Assembly: GCA_028873515.1 (NCBI GenBank) | Contig: JAGWIG010000002.1 | Span: 1 to 64,000 of the forward strand | Length of the DNA: 64,000 nt | Direction of reading: 5' to 3' | DNA from: Pseudomonadota bacterium | GTDB taxonomy: Bacteria > Pseudomonadota > Gammaproteobacteria > Burkholderiales > REEB80 | In this document: piece by piece, positions 1 to 64,000 of the stretch | Layout: each line of letters opens with the position of its first letter | Numbering within the stretch: the stretch's first letter is position 1 | Notes under the pieces: generated by a model | Databases searched by the model: none | Told to the model about the DNA's origin: nothing | What the model saw: only the letters and a program-made list of their open reading frames with translations | Made by a program: the position numbers and the translations under genes

Positions 1-53
1 TGTAAAGCATGCCGCCAGCGTTCAATCTGAGCCAGGATCAAACTCTTCAGTTC
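1..53 (-). rRNA. 16S ribosomal RNA, 5' end (partial)
   Basis: The reverse complement of the first bases contains AGAGTTTGATCCTGGCTCAG, the universal 5' 16S sequence, followed by the betaproteobacterial-style ATTGAACGCTGGCGGCATGC. Using the E. coli numbering in which AGAGTTTGATC begins at base 8, the mature 5' end falls near position 53. The gene runs off the left edge of the window, so only its first ~50 bases are visible. It is transcribed on the minus strand from the promoters at 484-511 and 232-261. Confidence 0.95.
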
Positions 54-187
54 AATTCCGACTTTACTCTTCGGCAACTCTCGTCGCCTTATCGCTTCGC
101 GCTCTCTTCAGAGCACTTGTCTCTCGAGTCCGGGAGGATTGCTCCCCCCACCTCTCATCAACATGTGCCCACACTTATCGGCTATAT

Positions 188-200
188 CTTTTTAAAGAAC
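188..200 (-). promoter_or_regulatory. rRNA leader boxA-like antitermination site
   Basis: On the minus strand this reads GTTCTTTAAAAAG, close to the boxA antitermination sequence of rRNA leaders (GCTCTTTAAC type). It lies between the second rRNA promoter and the 16S gene. It is followed by CCGATAAGTGTGGGCAC, a stretch often seen in betaproteobacterial 16S leaders. By family knowledge boxA recruits NusB/S10. The call is by resemblance only. Confidence 0.6.
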
Positions 201-231
201 GTTGGCATCAAGATTCAGCCAAAAGTCGAAC

Positions 232-261
232 ATTCTAACACTTTTCCTGAAAATCCGTCAA
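232..261 (-). promoter_or_regulatory. rRNA operon promoter P2
   Basis: Minus strand: -35 TTGACG (256-261), 18-bp spacer, -10 TAGAAT (232-237). It lies about 180 bp upstream of the 16S 5' end and just upstream of the boxA-like site, where a second rRNA promoter is expected. The -35 hexamer is identical to that of the upstream promoter. Assigned from sequence alone. Confidence 0.5.
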
Positions 262-306
262 ACCGATGTTTCGATCAAACATACAACTTGAATCTTCAAC
301 AAAAAG

Positions 307-340
307 CCAGATCTAACAATAAACCAGATCTAACAATAAA
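307..340. repeat. 17-bp perfect tandem duplication in the rRNA leader
   Basis: CCAGATCTAACAATAAA is present twice in direct succession (307-323 and 324-340) between the two rRNA promoters. A looser duplication built on TGGAAAATTC follows at about 356-380. Nothing here codes for protein. The tandem copy changes promoter spacing and may be a strain-variable slippage product. Confidence 0.9.
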
Positions 341-483
341 AAAGATACGATGAATCTGGAAAATTCACTTGGAAAATTCTATTCTTGAGCTTGGCATTAA
401 TAACCTAGAAAACTAAATACAACCAGCTTCTATCTTTATCAATACCGTTGTCCAAAGACATAATCAGGAACAGCAAGGTGCGA

Positions 484-511
484 ATTATACAGGCTTACAG
501 ATACCCGTCAA
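484..511 (-). promoter_or_regulatory. rRNA operon promoter P1, overlapping the tyrS stop
   Basis: Minus strand: -35 TTGACG (506-511), 16-bp spacer, consensus -10 TATAAT (484-489). It has the look of a very strong sigma-70 promoter and points at the 16S gene 430 bp away. Its -35 hexamer includes the TGA stop codon of tyrS (508-510), so the promoter is embedded in the end of the upstream gene and no terminator can lie between them. The stretch 54-483 otherwise holds only rRNA leader, P2, boxA and repeats, with no gene. Confidence 0.75.
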
Positions 512-1710
512 GCGGCTTCAATGATTACCTTAACAAAATGTCTTTTACCAAGCTGTAGAACCACAGACTCACCTTGAAGAAGCATATGATGACGATCACG
601 AATAGATTGCTGATCAATACGTACCGCGCCTTCATCAATTTTCCTTAGCGCCACGGATGTGCTTGGGACAAGGCCTGTCAGTTTAAGTGCCTGGCTCAAA
701 GCTAGCCCGCCAACTTCAGCGGCAAGTTTTATCTCAGGCATTTCCTGTGGCAACCCACGGTGTGAAACCTCTTCAAATCCATCTCTAGCGCGATTAGCGG
801 CAATTATTCCATGAAACCTTTGAGTCAATTCCAGTGCAAGCATTACTTTAATATCGCGTGGGTTACGCCCTGCATTCACTTCAGATTTCAGTTTTTCAAG
901 CTCAACATCATTTTTTTGAGACAAAAGAAGAAAATACCTCCACATTAAAATATCGCTGATACGCATAAGCTTACCAAACATGCTTTCTGGCGATTCTGTT
1001 ATACCAATTGTATTCCCTAATGATTTAGACATTTTATTAACTCCGTCTATTCCTTCAAGCAAAGGCATCATAAGGATACATTGTGGATTTTGACCATAAT
1101 GCTTCTGTAGTTCACGCCCCATAAGCAGATTAAACTTCTGATCGGTTCCCCCTAGCTCCAGATCCGAATGAAGTGCTACCGAATCATATCCTTGCACCAA
1201 TGGATATAAAAATTCATGCAAAGCAATGGGTTGATTGGCCTTATAACGTTTATCAAAATCATCACGTTCAAGCATGCGTGCAACTGTGTGTGTGGCTGCA
1301 AGACGAATTAATCCATCAGCACCTAATGTATTCATCCATTCGGAATTAAACCTAACATGTGTTGATTCAGGGCGTAAAATTTTAAACACCTGCTCGGTAT
1401 AAGTCTGGGCATTGGCCAGTATAACTTCTGGGGAGAGAGGTGGGCGGGTCGTGTTTTTTCCAGTTGGGTCACCAATTAATGCCGTAAAATCGCCAACAAG
1501 AAACACAACCTCGTGCCCCAAATCCTGTAACTGACGCAATTTGGTCAATAAAACGGTGTGCCCCAAGTGTAAATCTGGCGCAGTCGGATCAAATCCTGCC
1601 TTTACACGTAAAGGACGGTCTAGTTCAAGCTTCTTAAGAAATTCGTCTTTGGGTAGAATTTCATCGCACCCTCGAGCAATAACCGAAAAAACTTCCTGAA
1701 AATCACTCAT
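508..1710 (-). CDS. tyrS: Tyrosyl-tRNA synthetase
   Basis: Charges tRNA-Tyr with tyrosine in the cytoplasm. The 400-residue class I synthetase has its HIGH-type motif as HLGH at residues 48-51 and KMSKS at 226-230. The C-terminal ~60 residues form an S4-like RNA-binding domain. Length is normal for the bacterial TyrRS with an S4 tail. A promoter lies directly upstream at 1743-1770. The stop codon is part of the rRNA P1 -35 hexamer, so tyrS transcription may run into the rRNA operon. Divergent from anmK. Confidence 0.97.
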
Positions 1711-1742
1711 AAATATCCTCGTCTTACGGACAAATTCTTCTC

Positions 1743-1770
1743 ATTCTACCCTGAAATGTTTTTTGTCGAA
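1743..1770 (-). promoter_or_regulatory. tyrS promoter
   Basis: Minus strand: -35 TTCGAC (1765-1770), 16-bp spacer, -10 TAGAAT (1743-1748), about 33 bp upstream of the tyrS ATG. It is a reasonable sigma-70 match in the divergent tyrS/anmK gap. No T-box or other structured leader is visible in the short leader. Confidence 0.5.
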
Positions 1771-1830
1771 ATCTTACCCTAACAATCTTGACTCATAGAC
1801 AGGCTTGCTTCATCCTCATTTTTCTCGAGA

Positions 1831-2931
1831 ATGGAAAATGAAATGTCTCTACCTCCCTATGCAATTGGTCTTATGTCAGGAACGAGCCTTGATGGCGTTG
1901 ATGCATCCCTCGTAAGATTTCAGCCAGAACTCTGCCTTTTAAACACAATACACCTTCCCTTTCCGACTGAAATTAGACAAGAACTCCTATTACTCAATTC
2001 ACCAACACAAGAAGAGCTAAAACGTTCGAAACTGGCTGGAATCAAGTTGAGCCAATTATATGCCGCAGCTGTAGAAAACCTAATTACCAAAAGTCAAACT
2101 CCTCGCGCTTCCATTTGTGCTATTGGATGCCATGGGCAAACCATACGTCATTGCCCTGATTTAGGATATACAATTCAACTCGGCGACCCCGCTCTCCTTG
2201 CCGAGCTAACCGGATTAAGAGTTATAGCTGATTTCAGGTCAAGAGATATTGCTGCAGGAGGTCAAGGTGCACCTCTAGTACCAGCATTTCATTCGTTCAT
2301 TTTTAAACATCCCACTAAAGCCAGGGCTATTGTTAATATTGGGGGCATCAGCAACCTAACCTTTTTATCTCCCAAAAGGCCTGTATCAGGTTTTGATTGT
2401 GGGCCTGGAAACCTGTTGATGGATGCATGGATTAACACCATAACTGGTCAACCATTTGACAAAGATGGTGACTTTGCGTCTAAAGGGCACATTCTGCCAA
2501 GCCTTCTTGACAAATTACTTTCCCATCCGTTCCTCTCGATACGTCCACCTAAAAGCAGTGGGCGGGAAGCATTCAAGTTAGAATGGCTTAAAAGCCAACT
2601 CTCAGGAAAAGAAAAACCGGAAGATGTACAAGCAACCCTACTCGAATTTACTGTTGCCAGCACTATCCAGGCTTTAAATATGTATTATCCTGAGTGTGAA
2701 GAACTTTATGCATGTGGGGGAGGAGCTAGAAATAAAATGCTTATGAAACGTTTTTCAGCGAATTTTATTTATGTTGATACAACTGAATCGCTAGGTGTTG
2801 ACGTACAAGCAGTAGAATCCTATGCCTTTGCATGGCTTGCGAGACAGACACTCGAAAATCAACCAGGAAACCTTCCAGAAGTAACAGGCGCTCGCCATAG
2901 TTGTGTTCTTGGTGCCATCTATCCCCCCTGA
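1831..2931 (+). CDS. anmK: Anhydro-N-acetylmuramic acid kinase
   Basis: Phosphorylates and opens 1,6-anhydro-MurNAc, released by lytic transglycosylases, to MurNAc-6-phosphate during cell-wall recycling. The N-terminal phosphate-binding signature GLMSGTSLDGVDAS is at residues 13-26. A GGQGAP motif and a C-terminal GGGARN motif of this ASKHA kinase family follow. At 366 residues it is family-typical. A second in-frame ATG at 1843 is an equally good start. Its stop overlaps the end of the convergent yqjK-like gene by 13 bp. AmgK and MurU, the later salvage enzymes, are encoded at 21163-22808. Confidence 0.95.
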   Translation: MENEMSLPPYAIGLMSGTSLDGVDASLVRFQPELCLLNTIHLPFPTEIRQELLLLNSPTQEELKRSKLAGIKLSQLYAAAVENLITKSQTPRASICAIGCHGQTIRHCPDLGYTIQLGDPALLAELTGLRVIADFRSRDIAAGGQGAPLVPAFHSFIFKHPTKARAIVNIGGISNLTFLSPKRPVSGFDCGPGNLLMDAWINTITGQPFDKDGDFASKGHILPSLLDKLLSHPFLSIRPPKSSGREAFKLEWLKSQLSGKEKPEDVQATLLEFTVASTIQALNMYYPECEELYACGGGARNKMLMKRFSANFIYVDTTESLGVDVQAVESYAFAWLARQTLENQPGNLPEVTGARHSCVLGAIYPP

Positions 2932-3179
2932 CGACGGCGGAAAACATATGTAGCCAAAGCCAATGAAAGCGCGAACAGTCCGCGTCGTCTGCGACCAGGC
3001 CAGAATAGCCATAACACACCTCCACTCGCAGCCAAGTTTCGTATCAATGAAATCCCATAGCCAGTACAGGCGCCGGGATGGAAAACATTTTGAATATATG
3101 TTGCTATATCCTTACGCTGCTCATCCGCATCTGCCAGAAGTTCTGCTCTTCGAGCATATATTGCTTCAAGTCTTCCCAC
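2919..3179 (-). CDS. YqjK-like small basic membrane protein
   Basis: The 86-residue product starts VGRLEAIYARRAEL, continues through a helical stretch with DEQRKDIATYIQ, and has one hydrophobic segment near its arginine-rich C terminus. Position and composition match the third gene of the yqjD-yqjE-yqjK arrangement, although direct similarity is weak. I chose the GTG at 3179, which overlaps the end of the YqjE-like gene by 14 bp. Longer ATG starts would extend deep into that gene. The 3' end overlaps anmK convergently by 13 bp. Function unknown. Confidence 0.55.
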   Translation of the reverse strand: MGRLEAIYARRAELLADADEQRKDIATYIQNVFHPGACTGYGISLIRNLAASGGVLWLFWPGRRRRGLFALSLALATYVFRRRQGG

Positions 3180-3528
3180 TTGGTACTCCCATGGCCTCGC
3201 TATCCTTTTTGAGCTCTTCAAATGAGGCACTAAAAAGAGAAGGTTTTTCCCGGAGTTGCTTTCTTATCTGCAAAGCAGCGATAACTGCGATTCCAGCATA
3301 ACACAAGGCAAAACACAAAATCCCATAAGCTCCAATAATAGGCCAGAATAAAAAAATGAAAAAAGCCGCCAAAAATACAAGTCCTAACCCACTAAAAAGC
3401 ATTAGCGTAAACATCAGCAACATACGCCGCTCAAATCTTAGCCATTCTTCTTCCACTTCATTTGCAATCAAACGACCCCGAGTGTGTACCAATTCTATAA
3501 AAGTGCCAATCAGCGCTTTAATGGACAT
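3166..3528 (-). CDS. YqjE / phage-holin superfamily III membrane protein
   Basis: A protein of about 120 residues, starting MSIKALIGTFIELVHTRGRL. It has a charged amphipathic N-terminal helix followed by two adjacent membrane helices, as in the YqjE family (putative actinobacterial holin-X/phage holin superfamily III). The role is not established; the family sits beside YqjD/ElaB-type ribosome-associated inner membrane proteins. The start at 3528 fits family N termini, and an upstream ATG at 3579 would overlap the preceding gene. Middle gene of a three-gene minus-strand unit. Confidence 0.75.
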   Translation of the reverse strand: MSIKALIGTFIELVHTRGRLIANEVEEEWLRFERRMLLMFTLMLFSGLGLVFLAAFFIFLFWPIIGAYGILCFALCYAGIAVIAALQIRKQLREKPSLFSASFEELKKDSEAMGVPSGKT

Positions 3529-3565
3529 AACTATTCCCGGTCGATCAGGCGGTTCACGCCACATT

Positions 3566-3880
3566 CTAGCGTCTACCAATTATGAGGCCAAGAAGTATGC
3601 CTATACCTAACCCCAAACCAGCAGCGCCCCATGGATTCTCTCTTACCAATGCATCAGTTTTTTGTGCAGCCACACGTGTCCTCTCAATTATATTTTCATC
3701 AATATCACCCAGCCTTTCACGAAGATCACTTAATCGTGATTCGGCCTTTTTACGGAATTCCATCACTTGCTCTCCAGTTTGTCCAGCAGTTGCCTTGAGA
3801 AGATCCTCGGCATCACGAATAACAGCCTTGACATCAGACAATAACTTTTCTCGACTGGCTCCGGTCGCAGATTGTGTCAT
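3566..3880 (-). CDS. DUF883 (YqjD/ElaB-like) membrane-anchored protein
   Basis: A 104-residue protein with a long charged amphipathic helix, the family motif RENPWGAAG, then a single glycine-rich C-terminal membrane helix (LGLGIGILLGLIIG). Known relatives (YqjD, ElaB) are tail-anchored and bind ribosomes in stationary phase; here this is inferred only. The ATG at 3880 has a strong Shine-Dalgarno AAGGAG, so earlier in-frame ATGs are rejected. First gene of the unit with the yqjE- and yqjK-like genes. Confidence 0.88.
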   Translation of the reverse strand: MTQSATGASREKLLSDVKAVIRDAEDLLKATAGQTGEQVMEFRKKAESRLSDLRERLGDIDENIIERTRVAAQKTDALVRENPWGAAGLGLGIGILLGLIIGRR

Positions 3881-4046
3881 ATTATTCTCCTTAAGGTATT
3901 GATTATCCATTAGGGTCTTCCCGCAGTTTCTTGCTAGTAGGTCCACACTTCATTAGATATCATAGGCTTTTTAAACCATTCAAAAAAGATCAAATGTCAT
4001 GGTAATGTTATTCTTTCAAACAAGGTATAGCCCATTACGTAGAAAA

Positions 4047-4532
4047 ATGAGGCTTAATCTTGCCTATCAACGTACAACTTACTGGGTACACTTGTCTCGG
4101 CAACATATCCCCGTACGCATAGGCCGATGCAATCATCGACTTGACAGATTCATGAATTCATCCGGCTATAAAAAGTTCGCTATTATCAGCGCCACAAATC
4201 CTGCTTCAGAACCGATAAAAAAATCAAAAAACATTTTTCTTAATCAATTACTTAAATATAAAATCATAAGAAAAGGACTACGCTTCCACCCAACCCTGGC
4301 CTGTGCTGATGCCCGGAACTGGCCGAATGAAGCAGGGTGGATTATTTTCGACAATGAATTATCGGAAATCATGGCTCTGGGAGACCAATTCGGTCAATTG
4401 GCAATTGTTACAGGAGAAACAGGCAAAATCACCACACTTGTCTGGCTTCAAAGCAAATCCAACCTACGTGTAAAGCCGGATACCGTCATGCAGAAAAGGA
4501 AGATCCGCATCCGCAAGTCGTTGAAGCATTAG
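4047..4532 (+). CDS. DUF3293 domain-containing protein
   Basis: Soluble protein of about 160 residues of unknown function. It shows the DUF3293 layout: an N-terminal YxRTTYWV strand, a central SATNPASEP segment where the family has a TAWNP-like motif, and a late [11 protein letters not shown] followed by a last strand ending VWL. An ATG at 3999 in the same frame is a possible longer start; neither has a clear Shine-Dalgarno. About 25 residues beyond the domain are encoded inside the 3' end of convergent erpA, a 47-bp overlap. Confidence 0.7.
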
Positions 4533-4836
4533 GATTTTTTATTACAAACTGGGCACCTTCAAGACCCTCTGAATAATCAATTTCCGCACCCATCAAATAG
4601 GTCAGGCTCATCGGATCTATAAGGAGTGTCACCCCATTCTTAACAACTACGGTATCATCTTCATTTGAGGTTTCATCAAATGTAAAGCCATACTGGAAAC
4701 CTGAACACCCCCCACCACTAACAAAAACCCGCAACTTAAGATCGTCACTACCCTCTTCCTCAATTAATTCCTTAACCTTGAGTGCAGCACTTTCAGTAAA
4801 AATCAGCGGATCAGGTATTTCTGTCACTGCATTCAT
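4486..4836 (-). CDS. erpA: Iron-sulfur cluster insertion protein ErpA
   Basis: A-type carrier that delivers Fe-S clusters to apoproteins, including isoprenoid and respiratory enzymes. The 116-residue protein carries the three conserved cysteines, C44 in GGGCSGF and C108/C110 in CGCGSSFS. An ATG with the upstream sequence AAGGAGAATG supports the start. It is monocistronic in appearance and its last 47 bp are overlapped on the other strand by the DUF3293 gene. IscA-type paralogues are similar, but the N terminus and solitary location favour ErpA. Confidence 0.93.
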
Positions 4837-4905
4837 AACATTCTCCTTAATACTTGATTACTTATTATCCACCCTGAAAAAAAGTAGGTCAATGCCAGGA
4901 TAGGG

Positions 4906-5934
4906 TTATGGCAAAAGCGGAACTTGATCCAGCCCTGTTTTTTCTGGTAGCCCAAACATTAGATTCATATTCTGCACAGCTTGACCGGCTGCCCCCTTGA
5001 CTAGGTTATCAATAACCGAAAGCACAACCACAACATCTCCACCCAGTGGCCTATGAACAGCTATTCTGCAGGTGTTCCCTCCACGAACTGAACGTGTTTC
5101 TGGGTGGCTTCCAGAAGGCATTACATCAATAAAAGGCTCATTCTGATAACGTTTCTCAAAAATCATCTGTACATCAACTTCTTTTGAAAGCTTCCCGTAG
5201 AGTGTGGCGTGAATCCCTCGAACAAGAGGGATCAAATGGGGCACAAAAACAAGTCCTACAGACCCATCTGCTACTAACTCGAGTTGCTTTTGGATTTCAG
5301 GCAAATGACGATGTCCCTGAACTCCGTAGGCTTTAAAATTATCTGAAGATTCAGCAAATAAGGTATGCACTTCTGCCTTGCGCCCAGCCCCTGAAACTCC
5401 TGATTTAACATCAGCAATCAAGCTTCTCGAATCCACCACGCGTAATTCAATCAACGGAAGAAATCCAAGTTGGACTGCAGTTGGATAGCAGCCGGGATTT
5501 GCAACCAACCTGGCCGTACGAATTTCTACACGGTTAACTTCAGGAAGGCCGTAGACAGCTTGTGCAATAAGATCGGGGCATGCATGTTTCATTCCGTACC
5601 ATTTTTCCCAAACCTCGACGTCTGAGATTCTGAAATCTGCAGCTAGATCAATAATACGCACACCAGCATTTAACAGGTCAGGTGCCTGTTTCATAGCAAT
5701 CCCGTTAGGCGTGGCAAAAAACACTACGTCACATTTCTCCAACCCCGCCTTATCAGGCTCGGAAAAAACAAGATCAACACGGCCCCGAAGATTTGAAAAT
5801 AAGGACGCCACAGGTAAACCTGCTTCATTACGTGAAGTAATCGTTACAAGTTCAACCTTTTCATGCTGAACCAAAATACGTAATAACTCCACACCTGTAT
5901 AACCGGTTCCACCTACGATACCAACCTTAATCAT
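4906..5934 (-). CDS. argC: N-acetyl-gamma-glutamyl-phosphate reductase
   Basis: NADPH-dependent third step of arginine synthesis, reducing N-acetylglutamyl phosphate to the semialdehyde. The 342-residue product opens with the Rossmann motif [10 protein letters not shown] and has the catalytic cysteine in NPGCYPTA (about residue 149). I chose the ATG at 5934, preceded by GTGAGGT, over an upstream ATG that adds eight residues without family support. The long upstream gap holds an inverted repeat at 6027-6062 that could be regulatory. Confidence 0.96.
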
Positions 5935-6026
5935 CTTGACCTCACTGCTTAATATCAAATATGAATTTGATCCTGGGATTCAAACAAAGTAACAAATTGC
6001 TTCTCAATTAACTCATGCGTAGCATA

Positions 6027-6062
6027 GAAATTTTTGACTTCTAATTATTGTCATCAAATTTC
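6027..6062. repeat. Imperfect inverted repeat upstream of argC
   Basis: The arms are GAAATTTTTGAC and GTCATCAAATTTC, separated by an 11-bp AT-rich centre. Seven outer and four inner base pairs match, interrupted by a short mismatch. It lies about 95 bp upstream of the argC start. It could be an operator or a transcript hairpin. It does not match an ArgR box well enough for me to name it. Confidence 0.5.
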
Positions 6063-6245
6063 TAGTTTCCAATTACCCAGCCTTATTCCTTAATACGGTT
6101 TCTAGAATGGAATCCGGCGTGGTTAGCTTGCCCCAGTGTCGAAACATCCGCCTGGAATCCTGTAACCAGATTCAGTCTATAACAATTTGTCCAGACTCCT
6201 ATCCATTAACCGGGATAAAGGAAGCAACTCAAGGCACGCCAGAAA

Positions 6246-6276
6246 CAAAAAAAGCCGCTCAAAGGCGGCTTTTTTT
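6246..6276. terminator. Rho-independent terminator after rpsI
   Basis: The stem AGCCGC/GCGGCT with loop TCAAAG is flanked by seven A on the left and seven T on the right. It can therefore work in both directions. On the minus strand it lies 10 bp past the rpsI stop and ends the rplM-rpsI transcript. Confidence 0.9.
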
Positions 6277-6285
6277 GTTTGCGCC

Positions 6286-6678
6286 TTAGCGCTTCGAGAA
6301 CTGTTTACGTCGCCGAGCTTTCCGTAAACCAACTTTTTTCCGTTCAACTTCCCGGGCATCTCTTGTAACAAGTCCAGCTTTACTAAGTGTACCTTTAAGA
6401 GCAACATCAAAATCAATAAGGGCACGTGTAATACCATGACGAACGGCTCCGGCTTGACCAGATTCGCCCCCGCCGGAAACATTAACCATAACATCGAAAG
6501 TTGTAAGATGGCTCGTTAAATCCAAAGGCTGACGAACAATCATCCGACCCGTTTCGCGAGAAAAATATACATCAACGGGTTTACCATTAACAATTATATC
6601 GCCCTTACCCGTTTTCATAAACACACGGGCAACTGAATTCTTGCGTCGCCCGGTTCCGTAATGATATTGACCTATCAT
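6286..6678 (-). CDS. rpsI: 30S ribosomal protein S9
   Basis: Small-subunit protein whose C-terminal tail reaches the P-site tRNA. The 130 residues include [14 protein letters not shown] near the N terminus, [19 protein letters not shown] in the middle and the universal basic tail ending [11 protein letters not shown]. It follows rplM by 9 bp, the conserved two-gene order, and is followed by a strong terminator. Confidence 0.98.
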
Positions 6679-6687
6679 CCTGATTCC

Positions 6688-7116
6688 TTATATATCCAAC
6701 ACCTTGGGTTGCTGAGCCGCATGCTCATGGGACGGGCCAGCAAATACTTTAAGCTTCTTGATCATCGCATAGCCAAGGGGTCCTTTAGGTAACATGCCTT
6801 TGACTGCCTTTTCAAGAACACGTCCTGGGAATCGTTCCTGCATCTTGGCAAAGGTTGTCTCATAAATACCACCTGGATATCCGCTATGTCGATAATATTT
6901 CTTTCCCTCAGCTTTATTCCCAGTCACCCGAAGCTTGCTGGCATTAACAACAACGATATAATCCCCTGTATCAACGTGAGGAGTATATTCAGGCTTATGT
7001 TTCCCACGTAGTCTCGAAGCAATGTCAGAGGCTAGCCGACCCAGGACTTTGTCCGAAGCATCCACAACAAACCATTCACGTTTAACTTCATGCAATTTCG
7101 CTGAAAACGTTTTCAT
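6688..7116 (-). CDS. rplM: 50S ribosomal protein L13
   Basis: Early-assembling large-subunit protein. The 142 residues match bacterial L13, with [13 protein letters not shown] near residue 18, the central [13 protein letters not shown] and [18 protein letters not shown] toward the end. First gene of the rplM-rpsI operon. The ~270-bp gap to the divergent OsmC-family gene must hold promoters for both, but I could not settle on one convincing hexamer pair. Confidence 0.98.
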
Positions 7117-7385
7117 TTTACTCGCGCATCAGCACATTAGCCTGACACGTCTCCTTGAATTTAAATTATTTATTGCCGCGGCCACTATACACTTGTCAGA
7201 TTACCTGACGCATAAACCTGTCTGACACACCGCATAAAGTCCGGAAAAGGAGCAATTTTATGAGGATTTACCTGTCCATGTCAATCAAAAGACAGAATCA
7301 AAATTTAGCGCAGCAGTCTTCGGGGCTATGTTTTAGTTTTAATTAGCGTAAAATAACCAACTTTTCACATTGATAAGGATTAGAC

Positions 7386-7808
7386 GTGCATACTAAAGTA
7401 ACTTGGCTTAAGGAGGGGGTAAGCTTTGTAGGTGAGGATGATCGTAGTCATCTAGTAGTTATGGATGGTCCGGAAGATGCTGGAGGGCAAAACCTGGGAT
7501 TCCGGCCTATGGAACTCCTGCTCATCAGTACCGGGGGATGCGCATCCTTCGATGTGGTTCATATTTTACGCAACAGCAATCAGAATATCACAGGCTGTAG
7601 CTGCGACATCAATGCGGAAAGGGCAATCTCTGACCCCAAAATTTTTACAAAAATTCATTTCCATTTCATAATTAGCGGTCATAACCTTCGACCACAGTAT
7701 GTTGAAAGAGCCATCCTTTCATCTGCAACTAAATACTGTTCAGCCTCCATCATGCTAGGTAAAACTGCGGAAATAACCCATGATTTTGAAATAATTGAAG
7801 GAAATTAA
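7386..7808 (+). CDS. OsmC/Ohr-family peroxiredoxin-like protein (YhfA type)
   Basis: The 140-residue OsmC-fold protein has the two family cysteines, in GGCASFDVV (about residue 52) and KYCSAS (about residue 118). Classical OsmC and Ohr proteins reduce organic hydroperoxides. The YhfA subgroup, which this resembles with RPMELLL before the first cysteine, has no firmly known substrate. The stop codon TAA shares the sequence TTAA with the stop of the convergent gene at 7805. Confidence 0.88.
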   Translation: MHTKVTWLKEGVSFVGEDDRSHLVVMDGPEDAGGQNLGFRPMELLLISTGGCASFDVVHILRNSNQNITGCSCDINAERAISDPKIFTKIHFHFIISGHNLRPQYVERAILSSATKYCSASIMLGKTAEITHDFEIIEGN

Positions 7809-8122
7809 TCGGAAAAAATACGGATCAAAAAAACTTGATTATTACGCTCAATTTCAAACAGCCTATCAATGTTTGGGTGTTTTCTTGGGTGATTGCGGGC
7901 ATCATCAGCATACTCTGCAAACAGTTCAATGTCATAAGCTGCTGCGGTCCGGTCAAGGACAGGAAAATTTTTCATCAGGTGATAATAAATCTTTAGGGAG
8001 TCGCGACTACCTTCCTTATTATGGATTTCTGCAACTTTTCGACCTAGACAATCAAACAATTCAATACCCTGAATGCCAGAAATGTCTTCGAGTGATTGCA
8101 AAACCATATTGAAGGTTCTCAT
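7805..8122 (-). CDS. Conserved-looking hypothetical protein downstream of coq7
   Basis: I do not recognise this 105-residue protein. It is soluble, mixed alpha/beta in appearance, with segments such as GIQGIELFDCLGRKVAEI and a hydrophobic C-terminal strand NNQVFLIRIFSD. I chose the ATG at 8122, which shares its A with the coq7 TGA stop (TGATG) and has AGGA five bases upstream. This implies translational coupling and co-expression with coq7. The start at 8161 would overlap coq7 by 40 bp. Last gene of the rpe-to-coq7 operon. Confidence 0.7.
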   Translation of the reverse strand: MRTFNMVLQSLEDISGIQGIELFDCLGRKVAEIHNKEGSRDSLKIYYHLMKNFPVLDRTAAAYDIELFAEYADDARNHPRKHPNIDRLFEIERNNQVFLIRIFSD

Positions 8123-8733
8123 CAAATCCTGTAAGTAGTTCTTGTCATAACTGAAGAGCAAAGCCGCATTAAAATCCTGACCGGGGCTGGAAGCGCTATT
8201 CCCCCCGCTTCTCTCGCGCTTTGTTCGTGCTTGGCCTCATCAGCTTGCATCATCAAAACGATTGATCTTGTACGGCTATCTTCAACAGCCAACTTTTCAA
8301 GATGCCCAGCCAAATGTTCGCCTACCTGTCTCTCGGTCTCAGCAAGAAACCCGAGGCTGACACCATCACCAAAAAACCCAGCACAAGCCCCAATGGCAAA
8401 CGAACCAGCAAACCAGACTGGATTAAGGCGGCTGGTCTTGCCTCCAAGCTCTCTAATTCTTGTTTCACACCACCCCAGATGATCAACTTCTTCAGATGCG
8501 GCCTGCCGAAACATGGTTTTGAGATCTTCTCGACGGACCGTCAAGCTTTGACCGAGATACAAAGCCTGTGCGCTAACTTCACCACTGTGGTTAACCCGCA
8601 TTAAAGCTGCAGAGTGTTTTTTATTAAACTCACTAAGTGATCCGGCATTATCTTCATCAAGTGGGCGTGTTGTTTCCACAGGCCCAACCAGGGTCTTAAG
8701 CATCCTGTCAAAACCTACTATCCACTTATCCAT
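8122..8733 (-). CDS. coq7: Demethoxyubiquinone hydroxylase Coq7
   Basis: Di-iron enzyme that hydroxylates 2-octaprenyl-3-methyl-6-methoxybenzoquinol in ubiquinone synthesis at the inner membrane. Ferritin-like iron ligands are visible in NHSGEVSAQ, ASEEVDHLGW, ETERQVGEHL and ADEAKHEQSA. I favour the ATG at 8733 (MDKWIVGFD), which has AGGG upstream and matches family N termini. ATGs at 8739 and 8754 are possible, the latter overlapping trpC by 13 bp. It takes the place of UbiF, as in many betaproteobacteria. Confidence 0.93.
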   Translation of the reverse strand: MDKWIVGFDRMLKTLVGPVETTRPLDEDNAGSLSEFNKKHSAALMRVNHSGEVSAQALYLGQSLTVRREDLKTMFRQAASEEVDHLGWCETRIRELGGKTSRLNPVWFAGSFAIGACAGFFGDGVSLGFLAETERQVGEHLAGHLEKLAVEDSRTRSIVLMMQADEAKHEQSAREAGGIALPAPVRILMRLCSSVMTRTTYRI

Positions 8734-8741
8734 ATCCATCC

Positions 8742-9566
8742 CTAGATCTGACATAAATCCGTGACATCTGAAAAATCTGGATAAAATAAGGCCGAAAGTG
8801 CTGCACCCGGGTCAGGGGCCCGCATAAATGCCTCACCAACCAAAAATGCACGAACCTTATTTACCCGCATAAGATTAACATCCTCCCGATTCAAGATACC
8901 ACTTTCAGTAACTACCAGATGGTCTAAAGGAATATCGGGTAATAAATCAAGAGTTGTTTCAAGTTTAGTTTCAAAAGTTTGCAAATTTCGATTATTTATT
9001 CCCAATAATGGGGTACGAAGCATAAGAGCAGCATCCAGTTCGTGATGCCCATGAATTTCAACTAGAACATCAAGACCCAAAGCCATGGCTTCTGCTTCCA
9101 GATCCTGCATATGAATCGGATCTAGTGCGGCTGCAATCAACAGAATACTGTCAGCGCCCATTGCTCGTGTTTCATTTACCTGGTACGAGTCAATAATAAA
9201 ATCCTTACGTAATACCGGCAACATACAGGCTGATCTTGCCAAATCCAAATATTCCGGACTTCCCTGAAAATATTGTTTATCTGTCAAAACAGACAAACAG
9301 GTGGCTCCCGCTTTGGCATAACTTTTAGCAATCTCAGCCGGATCGAACTTCTCACGCAAAATGCCACGACTGGGAGAAGCTTTTTTTATTTCAGCAATAA
9401 CTCCTGTCAGTCCATTATTGCAGCGTTCTAACAATGCCTTGGAAAACCCGCGTGGCGAAGATATTTGTGCAATCTTATCTTCAAGGGCACCAACAGGATA
9501 CTTCCGACGTGCAATGGCAACCTCATCTTTCTTGGTTGACAAAATCTTTTCAAGAATATCATTCAT
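8742..9566 (-). CDS. trpC: Indole-3-glycerol phosphate synthase
   Basis: Fourth tryptophan-pathway step, closing the indole ring of CdRP. The 274-residue TIM barrel shows the family landmarks [17 protein letters not shown] (about residues 56-72), [12 protein letters not shown], the beta-strand motif [12 protein letters not shown] and VTESGI near the end. It overlaps trpD by 4 bp, so translation is probably coupled. It is not fused to trpF. Confidence 0.97.
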
Positions 9567-10618
9567 GAAATTTCAGCCAAAGGGTCATTGTCTATAGACT
9601 GGAGTTCCTGTGAATAATTTACCAAACGTTCAAGTTTTATTTGTGCCGCACCTGAACGAATTACTTCATCTGCCATTATTACTCCTTCGCCAAGTGTAGA
9701 AGCAACACCTGATACATAAATGGCTGCACCTGCATTTAAGCGGACAATATCCCCGGCAGCTCCTGCACCCCCTCTAAGAACATCAACCAGCATTTGACGA
9801 GCATCATTAATTGAATTTACCTGAATTGTTGTTAAAGACTGTCTGGACATTCCAAATTCTTCAGGAGATATCCGGTATTCAGTAACCCTGCCGCCCCGTA
9901 ATTCTGCAATGCAGGTTTCATTGCTAATTGAAATTTCATCCATTCCATCCACACCATGCACCACCAACACATGCTCACTTCCAAGTTCTGCAAGAACATG
10001 AGCGAGTAATGGGACAAGATCGACATGAAATACGCCCATAACCTGGCGCTTCGCCCCGGCAGGATTGGTGAGGGGGCCTAGCAAATTAAATAGCGTTCTT
10101 ACTCCCAGTTCCCGCCTAACTGTAACTGCATGCTTCATGGCGCTGTGATAGTTAGGGGCAAACATGAAACCTATACCTAGCACATCAATCGATCGAGACA
10201 CCGCTTCAGGTGAAAGGTTGACGGCGACACCAAGTGCTTCTAAAACATCTGCACTACCACAGGTAGACGAAACAGAACGTCCGCCATGCTTCGCAACCCT
10301 TGCACCGGCGGCAGCCGCAACAATTGCACTTGCAGTAGACACATTGAAGGTATGAGCCCCATCGCCACCGGTACCACAAGTATCTACAAGGTGATCCGGG
10401 TCTTTTATATTAATCCTGGTAGCCATTTCACGCATAAGCTCTGCAGCAGCGGCGATTTCTACAGGTTTTTCTCCTTTAACCCGCATAGCCATGAGAAATC
10501 CTGCGATCTGAACTGGCGTATAGGCTCCTGTCATTATCTGACGCATAATTTCCAGCATTTCTTCTCGCGAGAAATCGCCATGTTGAATTAGACGTGTTAA
10601 AACAGCTTGGTGACTCAC
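9563..10618 (-). CDS. trpD: Anthranilate phosphoribosyltransferase
   Basis: Transfers phosphoribose from PRPP to anthranilate. The 351-residue protein has the PRPP-binding [17 protein letters not shown] near residue 83, [21 protein letters not shown] near 114 and [14 protein letters not shown] near 175. Four-base overlaps on both sides (with trpG and trpC) show a tightly coupled operon. Confidence 0.97.
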
Positions 10619-11184
10619 AATTTACCTTTAAGAAAATTATCAAGCAATTCGTGACCCTGTTCAGTCAGTATGGATTCAGGATGAAACTGCACACCTACAA
10701 CTGGAAGCTGACGATGCCGCACTCCCATAATCTCCCCATCTGCTGTCCACGCAGTAATTTCCAGACAATCCGGTAATGTCTCCCGCTCAATTACCAGAGA
10801 ATGATATCGCGTGGCAACAAGGGGATTGGACAGTCCGGTAAACACACTCTGATTGCCATGATATACATCCGAAGTTTTACCATGCATCAGTACTTTGGCA
10901 TGAATGATACGCCCTCCGAAAGCCTGGCCTATGCTCTGATGGCCAAGACAAACCCCAAGGATAGGAATCTCCCCTGCAAACCGATGTATGAGTGGAACGG
11001 ATATCCCGGCTTCATTAGGTGTGCAGGGGCCTGGCGAAATGACGATATATTCAGGTTTTAATTTCTCTATACCGGAAACTGAAATATGATCGTTGCGATG
11101 CACTTGAACATCCTCACCCAATTCACCCAAGTACTGTACAAGATTCCAGGTAAAGGAGTCATAATTATCTATCATCAACAACAT
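10615..11184 (-). CDS. trpG: Anthranilate synthase, glutamine amidotransferase component
   Basis: Class I amidotransferase supplying ammonia to TrpE. The 189-residue protein has the nucleophile C79 in [10 protein letters not shown] and the catalytic His-Glu pair in [10 protein letters not shown] near residue 168. The NYDSFTWNL start is typical of the TrpG/PabA family. PabA-type use in folate synthesis is possible as well, since these subunits are often shared, but the location in a trp operon supports TrpG. Confidence 0.96.
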
Positions 11185-11226
11185 CTGTTTTCGATCCTAA
11201 AATTGTCTTTCAACACAATCCGATTA

Positions 11227-12711
11227 TTATAAAGCCATATCTAAACCTGACTCGGCCATATCAGCAGCACGCAGGATGGCATATGCCTTATTTTGCGTTT
11301 CCTGCCATTCATTGGCAGGAATCGAATCTGCAACAATTCCCGCTCCAGCCTGAACATATAACGTACCATCCTGAATCAGTGCAGTCCGGATGGCAATAGC
11401 CAGATCCATATCACCATTAAATCCAAGATAGCCTACTGCACCGGCATAAACACCCCGGCGACTTGTTTCAAGCTCGTCTATTATTTCCATAGCCCGGACT
11501 TTGGGTGCACCAGAAACCGTGCCTGCTGGAAATGTTGCCTTAAGTACATCCATAGCATTTAAACCTGGTTTTAGATCGCCCTCTACATTAGAAACGATAT
11601 GCATGACATGAGAGTAATTTTCTATGCTCATACGATCTGTAACCTCTACGCTACCAGTATTTGCGACCCGTCCAACGTCATTCCGGCCCAGATCGACAAG
11701 CATAAGGTGTTCTGCCCTTTCCTTAGGATCAGACAGGAGTTCCTCGGCAAGCGACACATCCTGCTGCTTTGTTGCTCCACGAGGGCGCGTTCCAGCTATT
11801 GGGCGGACTGTTACACGTTTATCTTCCAATCGAACCAGAATTTCAGGTGATGCACCAACTACTTGACTATTCCCAAAATCATAATAGAACATGTACGGAG
11901 ATGGGTTAAGTGCACGCAAGGCGCGATACAGCGCCATGGGTGTTGCAGAATAGGGGCGTCTGATACGATGCGAGAGGACGACTTGCATAATATCACCTTC
12001 ATATATATATTTTCTGGCCCTTTCCACCGCATCCTCATATGCAATACGACCCTGCTCGGATACTGGGTTTCCCTTCATTTCTGTCGCACCGGGAAACCTT
12101 GAAGCTATCGGCATTTCAAGCTGCGCCTGCAACTTCAATAAACGTTGATATGCGCGTGAATATGCTCCAGCTTCACGTGGATTTGCATAGACAATAAGAA
12201 AAATTCGACCCAGTACATTATCTACAACTGCAAGTTCTTCAGTTAACAAAAGATGAATATCAGGCAAACCCAGTTTATCCTGAGGTGCAGAACTCGCCAG
12301 TTTCGGTTCAATATAGCGAATAGTGTCATAACTGAAATATCCTGCATACCCACCACAAAACCGTGGAAGTCCATTTATGACTGGCACATTGAATCTGGAG
12401 ACCCGCTCAGCAATTTCCCCCAGTGGATTAATCTTTTCCTTCAGTACTACAAGCTCATCCCCACTATATTCAGAAAAGCTATCGCCATACGCGACTAGCC
12501 TGTTATGTGCTGGTAAACCAATAAAGGAATATCGACCAAAACGCTCCCCACCTACTACAGACTCAAGGAGATAAGAATAAGGCGCATTTGCAAGCTTAAG
12601 ATAAACAGACAGAGGAGTATTGAGATCTGCAAGACTTGTCAGAACAAGCGGTATTCGATCGTACCCCTCCATTGCCAACCGGTCAAATTCCTCTTCTGAC
12701 AACACTCCCAT
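11227..12711 (-). CDS. trpE: Anthranilate synthase component I
   Basis: Chorismate-using subunit of anthranilate synthase and first committed step to tryptophan. The 494-residue chorismate-binding domain shows QVVLSHRI, NPSPYMFYYDFG, IAGTRPRGAT and LMLVDLGRNDVGRVA. An N-terminal LLESVVGGERFGRYSFIG matches the tryptophan feedback site region of TrpE. No leader peptide or attenuator is seen in the 33 bp separating it from gph, so control is not by local attenuation. Confidence 0.97.
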   Translation of the reverse strand: MGVLSEEEFDRLAMEGYDRIPLVLTSLADLNTPLSVYLKLANAPYSYLLESVVGGERFGRYSFIGLPAHNRLVAYGDSFSEYSGDELVVLKEKINPLGEIAERVSRFNVPVINGLPRFCGGYAGYFSYDTIRYIEPKLASSAPQDKLGLPDIHLLLTEELAVVDNVLGRIFLIVYANPREAGAYSRAYQRLLKLQAQLEMPIASRFPGATEMKGNPVSEQGRIAYEDAVERARKYIYEGDIMQVVLSHRIRRPYSATPMALYRALRALNPSPYMFYYDFGNSQVVGASPEILVRLEDKRVTVRPIAGTRPRGATKQQDVSLAEELLSDPKERAEHLMLVDLGRNDVGRVANTGSVEVTDRMSIENYSHVMHIVSNVEGDLKPGLNAMDVLKATFPAGTVSGAPKVRAMEIIDELETSRRGVYAGAVGYLGFNGDMDLAIAIRTALIQDGTLYVQAGAGIVADSIPANEWQETQNKAYAILRAADMAESGLDMAL

Positions 12712-12744
12712 ATGGTTTACACCTATTAAAATTGTTCGAAAATA

Positions 12745-13455
12745 TCATATTTCCAGGTTTTTTCCAACGCTGGCTGGAACAATCAATTCATTTATTTTAA
12801 GGATGCTTTGAATCACACTATCGGCACCCATGTCATCTGCGTTCAAACCACCCCTATATCCATAGGAGACACAAAATATGGGACAGCCAGCAGAACGAGC
12901 GGCATGAATATCATTGATTGAATCGCCTATCATAAGGGTTTCTTCTGGTCTTGACTCAAGTAAAGAGGCCGCATACCACAATGGTTCTGGTGCTGGTTTT
13001 TTTAAATCTAGCGTATCGCCACTTACAACCGCGGAAAAATAAGCACTAATCCCCAAACCCTCAAGTAAAGGGTGCGTAAATTGATTAGATTTATTCGTAA
13101 CAACTCCCAGTCTGAAGCCACGATCATGCAAGAGAGCCAAACCCTCCATCACCTCAGGATAAAGCATGGTGGATTCACAAATGTGTTGATAATAATACGA
13201 TTCGAATAAATTAAGCGCATCATCGCATAAAAGCTCAGGAGGGTCACCATCCATGCTGCCAGTCAACAGGCGTTTAACCATGCGCACCACACCATTACCA
13301 ATATATGCTTCTAATACAGAGCGCTGCACCTTGGGTCTGGATAAAGCTGCAAGCATATAATTCGCTGCATTTAGCAAATCTGGCAAAGAATCAACCAGAG
13401 TTCCATCAAGATCAAATAGTACAGACCGTATAAAAATTGGTTTACCCACGATCAC
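12745..13455 (-). CDS. gph: HAD-family phosphatase, phosphoglycolate phosphatase type
   Basis: The 236-residue HAD hydrolase has nucleophile motif [14 protein letters not shown] (about residues 14-27), GVVTNKSNQ as motif II and [17 protein letters not shown] as motifs III/IV. Between rpe and trpE this is the standard gph position, where the enzyme removes phosphoglycolate. The same subfamily includes MupP, the MurNAc-6-phosphate phosphatase of AmgK/MurU recycling. Since anmK, amgK and murU are nearby, a MupP role is a reasonable alternative that sequence alone cannot settle. Confidence 0.88.
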
Positions 13456-14117
13456 TTTCCCACTAGTGCTGCTCGCATGGATGTAATCGCAGTTAAGTAA
13501 TTCCCAGAATCAAAAATAGCCGATCCAGCAACAAAGGTATCCGCTCCAGCCAAAGAAACAGCTGAAATATTCTCAGGTTTTATCCCCCCATCAACTTCAA
13601 GCCAAATCGGTCGGCCAGTTAAAGCAATCTTCGCACGCGCCTCCCTGATTTTGACAAGCGACTGAGGGATAAAAGATTGGCCACCAAATCCCGGATTCAC
13701 TGACATGATAAGAACTAGATCAACCTTGTCCATCACATGGTCCAGCCAATTAAGTGGAGTTGCTGGATTAAACACCAATCCAGCCATGCAGCCATTTTCG
13801 CGAATAAGGCTCAAAGTTCTGTCCACATGTTCTGATGCCTCAGGATGAAAGCTGATAATATTTGCGCCTGCACGTGCAAAATCAGGAATAATCCGATCAA
13901 CTGGTTTTACCATAAGATGAACATCAAGCGGTACATCGGTGAGGGGACGGATCGATTCAAGCACCATTGGACCAAAAGTCAAATTGGGGACATAGTGATT
14001 ATCCATTACATCAAAATGAATAAGATCGGCGCCAGCCGAAACGACAGCATGGACTTCCTCTCCGAGCCGCGAAAAATTAGCCGAGAGAAGGCTTGGTGCG
14101 ATACGATGTGTGGGCAT
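13452..14117 (-). CDS. rpe: Ribulose-phosphate 3-epimerase
   Basis: Interconverts ribulose 5-phosphate and xylulose 5-phosphate in the pentose phosphate and Calvin cycles. The 221-residue TIM barrel has [12 protein letters not shown] at residues 7-18, the metal ligands in [12 protein letters not shown] and [17 protein letters not shown] in the middle and EVDGGI before the end. First gene of the operon running through trp genes to coq7, with a 4-bp overlap into gph. Confidence 0.97.
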
Positions 14118-14230
14118 GAGAATACTTTCCGATCTAAAACCCTATATTAGCAAAAATCAATAAACACTAGCGACTGCTCTTAACAACAATTCATGCTAAG
14201 CTTTTTACGATAAACTGGACAGGAAAAGCC

Positions 14231-14611
14231 ATGGCAGAAATCAAATACAATATTAATATAAACATCGCAACCCGCTATCTAGCGGATCAATCTGATGCTG
14301 ATGAAGGTAGATTCATGTTTGCCTATACCGTAACTATAACCAATACTGGCAATATAGGTGTACAACTCATCAGCAGGCACTGGATTATCACCGATGCAAA
14401 CAACTCCATTCAGGAAGTTCGAGGAATTGGAGTCGTCGGTGAACAACCCCATCTCGCACCCGGGGAAGGATATCAATATACAAGTGGCACCCCTTTGGCA
14501 ACAACAATTGGCACCATGCGGGGTAGTTATCAGATGCTAGCAGATGATGGGACCCGTTTCGAGACACCCATCGAAGAATTTTTACTAAGCGTGCCTGGAG
14601 TCCTGCATTGA
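14231..14611 (+). CDS. apaG: ApaG protein (Co2+/Mg2+ efflux-associated)
   Basis: The 126-residue beta-sandwich protein has the signature blocks FAYTVTITNTG, SRHWIITDANN, EVRGIGVVGEQP and PGEGYQYTSG. The molecular role is still unclear; mutants in enterics have altered cobalt sensitivity. AGGA lies seven bases upstream of the ATG. In enterics apaG follows rsmA, but here it stands alone, divergent from rpe. Confidence 0.94.
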   Translation: MAEIKYNININIATRYLADQSDADEGRFMFAYTVTITNTGNIGVQLISRHWIITDANNSIQEVRGIGVVGEQPHLAPGEGYQYTSGTPLATTIGTMRGSYQMLADDGTRFETPIEEFLLSVPGVLH

Positions 14612-14655
14612 AACCAGCAAATCTTTTATATAAAAAGGTAATGGATCTTCAGTCA

Positions 14656-14751
14656 TTACTCATCACCCTCCCGCTTTCCCGGTCTGGCCCACCAGACAAT
14701 AATAACAAGGAGCACCAGGACTATTATGGATTCTACAGCAAACCATATCAT
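14656..14751 (-). CDS. Predicted 31-residue single-pass membrane protein
   Basis: A minus-strand ORF in the apaG-mltA gap with ATG at 14751, stop TAA at 14656-14658 and GGAG nine bases before the start. The peptide begins MIWFAVESIIVLVLL, forms one membrane helix and ends IVWWARPGKREGDE. The aromatic pair followed by a charged tail resembles CcoQ/FixQ-type small oxidase subunits, but no cco genes are in view and the match is only stylistic. It is too short for usual gene callers. No similar frame runs through the gap on the plus strand. Confidence 0.5.
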   Translation of the reverse strand: MIWFAVESIIVLVLLVIIVWWARPGKREGDE

Positions 14752-14812
14752 GTTCTTAGCTCCAGGATAACAAGCCACATATTCAGGTTACCCAATTATA
14801 AGGTTTTCTAAA

Positions 14813-16054
14813 ATGCACGGGGAAACATCCAAATTTAAATATATAAGTACTGTTATTCCATTCATCATTTCCATGTTTCTCTCATCCTGTACTACATCAC
14901 CGCCCCCCCCATTGCAAGCTTCAATTTTGCCAGCGGCAGTAAAATCCGCTGCGGTTCCCAAATATGCAAAAATGATTCCTGCATCCTACAATGATCTGCC
15001 CGAGTGGCAAAATGACAACCTTAATGGCGCATATGGAGCATTTTCAAGAAGCTGTTCAGCACTTGCTAGCCGGCCAGAATGGCAAGCGATCTGTAAAGCG
15101 CTCAAAACCGTGCCCAGACATCATCCGGATAGGTTTCGTCAATACCTCAAAAAATGGTTTAGACCCTATAAAATTGAAAATGCAAGCAATCAAGATACAG
15201 GACTTATAACCGGTTACTATGAACCCAGTCTTAAGGGTAGCCTAACCCCTGGCAACAAGTACCGCTTTCCTGTTTATGGAGTACCTTTTAATTTGATTGA
15301 CGTTGATTTAGCAGACCGTTACCCGAAGCTGGCTGGCCTAAGAATCCGTGGCAGACTCAAAGGGAGAACACTGGTTCCATACTATACCCGAGCTCAAATC
15401 GAGACCGAACCCTTTCTGACCAACGCACCCATACTATGCTATGTTGACAATGAACTCGATTTATTTTTTTTACAAATACAGGGATCTGGAAAAATCCAAC
15501 TGGATAATGGAAAAACCATTGCTATCGCATATGGTGATGAAAATGGGCAGCCTTATAAGGTCCTTGGCCAGATTCTTGCAAACGCAGGGAAAATATCCAA
15601 AACCAACATTAATATGCAATCTATCCTGAACTGGGGCAAGCTTCATCCAAATGAAATTACATACTACCTAGACATGAACCCCAGCTATGTCTTTTTTCGC
15701 CTGCTAGAAAATCCATCCCGTTCACCTGAAGGTTCCCTTGGAGAAACATTGACAGCAGGGCGTTCCATTGCTGTAGATAACCGCTACATCCCTTTGGGTC
15801 TACCCGTTTTTATTTCTTCCACATATCCGTATTCCAATGCTCCCATGAATCGACTGGTTTTTGCTCAGGATACGGGGGGAGCCATAAAAGGGCCAGTTAG
15901 GGCTGATTTCTATTTTGGAGAAGGTCAAGCTGCCGAACATAACGCAGGTCAAATGCAACAACCTGGGAGATTGTGGCTACTTTTACCTAAAACAGCAACT
16001 ATCTACAATTTTTGTCATGCCCCTACCTGTTACCTGGAAAAACCCAGTACATAA
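14813..16054 (+). CDS. mltA: Membrane-bound lytic murein transglycosylase A
   Basis: Outer-membrane lipoprotein that cleaves peptidoglycan to 1,6-anhydro-MurNAc products. The 413-residue protein has a lipoprotein signal with lipobox LSSC (cysteine near residue 26), the MltA domain with TGYYEPSLKGS, QGSGKIQL and VFAQDTGGAIKGPVRADFYFG, where the aspartates of the 3D domain include the catalytic one. Its stop lies 25 bp inside the convergent TonB-family gene. The product is the substrate source for AnmK at 1831. Confidence 0.95.
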   Translation: MHGETSKFKYISTVIPFIISMFLSSCTTSPPPPLQASILPAAVKSAAVPKYAKMIPASYNDLPEWQNDNLNGAYGAFSRSCSALASRPEWQAICKALKTVPRHHPDRFRQYLKKWFRPYKIENASNQDTGLITGYYEPSLKGSLTPGNKYRFPVYGVPFNLIDVDLADRYPKLAGLRIRGRLKGRTLVPYYTRAQIETEPFLTNAPILCYVDNELDLFFLQIQGSGKIQLDNGKTIAIAYGDENGQPYKVLGQILANAGKISKTNINMQSILNWGKLHPNEITYYLDMNPSYVFFRLLENPSRSPEGSLGETLTAGRSIAVDNRYIPLGLPVFISSTYPYSNAPMNRLVFAQDTGGAIKGPVRADFYFGEGQAAEHNAGQMQQPGRLWLLLPKTATIYNFCHAPTCYLEKPST

Positions 16055-16854
16055 TGTATTGTTTGCACAAGTTTGCATTTCTCAGGTTTCCCGTTCACCA
16101 ATGCCGGTGAAAAATGAGCCGAAGAAAAAGCTTCGCGTGCTGATTGTTCAAAATATCCTTCAGGCTTCGCTGAAAGAATCCTGATGGCTACAACATTCCC
16201 ATGAGTATCAATCGTCAGCTCTAATTTGAGCGTACCCTCGACACCCGCTTCTCTTGCTCGAGATGGATAACGAAGAGTCACAGGTTTAAGTAATCTTGGT
16301 GGAGACTGATTCGATGCACCACTTAAAGAAGAAACCGGTGACATGGATTCTGGAGCTATATGATTACCCTTGTCCCCCGAGGGGTTAACCCTTCTTATAG
16401 AAACAGTAGCAGAATTAAATTTTTTAATACCCTGGATTTCAGAATTCTTCACACTTGGAACCACAGAAGATGAAATTGTCCGAGCCTCATCAGAATGAAC
16501 AGCTTTTAAAGAAGCCGCTTTCGTGCTTAATATTTTATGAGCCCCAGCCTTTTTAAGTTTCATTTTAGCCGGCTGAACTCTTGTGTGTTCAGGTTTCACT
16601 GCCCTTATATGTCCATCAGCCCGTTTAGGAACCAAAACACTCCTGGTAGAAGCCCGGACATGCCTGGACAGGATTTTTGATGATGAAGGCAAAAAAACCT
16701 TAAGCTCTTGCTGAACTGGTAAGGTACGGTGGTGAACTGAAACCATCAAAACGAACGAATGCAGTGAAATGGATAACAGCAAGGCAACAATAAGGCGCCG
16801 ATTGTTATAAATAGCCGGGTATCTCCACGATAACCCTTTTCTTGTACCTTGCAC
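16030..16854 (-). CDS. TonB-family energy transducer
   Basis: A 274-residue protein with an N-terminal membrane anchor (LIVALLLSISLHSFVLMV), a long Lys/Ser/Pro-rich periplasmic linker and a C-terminal TonB domain containing RYPSRAREAGVEGTLKLEL. It should couple proton-motive force to outer-membrane transporters. No exbB/exbD is adjacent, so it is an orphan TonB. The start is a GTG at 16854 with no good Shine-Dalgarno; no ATG lies before the anchor. The 3' end overlaps mltA by 25 bp. Confidence 0.85.
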   Translation of the reverse strand: MQGTRKGLSWRYPAIYNNRRLIVALLLSISLHSFVLMVSVHHRTLPVQQELKVFLPSSSKILSRHVRASTRSVLVPKRADGHIRAVKPEHTRVQPAKMKLKKAGAHKILSTKAASLKAVHSDEARTISSSVVPSVKNSEIQGIKKFNSATVSIRRVNPSGDKGNHIAPESMSPVSSLSGASNQSPPRLLKPVTLRYPSRAREAGVEGTLKLELTIDTHGNVVAIRILSAKPEGYFEQSAREAFSSAHFSPALVNGKPEKCKLVQTIHYVLGFSR

Positions 16855-17516
16855 CTCTAACTATCCAAAAAAGTTACAGATATTCCAGAGCTTTCCAGAC
16901 GTTGCAACACAAGCAAGGAAGCGTTGCTATCCGCCCGGAACTCCCTGATTTGCCTATACCAAAATTTCAATATAACAACTTGTTTGAAATATTCCATACC
17001 TGCATCAGACCCCCCGCTCCCAGTCTGCCATTTTTCAGGTATGGCAAACATCCTTGCCATAAATCTTATTACGCAAGACAAGGTAATTCCTTAGCTATCA
17101 AATCCATAAAGAGATCAGGCTTTCCGATTTAAGATGTCCGCGCATGACGGTTGACTGGGGGGAAAGTAAAAGCATGTCCATAACTTTCCAGCCTCTTGGC
17201 ATGACCTGTCGTATGGGGTTTTCCCAGCACTAAAACAGATTAACTATAAATCCTTTTGCTTTTTACATAAGTTTATGCCGGACATATTGTTAAAACCGAG
17301 TTCCTGATGATAAGCGAACCAAACTTTCATAATACCTGCTATATGACTTTCCCTTATTCTGTTAACAACATATACAGCATGAAACAAGAGCCCCCAACTG
17401 CCAAAATACATTAATCAAAGTAATTCTGCTTTAAACTTGATCCCGCGCTTCACACATCGATGAAACAGGGGCGGTAACCAAACTTTTCAGTTATATATCA
17501 ATTTAAATACCTTTCC
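16855..17516. other. 660-bp region without a recognised gene
   Basis: No ORF here is convincing. A minus-strand frame at 16857-17081 (74 codons, TTG start or an internal ATG at about 17060) ends two bases before the TonB start and a 96-codon plus-strand frame overlaps it; neither resembles a family I know. The size is that of one lost gene between a ubiquinone hydroxylase and tonB. Translated fragments gave no family match, so decay is only a guess. Confidence 0.5.
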
Positions 17517-18671
17517 TTATTCCCCCTGCATGGCTAGCTGCATGATCCGTTTTTTAATCCAAAGCACATGATCAACCCGCTTCAGGCCATAATTTCTTAT
17601 CCAACGTGAAAATGGATCCCGCCTTGAAAATAAAAGCTGCAAACCATCCGTTACTTTTTGCATATGCCTGACTACTCGGGCCCGCCGACGAAAATATTGA
17701 TTAAGTAAAAAACGTTCGCCAGGATCATGTCTGCCACGGCAGATAATTACATCAGCCAGAACCTCAGCATCCTGCAATCCCAGATTCGCTCCCTGTCCTG
17801 CAAGCGGATGCACAACATGGGCCGCATCGCCTATAAGTGCAACACGCTCCATGGCTGGACTGGGTACACTCAAAAGGTTAAGAGGAAATGCACATGCAAC
17901 TGTAACGGCCTCCAGACTACCTGCCACCCCAAAACTGGCTTTTTCAATCATATCCACCTGATTATTTTGGGAGAGAGCCAAAAAAGAATCCGCCTCACAC
18001 TTTGGCATCGACCACACAGCAGAAAGATGATTATCAGGCAGCGGCAACAGAGCCAGCACACGCCCACCTTCAAACCACTGACGTGCCAACCCCGAATGAG
18101 GAATTGATGCCTTTAGATTAAAAGTAACAGCCATATGGCCATAGGTTTTAAACTGACTTTCAAATCCTGCATAATTTCTAACAAAGGAGCGTCCTCCGTC
18201 CGCGCCTACAAGCAACCTTGTTTCAAACGAAGATTCATCTTCAAAATGTGCCCGCACTGAACGTTTCATTAAGTTCAGGCTACATACCCGTCCATGTACA
18301 CGAAGAATGTGAGATCTATCCAATGCCATATCCAGGGCGCCCTGAATATCTTCTTCTGAAACAATCCAGCCCAACTCACCCACACCATATTCTTGTGCAA
18401 GGAAAGAAATCATGGACTGCTGTTCGTCACCAAACACATGCATGGCCCTAATAGGCTCGCAGCGTCCCTTCTCAAGTTGAGACCAAACTCCCAATCTGGC
18501 TAAAAAACGCTGGCTAGCAGGTGACAAGGCATATACACGGCCTGTAGAACTTCTCTTACCCGGAAGAATATCAGAAACCACAGACACCTGAAGACCGCAT
18601 TCTGCCAAAGCTAGAGAAAAGGCTGCACCTGTAACTCCACCGCCACAAACAAGAATATCCATGTCACTCAT
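17517..18671 (-). CDS. FAD-dependent ubiquinone biosynthesis hydroxylase (UbiH/UbiI/UbiF family)
   Basis: Flavoprotein monooxygenase of 384 residues, with N-terminal FAD motif VCGGGVTGAAFSLAL (about 7-21) and the conserved IGDAAHVVHPLAGQGANLGL near residue 280. It should hydroxylate the quinone ring during ubiquinone synthesis. Since Coq7 covers the UbiF position, the C5 (UbiI-like) reaction is the likely one, but regiospecificity cannot be read from the sequence. It follows ubiH after 3 bp in the amgK-to-ubi operon. Confidence 0.9.
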   Translation of the reverse strand: MSDMDILVCGGGVTGAAFSLALAECGLQVSVVSDILPGKRSSTGRVYALSPASQRFLARLGVWSQLEKGRCEPIRAMHVFGDEQQSMISFLAQEYGVGELGWIVSEEDIQGALDMALDRSHILRVHGRVCSLNLMKRSVRAHFEDESSFETRLLVGADGGRSFVRNYAGFESQFKTYGHMAVTFNLKASIPHSGLARQWFEGGRVLALLPLPDNHLSAVWSMPKCEADSFLALSQNNQVDMIEKASFGVAGSLEAVTVACAFPLNLLSVPSPAMERVALIGDAAHVVHPLAGQGANLGLQDAEVLADVIICRGRHDPGERFLLNQYFRRRARVVRHMQKVTDGLQLLFSRRDPFSRWIRNYGLKRVDHVLWIKKRIMQLAMQGE

Positions 18672-18674
18672 ATC

Positions 18675-19811
18675 CTATCCTTGCCAGCCAAATATCATCT
18701 TGCGTGAAATCCATTTACGCAATCCGGGTAAAATTTCAATTGCTGAAAGGCCCATTCCACGTCCCACACTGATCATGAAGTTCTGGCTACCAAACCATTC
18801 AACAAGATGATCGGTCCACCATAATCCAGCGCCACTGTCTGCACGCCGACGGGCCACATAAGCCTGCAGCAATGTTTCATCTCCCCAATCACCATGTGAT
18901 TGCACCAAAACTCCAGCCAGATCCCGCGCATCCCTAATTCCAAGATTGAATCCTTGCCCTGCTACAGGATGCAATGTCTGGGCCGCATTTCCGATAAGCA
19001 CAACCCGGTGAGCTACTGGAACTACTGCTTCACGCAACAAAAGTGGAAAAACGGCACGTTCATGGGCATTGATGGCAACTGGCAGCGCCTGATCAAGAGT
19101 CCGATTCAGTCGGATCAGAAATTCATTCAGATGCATCGTTCTATAAGCTTCAGCCTCATCAGGCTTAAGAACCCATACCAAGGAATATTCTGAACCAGAT
19201 GGCAATAAGGCAAGAGGGCCGTTTGAAGTAAAACGCTCATAAGCCTCTCCTGTTGCAGGAACTTCAAGGGTAATCCGTGCGACAAGGGCAAGCTCGGCAT
19301 AGCGTTTTTCATTCATCGTAACCAACCGCTGCTCTTCAGCCAGTTTCCCGCCATCTGCAAATACTGCCAGATGTGTATCAAACCGTTTCTGACCCGAATA
19401 CAGACGGGTTCTTGAATACCCCGGATCCAGCCTATCAATCCGAGTGCCCTCAATAAATTCAACTCCACTTTTCCGTAATTCAGTTGAAACCATGCGTTCG
19501 ATATCTACATAACGCACGACATAGCCCAATTCAGGCAATCCCATTTCATCTGAAGTAAAGTGAACCCGACCAAAACCATTTTGCTGGCTGACACAAATCC
19601 TCTTTATTGGCGTTACCGGCAAACCAGACCATAAATTCAACGATTCGAAGATTAATCGCGTTCCCCACGAAAGGGCAAGTATTCTTGAATCGTTACTCTG
19701 GCTTGATCTCGCTTCTATGACAGCCACAGATCGGCAAGGCGAGGCAAGCATCAATCCCAGCATAGCACCTACAGGTCCGCCTCCAATCACAATTGCATCA
19801 AATTCAGTCAT
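18675..19811 (-). CDS. ubiH: 2-octaprenyl-6-methoxyphenol hydroxylase UbiH-like
   Basis: Second flavin hydroxylase of the pair, 378 residues, with IGGGPVGAMLGLMLAS (about 8-23) and VLIGNAAQTLHPVAGQGFNLGI near residue 275; family members usually have GDAA, so the Asn in place of Asp is noted. The pepP-ubiH order is conserved in proteobacteria, which supports UbiH (C1 hydroxylation). It overlaps pepP by 8 bp. Confidence 0.9.
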   Translation of the reverse strand: MTEFDAIVIGGGPVGAMLGLMLASPCRSVAVIEARSSQSNDSRILALSWGTRLIFESLNLWSGLPVTPIKRICVSQQNGFGRVHFTSDEMGLPELGYVVRYVDIERMVSTELRKSGVEFIEGTRIDRLDPGYSRTRLYSGQKRFDTHLAVFADGGKLAEEQRLVTMNEKRYAELALVARITLEVPATGEAYERFTSNGPLALLPSGSEYSLVWVLKPDEAEAYRTMHLNEFLIRLNRTLDQALPVAINAHERAVFPLLLREAVVPVAHRVVLIGNAAQTLHPVAGQGFNLGIRDARDLAGVLVQSHGDWGDETLLQAYVARRRADSGAGLWWTDHLVEWFGSQNFMISVGRGMGLSAIEILPGLRKWISRKMIFGWQG

Positions 19812-21108
19812 GGCTGGCCATCAAGGCTTCTATTTCAGCAATCGACTTAGGTGCTTCTGCCGTTAAAACATCATAGCCACCGGGGGTAACCATGACGTCA
19901 TCTTCTATCCTGACACCGATATTCCAGAACTCGGATGGACTATCTTCCGACTCACGTATATAAAGACCGGGTTCTATGGTCAGAACCATATTCGGGAGCA
20001 AGGTTCGCCACTCATCCCCTTTTTTGTATTCACCCACATCATGCACATCCAATCCAAGCCAATGGCTAGTACGATGCATATAAAACTTGCGATATTCACC
20101 TGCCTCAATAAGGGTGTCTACCTCCCCTTTAAGCAACCCGAGATCAACAAGCCCGCGAGTCAGTATTTTCAAAGCTGCCTCGTGTGGGGCATTAAACGAT
20201 GCCCCCGGTTTTACTGCTTCAATTGCTGCAATCTGGGCTTCCAGAACTACTTCATAGACAGCCCTACCCGCTCCCTCAAAACGCCCATTCACTGGAAAGC
20301 TGCGGGTAATATCAGCAGCATATCCCGCATATTCACAACCGGCATCAATCAGCAACAGGTCTCCCGCCCGAAGCCGGGCATCATTTTCAATATAATGCAA
20401 TATACAGGCATTCTTACCACCAGCAACAATTGAAGTATAAGCAGGAGACTGGGCACCCTGCCTTGCAAACTCATAGATAATTTCAGCGCCAACCTCAAAC
20501 TCCATGCGACCCGGCCATGTATTGGACATGGCCCTGCGGTGGGCACATGAAGAAATATCCGCAGCCTTGCGCATCAACATTATTTCGGATTCATCCTTGA
20601 CGAGGCGCATTTCATCGGTAAGCTGACGCAAATCGCATAACATGGAAGGTGCCTGAAGACCTGATCGTGAGCGATTGCGCAGCGTATTAATCCAGCCCAT
20701 CATGCGGGAATCCCACTCAGGTGATTCACCTAAGGGAGTGTAAATGCTATTGACCTGACATATGAGTTCAGCCATTTTCTGATCCAGAAGATCAATTGGC
20801 CAGGCTGCATCAAAACCAAACTCCATTTGCGCTGCATCAGGGCCGTAACGCAAACCATCCCAGGTCTCCCGATCCAAATCCTTTTCACGGCAAAACAGAA
20901 TAGACTGAGGCTCGTTTCCTCCCACAATGACCAAAACAGCTTCAGGCTCTTCAAATCCTGTCAAATAATAAAAAGTACTATCAAACCGATAAGGAAAATA
21001 GCTATCTCGATTACGAGGGCGTTCCGGAGCCGTTGGCAAAACAGCTATCCCTTGCCCAAGATTACGAGCGAGCCACTCCCTACGTTTTAGATAAATTTGG
21101 GCAACCAT
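19804..21108 (-). CDS. pepP: Xaa-Pro aminopeptidase
   Basis: Manganese enzyme that removes N-terminal residues before proline. The 434-residue pita-bread protein carries the metal ligands in LLIDAGCEYAGYAADITRSF (two Asp), TSHWLGLDVHD (His), TIEPGLYI and GVRIEDDV (two Glu). The N-terminal domain includes YFPYRFDSTFYYLTGF, typical of PepP. It lies upstream of ubiH in the same operon, the usual arrangement. Confidence 0.96.
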   Translation of the reverse strand: MVAQIYLKRREWLARNLGQGIAVLPTAPERPRNRDSYFPYRFDSTFYYLTGFEEPEAVLVIVGGNEPQSILFCREKDLDRETWDGLRYGPDAAQMEFGFDAAWPIDLLDQKMAELICQVNSIYTPLGESPEWDSRMMGWINTLRNRSRSGLQAPSMLCDLRQLTDEMRLVKDESEIMLMRKAADISSCAHRRAMSNTWPGRMEFEVGAEIIYEFARQGAQSPAYTSIVAGGKNACILHYIENDARLRAGDLLLIDAGCEYAGYAADITRSFPVNGRFEGAGRAVYEVVLEAQIAAIEAVKPGASFNAPHEAALKILTRGLVDLGLLKGEVDTLIEAGEYRKFYMHRTSHWLGLDVHDVGEYKKGDEWRTLLPNMVLTIEPGLYIRESEDSPSEFWNIGVRIEDDVMVTPGGYDVLTAEAPKSIAEIEALMASHD

Positions 21109-21162
21109 AAACCTTATCCACAGTATGAAAACTTATTAAGGGTAGCGCTAGCCAATTCAAGC

Positions 21163-21837
21163 TTATGTCAGAATCTTATCAAGTATTGCCAACCTTTTTG
21201 TCGTTCCTATATCTGCCCATTTTCCTGCATAAAATTCGCCAGAAACAACACCATTAGCCATCATATTTCGTATGACTGAAACAAGGGGCGCTTTTTCTCC
21301 AGGGGTTAAAGTTGTAAATGCCTCTGGGTGCCAGACGCTAATACCACTAAACGTAAAATATGGTTGCCTATCAATAAGGCGACCATTCTGCAAGCCAAAA
21401 TCCCCTTCCCAATGGTGCTCAGGATTTTTTACAAGAACAAGATGTGCACGATCCGGACCTGCTTTCAGCCGCATAATGGCCTGACCTAATTGATCATAAG
21501 AATAATCCGAATAAACGTCACCATTTACCACCAGAAATGGACTACCATCAAACAGGCTTAGCACTTTGCGAATACCTCCCGCAGTCTCCAGGGCCTGTTC
21601 TTCACGTGAGTAAACAAGACTGGCGCCCCATCGATTCCCATTTCCAAGCGCTGATTCAATCTCATCAGCCAGCCAAGAGACATTAATAACAATCTCCGGG
21701 AAACCTGAACTCACCAGACGTTCAATCTGCCAAACAATCAGTGGACGCCCACCCACATGAAGCAACGGTTTGGGAACATGGTCAGTCAAGGGTCGCATCC
21801 GCTCACCTCGTCCTGCTGCCAGGATCATCGCTTTCAT
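21163..21837 (-). CDS. murU: N-acetylmuramate-1-phosphate uridylyltransferase
   Basis: Nucleotidyltransferase of 224 residues with the NTP-binding motif ILAAGRGERMRPLTDHVPKPLL at the start and NGDVYSDYSYD as the metal-binding site. Paired with AmgK it converts MurNAc-1-phosphate to UDP-MurNAc, bypassing de novo MurA/MurB synthesis and fosfomycin. It shares one base with the amgK stop (TAATG), so the two are translationally coupled. A glucose-1-phosphate uridylyl-type activity is the other possibility. Confidence 0.88.
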   Translation of the reverse strand: MKAMILAAGRGERMRPLTDHVPKPLLHVGGRPLIVWQIERLVSSGFPEIVINVSWLADEIESALGNGNRWGASLVYSREEQALETAGGIRKVLSLFDGSPFLVVNGDVYSDYSYDQLGQAIMRLKAGPDRAHLVLVKNPEHHWEGDFGLQNGRLIDRQPYFTFSGISVWHPEAFTTLTPGEKAPLVSVIRNMMANGVVSGEFYAGKWADIGTTKRLAILDKILT

Positions 21838-22808
21838 TACGTCAAGGACTCGCTCAAAAGACGATAAAGGAATGAAAATTCACGATAACGACGGGCGACT
21901 TGTAAAACATAATCCAGAACCAACGGGATATCCTTTAAATAGAAATTTTTACCATCACGATAATTCAGTCTTGCAAATATACCAAGAATTTTGAGATGCC
22001 GTTGCATTCCCATCCACTCAAAATCCCGATAAAAAAGAGAAAAATCATCCGGAACAGGTATCCCGGCTTTTCTTGCTTTTTCCCAATAACGAATCAACCA
22101 GTCAAGAACATGCTCTTCATCCCAACTGATATATGCATCCCTGAACAAAGAGACTAAATCATAAGTTACTGGTCCATAAACCGCATCCTGAAAATCAAGA
22201 ACCCCCGCCCTATCGGTCAGCACCATCAAATTGCGCGAGTGGAAATCTCGATGAACAAATACCTTGGTTTGGGAAATGGCTGCTTCAGCCAATTGAGAAA
22301 ACATATTTTCAAGCCCAATATTTTGATACCGGTCTTCAGGCAAATTAAGATGCCTGTTCAAGTACCATTCTGGAAACAATTGCATTTCATTTATTAGTTT
22401 TACATTATCATATTCGGGTAAGACATGCTCACGACTTGCCATTTGGATCGTCAGGAGTGCGTCTGTAGCCAAATCATAGAGACGAGGTGCGGTTTCATTG
22501 TCGAGAACAGTCAGAAAGGTTGTGTCGCCAAGGTCCGATAACAACAAAAAACCTTCATCAAGATTGGATTCAATCACTTTTGGTACCGCCACACCTGCTT
22601 TTTCAAACAGCTTTGCAACCTGTAAAAAAGGGCCACAATCCTCCAGTTCAGGAGGAGCATCCATTACGATATAGGAATTTTTATCTAGAATGACACGAAA
22701 ATAACGACGAAAACTTGCATCGCTTGATGCAGCAATCAGTGTATAAGAGTGTGTTTCAAGCACCTCGTCAAGCCAGCACTTTATTTTTAATTCACGACTA
22801 AATTGCAT
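21837..22808 (-). CDS. amgK: N-acetylmuramate/N-acetylglucosamine anomeric kinase
   Basis: APH-fold sugar kinase of 323 residues phosphorylating MurNAc (and GlcNAc) at C1. The catalytic loop is FVHRDFHSRNLMVL and the metal-binding motif is GVLDFQDAVYGPVTYDL. Immediate coupling to murU defines the AmgK-MurU recycling pair known from Pseudomonas. It is the first gene of the operon reaching the ubi genes and is divergent from lptD, with about 60 bp between starts. Confidence 0.9.
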   Translation of the reverse strand: MQFSRELKIKCWLDEVLETHSYTLIAASSDASFRRYFRVILDKNSYIVMDAPPELEDCGPFLQVAKLFEKAGVAVPKVIESNLDEGFLLLSDLGDTTFLTVLDNETAPRLYDLATDALLTIQMASREHVLPEYDNVKLINEMQLFPEWYLNRHLNLPEDRYQNIGLENMFSQLAEAAISQTKVFVHRDFHSRNLMVLTDRAGVLDFQDAVYGPVTYDLVSLFRDAYISWDEEHVLDWLIRYWEKARKAGIPVPDDFSLFYRDFEWMGMQRHLKILGIFARLNYRDGKNFYLKDIPLVLDYVLQVARRYREFSFLYRLLSESLT

Positions 22809-22871
22809 AATGATGGATTGCCTAAAGAAAAAAAGTATGACATTTTACCTGTTCTGCGAGCTTGGCCCAAA

Positions 22872-25091
22872 ATGCATAATAAACGCTTAGCACCATTAAC
22901 CCTAGCATTGCTCTACGCCTTTACTCCGATTGTTCAAGCGGATGAGCCTCAAACACCAGCCACTGCCAGCGCATCTGCAAATAGTGCGCTGCCTGTGAAT
23001 ATTGTGGCTGACAAGGTAAAAGGCAGCCAAAAAGACACCATCAGCGCTGAAGGCAACGTAATGCTCAAACAGGATGATAATATCCTGACTGCCCCGCGGA
23101 TAGATTACACCCCTTCTTCAGGTCTTGTTAGCGCACCACAAGCTATCTGCCTGCAAAACAGCAATATTCTCGTTAACGGAAAAAAACTGTTGTTCAATAT
23201 AACCTCGCAGACGGGAAGCTTATACGATGCGACTTATGCTCTCAAGCAAGTCAAGGGTCGAGGGAATGCAAAAGAAATTGATTTTCTGGGGCCAAACCTC
23301 TATCGTCTTCATCAGGCTCAATATACTACCTGCCAGGAAGGCAACAATGACTGGTACCTGAACGTTCACACTCTTGATCTTGACCGAACAACCGAAACAG
23401 GAATCGCACATGGTTCCACATTGATATTCAAAGGATACCCAATAGCCTGGTTACCCTGGATTGATTTCCCCTTGTCAAACCAGAGAAAAAGCGGTGTGCT
23501 TACACCCAGTTTCGGATCATCGGCAAATAACGGATTTGATATTCGTGTACCCTATTATTTCAATATCGCGCCCAATCTAGATGATACTTTTGCAGCACGT
23601 ATCCTGACGAAACGTGGCATCCAGTTACAAAACGAATTCCGCTACCTGGAGCCTGATTTTTCCGGCAAGCTAAATGTTGAATACCTTCCACATGATAGAC
23701 TTGCCAGTCGAGAACGTTACGCGATTTTTTTTCAGCACCAACAGAATTTTGGTCATGGGTTAACTGGAAATCTTGATTACCAGCGTGTTTCCGATTCAAG
23801 TTATTTTTCCGACTTAAGCACTTATCTAGCTAACACTGCTCTGCTTACTCTTCCCCAGCAAGCCAGTCTGAACTATAGATTTGGCAACTGGAACCTTCAG
23901 GCTCAGACTCAACAATTCCAGACATTGCAGGATCCAAGCGCACCCATAATACCTCCGTATGGGCACCATCAAATCGCCTTTTCAGGTAGCCAGGACTTAA
24001 AAGGTGGCGCGGAGTTCAAACTCGATACCGATATTACCCATTTCTTTAATCCAAACCGCCTGGATGGAGATCGTTTTATAATCTATCCATCTCTGAGTTA
24101 TCCGGTTCAACGAAGCTATGGATATATCACACCCAAGATTGGTTACCATTTCACCCGCTATCATCTAAACAGTACCAGCATCACGCCACTTGATCTTGAA
24201 TTAAACAACAACCTACCCATTAGCACGGACTCAACCCGGGCTTTACCCATCATGAGTGTCGACAGCGGTCTTTATCTTGATAGGCCCACCACTTTATTTA
24301 ACCATTCCTACACTCAAACACTCGAGCCCAGACTCTATTACTTGTACATTCCATACCGGGATCAAAACAATATTCCAGTTTTCGATAGCGCTCTTGCTGA
24401 TTTTAGTTTTACCCAAATGTTTTCAGAAAACCGTTTTTTAGGAAATGACCGTATCAATAACGCCAACCAGCTTACTGCTGCCGTCACTTCAAAACTGAAT
24501 GATCCTGAATCTGGGAATACACGCCTTTACGGTAGTATTGGTCAAAGATTCAATTTTACTCCGCAAAAAGTTTTCCTGCCTAATGAGCCGCCCGACTTAA
24601 GTGGCACCTCAGACCTGCTAGGCGCTGCCGGATTCACACTTAATGAACACTGGTCAATTGATGGGGCCGTGGACTATAATACCTCACAAAATACCAATCA
24701 AAACAATTCATTAATGGTAAGTTACCAACCCAGATATGGTGAAGTGATTAACTTCCGCTATCGCTATTCGCGTGATTTCCTGGAACAGATTGATCTTTCC
24801 AGCCAGTGGCCGATTCATGGAAACTGGTATTTACTTGCACGGTGGGATTATTCACTTCGTGATCGACGTATTTTGGAAGGCTTGGCCGGATTAGAATATA
24901 ATGGCGGCTGTTGGCAATTTCGTTCCGTTATCCATCACCTTGTAACGGGTGTCGCAACTGCCAGCAATGCTTTCTTCTTGCAATTGGAATTTGATGGCCT
25001 TGGCCAATTAGGTACCAATCCCCTTGATGTTTTGAAACGGAATATTTCCGGTTATGAAGATACAAGCCAACTTGATTCCAACCTCCCTTAA
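22872..25091 (+). CDS. lptD: LPS-assembly protein LptD
   Basis: Outer-membrane beta-barrel that inserts lipopolysaccharide into the outer leaflet together with LptE. The 739-residue precursor has a signal peptide (ALLYAFTPIVQA, cleavage before DEPQ), an N-terminal OstA/jellyroll domain (NIVADKVKGSQKDTISAEGNV) and a large C-terminal barrel. A cysteine pair-like arrangement (AICLQNS, TTCQEGN, GGCWQF) may provide disulfides. I chose the ATG at 22872 that begins the signal peptide; a TTG at 22803 would overlap amgK. Confidence 0.94.
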   Translation: MHNKRLAPLTLALLYAFTPIVQADEPQTPATASASANSALPVNIVADKVKGSQKDTISAEGNVMLKQDDNILTAPRIDYTPSSGLVSAPQAICLQNSNILVNGKKLLFNITSQTGSLYDATYALKQVKGRGNAKEIDFLGPNLYRLHQAQYTTCQEGNNDWYLNVHTLDLDRTTETGIAHGSTLIFKGYPIAWLPWIDFPLSNQRKSGVLTPSFGSSANNGFDIRVPYYFNIAPNLDDTFAARILTKRGIQLQNEFRYLEPDFSGKLNVEYLPHDRLASRERYAIFFQHQQNFGHGLTGNLDYQRVSDSSYFSDLSTYLANTALLTLPQQASLNYRFGNWNLQAQTQQFQTLQDPSAPIIPPYGHHQIAFSGSQDLKGGAEFKLDTDITHFFNPNRLDGDRFIIYPSLSYPVQRSYGYITPKIGYHFTRYHLNSTSITPLDLELNNNLPISTDSTRALPIMSVDSGLYLDRPTTLFNHSYTQTLEPRLYYLYIPYRDQNNIPVFDSALADFSFTQMFSENRFLGNDRINNANQLTAAVTSKLNDPESGNTRLYGSIGQRFNFTPQKVFLPNEPPDLSGTSDLLGAAGFTLNEHWSIDGAVDYNTSQNTNQNNSLMVSYQPRYGEVINFRYRYSRDFLEQIDLSSQWPIHGNWYLLARWDYSLRDRRILEGLAGLEYNGGCWQFRSVIHHLVTGVATASNAFFLQLEFDGLGQLGTNPLDVLKRNISGYEDTSQLDSNLP

Positions 25092-25119
25092 CCAAAGGGT
25101 AGGAACTATTTTACGTTTT

Positions 25120-26412
25120 ATGCTAAAAGCAAGACTCGTGTCTATTATTCCTCTCTTGTTTTTAATTGTTTTACCGACACAAGCCAGGGCTGAGCCAATT
25201 GACTGGGTAGTCGCTGTCATCAACAGCGATGTCATTACTGCCCATGAACTTAACAGAAGACTGATTGAAACCGAAAGTGACTTAAAAGAGCAAGGCACTC
25301 CTTTGCCTCCCATCAATGTATTAAGACGACAGCTTCTTGAACACCTGATTACAGAACATATTGAACTCCAGCAAGCCAAAAAGACCGGGATTTCAATTTC
25401 AGACGAGCAACTGGACGAAGCCATCAATAACATTGCTGCGCAGAATAATCTGACTACGGCTGAACTTGAACAAAAAATCCAGTCAAATGGTTTATCAATC
25501 AAGGAGTTCAGAAACAAGATCCGCAATCAAATGATGATTGAAAGGCTGAAGCAGCGTGATGTCCTGAGCAGAATTCAGGTTTCAGATGCCGAGATTAATA
25601 ATTTTCTAAAACAAAAAGCTCTTCAACCGGATATGGATAAACAGTACAAGATTTCCCATATTTTCATACGGCTACCTGACAATGCAACAACCGCTCAAAT
25701 CGATGCGACCAAAAAAAGAGCGGAACAAGCCTTATCTGATCTTAAGGCAGGAATGAACTTTGGACAAGTTGCTGCTTCCTATTCCGACGCTCCTGATGCG
25801 TTATCAGGCGGCCTTCTCAATTGGCGAAGTGGGGCCCAATTGCCTGACCTATATCTTAAAGCTATAACCAATCTTAGCCCTGGCTCAATTACCGGGGTTT
25901 TTCGCAGCCCAAATGGTTTTAATATCCTTAAACTCATTGATGAGCGGGGAAAAGACAAGCAGATTATTGTTACTCAAACTCATGTCAGACAGATCCTTAT
26001 CCGAACCAGCGATATAGTTTCCGATAGTGAGGCACAAGCCAGGCTGGAAAAAATCCGGGCACGCATTTTAGCCGGCGCTAGCTTTGCAAGTATGGCCAAA
26101 AGCTATTCAGATGATGGATCTGCTGCGCAAGGAGGTGATATTGGGTGGGTTTCTCCGGGAGATACCGTTCCGGCCTTTGAAAATGCAATGAACAAACTGG
26201 CACCAGGACAAATAAGCCAACCTGTCCACACTCAGTTCGGCTGGCATCTTATTCAGGTAATTGCAAGGCGCCAGGCTAATGTCACAAAAGCTGAACAACG
26301 CAATGAAGCGCGCAAGGCCATCTTTGAAAGCAAAGCGGAAGAGGCTGTCCAGGAATGGCTTCGGGAATTACGTGATTCGGCATATGTCCGCTATTTTCCC
26401 CGTCCATCCTGA
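25120..26412 (+). CDS. surA: Periplasmic chaperone and prolyl isomerase SurA
   Basis: Escorts unfolded outer-membrane proteins, including LptD, to the BAM complex. It has a signal peptide ending QARA before EPIDWVVAVINSDVITAHEL, the SurA N-terminal helical domain, then two parvulin domains, around residues 170-275 (ISHIFIRLP, AASYSDAPDALSGG) and 285-390 (VRQILIRTS, AKSYSDDGSAAQGGDIGWV). I chose the ATG at 25120; a further upstream ATG at 25054 would lie inside lptD and precede the signal. Confidence 0.95.
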   Translation: MLKARLVSIIPLLFLIVLPTQARAEPIDWVVAVINSDVITAHELNRRLIETESDLKEQGTPLPPINVLRRQLLEHLITEHIELQQAKKTGISISDEQLDEAINNIAAQNNLTTAELEQKIQSNGLSIKEFRNKIRNQMMIERLKQRDVLSRIQVSDAEINNFLKQKALQPDMDKQYKISHIFIRLPDNATTAQIDATKKRAEQALSDLKAGMNFGQVAASYSDAPDALSGGLLNWRSGAQLPDLYLKAITNLSPGSITGVFRSPNGFNILKLIDERGKDKQIIVTQTHVRQILIRTSDIVSDSEAQARLEKIRARILAGASFASMAKSYSDDGSAAQGGDIGWVSPGDTVPAFENAMNKLAPGQISQPVHTQFGWHLIQVIARRQANVTKAEQRNEARKAIFESKAEEAVQEWLRELRDSAYVRYFPRPS

Positions 26413-27379
26413 TCTTCCCGCTATTCTTGCAGTCACTGCAGGAGAACCTGCGGGCATTGGCCCTGATCTTGTATTGATGCACAAAATCGAACCCAATGTT
26501 CGTCTTGTTGTCATTGCTGACCGTTACCTACTCGAATCCCGAGCTCACGAATTGGGACTAAAAGTAATCCTGGCTGACTTTGAAACCAATGCTCCTGTGT
26601 CAGGAAAACTGGAAGTCCTCCATATGCCCTTGGCAGCACCAGTCCAAACAGGAAAACTCGATCCAAGAAACAGTTTTTACGTCCTGGATACCTTAAACCG
26701 TGCAATAACTGGTTGCCTTTCCGGGGAGTTTTCGGCAGTCGTTACTGCACCCGTACACAAAGGTGTAATAAATGATGCGGGAATCCCTTTCACCGGACAC
26801 ACAGAATTTTTTGCCAAAGCCACATCAACACCTACTGTAGTCATGATGCTAATCGGAGGGGGGCTCAAAGTTGCACTCGCGACAACACATCTCCCACTTT
26901 CCAGGGTATGTGAAGCCATCAACAAACCACAGCTTGAATCAGTTTTGCGGGTATTGCATGCCGATCTTCAATATCGTTTCGGGTTGAAGAACCCACGCAT
27001 ACTTATTTCAGGCCTGAATCCCCATGCAGGAGAAGGTGGTCACTTAGGCCGAGAAGAAATTGAAGTCATCCTTCCTGTCATTGAGAAACTCCGTATAGAA
27101 GGAATGCTATTGACAGGGCCCCTACCAGCAGATACCCTTTTTACCCCTCCCTGGCTGTCTACTCATGATGCCGTTCTGGCCATGTACCATGATCAAGGCC
27201 TTTCCGTATTAAAATATGCAAGTTTTGGCAGTGGAGTAAACGTAACACTGGGACTTCCCATTATTCGCACCTCAGTCGATCATGGGACCGCTCTGGATCG
27301 GGCCGGTAGCGGAAATATTTCGACTGGCAGCATGACCGAAGCTATAAGAACCGCCTTGATGCTTACGAGCAGATCATGA
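26384..27379 (+). CDS. pdxA: 4-hydroxythreonine-4-phosphate dehydrogenase
   Basis: NAD-dependent step of the DXP-dependent vitamin B6 pathway. The ~331-residue product has VTAGEPAGIGPDL near the N terminus and zinc-binding histidines in GHTEFFAKAT, SGLNPHAGEGGHLG and AMYHDQGL; HGTALDRAGSG is near the end. The ATG at 26384 overlaps surA by 29 bp; upstream in-frame starts code for unrelated surA-shadow sequence. Confidence 0.95.
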   Translation: MSAIFPVHPDLPAILAVTAGEPAGIGPDLVLMHKIEPNVRLVVIADRYLLESRAHELGLKVILADFETNAPVSGKLEVLHMPLAAPVQTGKLDPRNSFYVLDTLNRAITGCLSGEFSAVVTAPVHKGVINDAGIPFTGHTEFFAKATSTPTVVMMLIGGGLKVALATTHLPLSRVCEAINKPQLESVLRVLHADLQYRFGLKNPRILISGLNPHAGEGGHLGREEIEVILPVIEKLRIEGMLLTGPLPADTLFTPPWLSTHDAVLAMYHDQGLSVLKYASFGSGVNVTLGLPIIRTSVDHGTALDRAGSGNISTGSMTEAIRTALMLTSRS

Positions 27380-28152
27380 ATAAACATAATGCACGACGGC
27401 GTTTTGGGCAAAACTTCCTGACAGATCCTTCAGTAATCAGAGCTATCATCAACCTCATACAACCCAAAAAAGGAGAAAACCTGATAGAAATTGGACCTGG
27501 GCTTGGTGCATTAACTACCCCGCTACTTGAAAACCTCGATCATCTGACCGTCATTGAAATTGATCGTGACCTTGTCAGCAGATTACAGGGAAAATGGACA
27601 CCAAACAGGCTTGCAATAGTTTCCAATGATGTCCTGAACGTAGATTTTTCCAAATTTGGAGGAAAACTTCGCATTCTTGGTAACCTGCCTTACAATATTT
27701 CCACCCCACTGCTGTTTCATCTCCTAAACTACACAACATATATCCACGATCTTCATTTCATGCTTCAAAAAGAAGTGGTAGAAAGGATGGTGGCCAAACC
27801 GGGATCACCAGCTTATGGACGACTTTCTGTCATGCTTCAGTACAGGTTTGATATGGAAATGATGATGACTGTGCCTGCGCATGCCTTTAATCCGAAACCC
27901 AAAGTTGAATCCGCCATAGTATATATGGTACCTAAATATACCCAGCCTTCTGCAGTTGATGAACCCCATTTATCAAGGCTTGTCAAAACTGCTTTCTCAC
28001 AACGGCGAAAAACTCTAAGAAATACCTTAAAAGGTATGGTAGATCAATCCATTTTCCCCATCGCACAAATCGATGACACATTAAGGGCAGAAGATCTATC
28101 GATTGCCGACTATGTGAGACTTGCCAATCTCACCTACCCTGGCAGCGTCTGA
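27376..28152 (+). CDS. rsmA: 16S rRNA dimethyladenosine transferase
   Basis: Dimethylates the two adjacent adenosines in helix 45 of 16S rRNA. The 258-residue SAM methyltransferase has RRFGQNFLTDPSV at its N terminus, IGPGLGALTTPLL as the SAM loop and the catalytic NLPYNISTPLL. It overlaps pdxA by 4 bp. The last 57 bp are antisense to the end of plsC, an unusually long convergent overlap. The enteric neighbour apaG is elsewhere (14231). Confidence 0.96.
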   Translation: MNKHNARRRFGQNFLTDPSVIRAIINLIQPKKGENLIEIGPGLGALTTPLLENLDHLTVIEIDRDLVSRLQGKWTPNRLAIVSNDVLNVDFSKFGGKLRILGNLPYNISTPLLFHLLNYTTYIHDLHFMLQKEVVERMVAKPGSPAYGRLSVMLQYRFDMEMMMTVPAHAFNPKPKVESAIVYMVPKYTQPSAVDEPHLSRLVKTAFSQRRKTLRNTLKGMVDQSIFPIAQIDDTLRAEDLSIADYVRLANLTYPGSV

Positions 28153-28857
28153 AAGATGCATATCCTTCAATGCAGATTCAATCCATGCACGAGCCTGATC
28201 GTTGATTTCCCCGGGTTTACGTCCAACAGTAATTATAGCTGGCCCAATACAGACCTTGATAACACCTGGTCTACGCATGAATGCATGCCGCGCCCAGTAA
28301 TGCCCTGCATTATGTGCAACCGGAACAACCGGGACTCCAGCATGTGCTGCGAGCCAAGCCCCACCAACAGCAAAAGCACCTAAATCACCAGGGTTACGCC
28401 TTGTTCCTTCAGGATAGACAGCCACCCAAAAACCCTGTTTTATGCGCTCATTTCCCTGAAACAACAACTGCATCAAAGCCTTCTTACCTTCTGAACGATC
28501 AATTGCAATTGGGCTGGTTAGAGCAAGCCCCCAGCCAAAAAAGGGAATCCTCAGCAGTTCACGCTTTAATACATAGGCAAGCGGAGGGAAAATCTCAGCA
28601 AAGGCTATAGTTTCCCATGCCGACTGGTGATTCGACAGTATCACGGCAGGGCCTGTTGGAAGATTTTCCAGGCCACACACTTCGTATCTTAAACCACAAG
28701 TCAGTGATAGCCAGTGCAACATGATCCGGTTCCACAATGTAACAAACCTATAACGGGCTTTACGTGAAAAAGGGGCAGTAAACAGACACAAAATAGAATA
28801 AAAAGGAGTAATAAAAAGCATGCCTAAAAAAAAGGCCAATGAACGCAAACCAGTCAC
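28096..28857 (-). CDS. 1-acyl-sn-glycerol-3-phosphate acyltransferase family protein
   Basis: PlsC-type acyltransferase of 253 residues with an N-terminal membrane segment. It would acylate lysophosphatidic acid at the inner membrane. The catalytic block reads NHQSAWE, so the acidic residue of HX4D is Glu here, a variant I believe is common in one beta/gamma-proteobacterial subgroup. VYPEGTRRNPG is the substrate-phosphate motif. GTG start overlapping gmhB by 4 bp. The 3' end overlaps rsmA by 57 bp. Confidence 0.9.
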   Translation of the reverse strand: MTGLRSLAFFLGMLFITPFYSILCLFTAPFSRKARYRFVTLWNRIMLHWLSLTCGLRYEVCGLENLPTGPAVILSNHQSAWETIAFAEIFPPLAYVLKRELLRIPFFGWGLALTSPIAIDRSEGKKALMQLLFQGNERIKQGFWVAVYPEGTRRNPGDLGAFAVGGAWLAAHAGVPVVPVAHNAGHYWARHAFMRRPGVIKVCIGPAIITVGRKPGEINDQARAWIESALKDMHLSDAARVGEIGKSHIVGNR

Positions 28858-29396
28858 TTTATCTGCTCAATTAAATATTTTGTCGCTTCGCCAAGTTCAG
28901 AAAAAACAAGGGTTTCGGATGGGATATTTCCCTCGCTCAAAGTCTTTTCACCCTTACCTGTTCGAACAAGAATTGGCAATGCCCCTGCTTTTGAGGCTGC
29001 CTGTAAATCTCGTAAAGAATCACCGATAGCGGGTACCTTTTCCAAGGAAATGTTAAATCGTTCAGCTATTTCCCGAAACATTCCTGTTTTAGGTTTACGG
29101 CAGTCACAGTTGGCCATCTGGGTATGCGGACAATAAAAAAAAGCATCAATCCGCCCCCCGGCCAAGCCAACGGCCCGATAGAGTTTGTCATGAATCTTGT
29201 TTAATGTAGTCATGTCAAGTAACCCGCGTCCAACTCCTGATTGGTTACTAGCAAGTACCACGCGAAAACCTGACTGTGACAAGCGGGCTATGGCTTCGAG
29301 GCTACCAGGTATAGGCAGCCACTCATCTGGAGACTTAATAAATTTCTCACTGTCATAGTTTATAACTCCATCTCTGTCCAGTATCACCATTCGCAT
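28854..29396 (-). CDS. gmhB: D-glycero-beta-D-manno-heptose-1,7-bisphosphate 7-phosphatase
   Basis: HAD phosphatase of the ADP-heptose route to the LPS inner core. The ~180-residue protein has the nucleophile motif VILDRDGVINYDS, the zinc-binding cluster CPHTQMANCDCRKPKTGM (His and three Cys) that is diagnostic for GmhB, and IGDSLRDLQAASKAG. The ATG at 29396 has GGAG six bases before it; the TTG two codons earlier is less likely. It follows glyS by 9 bp. Confidence 0.93.
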   Translation of the reverse strand: MRMVILDRDGVINYDSEKFIKSPDEWLPIPGSLEAIARLSQSGFRVVLASNQSGVGRGLLDMTTLNKIHDKLYRAVGLAGGRIDAFFYCPHTQMANCDCRKPKTGMFREIAERFNISLEKVPAIGDSLRDLQAASKAGALPILVRTGKGEKTLSEGNIPSETLVFSELGEATKYLIEQIK

Positions 29397-29405
29397 TTTC
29401 AACTC

Positions 29406-31553
29406 CTAGCTAGCCAGACGGGAAATATCAGCTACTTGATTAAACAGGCCAGACAACGCTGCCAGCAGCCTCAAACGATTTTCACGAAGAAGAATATCAT
29501 CAACCATAACCATTACTTCGTCAAAAAACTGATCTACATGCGGGCGAATGGATGCCATGGATACAAGCGCACCAGTCCAGTCCTGAGCCATCACCAGTTC
29601 TTCTACCATTGGCTTGATCCTGATGAGGGCAGCATAAAGATTTATTTCTGCAGGTTCCAAAAAGGCTGTCGATTCAGGTTGCTTTAGCTCAATAATCCCG
29701 GCTGATTTTGATAACAGGTTCTGAATGCGTTTATTGGCCACTGCAAGTGCCTGTGATTGAGGCATCTGCCGAAATTTTTGCAAAGCAGCAAGTTTTTGTG
29801 GAAGCTGATCTAGCCGTGAGGGAGATATAACTGTTACTGCATCAATTTCATCAGAAGCATAACCTCGATCACGCAGATAAAATTTCAACCTTTCGATCAG
29901 GAAATCATATAACTCACTAACAAGGGACGGCCGTGCTGAATGATAGGCTGCCACAGCACATTCCAGCAAATAAGGCAGCGGAACCTGAAACGACATTTCG
30001 ACCAGGATGCGCAACACTCCAATTGCATGCCGACGCAAACCAAATGGATCCTTGTCTCCTGTTGGGATGAATCCAATACTGAAAAATCCCACAAGCATAT
30101 CGAGTTTATCAGCTAAAGCAAGGCAGGCGCCTTCGGAGCTAACTGGAAGATCATCACCGGCAAAACGGGGATGATAATGCTCTTCAATAGCTTGAGCCAC
30201 TCTCGGTTCTTCAGAATCACATAGGGCATAATAAGCCCCCATCACTCCCTGAAGTTCTGGAAATTCTCCCACCATTCCAGTCACCAGATCTGCCTTGGAA
30301 AGCCATGCTGCACGTTGAACCAATGTCTTGTCAGCACTGAATTCCCTGGCAAATTTCCCTGTCAGGGTCTGAAGACGAAGCACCCGATCCAGCATGCTTC
30401 CAAGTTTATTGTGATAAACAACACCCTGGAGTTCCTGAACCCTGCCTTCAAGTTTGCGCTTTCTATCCTGCTCAAAAAAGAATCTCGCATCAGACAGGCG
30501 AGCTCGAAGCACCCTTTCATTTCCATGCACGATTCGACTACCATCACCAGGCTCCAAATTTGCTACCATAATAAACTGGGGTAACAGCTTCCCTGACTGA
30601 TCAACCAAAGGGAAGTATTTCTGATTCTGTTTCATGGTCAATGCCAAGCATTCCGCAGGGATATTAAGATACTCTCCCTCAAAATGACCAAGATAGGCCT
30701 TTGGATGCTCCACCAAAGCCGTTACCTCATCCAGCAACCCATCACCTCCCAAACATTCCGCGGCTTTACTGGATAAAGAAACATTATTTTTGCTTGATTT
30801 TCCACTTACCAAAGAATCCCCAAATACTCTCGCCTTCTGTTCCAAAGCCAATGCTTCAAGCTGAGAAACAATAAGGCTTCTACGACGAGCAAATGAAGCA
30901 ATAACTTTCCCTTTCTCATCCAATTCGGATTCATACGAACTTGCATCGCTAATATTGATAAGACCCTCACCCATATAACGATGACCCCATGTAGAACGAC
31001 CACTTGACTGACCAAGTACGCTACCTTGCACGATCTTGTCACCAAACAACATAACCAGACCATGCACTGGCCTGACAAAATAATAGGTATTTTCACCCCA
31101 GCGCATCAATCTTGGAATAGGCAGCTTTTTCAAAGCTTCTGATACTGTACCTGCCAGAACCACGTCCAGCATTTGGCCATGCTGAACAATCCGGGCAACA
31201 AAATACCTCCCCTTTGAATCATCTTCTTGCTCCAAATCAGAAGGATCTACCCCTATGGAGCGTGCAAAACCTATTAATGCTTGCGTTGGCTGGCCAGAGG
31301 CATCATAACCCGATTTTACTGAAGGCCCCTTTCGCGCAAGCATCTGATCAGGTTGCTTGTCCCGCACTGATGACAAAAACACGGCCAGGCGACGCGGTGT
31401 CGCGTAAATGGTCATTGAACATTCTGGGGATAAAAATTCCTGCGCAGCAAGCCCATCCCACAGGGCATTACCAAAACTCTCACTCAGATGGGCTAAAGAA
31501 AGGGGTGGTAATTCTTCGGTCAAGATTTCAACAAGAAGTGCCTGAACATTCAT
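29406..31553 (-). CDS. glyS: Glycyl-tRNA synthetase beta subunit
   Basis: Large subunit of the bacterial alpha2beta2 glycyl-tRNA synthetase, needed for tRNA recognition. 715 residues: it starts [12 protein letters not shown], includes [13 protein letters not shown] and [18 protein letters not shown], and ends in a DALR-like anticodon-binding helical domain ([18 protein letters not shown]). The ATG overlaps the glyQ stop by 4 bp. Confidence 0.97.
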
Positions 31554-32434
31554 GGTATTCTTTCCTCTCCAAGAAGAGGAAAGCCAAGATTCTCCCTTTC
31601 CTTGTAATAACTAAGAGCGACCTGACGAGCCAACGTACGAACCCGTCCGATATAGGCTGCACGTTCAGTTACTGATATAGTACCTCTAGCATCAAGCAGG
31701 TTAAATGAATGGGAACACTTTATGACCATTTCAAATGCAGGCAGTGAAAGCCCTAGCTCAAGTAAACGCTTTGCCTCTGATTCATAGTCAGAAAACTGGC
31801 GATGCAGCCAGGGCACATTACTATATTCAAAGTTATATGTTGACTGTTCAACTTCATTTTGGTGATAAACATCACCATAAGACACTTCTTCCGTCCAAGC
31901 CAGATCATAGACATTGTCCACACCCTGAAGGTACATGGCTAATCTTTCTAGCCCGTATGTCAATTCACCTAAAACAGGCTGACACTGAAGACTGCCAATT
32001 TCCTGAAAATAAGTAAACTGCGATACTTCCATACCATTGAGCCAAATTTCCCAGCCCAAGCCCCAGGCTCCTAAAGTAGGGGATTCCCAATTATCTTCAA
32101 CAAATCGAATATCATGCTCTCTTGGATCGATGCCAAGTGCTTCAAGGGAGTCGAGATAAAGTTTCTGAATGTTTTCTGGTGAAGGCTTGAGCACAACCTG
32201 AAACTGATAATAATGTTGCAGTCGATTTGGATTTTCTCCGTAACGACCATCATTAGGGCGCCTGGCAGGCTGTACATAGGCAGCCCGCCATGGCTCCGGC
32301 CCTATTGCCCTCAAAAATGTTCCGGGATGAAAAGTTCCTGCACCCATTTCCATATCAAAAGGCTGCAATATTATACAACCTTGCTCCGCCCAATAATTCT
32401 GCAGTTTAAAGATGACATTCTGAAAAGTAGGCAT
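31550..32434 (-). CDS. glyQ: Glycyl-tRNA synthetase alpha subunit
   Basis: Catalytic class II subunit making glycyl-adenylate. It begins [20 protein letters not shown] and includes [20 protein letters not shown] and [22 protein letters not shown], with [19 protein letters not shown] later. The ATG at 32434 gives about 294 residues, matching the family; the frame upstream of it ([10 protein letters not shown]) has no family counterpart. It is cotranscribed with glyS, gmhB and plsC. Confidence 0.96.
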
Positions 32435-32537
32435 ATAAAACTCAAAAAATCTAAAAGTTATCAATATAGTTAAACATTATTACTTACCCGAAGAGTCGTT
32501 CGTCTACGATAAAGAATATCCTGAAAAGACAAGCCAT

Positions 32538-32543
32538 ATTATA
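32538..32543 (-). promoter_or_regulatory. Probable -10 element for glyQ operon
   Basis: The minus strand has a consensus TATAAT about 105 bp upstream of the glyQ start, in the 260-bp gap before the GIY-YIG gene. No convincing -35 lies 16-18 bp upstream. The rest of the gap shows no gene. Confidence 0.35.
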
Positions 32544-32695
32544 GTCTAAAAGACCGGCACCAGCCATTTAGGGATTATTCTCAACCTGCAATTTATTTTT
32601 CTACCAAGAAAAGGGAAAGCTTAGACCAAATATGGATAAGCTTGAAAAAGTCAGGCAAGCCATAAACCTTGAATTGAGGTTAAAGTCTGGGAATT

Positions 32696-32938
32696 CTATG
32701 AACAGACTAATGCAAATTTCTGAATATGAGTCAACCTCTTGATATTGGCTTCCCGAGATTGGGCAGCCGCACGATTTGATGCTTCTTCAATCCAGACCAA
32801 CCGGACAGGTAAATGTGAGCGGGTATATTTTCCACCTTCGCCCTTATTATGCTTTAAAAGACGACGCTCAGGGTCAGATGTTACACCTGTATAAAAACTT
32901 CCATCGCCACATCGGAGGATATAAACATGCCAGGTCAC
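32696..32938 (-). CDS. GIY-YIG nuclease domain protein (YhbQ-like)
   Basis: An 80-residue single-domain protein. The GIY-YIG core appears as VYILRCGDGSFYTGVTSD at the N terminus, with a conserved Arg in PERRLLKHN and REANIKRL near the end. Stand-alone members of this family (YhbQ/UPF0213) are small and may act in DNA metabolism, without a defined substrate. Its first 4 bases overlap the lnt stop, so it is the last gene of the phoH-ybeY-corC-lnt unit. Confidence 0.9.
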   Translation of the reverse strand: MTWHVYILRCGDGSFYTGVTSDPERRLLKHNKGEGGKYTRSHLPVRLVWIEEASNRAAAQSREANIKRLTHIQKFALVCS

Positions 32939-34407
32939 TGTCTGGTCCTGAAAATAAATGCCACTCCGATCATGGAAATTGACAGAATAAGCATGAGAAT
33001 ATCACCAAACCTTGCATAAGGTGTCATCCCCTCATAACCTTGCACATTACCAATCAGGGCTCCTGTCACACCGGGCGGCAATTCTGATAACAATTTACCA
33101 TGTTCATTTATTATCGCGGTTATCCCGGTATTGGTGGCACGCAACATATACCGCCCCGTCTCGAGTGCCCTGGCCTCTGAAATCTGCAAATGCTGAGAAG
33201 CCGCATAAACATGCCCAAACCATGCATCATCTGTGACATTTACAAGAACAGTCGCCTGCGGTAATGAGCGACGTATCTCGTTACCAAAATTATCTTCATA
33301 ACAGACATCCACCGCAATTTTTTGACCCGCTGCGAGAATTGGAGGTTGCTCCCTAGAGCCCCGGTTAAAATCATCAAGTGGAATATTAAGCCATGCCATA
33401 ACTGGCTTAAAAATAAATTTCAAGGGCACAAACTCTCCAAACGGCACCAGATGCCGCTTGCGATAAACCTGAGATGGAGAAACTCCAAGGCTCATAACAC
33501 TATTGTAGTACCGCCCATCAGCCTCTTCTGGCACGCCATAAAGCAGATCTGAATTATTCCGACGCAAATATGTTGCAATTCCTGAAAGAAAAGATTTGGG
33601 AAGCATATTGGAAAACACAGGAAAAGCCGTTTCCGGAAGAATAACCAGTCTTTCGTGGGACGCATCAATTAAGGTACGATAATGTTCCAAGGTCTTTATG
33701 GCTTCTTCAGGATGCCATTTTATGCTTTGTGGAATATTTCCTTGTATCAACCTTACGCTGAAAGGGCTACCCACAGCATGAGTATAATTTATGCTATTGA
33801 TACCTAACGACACCAGAATCAATAATCCAAGACCAGCAAGCCCCTTCATGCTCCAGCCAGAAACAAAAACCAGCCTAAGGAGGGCTGCAGCCAACCCGAT
33901 AATTAAGCTAACCCCATAAATACCCAGCAGAGGATCAAACCCGTGAAACCAGCCTGAGGGAATTTGGCTATAGCCAAGACTAAGCCACGGGAATCCCGTA
34001 AATAAAGTACCACGAAGCCAATCCATCAAACCAAGTGAAGCTGGTACAATCAAGAGGTGCAAAGCAGGTTTTTCACGGAAGTGCCAAATAAGCCTTGCAG
34101 CACAAAGCCAATATAAGGCCAGACAGGAACTAAATAAAAAAAGAGCCAGTCCAGTCAAAGGTGCGGGCATGCCGCCGTAGACATGAAGGCTAATATAAAT
34201 CCAGGCTATTCCAGCAAGAAAAAAGCCAAGCCCAAAAGAGAATCCGAGGCCCGCAGCCATTTTTCCACTTCTCTGCCTGAAGATTCGATCAAGCCATACT
34301 GCCAGTGTCACTGGCAATAACAAGCTGAAACCTGTTGGAGAAAATGCGAGGGTAGATAAAGCACCAATAAAAAGTGCAAGCAGTATTTCTCTACGCCACA
34401 TCAACAC
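32935..34407 (-). CDS. lnt: Apolipoprotein N-acyltransferase
   Basis: Inner-membrane enzyme adding the third acyl chain to lipoproteins such as MltA, LolB and the TPR lipoprotein in this window. 490 residues: about six N-terminal membrane helices, a periplasmic nitrilase domain with the catalytic triad visible in VILPETAFPVF (Glu), YRKRHLVPFGEFVP (Lys) and VDVCYEDNFGNE (Cys), and a final membrane helix. ATGs at 34407 and 34401 both overlap the corC end; either may be used. Confidence 0.95.
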   Translation of the reverse strand: MLMWRREILLALFIGALSTLAFSPTGFSLLLPVTLAVWLDRIFRQRSGKMAAGLGFSFGLGFFLAGIAWIYISLHVYGGMPAPLTGLALFLFSSCLALYWLCAARLIWHFREKPALHLLIVPASLGLMDWLRGTLFTGFPWLSLGYSQIPSGWFHGFDPLLGIYGVSLIIGLAAALLRLVFVSGWSMKGLAGLGLLILVSLGINSINYTHAVGSPFSVRLIQGNIPQSIKWHPEEAIKTLEHYRTLIDASHERLVILPETAFPVFSNMLPKSFLSGIATYLRRNNSDLLYGVPEEADGRYYNSVMSLGVSPSQVYRKRHLVPFGEFVPLKFIFKPVMAWLNIPLDDFNRGSREQPPILAAGQKIAVDVCYEDNFGNEIRRSLPQATVLVNVTDDAWFGHVYAASQHLQISEARALETGRYMLRATNTGITAIINEHGKLLSELPPGVTGALIGNVQGYEGMTPYARFGDILMLILSISMIGVAFIFRTRQ

Positions 34408-35230
34408 CTGCCTGTTTAACCGGGGTAACTAAAAGAGTATGCAAACGACGGCTGTCAGCACGTAAAACCTGAAACTCAAGATGCTTTAATTCGATTTGTT
34501 CTCCTCTTTTCGGCAAACGGCCAAAATGACTTATGACAAGGCCACCCACCGTATCAAAATCCTTATCACTAAAATCTGTACCCATCTCAGCGTTAAAATC
34601 CTCAATTTCTGTCTGAGCTTTAACGCGATATCGACCAGATTTATCACGGATAATATTATCCTCTGTCTCATCAAAATCATATTCATCTTCAATATCGCCT
34701 ACAATTTGTTCCAGGACATCTTCAATTGTTACCATTCCTGCAACCCCACCATATTCATTCACAACAATAGCGATATGGTTTCGGTTACCACGGAATTCTT
34801 TTAGAAGAATATTAAGTCGTTTCGATTCTGGGATGAATATTGCTGGACGAAGCATATCGCGAACATTAAACTCCTCACCTGCATAGTAACGCAATAAATC
34901 TTTGGCAAGAAGGATGCCAATTACATCATCCCGGTCCTTGTCAATAACGGGAAATCTTGAATGGGCGGTTTCAATTACAAAAGGAATAAATTTATCAGGT
35001 AGTTCATTTATATCAATCGCATCCATCTGCGATCTTGGAATCATGATATCCCTTACCTGAATTTCAGATACCTGTAAGACACCTTCAATCATACTCAATG
35101 CATCAGCATCCAGCAGATTTCGTTCATATGCAGCATGCAAAAGCGTAACAAGCTGCTCACGATCTTCAGGTTCACGCATCAAAAAGTGGCTCAAACGTTC
35201 AAACCAACGCGATTTAGCGTTCTCATCCAT
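34391..35230 (-). CDS. corC: CorC-type CBS-domain protein
   Basis: A 279-residue cytoplasmic protein with two CBS domains (VRDIMIPRSQMDAI, FPVIDKDRDDVIGIL; NHIAIVVNEYGGVAGMVTIEDVLEQIVGDIEDEYD) and a C-terminal transporter-associated HlyC/CorC domain. It lies in the conserved phoH-ybeY-corC-lnt order. Linked to Mg2+/Co2+ efflux in enterics, and to membrane function in others. Its stop is within the lnt start region. Confidence 0.93.
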   Translation of the reverse strand: MDENAKSRWFERLSHFLMREPEDREQLVTLLHAAYERNLLDADALSMIEGVLQVSEIQVRDIMIPRSQMDAIDINELPDKFIPFVIETAHSRFPVIDKDRDDVIGILLAKDLLRYYAGEEFNVRDMLRPAIFIPESKRLNILLKEFRGNRNHIAIVVNEYGGVAGMVTIEDVLEQIVGDIEDEYDFDETEDNIIRDKSGRYRVKAQTEIEDFNAEMGTDFSDKDFDTVGGLVISHFGRLPKRGEQIELKHLEFQVLRADSRRLHTLLVTPVKQAGVDVA

Positions 35231-35253
35231 ATTTGTAAAAGTCCTTTTTCAGG

Positions 35254-35694
35254 TCAAACACCTTCTGCCGCGTACGGGTTCGGAATATGCAATTTCTCCA
35301 GAATGACACATTCCAGTTGCTCCATTATCTCAGCATCTTCATCCGTTTCATGATCATATCCACGCAAATGTAATACGCCATGGACGACAAGATGGGCATA
35401 ATGATGCATTAGAGGTTTGGCCTGAGCCTCAGCTTCTTTTTCAATCACTGGCGCACAAAGTACCAAATCCCCCATAAAGGGGGAAGCAGAAGAATAAATA
35501 AAAGTGAGGACATTTGTCGCAGTATCACGATTTCGAAATCGATTAAGTTCACACCCTTCAGACTCATCCACAATTCGTAATGTTATCTGCGTGGCTCCCC
35601 CCATCGCCGCTTTCACCCACCTGCGAATTGTCGCACGATCAGGCACCCTAGAACTGGAAGTAGCATACTGAACTGAAATAGATAATAAATTCAT
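35254..35694 (-). CDS. ybeY: Endoribonuclease YbeY
   Basis: Metal-dependent RNase acting in 16S rRNA maturation and ribosome quality control. The zinc motif is HLVVHGVLHLRGYDHETDEDA, with TNVLTFIYS earlier. About 146 residues from the ATG at 35694 (MNLLSISVQYA). A longer frame to 35748 would extend back into the phoH stop region without family support. It follows phoH by about 16 bp. Confidence 0.94.
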   Translation of the reverse strand: MNLLSISVQYATSSSRVPDRATIRRWVKAAMGGATQITLRIVDESEGCELNRFRNRDTATNVLTFIYSSASPFMGDLVLCAPVIEKEAEAQAKPLMHHYAHLVVHGVLHLRGYDHETDEDAEIMEQLECVILEKLHIPNPYAAEGV

Positions 35695-35710
35695 TTTATT
35701 TAGCCAACAG

Positions 35711-36640
35711 TCATGATTTTTTTGAAAACCGCGCATAAGCGTTGACAATCTGCTGAACTAAAGGATGTCTAACTACATCTTCAGATGTAAATTCACAAAA
35801 ACGAATTCCCCGAATATCGGCAAGAACTTTCCATGCATCAACCAGCCCCGACATTTGACCTTTATGCAAATCAATCTGTGTTACATCCCCGGTTATAACC
35901 GCTTTGCTACCAAAACCGATACGAGTCAGAAACATCTTCATTTGTTCAGTTGTTGTATTCTGGGCTTCATCAAGAATGATGAAGGAGTGATTAAGTGTTC
36001 TACCCCGCATATATGCAAGCGGAGCTATCTCAATGGCCGCCTTCTCAGATAAGCGTGATACTTTATCGTAACCAATCAGATCGTTAAGTGCATCATATAA
36101 TGGTCGTAAATAAGGATCTACCTTCTGAGCAAGGTCACCAGGCAGGAAACCAAGTCTCTCGCCTGCTTCAACCGCTGGACGCACCAACACAATACGCTCT
36201 ACCAGGCCGCGCTCAAGTGCATCAACTGCACAAGCCACCGCAAGATAGGTTTTTCCCGTCCCAGCCGGACCAATTCCAAAGGTAATATCATGGGACTGGA
36301 TATCTGTCAGATAGGAAGCCTGATGAGGAGTTCTAGCTCTGAGCCCCGTCTTGCGTACACAGAGTAAAGGCATCGCCTTATGATTCTCAGTAACAGCAGA
36401 TTCAATTATTCCAAGCTGGATATCTTCAACAGATATTGAAGAAGTCGCCTGTTCATAAAATGCTTGCAAAACGCGAGCCGCACGCTCAACCTGATTTGCT
36501 GATCCACGAATTTCAAAACGTTCGCCTAGGCGATTAATGGTCACATCCAAAGCAGTCTCAACCTGCTTCAGGTTCTCATCTAATGCGCCACAAAGGTTAG
36601 CAAGACGGGTATTATCTACTGGCGTAAATTTAAGATTCAC
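35711..36640 (-). CDS. ybeZ: PhoH-family ATPase (YbeZ)
   Basis: Cytoplasmic ATPase, a partner of YbeY in RNA metabolism. Walker A is GPAGTGKTYLAVACA, Walker B is HSFIILDEAQNTT, followed by KAVITGDVTQIDL. The N-terminal part contains a short KH-like segment. I chose the GTG at 36640 (VNLKFTPVDNTRLANLC), which matches usual family N termini, although no Shine-Dalgarno is visible. The only upstream alternative is a TTG at 36667. Confidence 0.92.
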   Translation of the reverse strand: MNLKFTPVDNTRLANLCGALDENLKQVETALDVTINRLGERFEIRGSANQVERAARVLQAFYEQATSSISVEDIQLGIIESAVTENHKAMPLLCVRKTGLRARTPHQASYLTDIQSHDITFGIGPAGTGKTYLAVACAVDALERGLVERIVLVRPAVEAGERLGFLPGDLAQKVDPYLRPLYDALNDLIGYDKVSRLSEKAAIEIAPLAYMRGRTLNHSFIILDEAQNTTTEQMKMFLTRIGFGSKAVITGDVTQIDLHKGQMSGLVDAWKVLADIRGIRFCEFTSEDVVRHPLVQQIVNAYARFSKKS

Positions 36641-36790
36641 AATTATGTATATAAAAAATATGATCAAGCCAGAAAAGACGATTTCATGAGTAATCTCCTG
36701 GATTCAACAACCTGATTCATAAAAGTAACTTGTGAGCCACCTTCATGCTGACAGTAATCCGTGTGAAGTATTTTACGCCCATAAAGAAAT

Positions 36791-38113
36791 CTATATTACG
36801 ATCTCACCTCGTAATGAATGGGGCAAAGCTTGAGTAACCCTCACATCAACAAACCTGTTCATCAGCCTGACTGGGCCAGGAAAGTTGATTACGCGGTTAT
36901 TATCAGTTCTTCCTGCCAATTCATTCGTGTCTTTCTTGGCATACCCATCTACCAGTACTCTTTGAACAGTACTGACCATGGCCAAGCTAGTTTTATGCGT
37001 CATCGTATCAATACGCGTCTGCAATTTGGCAAGTCTTTCCTGTTTGATTTCCAAAGGAACCGGATCTGGCAGGCTGGCTGCAGGTGTACCAGGGCGTGCA
37101 CTATAAATAAAGCTATAACTACCATCAAACTGAATTTCATCAATCAATGCTAGGGTACCTTCAAAATCAGCATCAGTTTCTCCAGGAAACCCTATAATAA
37201 AATCTGATGAAACCGAAATATCAGGACGAATCTTGCGTAACCGCCGAATAATAGATTTATATTCCATAACAGTATAACCACGTTTCATGGCTACAAGTAT
37301 ACGATCGGAACCAGATTGAACCGGCAGATGCAACTGATTTACTAGTTTTGGTAAAGCTGCATATGCATCAATTAGCGACTGTGTAAATTCAATGGGATGA
37401 GAAGTCGTATACCGAATTCTTTCAATACCCGGAACCTCAGATACGTAATGAAGAAGCGTGGCAAAATCTGCTTTCGAATTATCCATTTCAAAACCACGCC
37501 ATGCATTGACGTTCTGGCCAAGCAGTGTCACTTCCTGAACCCCTCTCGCCGCAAGCTCAGCCACCTCAGTAAGCACGCCAAGCAGCGGACGCGATATCTC
37601 TTCTCCGCGAGTATAAGGCACTACACAGAAGCTGCAGTATTTACTACAACCTTCCATTACTGACACAAAAGCTGTGGCACCTTCCACTTTGGCGGGAGGA
37701 AGTGCATCGAATTTTTCAATCTCAGGAAAGCTGATATCAACCTGGGCATACCCACTTCGCTCACGCGCATCAATCAATTCTGGTAATCGGTGCAAGGTCT
37801 GGGGACCAAAGACCACATCCACAAAAGGGGCACGATCAATTATTGATTCCCCTTCCTGGCTGGCTACACAACCACCCACACCTATGATAATACCAGGCTT
37901 TGCCTGCTTAAGGCTGCGCCAGCGACCTAACTGGTGGAAAACCTTTTCCTGTGCCTTCTCTCGTACAGAACAGGTATTAAGCAGAAGCACATCTGCTTCC
38001 TCAGGGTTATCCGTACTTTCCATGCCTCGCCCAGCTTCAAGCACATCCATCATCTTGCTTGAATCGTACTCATTCATCTGACATCCATATGTCTTGATAT
38101 ATACTTTTTTCAC
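36791..38113 (-). CDS. miaB: tRNA-2-methylthio-N6-dimethylallyladenosine synthase
   Basis: Radical-SAM methylthiotransferase modifying A37 of tRNAs reading UNN codons. The N-terminal auxiliary cluster cysteines are in [22 protein letters not shown] and GVGGCVASQ. The radical SAM cluster is [15 protein letters not shown], and a C-terminal TRAM domain ends the protein. The GTG at 38113 ([12 protein letters not shown]) has GAGG five bases upstream and matches homologues; the ATG at 38143 adds ten unsupported residues. Confidence 0.95.
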
Positions 38114-38530
38114 ACTAACCTCAAAATTATCTTCCTGAACCATTCACAAAACCCAGGCTCGGCAAATTAACAGGGTTACCTGTATTTATCAAATATAGCA
38201 GCTTCACTGTAGATGCACAAAACACCAAGGGTTTTGTTTGAAATTGATTTGAAACATTGAACCTAATAGCTCCAATGCTCAATTATAACAATTCAATCAA
38301 ACCAATACATTTGGTATTGGATACGCCAGATTGACAATGCAAATTCCAAGTTATTGATAGAATGGGAAAAAATGTAACTTACCCGAATTTGCCGGTATAC
38401 GTAAAAATAGGGGTTTCAGGTAAACTAAAAGAATGAACATGAAGCAAAACGGTTCTTCAAAGCCAGTGTTCGCCAGAGCTTGCTAATACTATTCACGAAT
38501 TTCCCAAAATACCTGATTAACATGGAAGCA

Positions 38531-39050
38531 GTGTGAACACCCATTATTAAGCGCCTTAATTAATCAGATTTGCTCACACACCAAGGCTGATGGCGGGCCA
38601 GCTCATTGCCTGAAGAAGGCAAGGAAGTCACAAACGATGCGTTGTGACCTGGGCGAGGTACTAAGCGCCCCCAATATTCATTCTGCGTCGGACAGGATTG
38701 GGGAAGGCTGATTCTCACCTTACATTGAGTCTACTGGCTACGGGAGGAGGAATGCACGCCACCTGTAAATCAGAACCATGGGCTGCTGTCTGGCTAACCT
38801 CAAACAAAACACTGGCAATAATATTGCCATGCTATCGTTAGCGGCCAGAAATACGCGAATCATTTAAGCCAGACCTGTGATAGAAACAAGGTATAAACTA
38901 GCCGTGTAATTATCACGATTTTTTATAATAGTTTACAGAAGATACCGCCGCTGGTTACGTCTATGGATAGAAGAATAATGCAGGGTTGCGGCTCGCGCAG
39001 ACAAAACATGATAATGCTGACAGCTGAAATGCAAGCCGCCCTGCAAATGA
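38531..39050 (+). ncRNA. Candidate structured RNA or group II intron remnant
   Basis: A run of perfect stems stands out: TTGCCT/AGGCAA (38606-38622), GTCACAA/TTGTGAC (38627-38648), GGGCG/CGCCC (38651-38670) and CCCCAAT/ATTGGGG (38669-38703). Further on are TGGCAATA/TATTGCCA (about 38813-38829) and a bulged stem joining 38980-38993 to 39034-39044. The stretch begins GTGTG, as group II introns do, and CTGGGCGAGGTACTA after the GCCTGAAGAAGGC hairpin recalls domain I of some bacterial introns. No domain V, reverse transcriptase or clear 3' end is visible, so the identity is open. Boundaries are approximate. Confidence 0.35.
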
Positions 39051-39117
39051 AATCGTCTGCACACGATTATCAGCAAGACCGAAACAGTTAAAACCCAATC
39101 AAAGTTTGAGTTTTAAT

Positions 39118-39137
39118 ATTTCAGCCGGGTTCTCAAA
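39118..39137 (+). repeat. 20-bp direct repeat, left copy
   Basis: ATTTCAGCCGGGTTCTCAAA, identical to the copy at 41333-41352. The pair brackets clcA and little else. The left copy lies in a potential stem formed by GTTTGAG (39104-39110) and CTCAAAC (39132-39138). Confidence 0.85.
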
Positions 39138-39503
39138 CCAAAAACCAGACATCTTTGCAAACCAGCCATGTGCATATACTGATAGATCAGCAGTTCTATG
39201 AAACAGATAATAATGCTTTGGATGGAACGAGGGGACTACTTGCAACGAAACATTCTGCCGAAAATTATTTCAATTCGAATGACCCATTAAATATTACCCC
39301 AGCAAACTCATCAGACCATCATAAGCTTAATAAACAGGTTTTATTGAAATATATCGTAGAACGATATAAAATTACTGCTTTCAGCATTAATCATTATGCT
39401 AGTTGTGAGCTATTGGAATTCACACTCATCCCAACAATAAACGGAAAGAAACACTTCTCTTCCTTCTTCATCCTTATTCCACTGAACGAAAGCTTATACG
39501 TAA

Positions 39504-41255
39504 ATGAAACCTGGCTCCAGACAACTTCTTTTTATTCCGATGCTTGCTGCCATAATGGGAATATTTGGTGCATTTACTGCTTATGGACTAATGAAACTAA
39601 TTGCCATTATCAGTAACTTCGTTTTTTTTCAGAAATTTTCTACTATCCTGCCCCTAACATTAGCACATCATAAATTGGGCGCATGGGTTATTTTGGTTCC
39701 TTCTATCGGCGCTATCCTTGTTGGAGTCATGGCTCGCTTTGGCTCGAGCAAAATATGTGGCCACGGGATTCCAGAGGCCATGGAGGCAGTATGGCTAAAC
39801 AAAAGCCGGATTGCTCCTCGGGTCGCCATACTAAAACCGCTATCAGCGGCCATTGCAATCGGGACTGGAGGGCCATTTGGTGCTGAAGGTCCTATTATCC
39901 AGACCGGAGGGGCTTTAGGATCATTATTAGGACAAATACTTCAGGTAAGTGCCAATGAACGTAAAATACTCCTTGCTTGCGGGGCGGTAGCAGGAATGAC
40001 AGGAATTTTTAATACCCCAATTGCCGCAGTCGTGTTTGCCATAGAGTTATTACTTTTCGAATTTAGTGGCACAACCGTAATTCCGCTAACCGTGGCTGCA
40101 ACAATAGCAGCTGCGTTGCGACAGTACCTGATTGGTCCAATCCCCATGTTCTTGATGAGAAACAGCCATTTTGGTGGCATCTATGCCCTTCCTGGCTATC
40201 TCCTGTTAGGGGTCATATGTGGAATTGGCGCAGCATTATTTAACCGGGCATTTTATTCAATTGAAGTCCTGTTTGACAAAATGCCATGGAATCCATTTGG
40301 TCGTTTAATTCTGGGGGCGGTAGGCCTGGGTATCATTGGATATATCCTGCCTCAGGTTATGGGAGTTGGTTATCAGAGTATTACTGACTTGCTCAATGCA
40401 CGCCTCGCTCTGAGTACAGCATGTATGCTTTTAATTATGAAGACCATTGCATTACTGGTATCTCTAGGGTCTGGCACTTCAGGAGGACTGCTTGCGCCAA
40501 TGTTCACCATGGGCGCTGCAGTAGGTTGTCTATTAGCTGGGGTCATGGGCCATTTTTGGCCGCAATTTACGGAATTGGAAGGGGGATTTGCCCTTGCCGG
40601 AATGGGTGCACTATTTGCTGCCTCTTCACGCTCCACCTTTGCCTTCATCCTTTTTGCATTTGAAATTACTCAGGTATACGCTTCAATCGTACCACTCATG
40701 CTGTCCGCGGTGACTGCAACCTCAATTGCTTGGCTGCTCTCCCAACATTCAATTATGACAGAACGTCTTGCACAACGCGGACTGTCAGTTCATCACGTCT
40801 ATGAAGTTGATCCGTTCAGACGACTAACTGTTGCAGACGCCATGGTTCAACCAATCTGTACCATAGATCACAAAACGACCCTCAATGACTTCTGTATAAA
40901 TACTGACCAGCAACAAGCTGTAGCAGTAATCAATGAAAGAAAACAGGTGATTGGGATAATTACTCAAAGAACTATAACCAAAGCTTTAATTGACGCAGGC
41001 AATAGATCACTTCCAATAGAGAATTTTACTACTCCTGCACACTACGTTTATTCCAACGAAATCATTCATGATGTTTTACCAAGGATGGAGGCAAATGATA
41101 TAGAGGCATTTGTAGTAATAAACCAAAATCAACCTGCAGAATTAATAGGCTGGATTGATCGGCGAACAATATTAAATTCTAGACTCCATTACGCAATATC
41201 AGAAAACAAGCCCGAGCCAGGCTGGATATTTCAGGTTGGCAATCACGGAGTATAG
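39504..41255 (+). CDS. ClC-family chloride channel/transporter with CBS domains
   Basis: Inner-membrane anion channel or H+/Cl- exchanger, 583 residues. ClC selectivity signatures are present: GHGIPEAMEAV, GGPFGAEGPIIQTGGALGS with the gating glutamate, FNTPIAAVVFAIELL and GSGTSGGLLAPMFTMGAA. About 10-11 membrane helices are followed from about residue 440 by a pair of CBS domains (VADAMVQPICTIDHKTTLNDF and ENFTTPAHYVYSNEIIHDVL). The ATG at 39504 has only a weak Shine-Dalgarno. No operon partner. It is flanked by the 20-bp direct repeat, suggesting an acquired segment. Confidence 0.93.
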   Translation: MKPGSRQLLFIPMLAAIMGIFGAFTAYGLMKLIAIISNFVFFQKFSTILPLTLAHHKLGAWVILVPSIGAILVGVMARFGSSKICGHGIPEAMEAVWLNKSRIAPRVAILKPLSAAIAIGTGGPFGAEGPIIQTGGALGSLLGQILQVSANERKILLACGAVAGMTGIFNTPIAAVVFAIELLLFEFSGTTVIPLTVAATIAAALRQYLIGPIPMFLMRNSHFGGIYALPGYLLLGVICGIGAALFNRAFYSIEVLFDKMPWNPFGRLILGAVGLGIIGYILPQVMGVGYQSITDLLNARLALSTACMLLIMKTIALLVSLGSGTSGGLLAPMFTMGAAVGCLLAGVMGHFWPQFTELEGGFALAGMGALFAASSRSTFAFILFAFEITQVYASIVPLMLSAVTATSIAWLLSQHSIMTERLAQRGLSVHHVYEVDPFRRLTVADAMVQPICTIDHKTTLNDFCINTDQQQAVAVINERKQVIGIITQRTITKALIDAGNRSLPIENFTTPAHYVYSNEIIHDVLPRMEANDIEAFVVINQNQPAELIGWIDRRTILNSRLHYAISENKPEPGWIFQVGNHGV

Positions 41256-41299
41256 TTACTACTCACTAAAAAGGTCTAGATATCCTTCCATTTAGTAAA

Positions 41300-41352
41300 C
41301 CGGCTGAAATATAATTCAAAAAATACATACTCATTTCAGCCGGGTTCTCAAA
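41300..41352 (+). repeat. Right copy of the 20-bp repeat with an inverted half copy
   Basis: ATTTCAGCCGGGTTCTCAAA is repeated exactly at 41333-41352. Just upstream, CCGGCTGAAAT (41300-41310) is the inverse of its first 11 bases, giving a perfect 11-bp stem with a 22-base loop, about 45 bp past the clcA stop. It might act as a transcript end for clcA or as the terminus of a mobile unit. No run of T follows the stem. Confidence 0.8.
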
Positions 41353-41406
41353 ATTTACCCATCAAATCCAGCCTATACACTAGCAGCATAAGGCTGGAGT
41401 TTTCGA

Positions 41407-41991
41407 TTATTTTGGATGAATTCGTGAGACTTTTGTCCCTTCAAGGCTCAGGCTAATCATAAGTCCACGCTGATCAAAACTAAAAGCGTATGCATCATCT
41501 TTCAAGGTTGTTGATGACAAATTCCTGGCAACTCCCTTATCCACTACTACAACCGTAGGGCCCACACCAATTTCCCATCCATCCGTCTTGTTCAAATAAC
41601 GTAATGCCCTATTGTTCATTAAAAACAGGGCATATCCATAAGATTGTGCACCTGCCTGAAATCCCCATGAGCCAGAAACCGAGTTGTAGTAACCAGCTAC
41701 TCGGCCATTTTTATAAAGAACCCCCTCACCATAACTTCCACCAAATACCAATCCAGCCTTAATAATATTTGGGAACACCAGTACAGCCTTGGCTTGTTTC
41801 GAAATAGCAACCGCAGCTGGATTAGTCCTATATAAAATCTCCAGAGCATGCGTAGCCGACTGGTTCAAGTCTGCAGCAGTCGCTGCATCCGCAGCAACAC
41901 TAAACCCTGCCATTGAAAATATGACAGTGATGCCAAGAAAAATTTTAATTAATCCATAATGTATTGAGCCTGCATTTATTTTATTCATCAT
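41407..41991 (-). CDS. SYLF (YSC84) domain lipid-binding protein
   Basis: Exported protein of 194 residues: an N-terminal hydrophobic segment (IFLGITVIFSMAGFSVA) as signal peptide, then a SYLF domain with KAVLVFPNIIKAGLVFGGSYGEGVL, AGAQSYGYALFLMN and the final LSLEGTKV. SYLF domains bind phosphoinositides in eukaryotes; the bacterial periplasmic role is unknown. Gene stands alone. Near the stop, CCAGCCT/AGGCTGG (41372-41401) could be a weak terminator. Confidence 0.88.
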   Translation of the reverse strand: MMNKINAGSIHYGLIKIFLGITVIFSMAGFSVAADAATAADLNQSATHALEILYRTNPAAVAISKQAKAVLVFPNIIKAGLVFGGSYGEGVLYKNGRVAGYYNSVSGSWGFQAGAQSYGYALFLMNNRALRYLNKTDGWEIGVGPTVVVVDKGVARNLSSTTLKDDAYAFSFDQRGLMISLSLEGTKVSRIHPK

Positions 41992-42735
41992 AATAGGTCT
42001 CCGACAGAAAAAATGGCGTATAAATCAACAAGAAAAGCAAAGGTTTACTACCTTCCAGCCTAGAATCAGCTTGATGGGCTATCACGAGAAATGTCTGGAA
42101 AACTTGATATGCTTGAGCGAGCATAGTCATCATTTGTAAACACAGTCAAGACAATATAACTTCTAATATGATAATTCTGTCGGATTTATATAATTAACGT
42201 GTTTATTCATCCCTTTTCAATATCGAAAATGATAAAATTCCCCAGACACCCTAAACCATATTACACCAACAAATGCTTCAAATTCTTTTAATTAGCCAGC
42301 AATTACGAAATCAAACAGGGTATTCTAAAATTCAATCTCATTTTTAAATTTCATGATACATTCCATAAAATACTAAATCATGGCCTAAGTCTTCAGATAT
42401 ATAGAGCAATAAGATCAGGTTTAATGACATGACAAATCTGGACATTGATAATGAAAATTTTAACTCTGACTGATAGAGTTTGTTTCTTAAACAGGACGTT
42501 CATCTGAATGATCTAGACAAGATGCAGAAAAATGGATATATGACATGAATATCCACACTAATAAATTTTATTCATTAATGACCTGGTAAACATCTATTTC
42601 TCAATTAAAAAATAATAATTCCTGTGTCGTTACAGTTAATTCATAAATAATTCCAAAATAAATCCATGCCGAATCACAGTTTTTAAAATACGCTGCTGAT
42701 TAAATGGAAAAAAATTATCATGAAAAGGAGAAACC
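41992..42735. other. AT-rich intergenic region before the Sel1 gene
   Basis: About 745 bp, very AT-rich, with many short stops in every frame. I see no gene, no tRNA and no repeat longer than chance. Near its right end is the Shine-Dalgarno AAGGAG for the Sel1 gene. Confidence 0.7.
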
Positions 42736-43542
42736 ATGCCATATCTCAATAAATCAATATTCTATTTCATCATAGTATTAATGTATGGACTGGGTATGCA
42801 GGCTGCGTGGGCGGATATGGATCGCCAACAGGCAAGAGAATTAGAAGACCAGGCCTACGATGGTGATCCCTCTGCCCTACAGACCTTGCAGCAGGCAGCT
42901 TATCAAAAGAACGCCACTGCTGAGGAATGGCTTGGTGTTTATTTCATGGACAAAAAGGATTATCCAGACTCCTTTACATGGAATCAAAAATCTGCAAATC
43001 AAGGTAATGCCTATGGGGAAGCCAATCTGGGTTACATGTATCACAATGGTCTCGGAGTAAGCAAAGATGATGTCCAGGCAGTATCCTGGTATCAAAAGGC
43101 TGCCGAACAAGATAACGCATTGGCTGAATATGATTTAGGCTGGATGTATGAAAAAGGCTATGGTGTTTCTCAGGATTATGCCCGGGCCATGAGTCTTTAC
43201 CAGAAAGCCGCGACAAACCGATATTACCTGGCACCAGCTAATATCGGTAATTTATAGTACAAAGGGCGAGGTGTGACGAAGGATTACAACCAGGTATTTA
43301 CCTGGTATCAGAAAGGAGCAAGCCTGGGAGATAATTACGCAGAATGGGCAGTCGCCTATGCTTATGAAAAAGGCCAGGGTGTAACGCAAAGTGATGACGA
43401 AGCCCTGCAGTGGTATGAAAAGGCAGCAGACAATGGTAGCACCGATGCCATGCATCGTTTAGTCGATGCCTACCAGAATGGCGAACTGAGTTTGAAGGTG
43501 GATATGGATAAAGCAGCTTATTGGTTTGAGTTGGCTAACTAG
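42736..43542 (+). pseudogene. Sel1-repeat exported protein interrupted by an in-frame TAG
   Basis: The reading frame codes for a signal peptide (GMQAAWA, cleavage before D) and about six Sel1-like repeats of ~36 residues, for example GEANLGYMYHNGLGVSKDD and AEYDLGWMYEKGYGVSQDY. At 43255-43257 a TAG follows NIGNL exactly where repeats have Tyr, and the same frame continues YKGRGVTKDYNQVFTWYQKGA to a TAA/TAG stop near 43542. A single change from a Tyr codon (TAT or TAC) explains it. Without readthrough a 173-residue product with four repeats would be made. Sel1 proteins usually scaffold protein-protein contacts. Confidence 0.85.
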
Positions 43543-43740
43543 AACTGATCTACTCAGACCATGTTCTTATAAGAAAAATATTCAATAGCCTTCTCATTCA
43601 ACTTGAAGCAAATTTCATGGTTATCTTCTGAGAAATCGTGTCACTGATGAAATGCATTGAATAGGCTCCGCTGGATTGGAATGAAGAGTAGTGGAACGTG
43701 AAATGTTTTTGTATTCTCCCTAAACTGATTCGATTTTACC

Positions 43741-44118
43741 CTTAGCTGCAAAACACAACCTGAAGTTCACTGGTGCATGATCTGGGTTTTATCGCAGGCT
43801 GCTCCCTATATTTATGACGCCTTTTACGATAACCCTTTGTAAATGAATTCCTTCCCTCTTCATCAGTCGGTAAACACGATGTTTGCCACAAGATGCCTCA
43901 TTGCCCAAGATCGCAGGTCACTTTACGATAGCCATAAACACCACCGCTTTCCAGCCAGAATTGTTTGATTAATCCAAAAAAACGTTGATCTTCTCTTTGC
44001 CTGGATGTCGTGGGTTGAGCTCGCAAGGCATAATACCTGAGGGCTGCACATTAATCATTTGGCATAGCCTTCTGACCGAATGTGTACGTTCCAGTTCAAG
44101 AATGCAGGCATATTTCAC
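43741..44118 (-). pseudogene. IS3-family transposase OrfB remnant
   Basis: Starting at a GTG overlapping the orfA stop (GTGA), the frame reads KYACILELERTHSVRRLC, an OrfB N terminus. After a frameshift in a T run near 43975 the text continues GLIKQFWLESGGVYGYRKV, and after another CGKHRVYRLMKREGI, then KGYRKRRHKYREQP. These blocks are in the order of an intact OrfB. The DDE catalytic domain is missing. At least three frame changes show old decay. Confidence 0.8.
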
Positions 44119-44369
44119 CGGGACATTTTGGCGAAATATGAAGCGCATTTTTTTAAAATATCGCGTTCCTCAGCGACCCGCTTCAAATCCGCCCGCAACT
44201 TCCTGAGTTCGGCTTCCTGGCTACCCTTGGAGTAGCGATCCCCTTTATTTAAGCTGTAATATTTAACCCATTCCCTTAATGCACTTCTGGATACCCCTAA
44301 ACGATCTGCCACCTCACCTTGACTGGCTGCTTCAATCTTAAATTCTTCTGTGTAGCGCTTCAAACTCAT
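44115..44369 (-). CDS. IS3-family transposase OrfA, internally deleted
   Basis: The 84-residue frame begins MSLKRYTEEFKIEAA, has the helix-turn-helix VADRLGVSRSALREWVKYY and ends with the coiled coil LKRVAEERDILKKCASYFAK typical of IS3-group OrfA. Compared with usual family members a few residues seem missing between EEFKIEA and the helix-turn-helix. It normally works as an OrfAB fusion by frameshifting; with orfB destroyed it is presumably inactive for transposition. Confidence 0.8.
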   Translation of the reverse strand: MSLKRYTEEFKIEAASQGEVADRLGVSRSALREWVKYYSLNKGDRYSKGSQEAELRKLRADLKRVAEERDILKKCASYFAKMSR

Positions 44370-44559
44370 AACACCTCCTAATCGTCTATTGTACGACTAA
44401 AAAGTCGTCTGCTAATTCAGGGGCGATTCAGAAAACCGTCTGCGTGTGCCGGTTGCGCGCAGAGCTGCGCTATTTTTGAGAACCGAGAGCAGAATAAAGG
44501 TGTGGCGCGCAAGCAGAAGAGGCTGAAACCCGGCGACGTGGAGGATTGCCAGAAAAGGA

Positions 44560-44588
44560 AAGGCCGACTGCTGTTCTCAGTCGGCCTT
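44560..44588 (-). terminator. Terminator after tRNA-Met
   Basis: AAGGCCGACTG/CAGTCGGCCTT, an 11-bp perfect stem with a 7-base loop, eight bases past the tRNA 3' end. On the minus strand it is followed by TCCTTTTC. It ends the tRNA transcript. Confidence 0.8.
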
Positions 44589-44595
44589 GATATAG

Positions 44596-44672
44596 TGGTG
44601 GTGATGGGCAGAATTGAACTGCCGACCCCGGGGTTATGAATCCCGTGCTCTAACCAGCTGAGCTACATCACC
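44596..44672 (-). tRNA. tRNA-Met (CAU), elongator type
   Basis: The 77-base sequence folds as a cloverleaf, with acceptor GGTGATG/CATCACC, D arm GCTC...GAGC, anticodon loop TTCATAA, T arm GGCAG-TTCAATT-CTGCC and encoded CCA. The anticodon is CAT. A first acceptor pair G-C and the T in TTCAT point to elongator Met rather than initiator or Ile2, although Ile2 (lysidine) tRNAs share the anticodon. There is an A31-C39 mismatch in the anticodon stem. Confidence 0.93.
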
Positions 44673-44794
44673 CATCATTCAGAACCTCTTACCCAAATAC
44701 CACAGACCCAGAATATTGAAATATTATAAAACGCAAACCCTAAAAAACCCGTAATTCTCGCCCGCCAACCCCTTACTGTCAAGCCTTCTTCCAG

Positions 44795-45886
44795 TCAAAC
44801 ATTAAACCGGAAATGCACTACATCTCCATCACGGACAATATAGTCTTTTCCTTCAAGCTTCATCTTGCCTGCATCACGGGCCCCTTGCTCACCTTTATAA
44901 TAAACAAAATCATCAAAACTAATGACCTCTGCCCTGATAAAACCCCTCTCAAAGTCAGAATGTATAACCCCAGCAGCTTGTGGGGCGGTACTCTCCACAG
45001 GAATAGTCCAAGCCCGGACCTCTTTAATTCCCGCAGTAAAATATGTTTGCTGACCCAACAATGCGTAAGCAGTTTGAATCACACGATTAAGCCCTGGTTC
45101 TGAGAGACCAAGTTCGTTGAGAAAAGATATTTTATCTTGCTCATCAAGCATCGCTATTTCTGCTTCAAGTGAAGCACAAATTACAACAACCGGAGCACCC
45201 TCACTTTCCGCATGAAGCTTCAACTGCCCGACATATGAATTATGCAAAACATCAGACTCATCAATATTTGCAATAAACATGACCGGCTTTGCCGTTAATA
45301 AAAACAAGGGTTGAATACGAATGATATCTTCCATATCAAGGTTCATAGCACGTACAGGAAGCCCCTTGTCCAAATGAGCCCGGATCTGTTCAAGCACCGC
45401 CACCATTTTCTGCGCTTCCTTATCTCCAGTTTTCACCATACGTAAAAACCTGGCATAAGATTTTTCTACTGTTTCTATATCTGCCAATGCAAGCTCAGTA
45501 TCAATGGTTTCAATATCCGCCAAAGGATCAACTTTACCAGCCACGTGAACAATATCAGAATGGTCAAAACATCGTACTACATGAGCAATTGCATTGGTTT
45601 CACGTATATTAGCAAGAAACTTGTTGCCCAGCCCTTCGCCCTTGGAGGCTCCAGCCACCAAACCAGCAATATCCACAAACTCCATCAAGGCAGGCTGAAT
45701 TTTTTGTGGATGAACAATTTCAGCTAAAACTCCCAGTCTAGGATCCGGAACTTCAACAATCCCAATATTAGGTTCTATCGTACAAAAGGGATAATTCTCG
45801 GCTGCGATACCTGCATTGGTGATAGCATTAAATAAAGTTGATTTGCCAACATTTGGCAAGCCGACAATACCACATTTAAGACTCAT
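44795..45886 (-). CDS. ychF: Redox-responsive ATPase YchF
   Basis: Obg-family P-loop ATPase bound to ribosomes, a negative regulator of the oxidative stress response. 363 residues with [15 protein letters not shown] as G1, [25 protein letters not shown] as G3 and NIDES in place of the NKxD specificity motif, which explains ATP preference. A C-terminal TGS domain ends the protein. The ATG at 45886 ([14 protein letters not shown]) overlaps the pth stop by 11 bp; earlier starts lie within pth. Confidence 0.96.
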
Positions 45887-46487
45887 TGATGTCCTCTTTC
45901 GATGGCTTTCCTGATCGCCTATTAATAATCTGCATAACACTGCTTATCTTGCCAGATACAAAGTCCGGCACAAATCTGAGGCTTTCACTAATCACCATCT
46001 CAATCTGCTTTAAATCAGTCGAACCAGGACGCCCAAGAACGTACCCTAAAACCTTTTCCCGTGAACCTGGATGGCCAATTCCTATACGCAAGCGCCAGAA
46101 ATCATGTGAGGAAAGTAAGGAAATTATGCTTCGAAGCCCATTGTGGCCCCCATGACCGCCTCCTTGTTTTAAACGTATAATGCCTGGCAACAAATCAAGA
46201 TCATCATGGACCACAAGGATTTCTTCCGGCGCTATCCGATAAAACCTCGACATCGAGGCAACAGCTAATCCGCTATCATTCATAAATGTTTGGGGTTTCA
46301 TGAGCCAAACATCTTGCCCACCAATACGCACAACCCCAGCAAGTCCGTGATGCTTCGGCTGCATTGCAAACCTGGCCCCGTGCTCCTCTCCCAGATTATC
46401 CAGCCACCAGAAACCGGCATTGTGACGGGTCTGTTCATATTCTTGACCGGGATTACCAAGGCCGACAATCATTCGAATGGATGACAT
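45876..46487 (-). CDS. pth: Peptidyl-tRNA hydrolase
   Basis: Releases peptides from prematurely dropped peptidyl-tRNA. 203 residues with [22 protein letters not shown] (catalytic His) and [13 protein letters not shown], then [11 protein letters not shown] and [12 protein letters not shown]. The ATG at 46487 has GGTGA seven bases upstream; an internal ATG five codons on is possible. Conserved neighbourhood prs-rplY-pth-ychF. Confidence 0.96.
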
Positions 46488-46508
46488 CTGATTTCACCAA
46501 TAAACAAA

Positions 46509-46528
46509 GCCCGTCAACTAGGACGGGC
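46509..46528 (-). terminator. Terminator-like hairpin between rplY and pth
   Basis: GCCCGTC/GACGGGC with a 6-base loop, followed on the minus strand by TTTGTTTATT. It lies 19 bp past the rplY stop, so part of the rplY transcription should end before pth. Confidence 0.75.
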
Positions 46529-46546
46529 CCGGCTTTAACAGGTTAC

Positions 46547-46834
46547 TCAAACACGCCTGAAATCAACATGCAACACCATTGGTCGAAATGGATGCATTTG
46601 TACATTTTGCACCATAACGGATTGTTTCTTACCATCAAGGACCAAAACCAATGAGGATTGAAAAAAATCAGCATGTTTAATTTGATGAAAAACAGTATTG
46701 TGATCTATTTCTATAGACAAGGGTTCCTCCTTGCCTCCATAGATAATAGCAGGCACCAGCCCCTGACGGCGTAGACGGCGGCTCGCACCCGTTCCTAACG
46801 CACTTCTTGCAGTAGCAATCACTTCATAACTCAT
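46547..46834 (-). CDS. rplY: 50S ribosomal protein L25 (short form)
   Basis: Binds 5S rRNA in the large subunit. The 95-residue protein shows GTGASRRLRRQGLVPAIIYGG and ends HVDFRRV, where the enteric short form also ends. Many betaproteobacteria carry a ~200-residue L25/CTC with an extra C-terminal domain, absent here. AGGAG precedes the ATG, and a hairpin at 46844-46869 can pair with it. Confidence 0.93.
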   Translation of the reverse strand: MSYEVIATARSALGTGASRRLRRQGLVPAIIYGGKEEPLSIEIDHNTVFHQIKHADFFQSSLVLVLDGKKQSVMVQNVQMHPFRPMVLHVDFRRV

Positions 46835-46843
46835 AATTTATCT

Positions 46844-46869
46844 CCTGGTTCCGCCCCCCCGCGACCAGG
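46844..46869 (-). promoter_or_regulatory. Leader hairpin covering the rplY Shine-Dalgarno
   Basis: In the minus-strand transcript CCTGGT (46869-46864) can pair with ACCAGG (46849-46844), whose last bases start the AGGAG ribosome-binding site of rplY. The 14-base loop contains a run of seven G. Such a stem could lower or regulate initiation, as ribosomal protein leaders often do. This is inferred from complementarity only. Confidence 0.4.
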
Positions 46870-46899
46870 TTGGCATTAAAATGGAGCCAAAGCTCCCCG

Positions 46900-47853
46900 T
46901 TAATCCATAAAAAGTGAACTTACAGACTCCTCATGGCTAATTCTTGAAATAGTTTCAGCGAGCAATCCTGCAATGGATAATTGACGAATCTTAGGATTTA
47001 CCTGCGCTTCAGGTTTTAACGGGATGGTATCTGTCACGACTACCATGTCAAGTTCTGATGCAGTAATGCGTTCAATAGCTGAACCAGAAAGAACCGGATG
47101 CGTCGCATAGGCAAGAACCTTCGCTGCACCTTGCTCTTTAAGAGCACGGGCCGCTTCACACAATGTATTTGCCGTGTCAACCATATCATCCATGATTACA
47201 CAAGTTTTTCCAGCCACTTCCCCAATGATATTCATCACCTTGGCTTCATTCGGCTTGGGCCGCCGTTTATCAATAATAGCCAAATCGGAGTCATCCAGAA
47301 GTTTTGCCATAGCCCTGGCTCTAACCACGCCGCCCACATCAGGTGAAATGATTACAAGATTATCATACTGCTGCTCTCGCAAGTCAGCCAGCAATACAGG
47401 TGTTGCATAAATGTTATCTACAGGAATATCAAAAAAACCCTGTATCTGATCTGAGTGCAGATCTACTGTCAACAAACGGTCTATTCCTGCACCAGTTAGC
47501 ATATTTGCTACAACCTTTGCAGAAATTGGTACTCGTGCTGAACGTGGGCGTCTATCCTGTCGGGCATACCCAAAGTAAGGAATTGCAGCAGTAATCCGTC
47601 CCGCGGAAGAACGTTTCAAGGCATCAACCATAATCATGATTTCCATCAGGTGATCATTGGTCGGATGGCAAGTTGACTGAAGAACGAACACATCACTTCC
47701 GCGAACATTATCCAGCAATTCGGCCATGACTTCACCATCACTGAAACGACCTACCACAGCCCGACCCAGGGGAATTCCCAGATATCTTGTTACGTCTTCG
47801 GCCAGCCCCACATTGGCCGTACCGGTAAATATCATCATGCTTGCGTTGCTCAC
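46900..47853 (-). CDS. prs: Ribose-phosphate pyrophosphokinase
   Basis: Makes PRPP from ribose 5-phosphate and ATP for nucleotides, His and Trp. About 317 residues, with [13 protein letters not shown] at the start, [16 protein letters not shown] as the flexible ATP loop and [14 protein letters not shown] as the PRPP motif. I chose the GTG at 47853, seven bases after AAGGA, giving the usual length. Starting at 47907 would add 18 unsupported residues. Confidence 0.95.
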
Positions 47854-47931
47854 ACTTTTATCCTTCGCTTCGCCGCAATACTGACACACCTGCTCTGTCG
47901 TAACCATGAGTGAAACCCCATCAAACCAAAA

Positions 47932-47950
47932 GGCGAGCTACCTGCTCGCC
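47932..47950 (-). terminator. Terminator after tRNA-Gln
   Basis: GGCGAGC/GCTCGCC with a 5-base loop, followed on the minus strand by TTTTGGTTT. It sits 11 bp past the tRNA 3' end and separates the ispE/tRNA transcript from prs. Confidence 0.85.
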
Positions 47951-47960
47951 CTTACTTATC

Positions 47961-48035
47961 TGGCTGGGGAGGTAGGGATCGAACCTACGAATGCCGGAAT
48001 CAAAATCCGGTGCCTTACCACTTGGCGACTCCCCA
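47961..48035 (-). tRNA. tRNA-Gln (UUG)
   Basis: The 75-base cloverleaf has acceptor TGGGGAG/CTCCCCA, D arm, anticodon loop TTTTGAT with anticodon TTG, T arm CGTAG-GTTCGAT-CTACC-like pairing and encoded CCA after discriminator G. The U1-A72 pair is the weak first pair typical of tRNA-Gln. It starts 2 bp after the ispE stop, so it is probably processed from the ispE transcript or has a promoter inside ispE. Confidence 0.95.
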
Positions 48036-48037
48036 AA

Positions 48038-48883
48038 TCAATCAATTAATTCATAATGAGGGTGACAATCCAACCCTCGTGATATAAAGCCCCGTATTCC
48101 AAGTGGTTTGGCTTCCCACACCCGTCTTGCCTCTGCTTCATTATCAAACTCTGCGAACACACATGCACCCGAACCCGTCATACGGGCATCAGCATATTGT
48201 TCCAGCCATTTAAGACAATCTGCAATCTGGGGATGCCGCGCAACTGTCACCTCCTGCAACTCGTTTCGCATCGGACCGGGAAAGTCGGTCATTCTGTCAA
48301 CAAAATCCCCTACTGTCAATCCAAGTGATTCAAAAATCTCCCTTGTAGAAACAAAGACACCAGGCACCAAAACTATATACCAAGCGGGTGCTAAAGAAAC
48401 AGGCTGGAAAAGTTCACCAATACCCTGCACTCTGGCATTAACTCCATAAACAAAGAAAGGTACATCCGCACCTAGTCCGAGTGCAATTTCCAGTAATGTT
48501 TCCCGATTTAAATGAGTCTGCCAAAGATGGTTTAAGGCTATAAGGACGGTTGCAGCATCAGAACTCCCTCCCCCAAGTCCACCTCCAATTGGCAAAATTT
48601 TCTTAAGACGGATACGAGCTCCAAAAGAACAATTCGTAACTTCCTTAAGCCGCCTTGCCGCCATTAGGCATAAATCATCTATCTCTTCCACTCCAGGCAC
48701 AGGTCTTACACGTTCAATACGCCCATCCTCCATTACAGTAATAAACAGCCTATCTGCAATATCTATCAATCTAAATAAACTATCCAGCAAATGATAACCA
48801 TCCGGGCGTCTGCCAACAACACGCAAAGACAGGTTAAGTTTAGCCGGTGCAACAAAAGAAAACTCAGGTAAATGAATGTTCAT
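48038..48883 (-). CDS. ispE: 4-diphosphocytidyl-2-C-methyl-D-erythritol kinase
   Basis: GHMP kinase of the MEP isoprenoid pathway, feeding ubiquinone and heme O/A side chains. It has APAKLNLSLRVVGRRPDGYH near the start, the ATP loop LPIGGGLGGGSSDAATVL and late MTGSGACVFAEF. The ATG at 48883 overlaps the lolB TGA as ATGA. Conserved order lolB-ispE-tRNA-prs. Confidence 0.95.
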   Translation of the reverse strand: MNIHLPEFSFVAPAKLNLSLRVVGRRPDGYHLLDSLFRLIDIADRLFITVMEDGRIERVRPVPGVEEIDDLCLMAARRLKEVTNCSFGARIRLKKILPIGGGLGGGSSDAATVLIALNHLWQTHLNRETLLEIALGLGADVPFFVYGVNARVQGIGELFQPVSLAPAWYIVLVPGVFVSTREIFESLGLTVGDFVDRMTDFPGPMRNELQEVTVARHPQIADCLKWLEQYADARMTGSGACVFAEFDNEAEARRVWEAKPLGIRGFISRGLDCHPHYELID

Positions 48884-49461
48884 GCAGGCGCCCACCGATC
48901 AATGATCAGTTTGACCCTAACTTCAGGACAAGTAAGGATCATACTCGAAGGCAACATCATCCCCCCTTGCCGTCTATAGCCTGTGTAGTCCACTACCCAC
49001 CCTTGCTGCTCAAGATGAACTAGATGCCCTTCATGATCAAACCTTGTCAACACATGGCCTGGCGCAGGTTGTCCCATGACCCAGTAATGCAAACCTTCTA
49101 GCGGTAAAGGCCATCCAAGGATCCTGCGTGTCAGGACATCCGTCGAAGCAGCCACCCATTTTTTACCGTCAGCTGTTTCGAGTGTCACTCCTGAATTACT
49201 ACGCTCAATTCGTGCCACACCCTGACCAAGCGGCGAAAGAATCAAGACCACATCTTCATTTCTACGATGACGCCAAGTCAGGAAACCTGAAAAACTATTC
49301 TTGTTATGTATAACACCAATACGACCAGAAAGTACATAAGAATGTTCACCAAGCGGCGCATTGGTTCCTGTCTCTGGGGGAAGGGTTAAACTTGCACAAG
49401 CTGAAAGTAGAAAAAGGAGGCAAATTGCGCTTTTTCTAATTATAGAGAAAAACCGCATCAA
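48880..49461 (-). CDS. lolB: Outer-membrane lipoprotein LolB
   Basis: Accepts lipoproteins from LolA and inserts them in the outer membrane. The 193-residue precursor has a signal with lipobox LSAC (Cys about 22), then SYVLSGRIGVIHNKNSFSGFLTWRH, and GWPLPLEGLHYWVMG as in LolB. It follows the TPR lipoprotein gene with no gap and couples to ispE through ATGA. Confidence 0.92.
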   Translation of the reverse strand: MMRFFSIIRKSAICLLFLLSACASLTLPPETGTNAPLGEHSYVLSGRIGVIHNKNSFSGFLTWRHRRNEDVVLILSPLGQGVARIERSNSGVTLETADGKKWVAASTDVLTRRILGWPLPLEGLHYWVMGQPAPGHVLTRFDHEGHLVHLEQQGWVVDYTGYRRQGGMMLPSSMILTCPEVRVKLIIDRWAPA

Positions 49462-51168
49462 TCAATGCTCCAGCTGCTTGATTGTCTGTTTCAACAGTCT
49501 ATTGTCAGGATGCAGAATCAAGGCCTTATGCCAGATTTTTCTCGCTTCAGTCTCGTTCCCCTGCTTCCACAAAACTTCACCAAGATGAGCCCCGATTTCC
49601 GGATCAGGGTAAGCCATGTATGCCTTTTCCAAATAAACCAAAGCATCATCAAGATGACCGAGTCGATATTGAAGCCACCCGAGGCTATCCAATACAAACG
49701 GATCGCCAGGAAGCAATACTTGGGCTCTATTCAAAAGACGACCCGCCTCGACAAGACGTTCATTATGGTTTGCAAGTGTGTACCCCAAGGCATTATAAGC
49801 CTGGCCATCATTGGGTCGTAACTTTATAAGCAATCGCAAATTGCTTTCAAAAACACCATCAAGGCCAATTCGATCTGCAGAAAGTGCATGGGCATATAGC
49901 AAATCAGGATTATCTGGTGACTTTTTCAGAAGCTCTCCTAACAAGTCATAAGCCTGACGATTCTTCTTCATCCGTCTAAGTACTTCAGCCTTTGCAAGCC
50001 CTATATCTATTTTATCGTCTAGTGTTTTTGGCACAAGGTGAGTAAGAGTCACCAAGGCTTCATGATTTTTCCCTTGATCAGATAAAATGCCTGCGACACG
50101 GATCTGCGCAGTAAGATAGTGCGGCCCCTTTGGCACAGTCAAATACCAAGCCCTTGCCTTATCGGGCTGATTCAAACCTTGCTCCGCCTGCCCTAGATAC
50201 AACCGCACCTGATCCTTGTCCGGTACAGGTAATGTAAGTGCCTTTAAAAAGTACTCATGCGCTGTTTTCCAGTCGTTGATTTGAGCCGATAAAAGTCCGA
50301 TTGCCAAATTCACCTGCCCATCATATGGGTAAGTCTTAACCAAATTTTCAAATTCTCTCCGCGCCTCCTTGAAACGGCCAATACTAACAAGGGTGCGTGC
50401 ATAGACAAGACGTACATCCGGGTCATTGTAATGACTTAAATATTCCTCCAAAAACTTCACGGCCCTATCAGGCGAACTCCGGCCTAACACAACGCCTTTC
50501 AGTACAGCAGCTTGAGGTGAATCAGGTTTCAAAGTTAACGCCGTATCTGCTTCTCGAATAGCTACCTCAAATTGCGCTGCTCGAAATGCACTTTCACCAG
50601 CAAAGATATGGGCTTGAGGCATACTCGGATAACGGCTAGCCAATAAAAGGGCAAACTGAAGTGCCTTAGACTGATCTGGCACCCTTGAGACAAGGTTGTC
50701 AAGATTAGCAAAAATGACATCATCGTTGCCTCCGGAATGATTTAATATGGCTTCTACATAAGGTAGTGCGCCATCAAGATCCTCTTTGTCAAGCATGATG
50801 ACCGCGAGTATTTGAACAGGCTCAACAGCCTTGGGATCCATCCGAGTCCAAAGTTTTGCAGCCTCTTCTGCAGCAGCAATTTTATGATAATGCAATGCAA
50901 CTTCTACTGCGCGGGCAGCAAAACGAGAATCATGAGTCTGCTTTGCAAGCTGAGTGAAAGCCTTAATGGCCGTATCTGGACTTCCTTCCTGATTCGAAAT
51001 TTCTCCAATTAAATCCTTATAAAACATCTCGCTTGTATCTAGAGAAGAGGCGCTCACAGCATTGGCAGATTTACCCGAAGCTATTCCGGATAACCCTGCA
51101 GGGTGCACCATTGCACAAGCATCAAGTAAAATCAGGCATAACAGTACTACAAAGGAACGGATGCTCAT
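49462..51168 (-). CDS. Tetratricopeptide-repeat lipoprotein
   Basis: Large TPR protein of about 568 residues with a lipoprotein signal (LLCLILLDACAM; lipobox LDAC). It holds at least ten TPR-like units, clearest around SPQAAVLKGVVLGRSSPDRAVKFLEEYL and DPFVLDSLGWLQYRLGHLDDALVYLEKAY. Family members lie beside lolB in many betaproteobacteria; the role is unknown, perhaps an envelope scaffold. I chose the ATG at 51168 that starts the signal; the frame reaches 51195. Confidence 0.88.
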   Translation of the reverse strand: MSIRSFVVLLCLILLDACAMVHPAGLSGIASGKSANAVSASSLDTSEMFYKDLIGEISNQEGSPDTAIKAFTQLAKQTHDSRFAARAVEVALHYHKIAAAEEAAKLWTRMDPKAVEPVQILAVIMLDKEDLDGALPYVEAILNHSGGNDDVIFANLDNLVSRVPDQSKALQFALLLASRYPSMPQAHIFAGESAFRAAQFEVAIREADTALTLKPDSPQAAVLKGVVLGRSSPDRAVKFLEEYLSHYNDPDVRLVYARTLVSIGRFKEARREFENLVKTYPYDGQVNLAIGLLSAQINDWKTAHEYFLKALTLPVPDKDQVRLYLGQAEQGLNQPDKARAWYLTVPKGPHYLTAQIRVAGILSDQGKNHEALVTLTHLVPKTLDDKIDIGLAKAEVLRRMKKNRQAYDLLGELLKKSPDNPDLLYAHALSADRIGLDGVFESNLRLLIKLRPNDGQAYNALGYTLANHNERLVEAGRLLNRAQVLLPGDPFVLDSLGWLQYRLGHLDDALVYLEKAYMAYPDPEIGAHLGEVLWKQGNETEARKIWHKALILHPDNRLLKQTIKQLEH

Positions 51169-51321
51169 CAAAAAAGCCTGCCTAAAAGTTGCCAAATTCA
51201 GTTAACCCAATACTGGGTGCCTTGGTTAATCATCAAGGGATATTAGATGACTTATTCATACGACTCAAGCACCGATCGTGTTATTCTTTACTATTCAAAT
51301 GTTAAAGACATAAATTAACTG

Positions 51322-52418
<1,097 letters not shown>

Positions 52419-52448
52419 TCAGCTTATTACCATAATACCAAATTGGCA

Positions 52449-53539
<1,091 letters not shown>

Positions 53540-53647
53540 AAAACACATGGATATCCTTCCATAATCCAATTTGATATCATAACCGTAAGCGGAATTCGTT
53601 GCCAGCCTTGTTGGTTGGTCCAATATAACCATTATGCAGCTAACTTC

Positions 53648-54616
53648 ATGCTCAGTTTTCTAAAAAAGCCCCTTGCCGACAATAACAATGCCCAACCGTC
53701 TACTTCTCCTGCGGCAGGAATCGGCAGTAAGCTAAGGGCGGGCCTTGTCAAAACACGCGAACGGTTTCGCAGCCTTGCGCCCTTGTTTTCCAGTTCTGCC
53801 ATTGATGAAAATTTTTATGAAGAACTTGAAACACTTCTGCTTACTGCTGATTGCGGAGTCAAAGCTACAGAAAGGATCCTGTCCATCCTTCGAGATACTG
53901 CACAGCTTCAAAAACTGGACTGCGCTACCTACCTTCGCCCCATACTGCGTCAAACCCTTGTTGATTTTCTAAAACCTCTTGAGGTACCACTGAATACCGA
54001 TACGGCTCGACCCTTTGTCATTCTTTTAGCTGGAGTCAATGGTGCCGGTAAAACCACAACAATTGGTAAACTTGCGTGCCTATTTCAATCTCAAGGTCTA
54101 TCTGTTCTGCTTGCTGCAGGAGATACCTTTCGTGCTGCCGCAAAAGAACAGCTTAGGGTATGGGGTGAGCGTAACGAGATAAACGTCATTACACAAGAAG
54201 GTAATGATCCATCTGCAGTTATATATGACGCTGTCACTGCTGCAAACGCGAGAAATATTGATATTGTTCTTGCTGATACTGCTGGTAGATTACCAACCCA
54301 GCTACATTTGATGGATGAAATTAGAAAAATACAACGAGTTATTGGCAAGGCCCAAACCGGTGCGCCACACGAAATATTGCTGGTACTGGATGCCAATACA
54401 GGACAAAATGCCATAAATCAGGTAAAGACATTTCATCAGGCCTTAAATCTAACCGGATTAGTACTGACCAAACTTGACGGAAGCGCACGCGGGGGCGTAT
54501 TACTTGCTATCGCCCAGGAATGCCCAGTTCCAGTGAGGTTTATTGGTGTTGGGGAAAACATGGCCGACATCAAACCTTTTATTGCAGAAGAATTTGTCTC
54601 GGCAATGCTCGACTAA
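53648..54616 (+). CDS. ftsY: Signal recognition particle receptor FtsY
   Basis: GTPase receptor that docks SRP-ribosome complexes at the membrane. 322 residues: a short N-terminal stretch, then the N domain (DENFYEELETLLLTADCGV) and G domain with GVNGAGKTTTIGKLA, DTFRAAA, ADTAGRLPTQ and TKLDGSARGG. It lacks the long acidic A domain of E. coli FtsY. The ATG at 53648 begins MLSFLKKP; upstream frame is antisense to rsmD. Confidence 0.95.
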   Translation: MLSFLKKPLADNNNAQPSTSPAAGIGSKLRAGLVKTRERFRSLAPLFSSSAIDENFYEELETLLLTADCGVKATERILSILRDTAQLQKLDCATYLRPILRQTLVDFLKPLEVPLNTDTARPFVILLAGVNGAGKTTTIGKLACLFQSQGLSVLLAAGDTFRAAAKEQLRVWGERNEINVITQEGNDPSAVIYDAVTAANARNIDIVLADTAGRLPTQLHLMDEIRKIQRVIGKAQTGAPHEILLVLDANTGQNAINQVKTFHQALNLTGLVLTKLDGSARGGVLLAIAQECPVPVRFIGVGENMADIKPFIAEEFVSAMLD

Positions 54617-54630
54617 CTAATGGGGGCAAC

Positions 54631-55305
54631 GTGATTAGCTTAAAACAGGTCTCCAAACGTTATCCGGGAAATCTTGAAGCATTACGTGATTTAAATCTAG
54701 ATATCAGTACTGGAGAGGCCGTTCTCCTTACAGGACGATCAGGAGCAGGGAAAACAACACTTTTAAAACTGGTTTCAGCTATTGAGATGCCTAGTGCTGG
54801 CGAAATTATGGTAAATGGGCAAAGTATAACCAGGCTTAGACGAAGTCAGATACCTTACCTAAGGCGTAGCATAGGTATAGTTTTTCAAGATCAGAAACTT
54901 CTATTTGATAGTGATGTCCTGACCAATGTCACCCTCCCACTACATATTTGTGGACAAAGCCGGTCTGTGGCAATGAAAAGGGCCAGAGCTGCCCTAGATC
55001 GTGTAGGACTACTTGAAAGGGAACGATCACTGCCTGTTGCACTCTCGGGAGGTGAACGTCAAAGACTCTGTATTGCCCGAGCCATTGTCAATCGCCCAAG
55101 CCTACTGCTTGTTGATGAACCTACTGCAAATCTTGATCCCGATTACGCGAAAGCAATAATTGATCTGTTTCGTTCCTTTCACCAGGCTGGAGTAACTGTC
55201 GTTATTGCCACCCATGACATAGAGGTCATCAATCGTTTTCCCTTGCGCCAAATTCATCTTGACCAGGGCCGACTTCTCAACCATACCGGACCAACAACAT
55301 ACTGA
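54631..55305 (+). CDS. ftsE: Cell division ATP-binding protein FtsE
   Basis: ABC ATPase that with FtsX controls septal peptidoglycan hydrolases. 224 residues: Walker A GRSGAGKTTLL, signature LSGGERQRLCIARA, Walker B LLLVDEPTANLD, His switch ATHD. The start is a GTG at 54631 preceded by GGGGG, 14 bp after the ftsY stop. The frame continuing upstream is out-of-frame ftsY. Confidence 0.96.
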   Translation: MISLKQVSKRYPGNLEALRDLNLDISTGEAVLLTGRSGAGKTTLLKLVSAIEMPSAGEIMVNGQSITRLRRSQIPYLRRSIGIVFQDQKLLFDSDVLTNVTLPLHICGQSRSVAMKRARAALDRVGLLERERSLPVALSGGERQRLCIARAIVNRPSLLLVDEPTANLDPDYAKAIIDLFRSFHQAGVTVVIATHDIEVINRFPLRQIHLDQGRLLNHTGPTTY

Positions 55306-55308
55306 CCC

Positions 55309-56208
55309 ATGCTTAACTGGATATCACAACACTGGCACACTTTTTGGCAAACACTTGGCCGTTTGGTTAGAGCCCCCATTTCAACCTTACTGGCAATTCT
55401 AGTCATGGGAACAACCCTTTGTCTTCCAGCCGGGCTTTATCTCATGCTGCATAGCCTAAACAGGCTACAGGGAGTAATCCACGAAAATCCCCAGGTAACC
55501 ATATTTATGAAAATCCTGTCAAACAGTTCGGATATACAGCAGGTTAATGGTTTGTTAAATCAAGATACAGAGGTAAAGGATTACAAATTCATTCCCAAGA
55601 ATGAAGCATTGAAGTCCCTGGCTCAACGTTCAGGAATTACCGATCTTCTTGCAGGATTGCCTTCAAATCCTCTTCCCGATGCTTTTGTAGTTCGCCTAAA
55701 AAACAGCACGCCCGAAAACATAGCCTATTTCAAAAACTCTGTATTGAACTGGCCATCTGTTGACTCAGTTCAATACGACGCAATCTGGGCACAAAGACTT
55801 GCTGCTCTTATTTCCCTTGGGCGTAACTTTATAATTCTAATAAGCGTTCTGCTTGCTTTTACTGTTTCAGTAATAATTGGCAATACCATACGCCTACAAA
55901 TTGCGAGCCGCCAAGCTGAAATTGAAGTTAGCATACTGATTGGAGCAACCCGTCGATTTATCCGCCGACCTTTCCTCTATTTTGGCGCTTTACAAGGTCT
56001 TGCCTCTGGCCTGATTGCATGGGGAATACTTCAACTCTGCTTAATGGCTATCAATGTTAAAATTTCAGCTTTTTCAAATCTATATGGTTCAATATTTATA
56101 CTCCACAGTTTTTCCCCTTCGGCTATTGCTGTTCTTCTTGCAGGCTCTTCTGTTGCTGGTTGGCTTGGTGCCATATTTGGTACTTCATACGCCATAAAAA
56201 ATATTTAA
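55309..56208 (+). CDS. ftsX: Cell division protein FtsX
   Basis: Membrane partner of FtsE, 299 residues. The layout is cytoplasmic N terminus, TM1 (LLAILVMGTTLCLPAGLYLML), a periplasmic loop with FMKILSNSSDIQQV and WPSVDSVQYDAIWAQRL, then three more helices. SRQAEIEVSILIGATRRFIRRPFLY is the conserved cytoplasmic coupling segment. It starts 3 bp after ftsE. Confidence 0.95.
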   Translation: MLNWISQHWHTFWQTLGRLVRAPISTLLAILVMGTTLCLPAGLYLMLHSLNRLQGVIHENPQVTIFMKILSNSSDIQQVNGLLNQDTEVKDYKFIPKNEALKSLAQRSGITDLLAGLPSNPLPDAFVVRLKNSTPENIAYFKNSVLNWPSVDSVQYDAIWAQRLAALISLGRNFIILISVLLAFTVSVIIGNTIRLQIASRQAEIEVSILIGATRRFIRRPFLYFGALQGLASGLIAWGILQLCLMAINVKISAFSNLYGSIFILHSFSPSAIAVLLAGSSVAGWLGAIFGTSYAIKNI

Positions 56209-56237
56209 CCAATTGACTTGATTTATTTTAATTAAAT

Positions 56238-56264
56238 TTGGCACTCTACATTAGAGAGTGCTAA
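56238..56264 (+). promoter_or_regulatory. CIRCE operator (HrcA site) upstream of rpoH
   Basis: TTGGCACTC-N9-GAGTGCTAA matches the CIRCE consensus TTAGCACTC-N9-GAGTGCTAA at all but one position, with the exact 9-base spacer. CIRCE is the operator of the heat-shock repressor HrcA. A possible promoter is superimposed: -35 TTGGCA (56238-56243), 18-bp spacer, -10 TAAAAT (56262-56267). The one deviation from CIRCE (A to G) keeps the -35 close to TTGACA. A second -35-like TTGACT lies upstream at 56213. hrcA is not in this window. Confidence 0.88.
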
Positions 56265-56265
56265 A

Positions 56266-56303
56266 ATAGCCTTAGGATTTGATCCAAACCTATTTGGAGG
56301 CTA
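56266..56303 (+). promoter_or_regulatory. Possible SD-sequestering hairpin in the rpoH leader
   Basis: ATAGCCT (56266-56272) is the exact complement of AGGCTAT just before the rpoH ATG, and the second arm includes part of the GGAGG Shine-Dalgarno. TAGG/CCTA can extend the stem inside. The fold resembles simple RNA thermometers. It can only form in transcripts starting upstream of 56266; from the TAAAAT -10 the first arm would be lost, so the two readings compete. Confidence 0.4.
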
Positions 56304-56304
56304 T

Positions 56305-57144
56305 ATGACAAATCATTTTGCGCTCCCAGTTGCCACAGCAAGTAACCTTGATGGATACATCCAATCTGTCAAGCAATTTCCTATTCTTTCGGCAACTGAA
56401 GAAGCTGACCTTGGCCGTCGCTTACGCCAGCATAATGATCTGGGTGCGGCACGTGAATTAATCCTGTCCCATCTTCGTGTGGTTGTTAGCATAGCTCGTG
56501 GATACCATGGTTATGGGCTACCCCAGGCAGATCTAATTCAAGAAGGCAACATTGGACTTATGAAAGCAGTCAGGCGCTTTGATCCTGACCGTGGAGTACG
56601 GCTTGTTTCTTTTGCAATTCACTGGATACGGGCAGAAATTAACGAATACATCATACGTAACTGGCGATTAGTCAAAATTGCAACAACCAAGGCTCAACGT
56701 CGCTTATTCTTTAATCTTCGCAGTTTGAAGCAAAACCTTGGATTCATGGGGAAAGATGAAATTCATGAAATTGCCCGTGAGCTTAAGGTGAAGCCAGAAG
56801 AAGTTGTAGAAATGGATATACGCCTGTCTGGGCGTGACTGCGCCTTGGAAAATCCGGATGATGAAGGACCCGAGCCTTTAGATTATCTGACTGACCCCGG
56901 TGCGGAACCCTCAGTATTTCTTGAAAACCTTGAGCAGGAAAAGCTGCTCGCCACAGGCCTTGGCAATGCCTTGGACACTCTTGATACCCGTAGTCGCAGG
57001 ATTATTGAAGCACGCTGGCTTAATCCTGACAATTCCCTAACACTTCATGACCTGGCGGCCGAATTCGAAGTATCAGCAGAGCGCATCCGTCAGATAGAAC
57101 AAAAAGCCTTAAAGCAGCTCAAATCAGTAATGATTGAGAATTAA
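56305..57144 (+). CDS. rpoH: RNA polymerase sigma factor RpoH (sigma-32)
   Basis: Heat-shock sigma factor, 279 residues. Region 2 contains DLIQEGNIGLMKAVRRFDP and VSFAIHWIRAEI; the RpoH box is QRRLFFNLR, diagnostic for sigma-32. Region 4 ends with a helix-turn-helix (LHDLAAEFEVSAERIRQIE). GGAGG lies six bases upstream of the ATG. The CIRCE site upstream implies HrcA control, placing the sigma-32 regulon under the HrcA repressor. It follows ftsX, as in related bacteria. Confidence 0.97.
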   Translation: MTNHFALPVATASNLDGYIQSVKQFPILSATEEADLGRRLRQHNDLGAARELILSHLRVVVSIARGYHGYGLPQADLIQEGNIGLMKAVRRFDPDRGVRLVSFAIHWIRAEINEYIIRNWRLVKIATTKAQRRLFFNLRSLKQNLGFMGKDEIHEIARELKVKPEEVVEMDIRLSGRDCALENPDDEGPEPLDYLTDPGAEPSVFLENLEQEKLLATGLGNALDTLDTRSRRIIEARWLNPDNSLTLHDLAAEFEVSAERIRQIEQKALKQLKSVMIEN

Positions 57145-57159
57145 ACCGTAAGGAAAAAT

Positions 57160-57190
57160 GATAGCCCTGAAATTTTATTGCAGGGCTATC
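57160..57190. terminator. Terminator between rpoH and ctaB
   Basis: GATAGCCCTG/CAGGGCTATC, a 10-bp perfect stem with an 11-base loop. On the minus strand it is followed by ATTTTTCC and fits the end of ctaB, whose stop overlaps its first 2 bases. On the plus strand no T run follows, so for rpoH it would be weaker. Confidence 0.75.
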
Positions 57191-58085
57191 ATCCTCGGTA
57201 TAGGTAATGGTCAAGTAATAACGCAGCGAAAATCAGGGACAAATAAACAATGGAATAGCGGAAAGTCTTTTTTGCCAGTTCATCACTATAATGCCTAACG
57301 ATGGCTACTGCGTACCAGATAAAAATAAAATCCAAAATCAAGGCCGAAAAAAGATAAAGCTCATGGCTCATTCCAGATGCATAAGGTAGTAATGTAACAG
57401 CTGTTAGGATGAGTGTATAAAGCAATACATGTAAACGAGTATAATGATCTCCATGGGTAACCGGAAGCATTGGCATACCTACTTTTGCATATTCCTTTTT
57501 TCTATACAGGGCCAATGACCAGAAATGGGGTGGAGTCCATGCAAAAATGATTAGGAACAGCAATAAGGCATTTGCACTGACACTTCCTGTAACTGCGGCC
57601 CAGCCAAGCACGGGTGGCATGGCTCCTGATGCACCCCCAATCACTATATTCTGGGGGGTTACTGGTTTCAGTACAATAGTATAAATAATTGCATATCCAA
57701 TAAATGTCCCCAGAGTCAACCACATTGTCAATGAGTTAACCATGTTATCAAGCAACCATAAACCGATACCGCCTACCACAAGGGCAAAAACCAGCGTCTG
57801 AGATGAGGTTATAGTTCCTTGCGGCAAAGGACGGGCACGTGTACGCGCCATAACTGCATCAATCTTCTGCTCAACAAGACAATTAATTGCTGCAGCTGCA
57901 GCTGCCACCAAAGCGATTCCTGTTGTAGCTGATAACAAAATAGACCACGGCACCATATCAGGTGTGGCAAGAAACATCCCAATTACAGCAGTGAACACTA
58001 TTAGTGAAACTACATTAGGTTTGGTTAACTGCAAAAACTGAAAAGCACGACCCCATCTACGGGCATTTGACACAATAGCCGTCAT
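57189..58085 (-). CDS. ctaB: Protoheme IX farnesyltransferase (heme O synthase)
   Basis: Adds the farnesyl chain to heme B to form heme O for the aa3 oxidase. 298 residues, about nine membrane helices. The prenyltransferase site is [33 protein letters not shown] and [13 protein letters not shown] are conserved loops. It overlaps ctaA by 4 bp. Last gene of the cox assembly unit. Confidence 0.96.
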
Positions 58086-59074
58086 GACCTCCCCCTATAT
58101 CGATTTGAAGCATTATAAATAAGGTAGTTAATTGACGTAAGTGTCACCAGCAGCAAAGCTGCCCCAGCATTATGTGCAACTGCAACCGGAAGTGGCAAAC
58201 TCAATTCAACATTAGCTATTCCAAGTCCCATCTGGGCAAAAAGAAGCGCAAGCAATACAAAACCTAAATGCCTGAATCCTGGAACACGTTTTACTTTTAA
58301 AGCAAGCCAGCCTACATAGCAAAAAGTTATCAGGGCACCCACTCTATGCATCCAGTGAATCCCTACAAGTGCGGAATAATCCAAAGGCGCTCCCGAAGCC
58401 GTTTTCCCAAGATCCCTGAAGAGCTGGAATCCATGTGCCAAATCCATAGGAGGAACCCACTGGCCATTACAAGTCGGAAATCCAGTACAAGCAAGGGCAG
58501 CATAATTCGTGGATGTCCATCCCCCCAAACAAATTTGAACACAAATCACGACAAGAGCAATAATCGCATATGGACGTAATCTGACCGCATGTATAGAAGG
58601 GGGCACAAGTTCTGGGGGCGTCTGGCGCAACCCCAGCCAGGACAATAATGCAAGAGTTGTCATCCCACCAAGCAAATGAGCGCTCACGACTATGGGGCGT
58701 AAAAGCAGGGTAACTGTCCACATTCCCAGCAATGCCTGAAATATAACCGTTCCAACTATTGCCACAGGCAAGCCTAACCGTTCATGACGGCGCCATGATA
58801 AATAGGCTATTACAATAATAAGTGTCGCCAGTGTTCCAGCAAAATAGCGATGTATCATTTCCTTCCATGCTTTTGAAGCTATTACAGGTCTATTTGGAAA
58901 CGCAGATTCGGCCCTACTTATCTGGGCTGACGTATCGGGTGCACCAATCTGTCCATAACAGCCAGGCCAGTCCGGGCAACCCAGCCCTGCATTTGACAGG
59001 CGGACAAATGCCCCAAGCACTACAACACACAGAGCGAGCAAGGCGGTTAACCATATCAGTTTCTTGTATATCAT
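58082..59074 (-). CDS. ctaA: Heme A synthase
   Basis: Oxidises the C8 methyl of heme O to make heme A. 330 residues, eight membrane helices of the COX15/CtaA family. The first segment has [20 protein letters not shown]; heme-ligand histidines are in [28 protein letters not shown] and AVAHNAGAA. The periplasmic cysteine pair (CTGFPTC) is present. Confidence 0.95.
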
Positions 59075-59088
59075 GAATCATTCTCCAA

Positions 59089-59673
59089 CTAGCCTATGCT
59101 GGATGCCTCCAAGAGTCTATGCAGATCAGATGCAATATCCCCCATTGCAGGATGGGGGCCATAGCGCATCATCACATTTCCACGAGGATCCATTATAAAT
59201 ATTATTGCTTCCTGTCCTGACGGGATGGGTAGCTGACTTGAGATCTCTTTATCTGGATCCGCCACTTCCCAGGTCCCTGTAAAATATCTCTCAAGCTGAA
59301 AACCCGGTCTTGAATGACCCGTTACCAGCCAAACTCTTTCAATACGATTCCTGTCCAGATTCTCACTGATACGCACTTGACGCATTGCATAGAGCGCATA
59401 ACGACATTCCTTATCACAGCTACCAGGCGCTGACATGATCAATACCCATTTACCTTTCAGGGTATCAACGCTAAAACTTGTGCCATTTTCAAGCTTGGCA
59501 GATGCATTTTGCAGAGGTTTAGGAGGTAACAGCTCACCATGATTATCGAACGAATGTGGTCGGAACCAATAAAAAACAACGTACGCTGCAACTAAGGGGA
59601 CAAGGAATATCGATGCAATAAGCAATGCCTTTAATCTACCCCATTTAACCTTTCTTGATATAGCGTCTGACAT
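59089..59673 (-). CDS. Sco-like thioredoxin-fold membrane protein of the cox cluster
   Basis: A 194-residue protein with one N-terminal membrane helix and a periplasmic thioredoxin-like domain. GKWVLIMSAPGSCDKECRYALY carries a CX3C pair, the spacing used for copper binding by Sco proteins, and FIMDPRGNVMMRYGP is the Sco-like C-terminal part. Betaproteobacterial cox clusters usually carry this gene between SURF1 and ctaA. A role in CuA or disulfide handling is likely but inferred. It overlaps SURF1 by 29 bp. Confidence 0.82.
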   Translation of the reverse strand: MSDAISRKVKWGRLKALLIASIFLVPLVAAYVVFYWFRPHSFDNHGELLPPKPLQNASAKLENGTSFSVDTLKGKWVLIMSAPGSCDKECRYALYAMRQVRISENLDRNRIERVWLVTGHSRPGFQLERYFTGTWEVADPDKEISSQLPIPSGQEAIIFIMDPRGNVMMRYGPHPAMGDIASDLHRLLEASSIG

Positions 59674-60349
59674 ATAGGCCTATATAAATAATAATAATGG
59701 CTGCAGCCATCGCATACCACTGAAAAAAATATCCATAGTGCATAGCAACACCCATATCAGGACGCGGCCATATCCGGATCAGTCCATCATTTGTATCGTT
59801 GTCCTGCAAAATGACAACCGGCTGTAGGGGAAAAGATGCTTGACTTGCATAATCCTTTAATACCAGATTTTCCCAGACCCGGCCATTTACATTGCTACCT
59901 GACAATAACAAAAACCGCTTTGGGGGAATGGCAGCTATCCCTGTAACAACCTGAATTCCATGTGGTGGCACAGCTTGGGGGAGATGGCTTCGATCCCCAG
60001 TTGATTCCACAAAACCCCTGTTAACCAGAACATGCATATTACTCCCTGACAGCACCATCGGCGTTAATACATCGTATCCCACCTTATCATCAAGGCTTAT
60101 ATTATCGAGGTAGATTTGATCACGAGCATCAAACCGACCCTCCACCCTAACCCTTCTGTATTGCCAATCAGGCGCATAAACAGGTGTAACAGGCAAATTT
60201 ACCGGCGGTTCCTTCGCCATGGTGTCATATTGTTCAGCCTCAGATTCAGATCTATGAGCACGCCTAAGCTGCCAATTTCCAAGCGAAACAGTAAGCATCA
60301 CCATAATGATGGCTGCCACTGTAGGCAAAAAAACAGGACGACGCCTCAT
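59645..60349 (-). CDS. SURF1-family cytochrome oxidase assembly protein
   Basis: Helps deliver heme A to subunit I. The 234-residue protein has two membrane helices at its ends and the family motifs SLGNWQLRRAHRSE near the N terminus, YAPDWQYRRVRVEGRF, and VNRGFVESTGDR. Its last membrane helix (AAAIIIIYIGLYVRR) lies in the stretch overlapping the Sco-like gene. Confidence 0.92.
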   Translation of the reverse strand: MRRRPVFLPTVAAIIMVMLTVSLGNWQLRRAHRSESEAEQYDTMAKEPPVNLPVTPVYAPDWQYRRVRVEGRFDARDQIYLDNISLDDKVGYDVLTPMVLSGSNMHVLVNRGFVESTGDRSHLPQAVPPHGIQVVTGIAAIPPKRFLLLSGSNVNGRVWENLVLKDYASQASFPLQPVVILQDNDTNDGLIRIWPRPDMGVAMHYGYFFQWYAMAAAIIIIYIGLYVRRYIKKG

Positions 60350-60424
60350 AATCTTGTTCTCCTGATGATAGCTTCCCTCCTGAGTTTCCTATAAAATTCC
60401 CTAAATTCCGTAAGGAGTACCATT

Positions 60425-60622
60425 TTGAGATATGTTGTCTTCCTCTTCATTGCTCTCATACTTTACACGCTTGGACGAGCGCTTTACTTTGTCATGCACG
60501 ACAGAGGAGCTAGTGAACGAAGTGTTCGCGCACTTACTTATCGCGTTATTTTATCGATTACGCTGTTCGCTTTGCTAATGCTCGGATATAGGTTCGGTTA
60601 TCTTTCACCTCAAGGTCTCTAA
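60425..60622 (+). CDS. DUF2909 twin-transmembrane protein
   Basis: A 65-residue protein with two membrane helices (VFLFIALILYTLGRALYFV and a second starting VILSITLFALLMLGY) linked by a short charged loop RGASERSVRAL. DUF2909 members occur in cox clusters, usually opposite SURF1, as here. The start is TTG at 60425, seven bases after AAGGAG. No ATG gives the full first helix. Function unknown. Confidence 0.88.
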   Translation: MRYVVFLFIALILYTLGRALYFVMHDRGASERSVRALTYRVILSITLFALLMLGYRFGYLSPQGL

Positions 60623-60642
60623 CCCGGAGGAACCAAAAGATG

Positions 60643-60669
60643 GAGGCTGGCAGAGGAATGGCCAGCCTC
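60643..60669 (-). terminator. Terminator after coxC
   Basis: GAGGCTGGC/GCCAGCCTC with a 9-base loop. On the minus strand it is followed by CATCTTTTGG and lies 8 bp past the coxC stop. This divides coxA-to-coxC transcription from the SURF1-to-ctaB genes. Confidence 0.75.
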
Positions 60670-60676
60670 AGTGGAT

Positions 60677-61507
60677 TCACAGCCAATATACAAAAATAAA
60701 CAGCAGCAACCAAACCACATCCACGAAGTGCCAATACCACGCAGCAGCCTCGAAAGCAAAATGATGCTCAGGAGTAAAATGTCCTTTTAGGGATCTTACC
60801 AGCATCACGATTAACATGGTTGTCCCTAGCATCACATGTAAACCATGAAAACCCGTCAGCATAAAGAAAGTACAGCCATATACACCAGTAGATAGAGAAA
60901 ATGCTGCGTGGAGATATTCATGGGCCTGCAGGGTAACAAACGACAGGCCTAGAAGTACCGTCACCAATAAACCTAACTTTAGCTGGACTCGATTATTTTT
61001 TACTAGACCCCAATGAGCCCAGGTAAGAGTTGCGCCAGAAGTTAAAAGAATCAAGGTATTTATTGCTGGAATTCCCCAGGCTTGCATAGGGCGAAAAGCA
61101 TTCGTCAAATATGGTCCTGAGCTAGGCCAGCTCGCAACAAAATTCGGCCAAAGTAACTTTTGCGTAGCAAGCATCGGTACAGAGATTACTCGGGCATAGA
61201 ACAATGCACCAAAAAATGCTGAAAAAAACATAACCTCAGAAAAAATAAACCAGCTCATGGACCAACGGAATGAAGTATCGACCTGACGGTTATATCGACC
61301 ACTTTCTGACTCACGTATTACTGTTCCGAACCAGCCAAAAAGCATATAGACAAGAATAGCAAACCCAATGCCCAGCATTGGCAAGCCACCCTTTAAGTCA
61401 TTAAACAATAGCGTCGCACCAATAGCTAGGGATAACAGGGCCAATGAACCGACAATCGGCCATATGGACGGTGTCGGGACATAATACCCCTGTTTATTTT
61501 CGCTCAT
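60677..61507 (-). CDS. coxC: Cytochrome c oxidase subunit III
   Basis: Core membrane subunit of the aa3 oxidase. 276 residues, seven membrane helices. Conserved blocks: SFRWSMSWFIFSEVMFFSAFFGALFYAR with the buried Glu, QAWGIPAINTLILLTSGATLTWAH, YGCTFFMLTGFHGLHVMLGT and the C-terminal AAWYWHFVDVVWLLLF. Upstream of it lies the DUF2970 gene. Confidence 0.97.
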   Translation of the reverse strand: MSENKQGYYVPTPSIWPIVGSLALLSLAIGATLLFNDLKGGLPMLGIGFAILVYMLFGWFGTVIRESESGRYNRQVDTSFRWSMSWFIFSEVMFFSAFFGALFYARVISVPMLATQKLLWPNFVASWPSSGPYLTNAFRPMQAWGIPAINTLILLTSGATLTWAHWGLVKNNRVQLKLGLLVTVLLGLSFVTLQAHEYLHAAFSLSTGVYGCTFFMLTGFHGLHVMLGTTMLIVMLVRSLKGHFTPEHHFAFEAAAWYWHFVDVVWLLLFIFVYWL

Positions 61508-61567
61508 TTACTCCTCCTCTTTTGCTACAGCAAATTAATTTTTATTCGGCCAAATAAGCAAGAGCCC

Positions 61568-61777
61568 TCAGTGCGTTACAAAATAAACCAGTATCAGCAG
61601 GCTTAATACAAAAAACACCCCGCCCAACAGCCCCGCCACTACAATCTGCTTTAGCGTTAGCTGACTGAAATCAGCTGCATAATCCCGGTTTTTCCGTACA
61701 CCCAAAAAACTCCAGAATACAGCCGCCATTGCCCGCCACATTCCGCCCTTAGGTTTGCCATCATCTTTAACGTTCAC
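61568..61777 (-). CDS. DUF2970 small membrane protein
   Basis: A 69-residue protein with MWRAMAAVFWSFLGVRKNRDYAAD, the DUF2970 signature, and one C-terminal membrane helix (GGVFFVLSLLILVYF). It is a standard small member of betaproteobacterial cox clusters, located between ctaG and coxC. The GTG at 61777 has GGGGTGAG upstream. Function unknown. Confidence 0.88.
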   Translation of the reverse strand: MNVKDDGKPKGGMWRAMAAVFWSFLGVRKNRDYAADFSQLTLKQIVVAGLLGGVFFVLSLLILVYFVTH

Positions 61778-61859
61778 ACACTCACCCCATCCCAGCCACC
61801 AGAAACTGTTTGCATGAGATTCAAGAAATCATCTTAAGCCAATTACAGTGGCATCATAT

Positions 61860-62230
61860 GATAATACTGCAGAATTATCAGGCATAAAGCGCTTTTCTCA
61901 CACACTCATTTCAAGCAAAAAACCTGACATGTAACAATACTTTAGCTTTGCACTTACCCGTTACATTCAAAGCCACTATCAAAAAATCATACCAGGCTAC
62001 CCGTACAGTCCCTTGATTGAACAATGTAAAAATGGATATGCAACATCAGCAAATAACCATGAAAAACCAGTGTCCAAATTTACATCAAGATACACCCGAT
62101 CCTGGGCGACCTATACGGAAAAACCATTAACTGACTGGCATTTAACCTAAACACCAGCCATTCCAGCTATAGCGAAAAACCTGGAATAAACAGGGGTAAT
62201 CAACTACAGCCAGGCATCTTGGCTAAACAT
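61860..62230 (-). pseudogene. Probable remnant of ctaG (cox11)
   Basis: In most related clusters ctaG, the CuB-insertion factor, lies between the small assembly protein and DUF2970. Here about 500 bp of that slot has no ORF. One minus-strand frame from the ATG at 62230 contains MF, then LITPVYSRFFAIAGMAG (compare ALVPxYxxFCxxxGLxG of CtaG), then RVYLDVNLDTGFSWLF (compare RxVxVxFDxNVxxGLPWxF), at about the right spacing but crossed by three TAG stops and later frame loss. The CFCF copper site is not recognisable. Call rests on synteny plus two short matches. Confidence 0.42.
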
Positions 62231-62279
62231 TACTCAATTTATAAAAATGGAAAGTTGTCTCTTGATGCTCCTACTGTCT

Positions 62280-62381
62280 TCAGTGCCAATGAAGAACAAT
62301 TTCCCATATATATAATATGAAAGCCAGAATACCCAGTATCAGCCCGGTCAGCTTCGTCCGTCGCGCTTGTCTTGGATTCAC
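62280..62381 (-). CDS. Small cytochrome oxidase assembly-type membrane protein
   Basis: A 33-codon ORF starting at GTG 62381, six bases after GAGGG, and ending TGA at 62280. It starts VNPRQARRTKLTGLI and continues as a single membrane helix to IVLHWH. The Arg/Lys-rich start followed by one helix is the form of the tiny proteins downstream of coxA in betaproteobacteria. A longer 82-codon frame over the same DNA (62239-62487) is a shadow. Confidence 0.65.
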   Translation of the reverse strand: MNPRQARRTKLTGLILGILAFILYIWEIVLHWH

Positions 62382-62483
62382 GCTTTCCCTCTTTTATAGA
62401 GCTTCTAATCAACAAACCTGAAGTATAAAACATTATGCATACATAAAACGTGGCGGGGGCATGTATATGACCCCCGCTCCGAA

Positions 62484-64000
62484 TCACTTAACTACAGGCG
62501 GAGTCTGAAATGAATGGTAAGGTGCTGGAGAAGGTAGCGTCCACTCAAGCGAATCAGCACCCTCCCAAGGCTTGCTAGGCGCCTTCTTCCCGCCACGAAT
62601 ACATTTCAACACTACTACCAGGAATATAAGCTGTGACATACCCAACAGGAATGCACCGACCGAAGCCACCTGATTAAATGTCGTAAATTGTAACGCATAA
62701 TCCGGTATCCGACGTGGCATTCCTGCCAACCCAAGAAAATGCATCGGGAAGAATGTAATATTGAAAGCAATTGTTGTCGTCCAGAAATGAAGCTTGCCAA
62801 GCCGTTCGTCATACATATGGCCTGTCCACTTCGGTAACCAGAAATAAACTCCTGCCATTATGCTCATTGCAGCACCAGAAAAAAGCACATAGTGGAAATG
62901 AGCCACCACATAATAGGTATTATGAAGCTGGATATCCACTGGAACGAGTGCCAGGACAAGACCTGAAAAACCACCAATTGTAAACAGACAGACGAATGCA
63001 ATAGCAAACAGCATGGGAGTTTCAAAAGTCATTGAACCTCTCCACATCGTAGCCACCCAGTTAAATACCTTTACTCCGGTTGGTACCGCAATCAACATTG
63101 TGGCATACATGAAAAATAGCTGCCCTGCAGCCGGCATCCCAACGGTAAACATGTGATGCGCCCAAACTGTAAATGACAGAATCGCAATTGATGCCGTTGC
63201 ATAAACCATCGATGCATAACCAAAAAGGGGCTTACGTGCAAAAGTAGGAATGATTTGTGAAACTATTCCGAATGCTGGCAAAATCATGATGTAGACTTCA
63301 GGGTGACCAAAAAACCAGAAGATATGCTCGTACATCAAGGGATCACCGCCGCCTGCAGGATTAAAAAAATGGGTCCCAAAATGACGATCCGTCAAAAGCA
63401 TTGTAACCGCGCCCGCAAGTACTGGCATAACTGCTATAAGTAGATATGCCGTAATAAGCCATGTCCAGACAAACATCGGCATTTTCATGAGAGACATGCC
63501 AGGAGCACGCAAATTCAATATCGTAGTAATGATATTAATCGACCCCATTATCGATGAAATTCCCATGAGATGGATGGCAAAAATAGTCATATCCATTCCC
63601 ATGCCCATTTGTATGGATAAAGGCGGGTATAGCGTCCAGCCTGCAGCAGCAGCGCCTCCTGGAACAAAAAAAGAACCGAGCAGTAGAAGTGCAGCAGGGG
63701 GCAGCAACCAGAAACTCCAGTTATTCATCCGGGCAAACGCCATATCCGGCGCACCAATCATCATTGGAACCAACCAATTAGCAAAACCCACAAATGCAGG
63801 CATAATGGCACCAAAAATCATTAACAGCCCATGAAGTGTCGTCAGCTGGTTAAAGAAATCCGGCTGGAAAAACTGAAGACCAGGCTCAAAGAGCTCGGCA
63901 CGGATCATTAAAGCCATGCTCCCGGCTGACAGGAACATGATCAAACTAAACCAAAGGTAAAGAGTGCCAATATCCTTATGATTGGTTGTGGTTAACCAAC
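62484..64000 (-). CDS. coxA: Cytochrome c oxidase subunit I (5' end beyond window)
   Basis: Catalytic subunit of aa3 oxidase. The frame is open to the window edge (WLTTTNHKDIGTLYLWFS), so the true start lies beyond 64000. Heme and copper ligands are visible: TTLHGLLM (heme a His), GHPEVYI (CuB His and the cross-linked Tyr), VWAHHMFTVG (CuB His pair), and NTYYVVAHFHYVLFSG (heme a3 and heme a His). PxxGGGDPLMYEHIFWFFGHPE is intact. coxB would be expected upstream. Confidence 0.97.
   Translation of the reverse strand, partial: WLTTTNHKDIGTLYLWFSLIMFLSAGSMALMIRAELFEPGLQFFQPDFFNQLTTLHGLLMIFGAIMPAFVGFANWLVPMMIGAPDMAFARMNNWSFWLLPPAALLLLGSFFVPGGAAAAGWTLYPPLSIQMGMGMDMTIFAIHLMGISSIMGSINIITTILNLRAPGMSLMKMPMFVWTWLITAYLLIAVMPVLAGAVTMLLTDRHFGTHFFNPAGGGDPLMYEHIFWFFGHPEVYIMILPAFGIVSQIIPTFARKPLFGYASMVYATASIAILSFTVWAHHMFTVGMPAAGQLFFMYATMLIAVPTGVKVFNWVATMWRGSMTFETPMLFAIAFVCLFTIGGFSGLVLALVPVDIQLHNTYYVVAHFHYVLFSGAAMSIMAGVYFWLPKWTGHMYDERLGKLHFWTTTIAFNITFFPMHFLGLAGMPRRIPDYALQFTTFNQVASVGAFLLGMSQLIFLVVVLKCIRGGKKAPSKPWEGADSLEWTLPSPAPYHSFQTPPVVK

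Follow-up and report, generated by a model that had tools for sequence, protein, structure and literature searches.

The short minus-strand open reading frame between apaG and mltA in the window, the term used here for the whole 64,000-nucleotide stretch that was analysed, belongs to a real and widespread family of one-helix membrane proteins that is apparently uncatalogued. The presence and absence of this small gene tended to go together with those of the aa3 oxidase, and for this reason the protein is probably a helper or subunit of that enzyme. We consider its being an accessory subunit or an assembly/stability factor of the betaproteobacterial aa3 (A-family) cytochrome c oxidase to have a slightly better than even chance. 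In form the protein is best read as CcoQ-like, and not as CcoQ itself.

The small gene and its family

The minus-strand frame (14751-14659, followed by TAA at 14656-14658) was translated to MIWFAVESIIVLVLLVIIVWWARPGKREGDE (31 aa), while an alternative in-frame GTG at 14778 would give a 40 aa product. As the earlier note had claimed, the frame is antisense to nothing functional; it sits in the intergenic gap of 201 bp from the apaG stop (14611) to the mltA start (14813). The ATG, the well-placed GGAG (8 nt) and the single helix that the note had read from the DNA were also borne out, the helix by AlphaFold2, which on the family alignment gave one helix over residues 2-22 with a pLDDT of 94-96 over residues 1-20. 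The promoter scan of the window copy returned one site only, located inside the ORF and at chance level, and no strict promoter. TATAAT-like words were found upstream of 75 members 36 times against 13.1 expected, approximately 2.8-fold over base shuffles, an excess at varied positions that was compared against base shuffling only.

Table 1. Features of the window relevant to the small gene and its proposed partner
Feature	Position	Strand	Basis
Small membrane-protein gene, 31 codons + TAA	14656..14751	-	Homologues; purifying selection in related genus
Shine-Dalgarno-like GGAG, 8 nt before ATG	14760..14763	-	Read directly from sequence
Predicted transmembrane helix, residues 2-22	14686..14748	-	AlphaFold2; topology from positive-inside rule
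Codon of Glu7, kept in 138/142 members	14731..14733	-	Profile-based member set
Codons of W20-W21-A22; family consensus WWT	14686..14694	-	Sequence and 142-member set
TATAAT, candidate -10 element (weak)	14795..14800	-	Not listed by promoter scanner
apaG, common convergent neighbour	14231..14611	+	Pfam DUF525/ApaG
mltA, usual divergent neighbour; small gene can occur without it	14813..16054	+	Pfam MltA and 3D
COX1 (CtaD), aa3-type, runs off the window; proposed partner	62484..63998	-	Pfam COX1, 555 bits
CtaB, CtaA, 194-aa protein, SURF1, COX3, DUF2970 (rest of aa3 cluster)	57189..61777	-	
DUF2909, within aa3 cluster	60425-60622	+	

At E<=1 the single sequence of the window copy found matches in 152 of the order's 300 sampled genomes (best E 3.5e-6). 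A family profile built from 61 homologues matched 158/300 at E<=0.01 and 142/300 at E<=1e-5 (best E 7e-20), nearly always with one copy per genome. When a sample of the phylum was searched, 26 of 398 genomes matched at E<=0.001, and all 26 belonged to the same order, which we infer to be the broadly defined Burkholderiales of GTDB because the named apaG-derived records were mostly from Betaproteobacteria or Burkholderiales. At the genus level, the small gene was present in 55 of 58 genomes of one genus and in 7/7 of another. The three matchless genomes of the former (G678, G695 and G714) are 2.8-3.8 Mb in more than 500 contigs, and a loss of the small gene with genome decay is possible there.

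The unannotated 31-residue minus-strand membrane ORF put forward by the earlier note thus proved to be real, judging from the homologues in 142/300 genomes and from the synonymous substitution pattern that the note had proposed to check. One related genus supplied 27 distinct sequences (28 codons), for which pN/pS of the coding frame was 0.115, versus 0.25-4.8 in the other five frames (shifted sense, 2.9; antisense, 0.25, 1.66 and 4.8). Within this genus, selection acts strongly on the small-gene frame. Besides Glu7, the members conserved Trp20 (128/141), Trp21 (125/141) and Thr22 (137/141), and 139 of the 142 carried two or more K/R within positions 23-30, forming a basic C-terminal tail. Across the 142 members only one K/R was located in positions 1-6 versus 663 after position 22, and therefore, by the positive-inside rule, an N-out/C-in topology is predicted. 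These conservation figures came from the profile-based set only (142 members); the collection gathered with a regular expression was not used for them because its pattern demanded Glu and T/A. Four rows of the 142 had no Glu, two of which (G182 and G273) look shifted by one place. The window copy is divergent, with a profile score of 47.5 bits versus up to 72.6 in the family and with A where the family has T at the third place of WWT; E7, WW and P24 are kept.

One of the 142, in G080 (L278; 98% complete and Cox11-positive), has an in-frame stop near the helix end, through either damage to the gene or a sequencing error; conservation and context were read from just the first 19 residues of this copy. 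In one genus (L146 and L174-L202) an in-frame ATG nine codons upstream was conserved in all 30 loci read, the extension reading MSDLFDEYP in most of them, and therefore the N-terminus is probably longer in that genus. Sixteen genomes with weak profile matches (1e-5 to 0.01) were left out of the 142. Among these, G004 and G060 showed the expected context and G124 adjoined apaG; G162 resembled G124, by sequence only, the match of G079 was part of a larger frame, and G175 and G257 were CcoQ-like by neighbours or tail. Further weak matches were those of G035, G040, G084, G128, G197, G206, G269, G287 and G295.

Wherever a Pfam or NCBIfam cut-off was available, the match stayed below it, both for the window copy and for the 20 members rescanned per library (E<=0.05); some members were in both rescanned sets, and the all-member tables of 61 are without cut-offs. 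The nearest in the rescans was LPXTG_anchor, at 15.0 versus 15.9. The strongest Pfam resemblance was to QcrA_N (PF19297), matched by 12 of the 61 members at E<=1, and membership was rejected as the best score (22.8 bits) is under the cut-off of 27. ComGE (9 members with Pfam, 12 with NCBIfam) and PP0621 (6 members) were weak matches and were likewise rejected, no rescanned member (20 per library) having reached a cut-off, in a set that may or may not include those with the best NCBIfam score for ComGE. Searches of the PDB by the family profile and by one member matched no chain, and searches of the open-access literature in PMC gave nothing describing the small-protein family.

The earlier note had also suggested looking for the same ORF in related apaG-mltA gaps, and it was indeed found there. 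The small gene was divergent from mltA in 119 of 142 contexts, and in 87 of these it was also convergent with apaG; f49 was counted as an mltA neighbour although its mltA match overlaps the start of the small gene. In 15/142 it was divergent from an ABC exporter (four of these with apaG), and the remaining 8 adjoined apaG with a 5' neighbour that was other or unread. The divergent neighbour in L153-L158 (f21), L159-L161 (f32) and L162 (f13) was an ABC exporter of about 600 aa; the three ABC proteins scanned had MsbA-like domains, yet scored under the MsbA cut-off. The small gene was never inside the cox cluster in the 142 contexts, all of which showed an mltA, ABC or apaG neighbour.

Co-occurrence with the aa3 and cbb3 oxidases

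Cox11, FixO and MltA were the only markers profiled across the genomes, and CtaG/Cox11, an assembly factor of the aa3 oxidase, was used as the aa3 marker. CtaG_Cox11 was detected in 193 of the 300 genomes of the order. Both genes were present in 135 genomes and both absent in 100, while 7 had the small gene only and 58 had Cox11 only, corresponding to an odds ratio of 33. When Cox11 was shuffled within families, the observed overlap was reached in none of 20,000 permutations; over the 13 informative families of this stratified test, which left out the 3 of the 300 genomes that had no family label, the overlap was 43 versus 35.1 expected. The control with FixO of the cbb3 oxidase, present in 223/300, showed an odds ratio of 0.96 with the small gene and a null permutation result, and 118 of the 223 cbb3-bearing genomes were without the small gene.

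Four of the seven genomes with the small gene only were 68-87% complete (G072, G122, G143 and G163). The other three were G083 (97% complete), G240 (95%) and the window's own genome, which gave no Cox11 match, yet possesses an aa3 COX1. That 58 Cox11-positive genomes had no confident small gene counts against a function with aa3; some of them have a different clade of COX1, and diverged members may exist in a few.

Eight genomes of known small-gene and Cox11 status, including the congeneric pair G000/G001, were picked as contrasts. The COX1 of the small-gene carriers G101, G285 and G165 was 78-82% identical to that of the window, whose own genome was the fourth carrier. In the non-carriers G001, G042 and G009, the best COX1 was 42-44% identical, about 680 aa long and quinol-oxidase-like by length, and in the non-carrier G034 it was 24% identical. 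G001, the only congener in the collection, is without both the aa3 oxidase and the small gene.

The COX1 phylogeny was then examined in a non-random sample. From 40 cox loci, consisting of 20 of the 58 Cox11-positive small-gene-negatives and 20 positives, 39 COX1 sequences were obtained, and four more positives (contrast genomes and the window) brought the number to 43. In the midpoint-rooted tree, neither clade 1, with 11 sequences, nor an isolated pair had the small gene (0/13). COX1 clade 2, which includes the window's sequence (n=30), contained 24 positives, three of which (G004, G124 and G269) rest on weak profile matches, and 6 negatives. Five of these negatives (G028, G038, G059, G131 and G158) had no match listed at E<=0.01, and G040 had a weak match but was counted as negative. 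G230 carries the small gene together with a clade-2 COX1, although in a tree of mltA, apaG and rpe it is nested among small-gene-negatives (enclosing clade supported at 1.0). Clade 1 is the COX1 type of the three f14 genomes shared by the two trees, and of f43 the comparison covers G230. Scanning of the mltA locus in 11 Cox11-positive small-gene-negatives gave nothing better than 4.0 bits, scanning of the same 11 with 2 Cox11-negatives and G001 gave nothing above 6.0 bits, and no family-profile match above 8.0 bits was obtained in the 40 cox loci. The absence of the small gene there was therefore not due to a copy moved into the cox cluster.

Proposed role and alternative explanations

Occurrence together with the aa3 oxidase, as for an accessory subunit of that enzyme, was observed, and exceptions exist. 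The earlier note had suggested that the peptide may stabilise a membrane complex; an oxidase role is now the best reading of such a function, and the oxidase tracked was aa3, not cbb3. The protein would cross the inner membrane once, with the Glu near one end of the helix, the WWT at the other and the basic tail beyond. The helix would pack against the oxidase core, where Glu7 could meet a polar or basic partner, and the small gene would presumably be expressed apart from the cox operon. In the simplest account, it would be an ancestral partner of a betaproteobacterial aa3 oxidase, and its gene would have disappeared with the loss or replacement of this oxidase. A more tentative proposal, for which we would give somewhat less than an even chance, is a stoichiometric aa3 subunit of one large betaproteobacterial branch, with a gene distant from the cox operon and a membrane-embedded Glu that may act in packing or in proton/ion handling at the outer side of the complex. 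Against a function with aa3 are G083 and G240, which carry the small gene without Cox11, G080, whose copy has an in-frame stop in the presence of Cox11, the clade-2 genomes without the small gene, the location of the small gene outside the cox cluster and the missing Cox11 match in the window's own genome. A correlation does not imply contact, and the actual partner may be some other trait that disappears along with the aa3 oxidase.

Such a partner might be another aerobic membrane process gained and lost with aa3, such as a bc1 supercomplex, a haem/copper carrier or the lipid environment, with no binding of the small protein to the oxidase. This is rather unlikely, though it deserves the most weight among the alternatives: it would agree with the location of the small gene outside the cox cluster and with the resemblance to QcrA_N, part of a bc1-complex subunit, and the association was obtained from three profiled markers. 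However, beyond the presence of aa3 the small gene also tracked one clade of COX1, and more than half of the cbb3-bearing genomes were without it. A function with the lytic transglycosylase MltA or in cell-wall turnover is considerably less likely. The divergent arrangement with mltA has a shared intergenic region that would permit co-regulation, but in the 15 contexts with an MsbA-like ABC exporter mltA is replaced in that position, and from these the mltA neighbour is probably incidental. MltA matches were found in 266/300 genomes versus 142/300 for the small gene, and among 20 listed of the 34 MltA-less genomes four had a family member at E<=1e-5 (G048, G067, G091 and G143, the last only 84% complete); G124, also MltA-less, has a weaker match. 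As carriers without MltA exist and mltA is present in the congener G001 where the small gene is not, the link looks positional, and a requirement for MltA was rejected.

That the protein is a diverged CcoQ/FixQ and a subunit of the cbb3 oxidase is very improbable. The earlier note had remarked on a CcoQ-type tail, and the resemblance of the IVWW end (IVWW-x-x-x-(R/K)) holds, whereas membership does not: FixQ (PF05545) scored 14.5 bits against the window copy versus the Pfam cut-off of 29, with 4 of 61 members matching at E<=1 (best 0.035). The family profile in turn weakly finds CcoQ, scoring 24.3 bits in G175 (L171), where the neighbours are cco-like by gene length, and 22.9 bits in G257 (L295), where the tail reads like CcoQ; weak second matches occurred just downstream of FixO in G029 and G283. 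The small gene was never in a ccoNOQP cluster, the host genome gave no cbb3 FixO match, and the 300 genomes showed no cbb3 association, so that membership is already largely refuted. The resemblance hints at remote common ancestry or at convergence of the IVWW-(R/K) end. It is also highly unlikely that the frame is a chance one, functionless in this genome. The earlier note had named stops or frameshifts in close relatives as evidence against the ORF, and the gap of G001 indeed holds no such ORF and its genome no profile match, in addition to the stop in G080 and the divergence of the window copy with its A for T. G001 is, however, also without aa3, and the window copy belongs to a family conserved throughout, keeps E7, WW and P24 with an intact Shine-Dalgarno sequence and ATG, and resides in a genome that has retained the aa3 operon.

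Comparable small subunits and the aa3 cluster of the window

The likeness to CcoQ/FixQ, which extends to the one helix, the IVWW-x-x-P/S-(R/K)-type end at the inner interface, the basic tail and a length of tens of residues, is set against a near-invariant Glu7, a different genome context and the tracking of aa3 instead of cbb3. Subunit IV (CtaH) of the Paracoccus/Rhodobacter aa3 oxidase, a small one-helix extra subunit (PF07835), would be the same kind of part. The CtaH sequence differs from that of the small protein, and PF07835 was absent among 25 listed of the 27 Pfam families matched at E<=1 by any of the 61 members. CcoM is a 36-aa subunit of the Pseudomonas stutzeri cbb3 oxidase and is cited as a case in which a small protein had been overlooked (PMC10433244); it is alike in size and in being a small oxidase subunit, but belongs to another oxidase and lineage, and the family profile had no PDB match. 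Subunit IIa of B-type ba3 oxidases, a helix of 34-41 residues that is not always annotated, is similar in size and differs in the oxidase type and in its location, its gene lying beside that of subunit II in the oxidase operon (PMC3128077). CydX of cytochrome bd is likewise a very small oxidase subunit in which an acidic residue is conserved, comparable to Glu7 here, and its motif is YxxWxxGx15E/D (PMC4325964). As the family positions do not show this spacing and CydX belongs to the bd oxidase, membership was rejected on the motif as given there.

Annotation has overlooked single-helix oxidase subunits time and again, and it was structures or mass spectrometry that brought them to light. In the sampled part of the order, roughly one genome in two appears to carry the present family, which has no Pfam/NCBIfam entry and no cox-operon address, and its distribution points to one partner. 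If an unassigned helix appears in a betaproteobacterial aa3 structure, the small peptide is its likely identity. The small gene is also a marker separating the two COX1 clades.

The PDB chains nearest to the COX1 of the window were cytochrome c oxidases, aa3 enzymes included. In other betaproteobacteria, ctaG/Cox11 usually sits between COX1 and DUF2970. No recognisable ctaG/Cox11 was found in the corresponding region of the window (61778-62483, minus strand), where the three minus frames are broken by stops, and the whole host genome gave no Cox11 match. Just downstream of COX1 lies a 33-aa ORF with a GTG start (62280-62381, minus strand), which falls below most annotation limits. It has a basic start and one hydrophobic stretch, and presumably corresponds to the small cox assembly ORF placed there in other betaproteobacteria.

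Follow-up and report, generated by a model that had tools for sequence, protein, structure and literature searches.

We propose that the 27-bp CIRCE element in front of rpoH, in the 64-kb stretch of DNA analyzed here (the window), very probably serves both as an HrcA operator and as the greater part of a sigma-70 promoter. The case is carried by the sequence itself, by the conserved register of its elements, by an asymmetry between the two arms of the repeat, by a contrast with the CIRCE element of groES, and by co-occurrence with hrcA. Judged from about 200 relatives, this fusion of operator and promoter at rpoH appears to be old, widespread, and kept in register.

CIRCE is the inverted repeat TTAGCACTC-N9-GAGTGCTAA, of which few mismatches are allowed. 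The features on which the argument rests are these, all on the plus strand.

55309..56208, plus strand: ftsX, upstream of rpoH
56238..56264, plus strand: CIRCE, the predicted HrcA operator, TTGGCACTC-TACATTAGA-GAGTGCTAA, with one mismatch to the consensus (left arm 56238-56246, spacer 56247-56255, right arm 56256-56264)
56238..56243, plus strand: predicted -35 element TTGGCA, coinciding with bases 1-6 of the CIRCE left arm
56259..56261, plus strand: TGC just before the -10 element (extended -10 motif), within the CIRCE right arm
56262..56267, plus strand: predicted -10 element TAAAAT, which begins with the last three bases of the CIRCE right arm
56273..56276, plus strand: region in which transcription would be expected to start, as inferred from the -10 element, giving a leader of about 30 nt
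56296..56300, plus strand: ribosome-binding site GGAGG
56305..57144, plus strand: rpoH, heat-shock sigma factor sigma-32, 279 aa (TIGR02392)

Read directly, the sequence places the element where the first-pass annotation had put it and as it had been described: a one-mismatch CIRCE, its sole deviation an A to G change at left-arm position 3, ends 40 bp before the rpoH ATG at 56305, in the promoter/leader region of a heat-shock gene. The identity of RpoH is secure (TIGR02392, 384.9 bits against a cut-off of 323.1). The window holds no other CIRCE at three or fewer mismatches, and with 0.03 expected by chance and conservation across the order, a chance match is ruled out as the source of the site. 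TTGGCA and TAAAAT do lie 18 bp apart, as had been claimed, and together they match 10 of the 12 hexamer bases of a sigma-70 promoter, with a TG before the -10 element and a spacing within the 16-18 bp range; a spacer one base pair longer than the sigma-70 optimum counts against the promoter model. CIRCE covers the whole of this predicted promoter except its last three bases, and its right arm also supplies the TG of the extended -10 motif, which the first-pass annotation had overlooked.

The same annotation had made its reading hinge on an hrcA gene elsewhere in the genome. One intact copy is present (TIGR00331, 314 bits against a cut-off of 197), so that this ground for rejecting the operator falls away. 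Only two CIRCE sites with at most one mismatch occur in the 3.4-Mb genome, one at rpoH and one at groESL, the latter (L001:1501-1527) lying between groES and, 40-50 bp away, a bioA-like gene of opposite orientation with which it is shared. At the hrcA-grpE locus no CIRCE is found (best candidate, 7 mismatches), and a pattern search of the genome, including hrcA, grpE, and dnaK, returned no third good site. Of the two genes at which the first-pass annotation had advised looking for CIRCE, groES has a good site and dnaK does not, and with two sites in the genome and none at hrcA-grpE, the predicted HrcA regulon comprises groESL and rpoH.

The arrangement extends far beyond this genome. In a sample of 200 genomes of the order, CIRCE was found in 171, usually twice per genome, and among the 166 from which DNA upstream of rpoH could be collected, 142 carry a CIRCE with three or fewer mismatches within 400 bp of the gene. 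Named public loci give the same picture: CIRCE precedes rpoH in 77 of 80, including those of Nitrosomonas europaea, Bordetella, Herbaspirillum, Janthinobacterium, Paraburkholderia, and Pandoraea, with no recognizable CIRCE at rpoH in the remaining three (Gallionella, L317, and Nitrosospira, L344 and L352). Judged by these names, the order is probably Burkholderiales as broadly defined in GTDB. In a thin sample across the phylum, CIRCE with this tail is found mostly at groES, and at rpoH in two genomes outside the order. CIRCE before rpoH is therefore the rule in the order and rare elsewhere in the phylum as thinly sampled here.

Comparison of the two targets of the repressor provides a first test of the overlap. 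At rpoH, the three bases that follow CIRCE read NAT and complete a TAnnnT motif. The completing T, which lies outside CIRCE, is kept at 138 of 142 rpoH sites as against 10 of 104 groES sites; where a genome has both sites (97 cases), it is present 94 times at rpoH and 8 times at groES (discordant pairs, 86 versus 0), and TAnnnT stands in register at 94 of the 97 paired rpoH sites versus 5 of their groES counterparts. The sampled genomes are related and raw counts overstate their independence, a concern addressed in part by taking one genome per family, which gives TAnnnT at 38 of 38 rpoH sites and the completing T at 2 of 30 groES sites. Upstream of the element the relationship is reversed: CCCTATnA, a sigma-32-like -10 sequence, directly precedes CIRCE at 69 of 97 paired groES sites versus 4 of 97 rpoH sites, and it is absent at the rpoH of the window. 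Since the groES CIRCE follows a sigma-32-like -10 element, it would sit at the start site there, and from the position of CIRCE relative to the -10 element, two targets of one repressor appear to differ in anatomy.

The arms of the palindrome give a second line of evidence. Left-arm position 3 is G, a change toward TTGACA, in 56 of 142 rpoH sites, and the mirror base, which at rpoH is the first T of the -10 element, is altered in none of the 142; at groES, changes at position 3 and at its mirror are symmetric (9 and 11 of 104). The direction of the deviation was thus read correctly at the outset. A first comparison with groES was biased toward near-perfect sites and yielded paired G3 counts of only 3 versus 2, and it was repeated with 104 genomes, the second batch of which had been selected in part for carrying G at the rpoH site. 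The resulting discordant pairs on G (41 versus 5) are biased by that choice of genomes, which leaves the left/right comparison within sites unaffected. We also considered that the G3 arm might merely be this genome's own version of CIRCE, given that one arm of its groESL site also reads TTGGCACTC; a single genome cannot decide the matter, and the order-wide asymmetry between left and right does.

The operator also follows its repressor. Among 200 genomes, hrcA and CIRCE are both present in 168 and both missing from 21, with hrcA only in 8 and CIRCE only in 3 (p = 5e-19), the last three being drafts of 78-84% completeness; CIRCE and hrcA are usually lost together. Where hrcA is missing, the palindrome can decay and leave the promoter behind, as in G193 (TTGGCA-18-TAGAAT), G171 (TTGGCA-17-TACTAT), and G034 (ATAGCA-18-TAAAAT), the three genomes on which this test of promoter persistence rests. 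Most other hrcA-less genomes have no recognizable promoter at this position, being either so divergent that no judgment is possible or reliant on different sequences. These comparisons lend good support to the suggestion that operator and core promoter may be the same DNA, namely through the TAnnnT register, the one-sided deviation, the joint loss with hrcA, and the hexamers left in three genomes without it.

Other explanations deserve consideration. The site could be an ordinary HrcA operator that acts as a roadblock or lies at the start site of another promoter, its likeness to -35 and -10 elements being incidental to the CIRCE consensus. The consensus right arm always includes TGCTAA, a sigma-32-like -10 element closely precedes the groES CIRCE of the same genomes, and operators at start sites are common, as in Lactobacillus plantarum, in which CIRCE begins 3-4 nt after the start site (PMC1676014). 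An incidental likeness does not account for the base outside CIRCE that is kept at rpoH and seldom found at groES, or for left-arm changes that are one-directional at rpoH only, and we consider this explanation improbable. Less probable still is that the site has lost its binding of HrcA and, as a decaying relic, is retained only as a promoter. The window site is one mismatch away from the consensus and promoters outlast CIRCE in hrcA-less relatives, as a relic would predict; against this, the inner arm bases GCACTC/GAGTGC, which the promoter does not need, are nearly invariant among the 142 rpoH sites, the arm with the mismatch recurs in the genome's own groESL site, and the presence of CIRCE tracks hrcA. 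We give the relic very little credence.

A further possibility grants the overlap and questions its consequence: rpoH might be transcribed mainly by read-through from ftsYEX or from some other promoter, leaving HrcA with little effect on sigma-32. In the window, ftsY, ftsE, ftsX, and rpoH are co-directional, the gap between ftsX and rpoH is 96 bp, and no terminator-like site was found within it, so read-through from the ftsX side could supply much of the rpoH mRNA. In known systems, sigma-32 is also controlled by translation, chaperones, and proteolysis. That the combined operator and promoter is kept in nearly all hrcA-bearing families implies, on the other side, a selected effect on rpoH transcription, and we regard a minor role for HrcA as possible but rather unlikely. 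The claim in the first-pass annotation that the entire sigma-32 regulon is turned on once HrcA is lost nevertheless goes beyond the evidence, because read-through from ftsYEX is possible and because, in well-studied bacteria, sigma-32 is also controlled after transcription.

In the preferred reading, in which operator and promoter are one, the -35 element would be formed by the outer six bases of the left arm, the end of the right arm would provide the TG of the extended -10 motif and the TAA of TAAAAT, and the 18-bp promoter spacer would be fixed by the length of CIRCE. Because the promoter elements lie in CIRCE, bound HrcA should exclude RNA polymerase, and repression would thus operate through direct competition for the DNA and not through a block to elongation. 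HrcA requires GroE for its activity (PMC1676014). If GroE is titrated by unfolded protein, as in known systems, HrcA would become inactive and rpoH transcription would rise together with that of groESL.

In most relatives a third element may be superimposed on the other two, which the first-pass annotation, made from the window, did not include (examples are found in L047-L074 and L075-L174). A GGAACTT block occupies a fixed place 16-17 bp before the rpoH CIRCE, in the stretch 9-18 bp upstream of it, and is present at 103 of 141 sites (~73%); shuffled sequences gave 4 on average and 11 at most. The sigma-E motif consists of a -35 element GGAACTT and a -10 element TCAAA (PMC4890791). Sixteen bases after the end of GGAACTT, T8 and C9 of CIRCE and a spacer that starts with TnA form TCTnA, and the spacer T and A are present at 66 of the 103 sites with GGAACTT versus 3 of the 38 without it (p = 7e-10). 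In vitro, SigE of Bordetella bronchiseptica can transcribe from the region that holds the rpoH (fam) promoter (PMC3490749), a result in favor of a sigma-E promoter at rpoH in this group. Two promoters thus appear to share one operator across most of the order. We somewhat favor the view that, in these relatives, promoters for sigma-E and sigma-70 and an HrcA operator covering parts of both are superimposed in fixed register within about 45 bp. The sigma-E -35 element GGAACTT would lie about 9 bp upstream and its -10 element TCTnA would be formed by the end of the left arm and the spacer, such that HrcA would gate both promoters and, with them, induction by sigma-E. Both the window genome and its genus mate are missing the GGAACTT block, although rpoE is present in the window genome; as part of the same reading, the window lineage would represent a reduced, two-element form that lost the sigma-E -35 element or never had it. 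If this is correct, the same bases before rpoH integrate cytoplasmic input through HrcA/GroE, envelope input through sigma-E, and housekeeping input.

Heat shock in Proteobacteria is usually described as being controlled either by sigma-32 or by HrcA. If, throughout a large order, the promoter of the sigma-factor gene itself contains the repressor site, both systems would be wired in series at the level of DNA. The site would also be a case of two codes written on the same bases, in which the constraint imposed by the promoter is visible as one-sided decay of the palindrome and a promoter can outlive the loss of its repressor. In addition, sigma-32 induction in betaproteobacteria becomes directly testable.

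CIRCE elements in betaproteobacteria were reportedly surveyed by Permina and Gelfand in 2003, and that survey probably already lists rpoH. As the first-pass annotation rightly suspected, CIRCE at rpoH, here an order-wide rule, is not new in itself; CIRCE overlapping a promoter is also known, from another gene. Comparative genomics placed a CIRCE with perfect arms at position -51 of rpoH in Geobacter sulfurreducens (Rodionov et al. 2004, PMC545781, Table 8), that is, the same operator at the same gene and at a similar distance. That listing concerns a single genome and does not mention promoter overlap, whereas the betaproteobacterial arrangement is order-wide and in register with -35 and -10 elements. 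The dnaK promoter of Lactococcus lactis likewise has CIRCE overlapping promoter sequence; unlike the single CIRCE at a sigma-factor gene described here, it contains two overlapping CIRCE elements and belongs to a chaperone operon of a Gram-positive organism (PMC1676014). In having a sigma-E-type factor act at rpoH, the relatives resemble Escherichia coli rpoHP3 and B. bronchiseptica fam/rpoH (PMC3490749), but the account of fam makes no mention of CIRCE, inside which the predicted sigma-E -10 element of the relatives lies, and the window lineage is without a sigma-E -35 element. Within the literature accessible to us, most subscription papers being outside the search, we found no account of CIRCE at betaproteobacterial rpoH or of its overlap with the promoter, and nothing on an order-wide sigma-70 merger, one-sided palindrome decay, or a sigma-E overlay. 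We regard the arrangement as real and as a refined variant of a known one; the predicted sigma-E promoter overlapping the rpoH CIRCE in most relatives is new here.

Several individual sites depart from the common pattern. In the two genomes outside the order, CIRCE directly precedes an rpoH-like gene and is followed by TAAAAT (L411, G250) or TAAACT (L402, G225), which may point to more than one origin of the arrangement. The rpoH CIRCE of G182 (L166), an hrcA-bearing genome, has perfect arms separated by a 10-base spacer (TTAGCACTC-ACATGACAGA-GAGTGCTAA), and the spacing of the arms may not be strictly 9. Finally, in one hrcA-bearing family (G072, L112; G026, L140), the left arm CTGGCACTC is intact, the right arm is degraded, and the promoter hexamers are partly kept, a half-decayed state that is a possible intermediate of operator loss.
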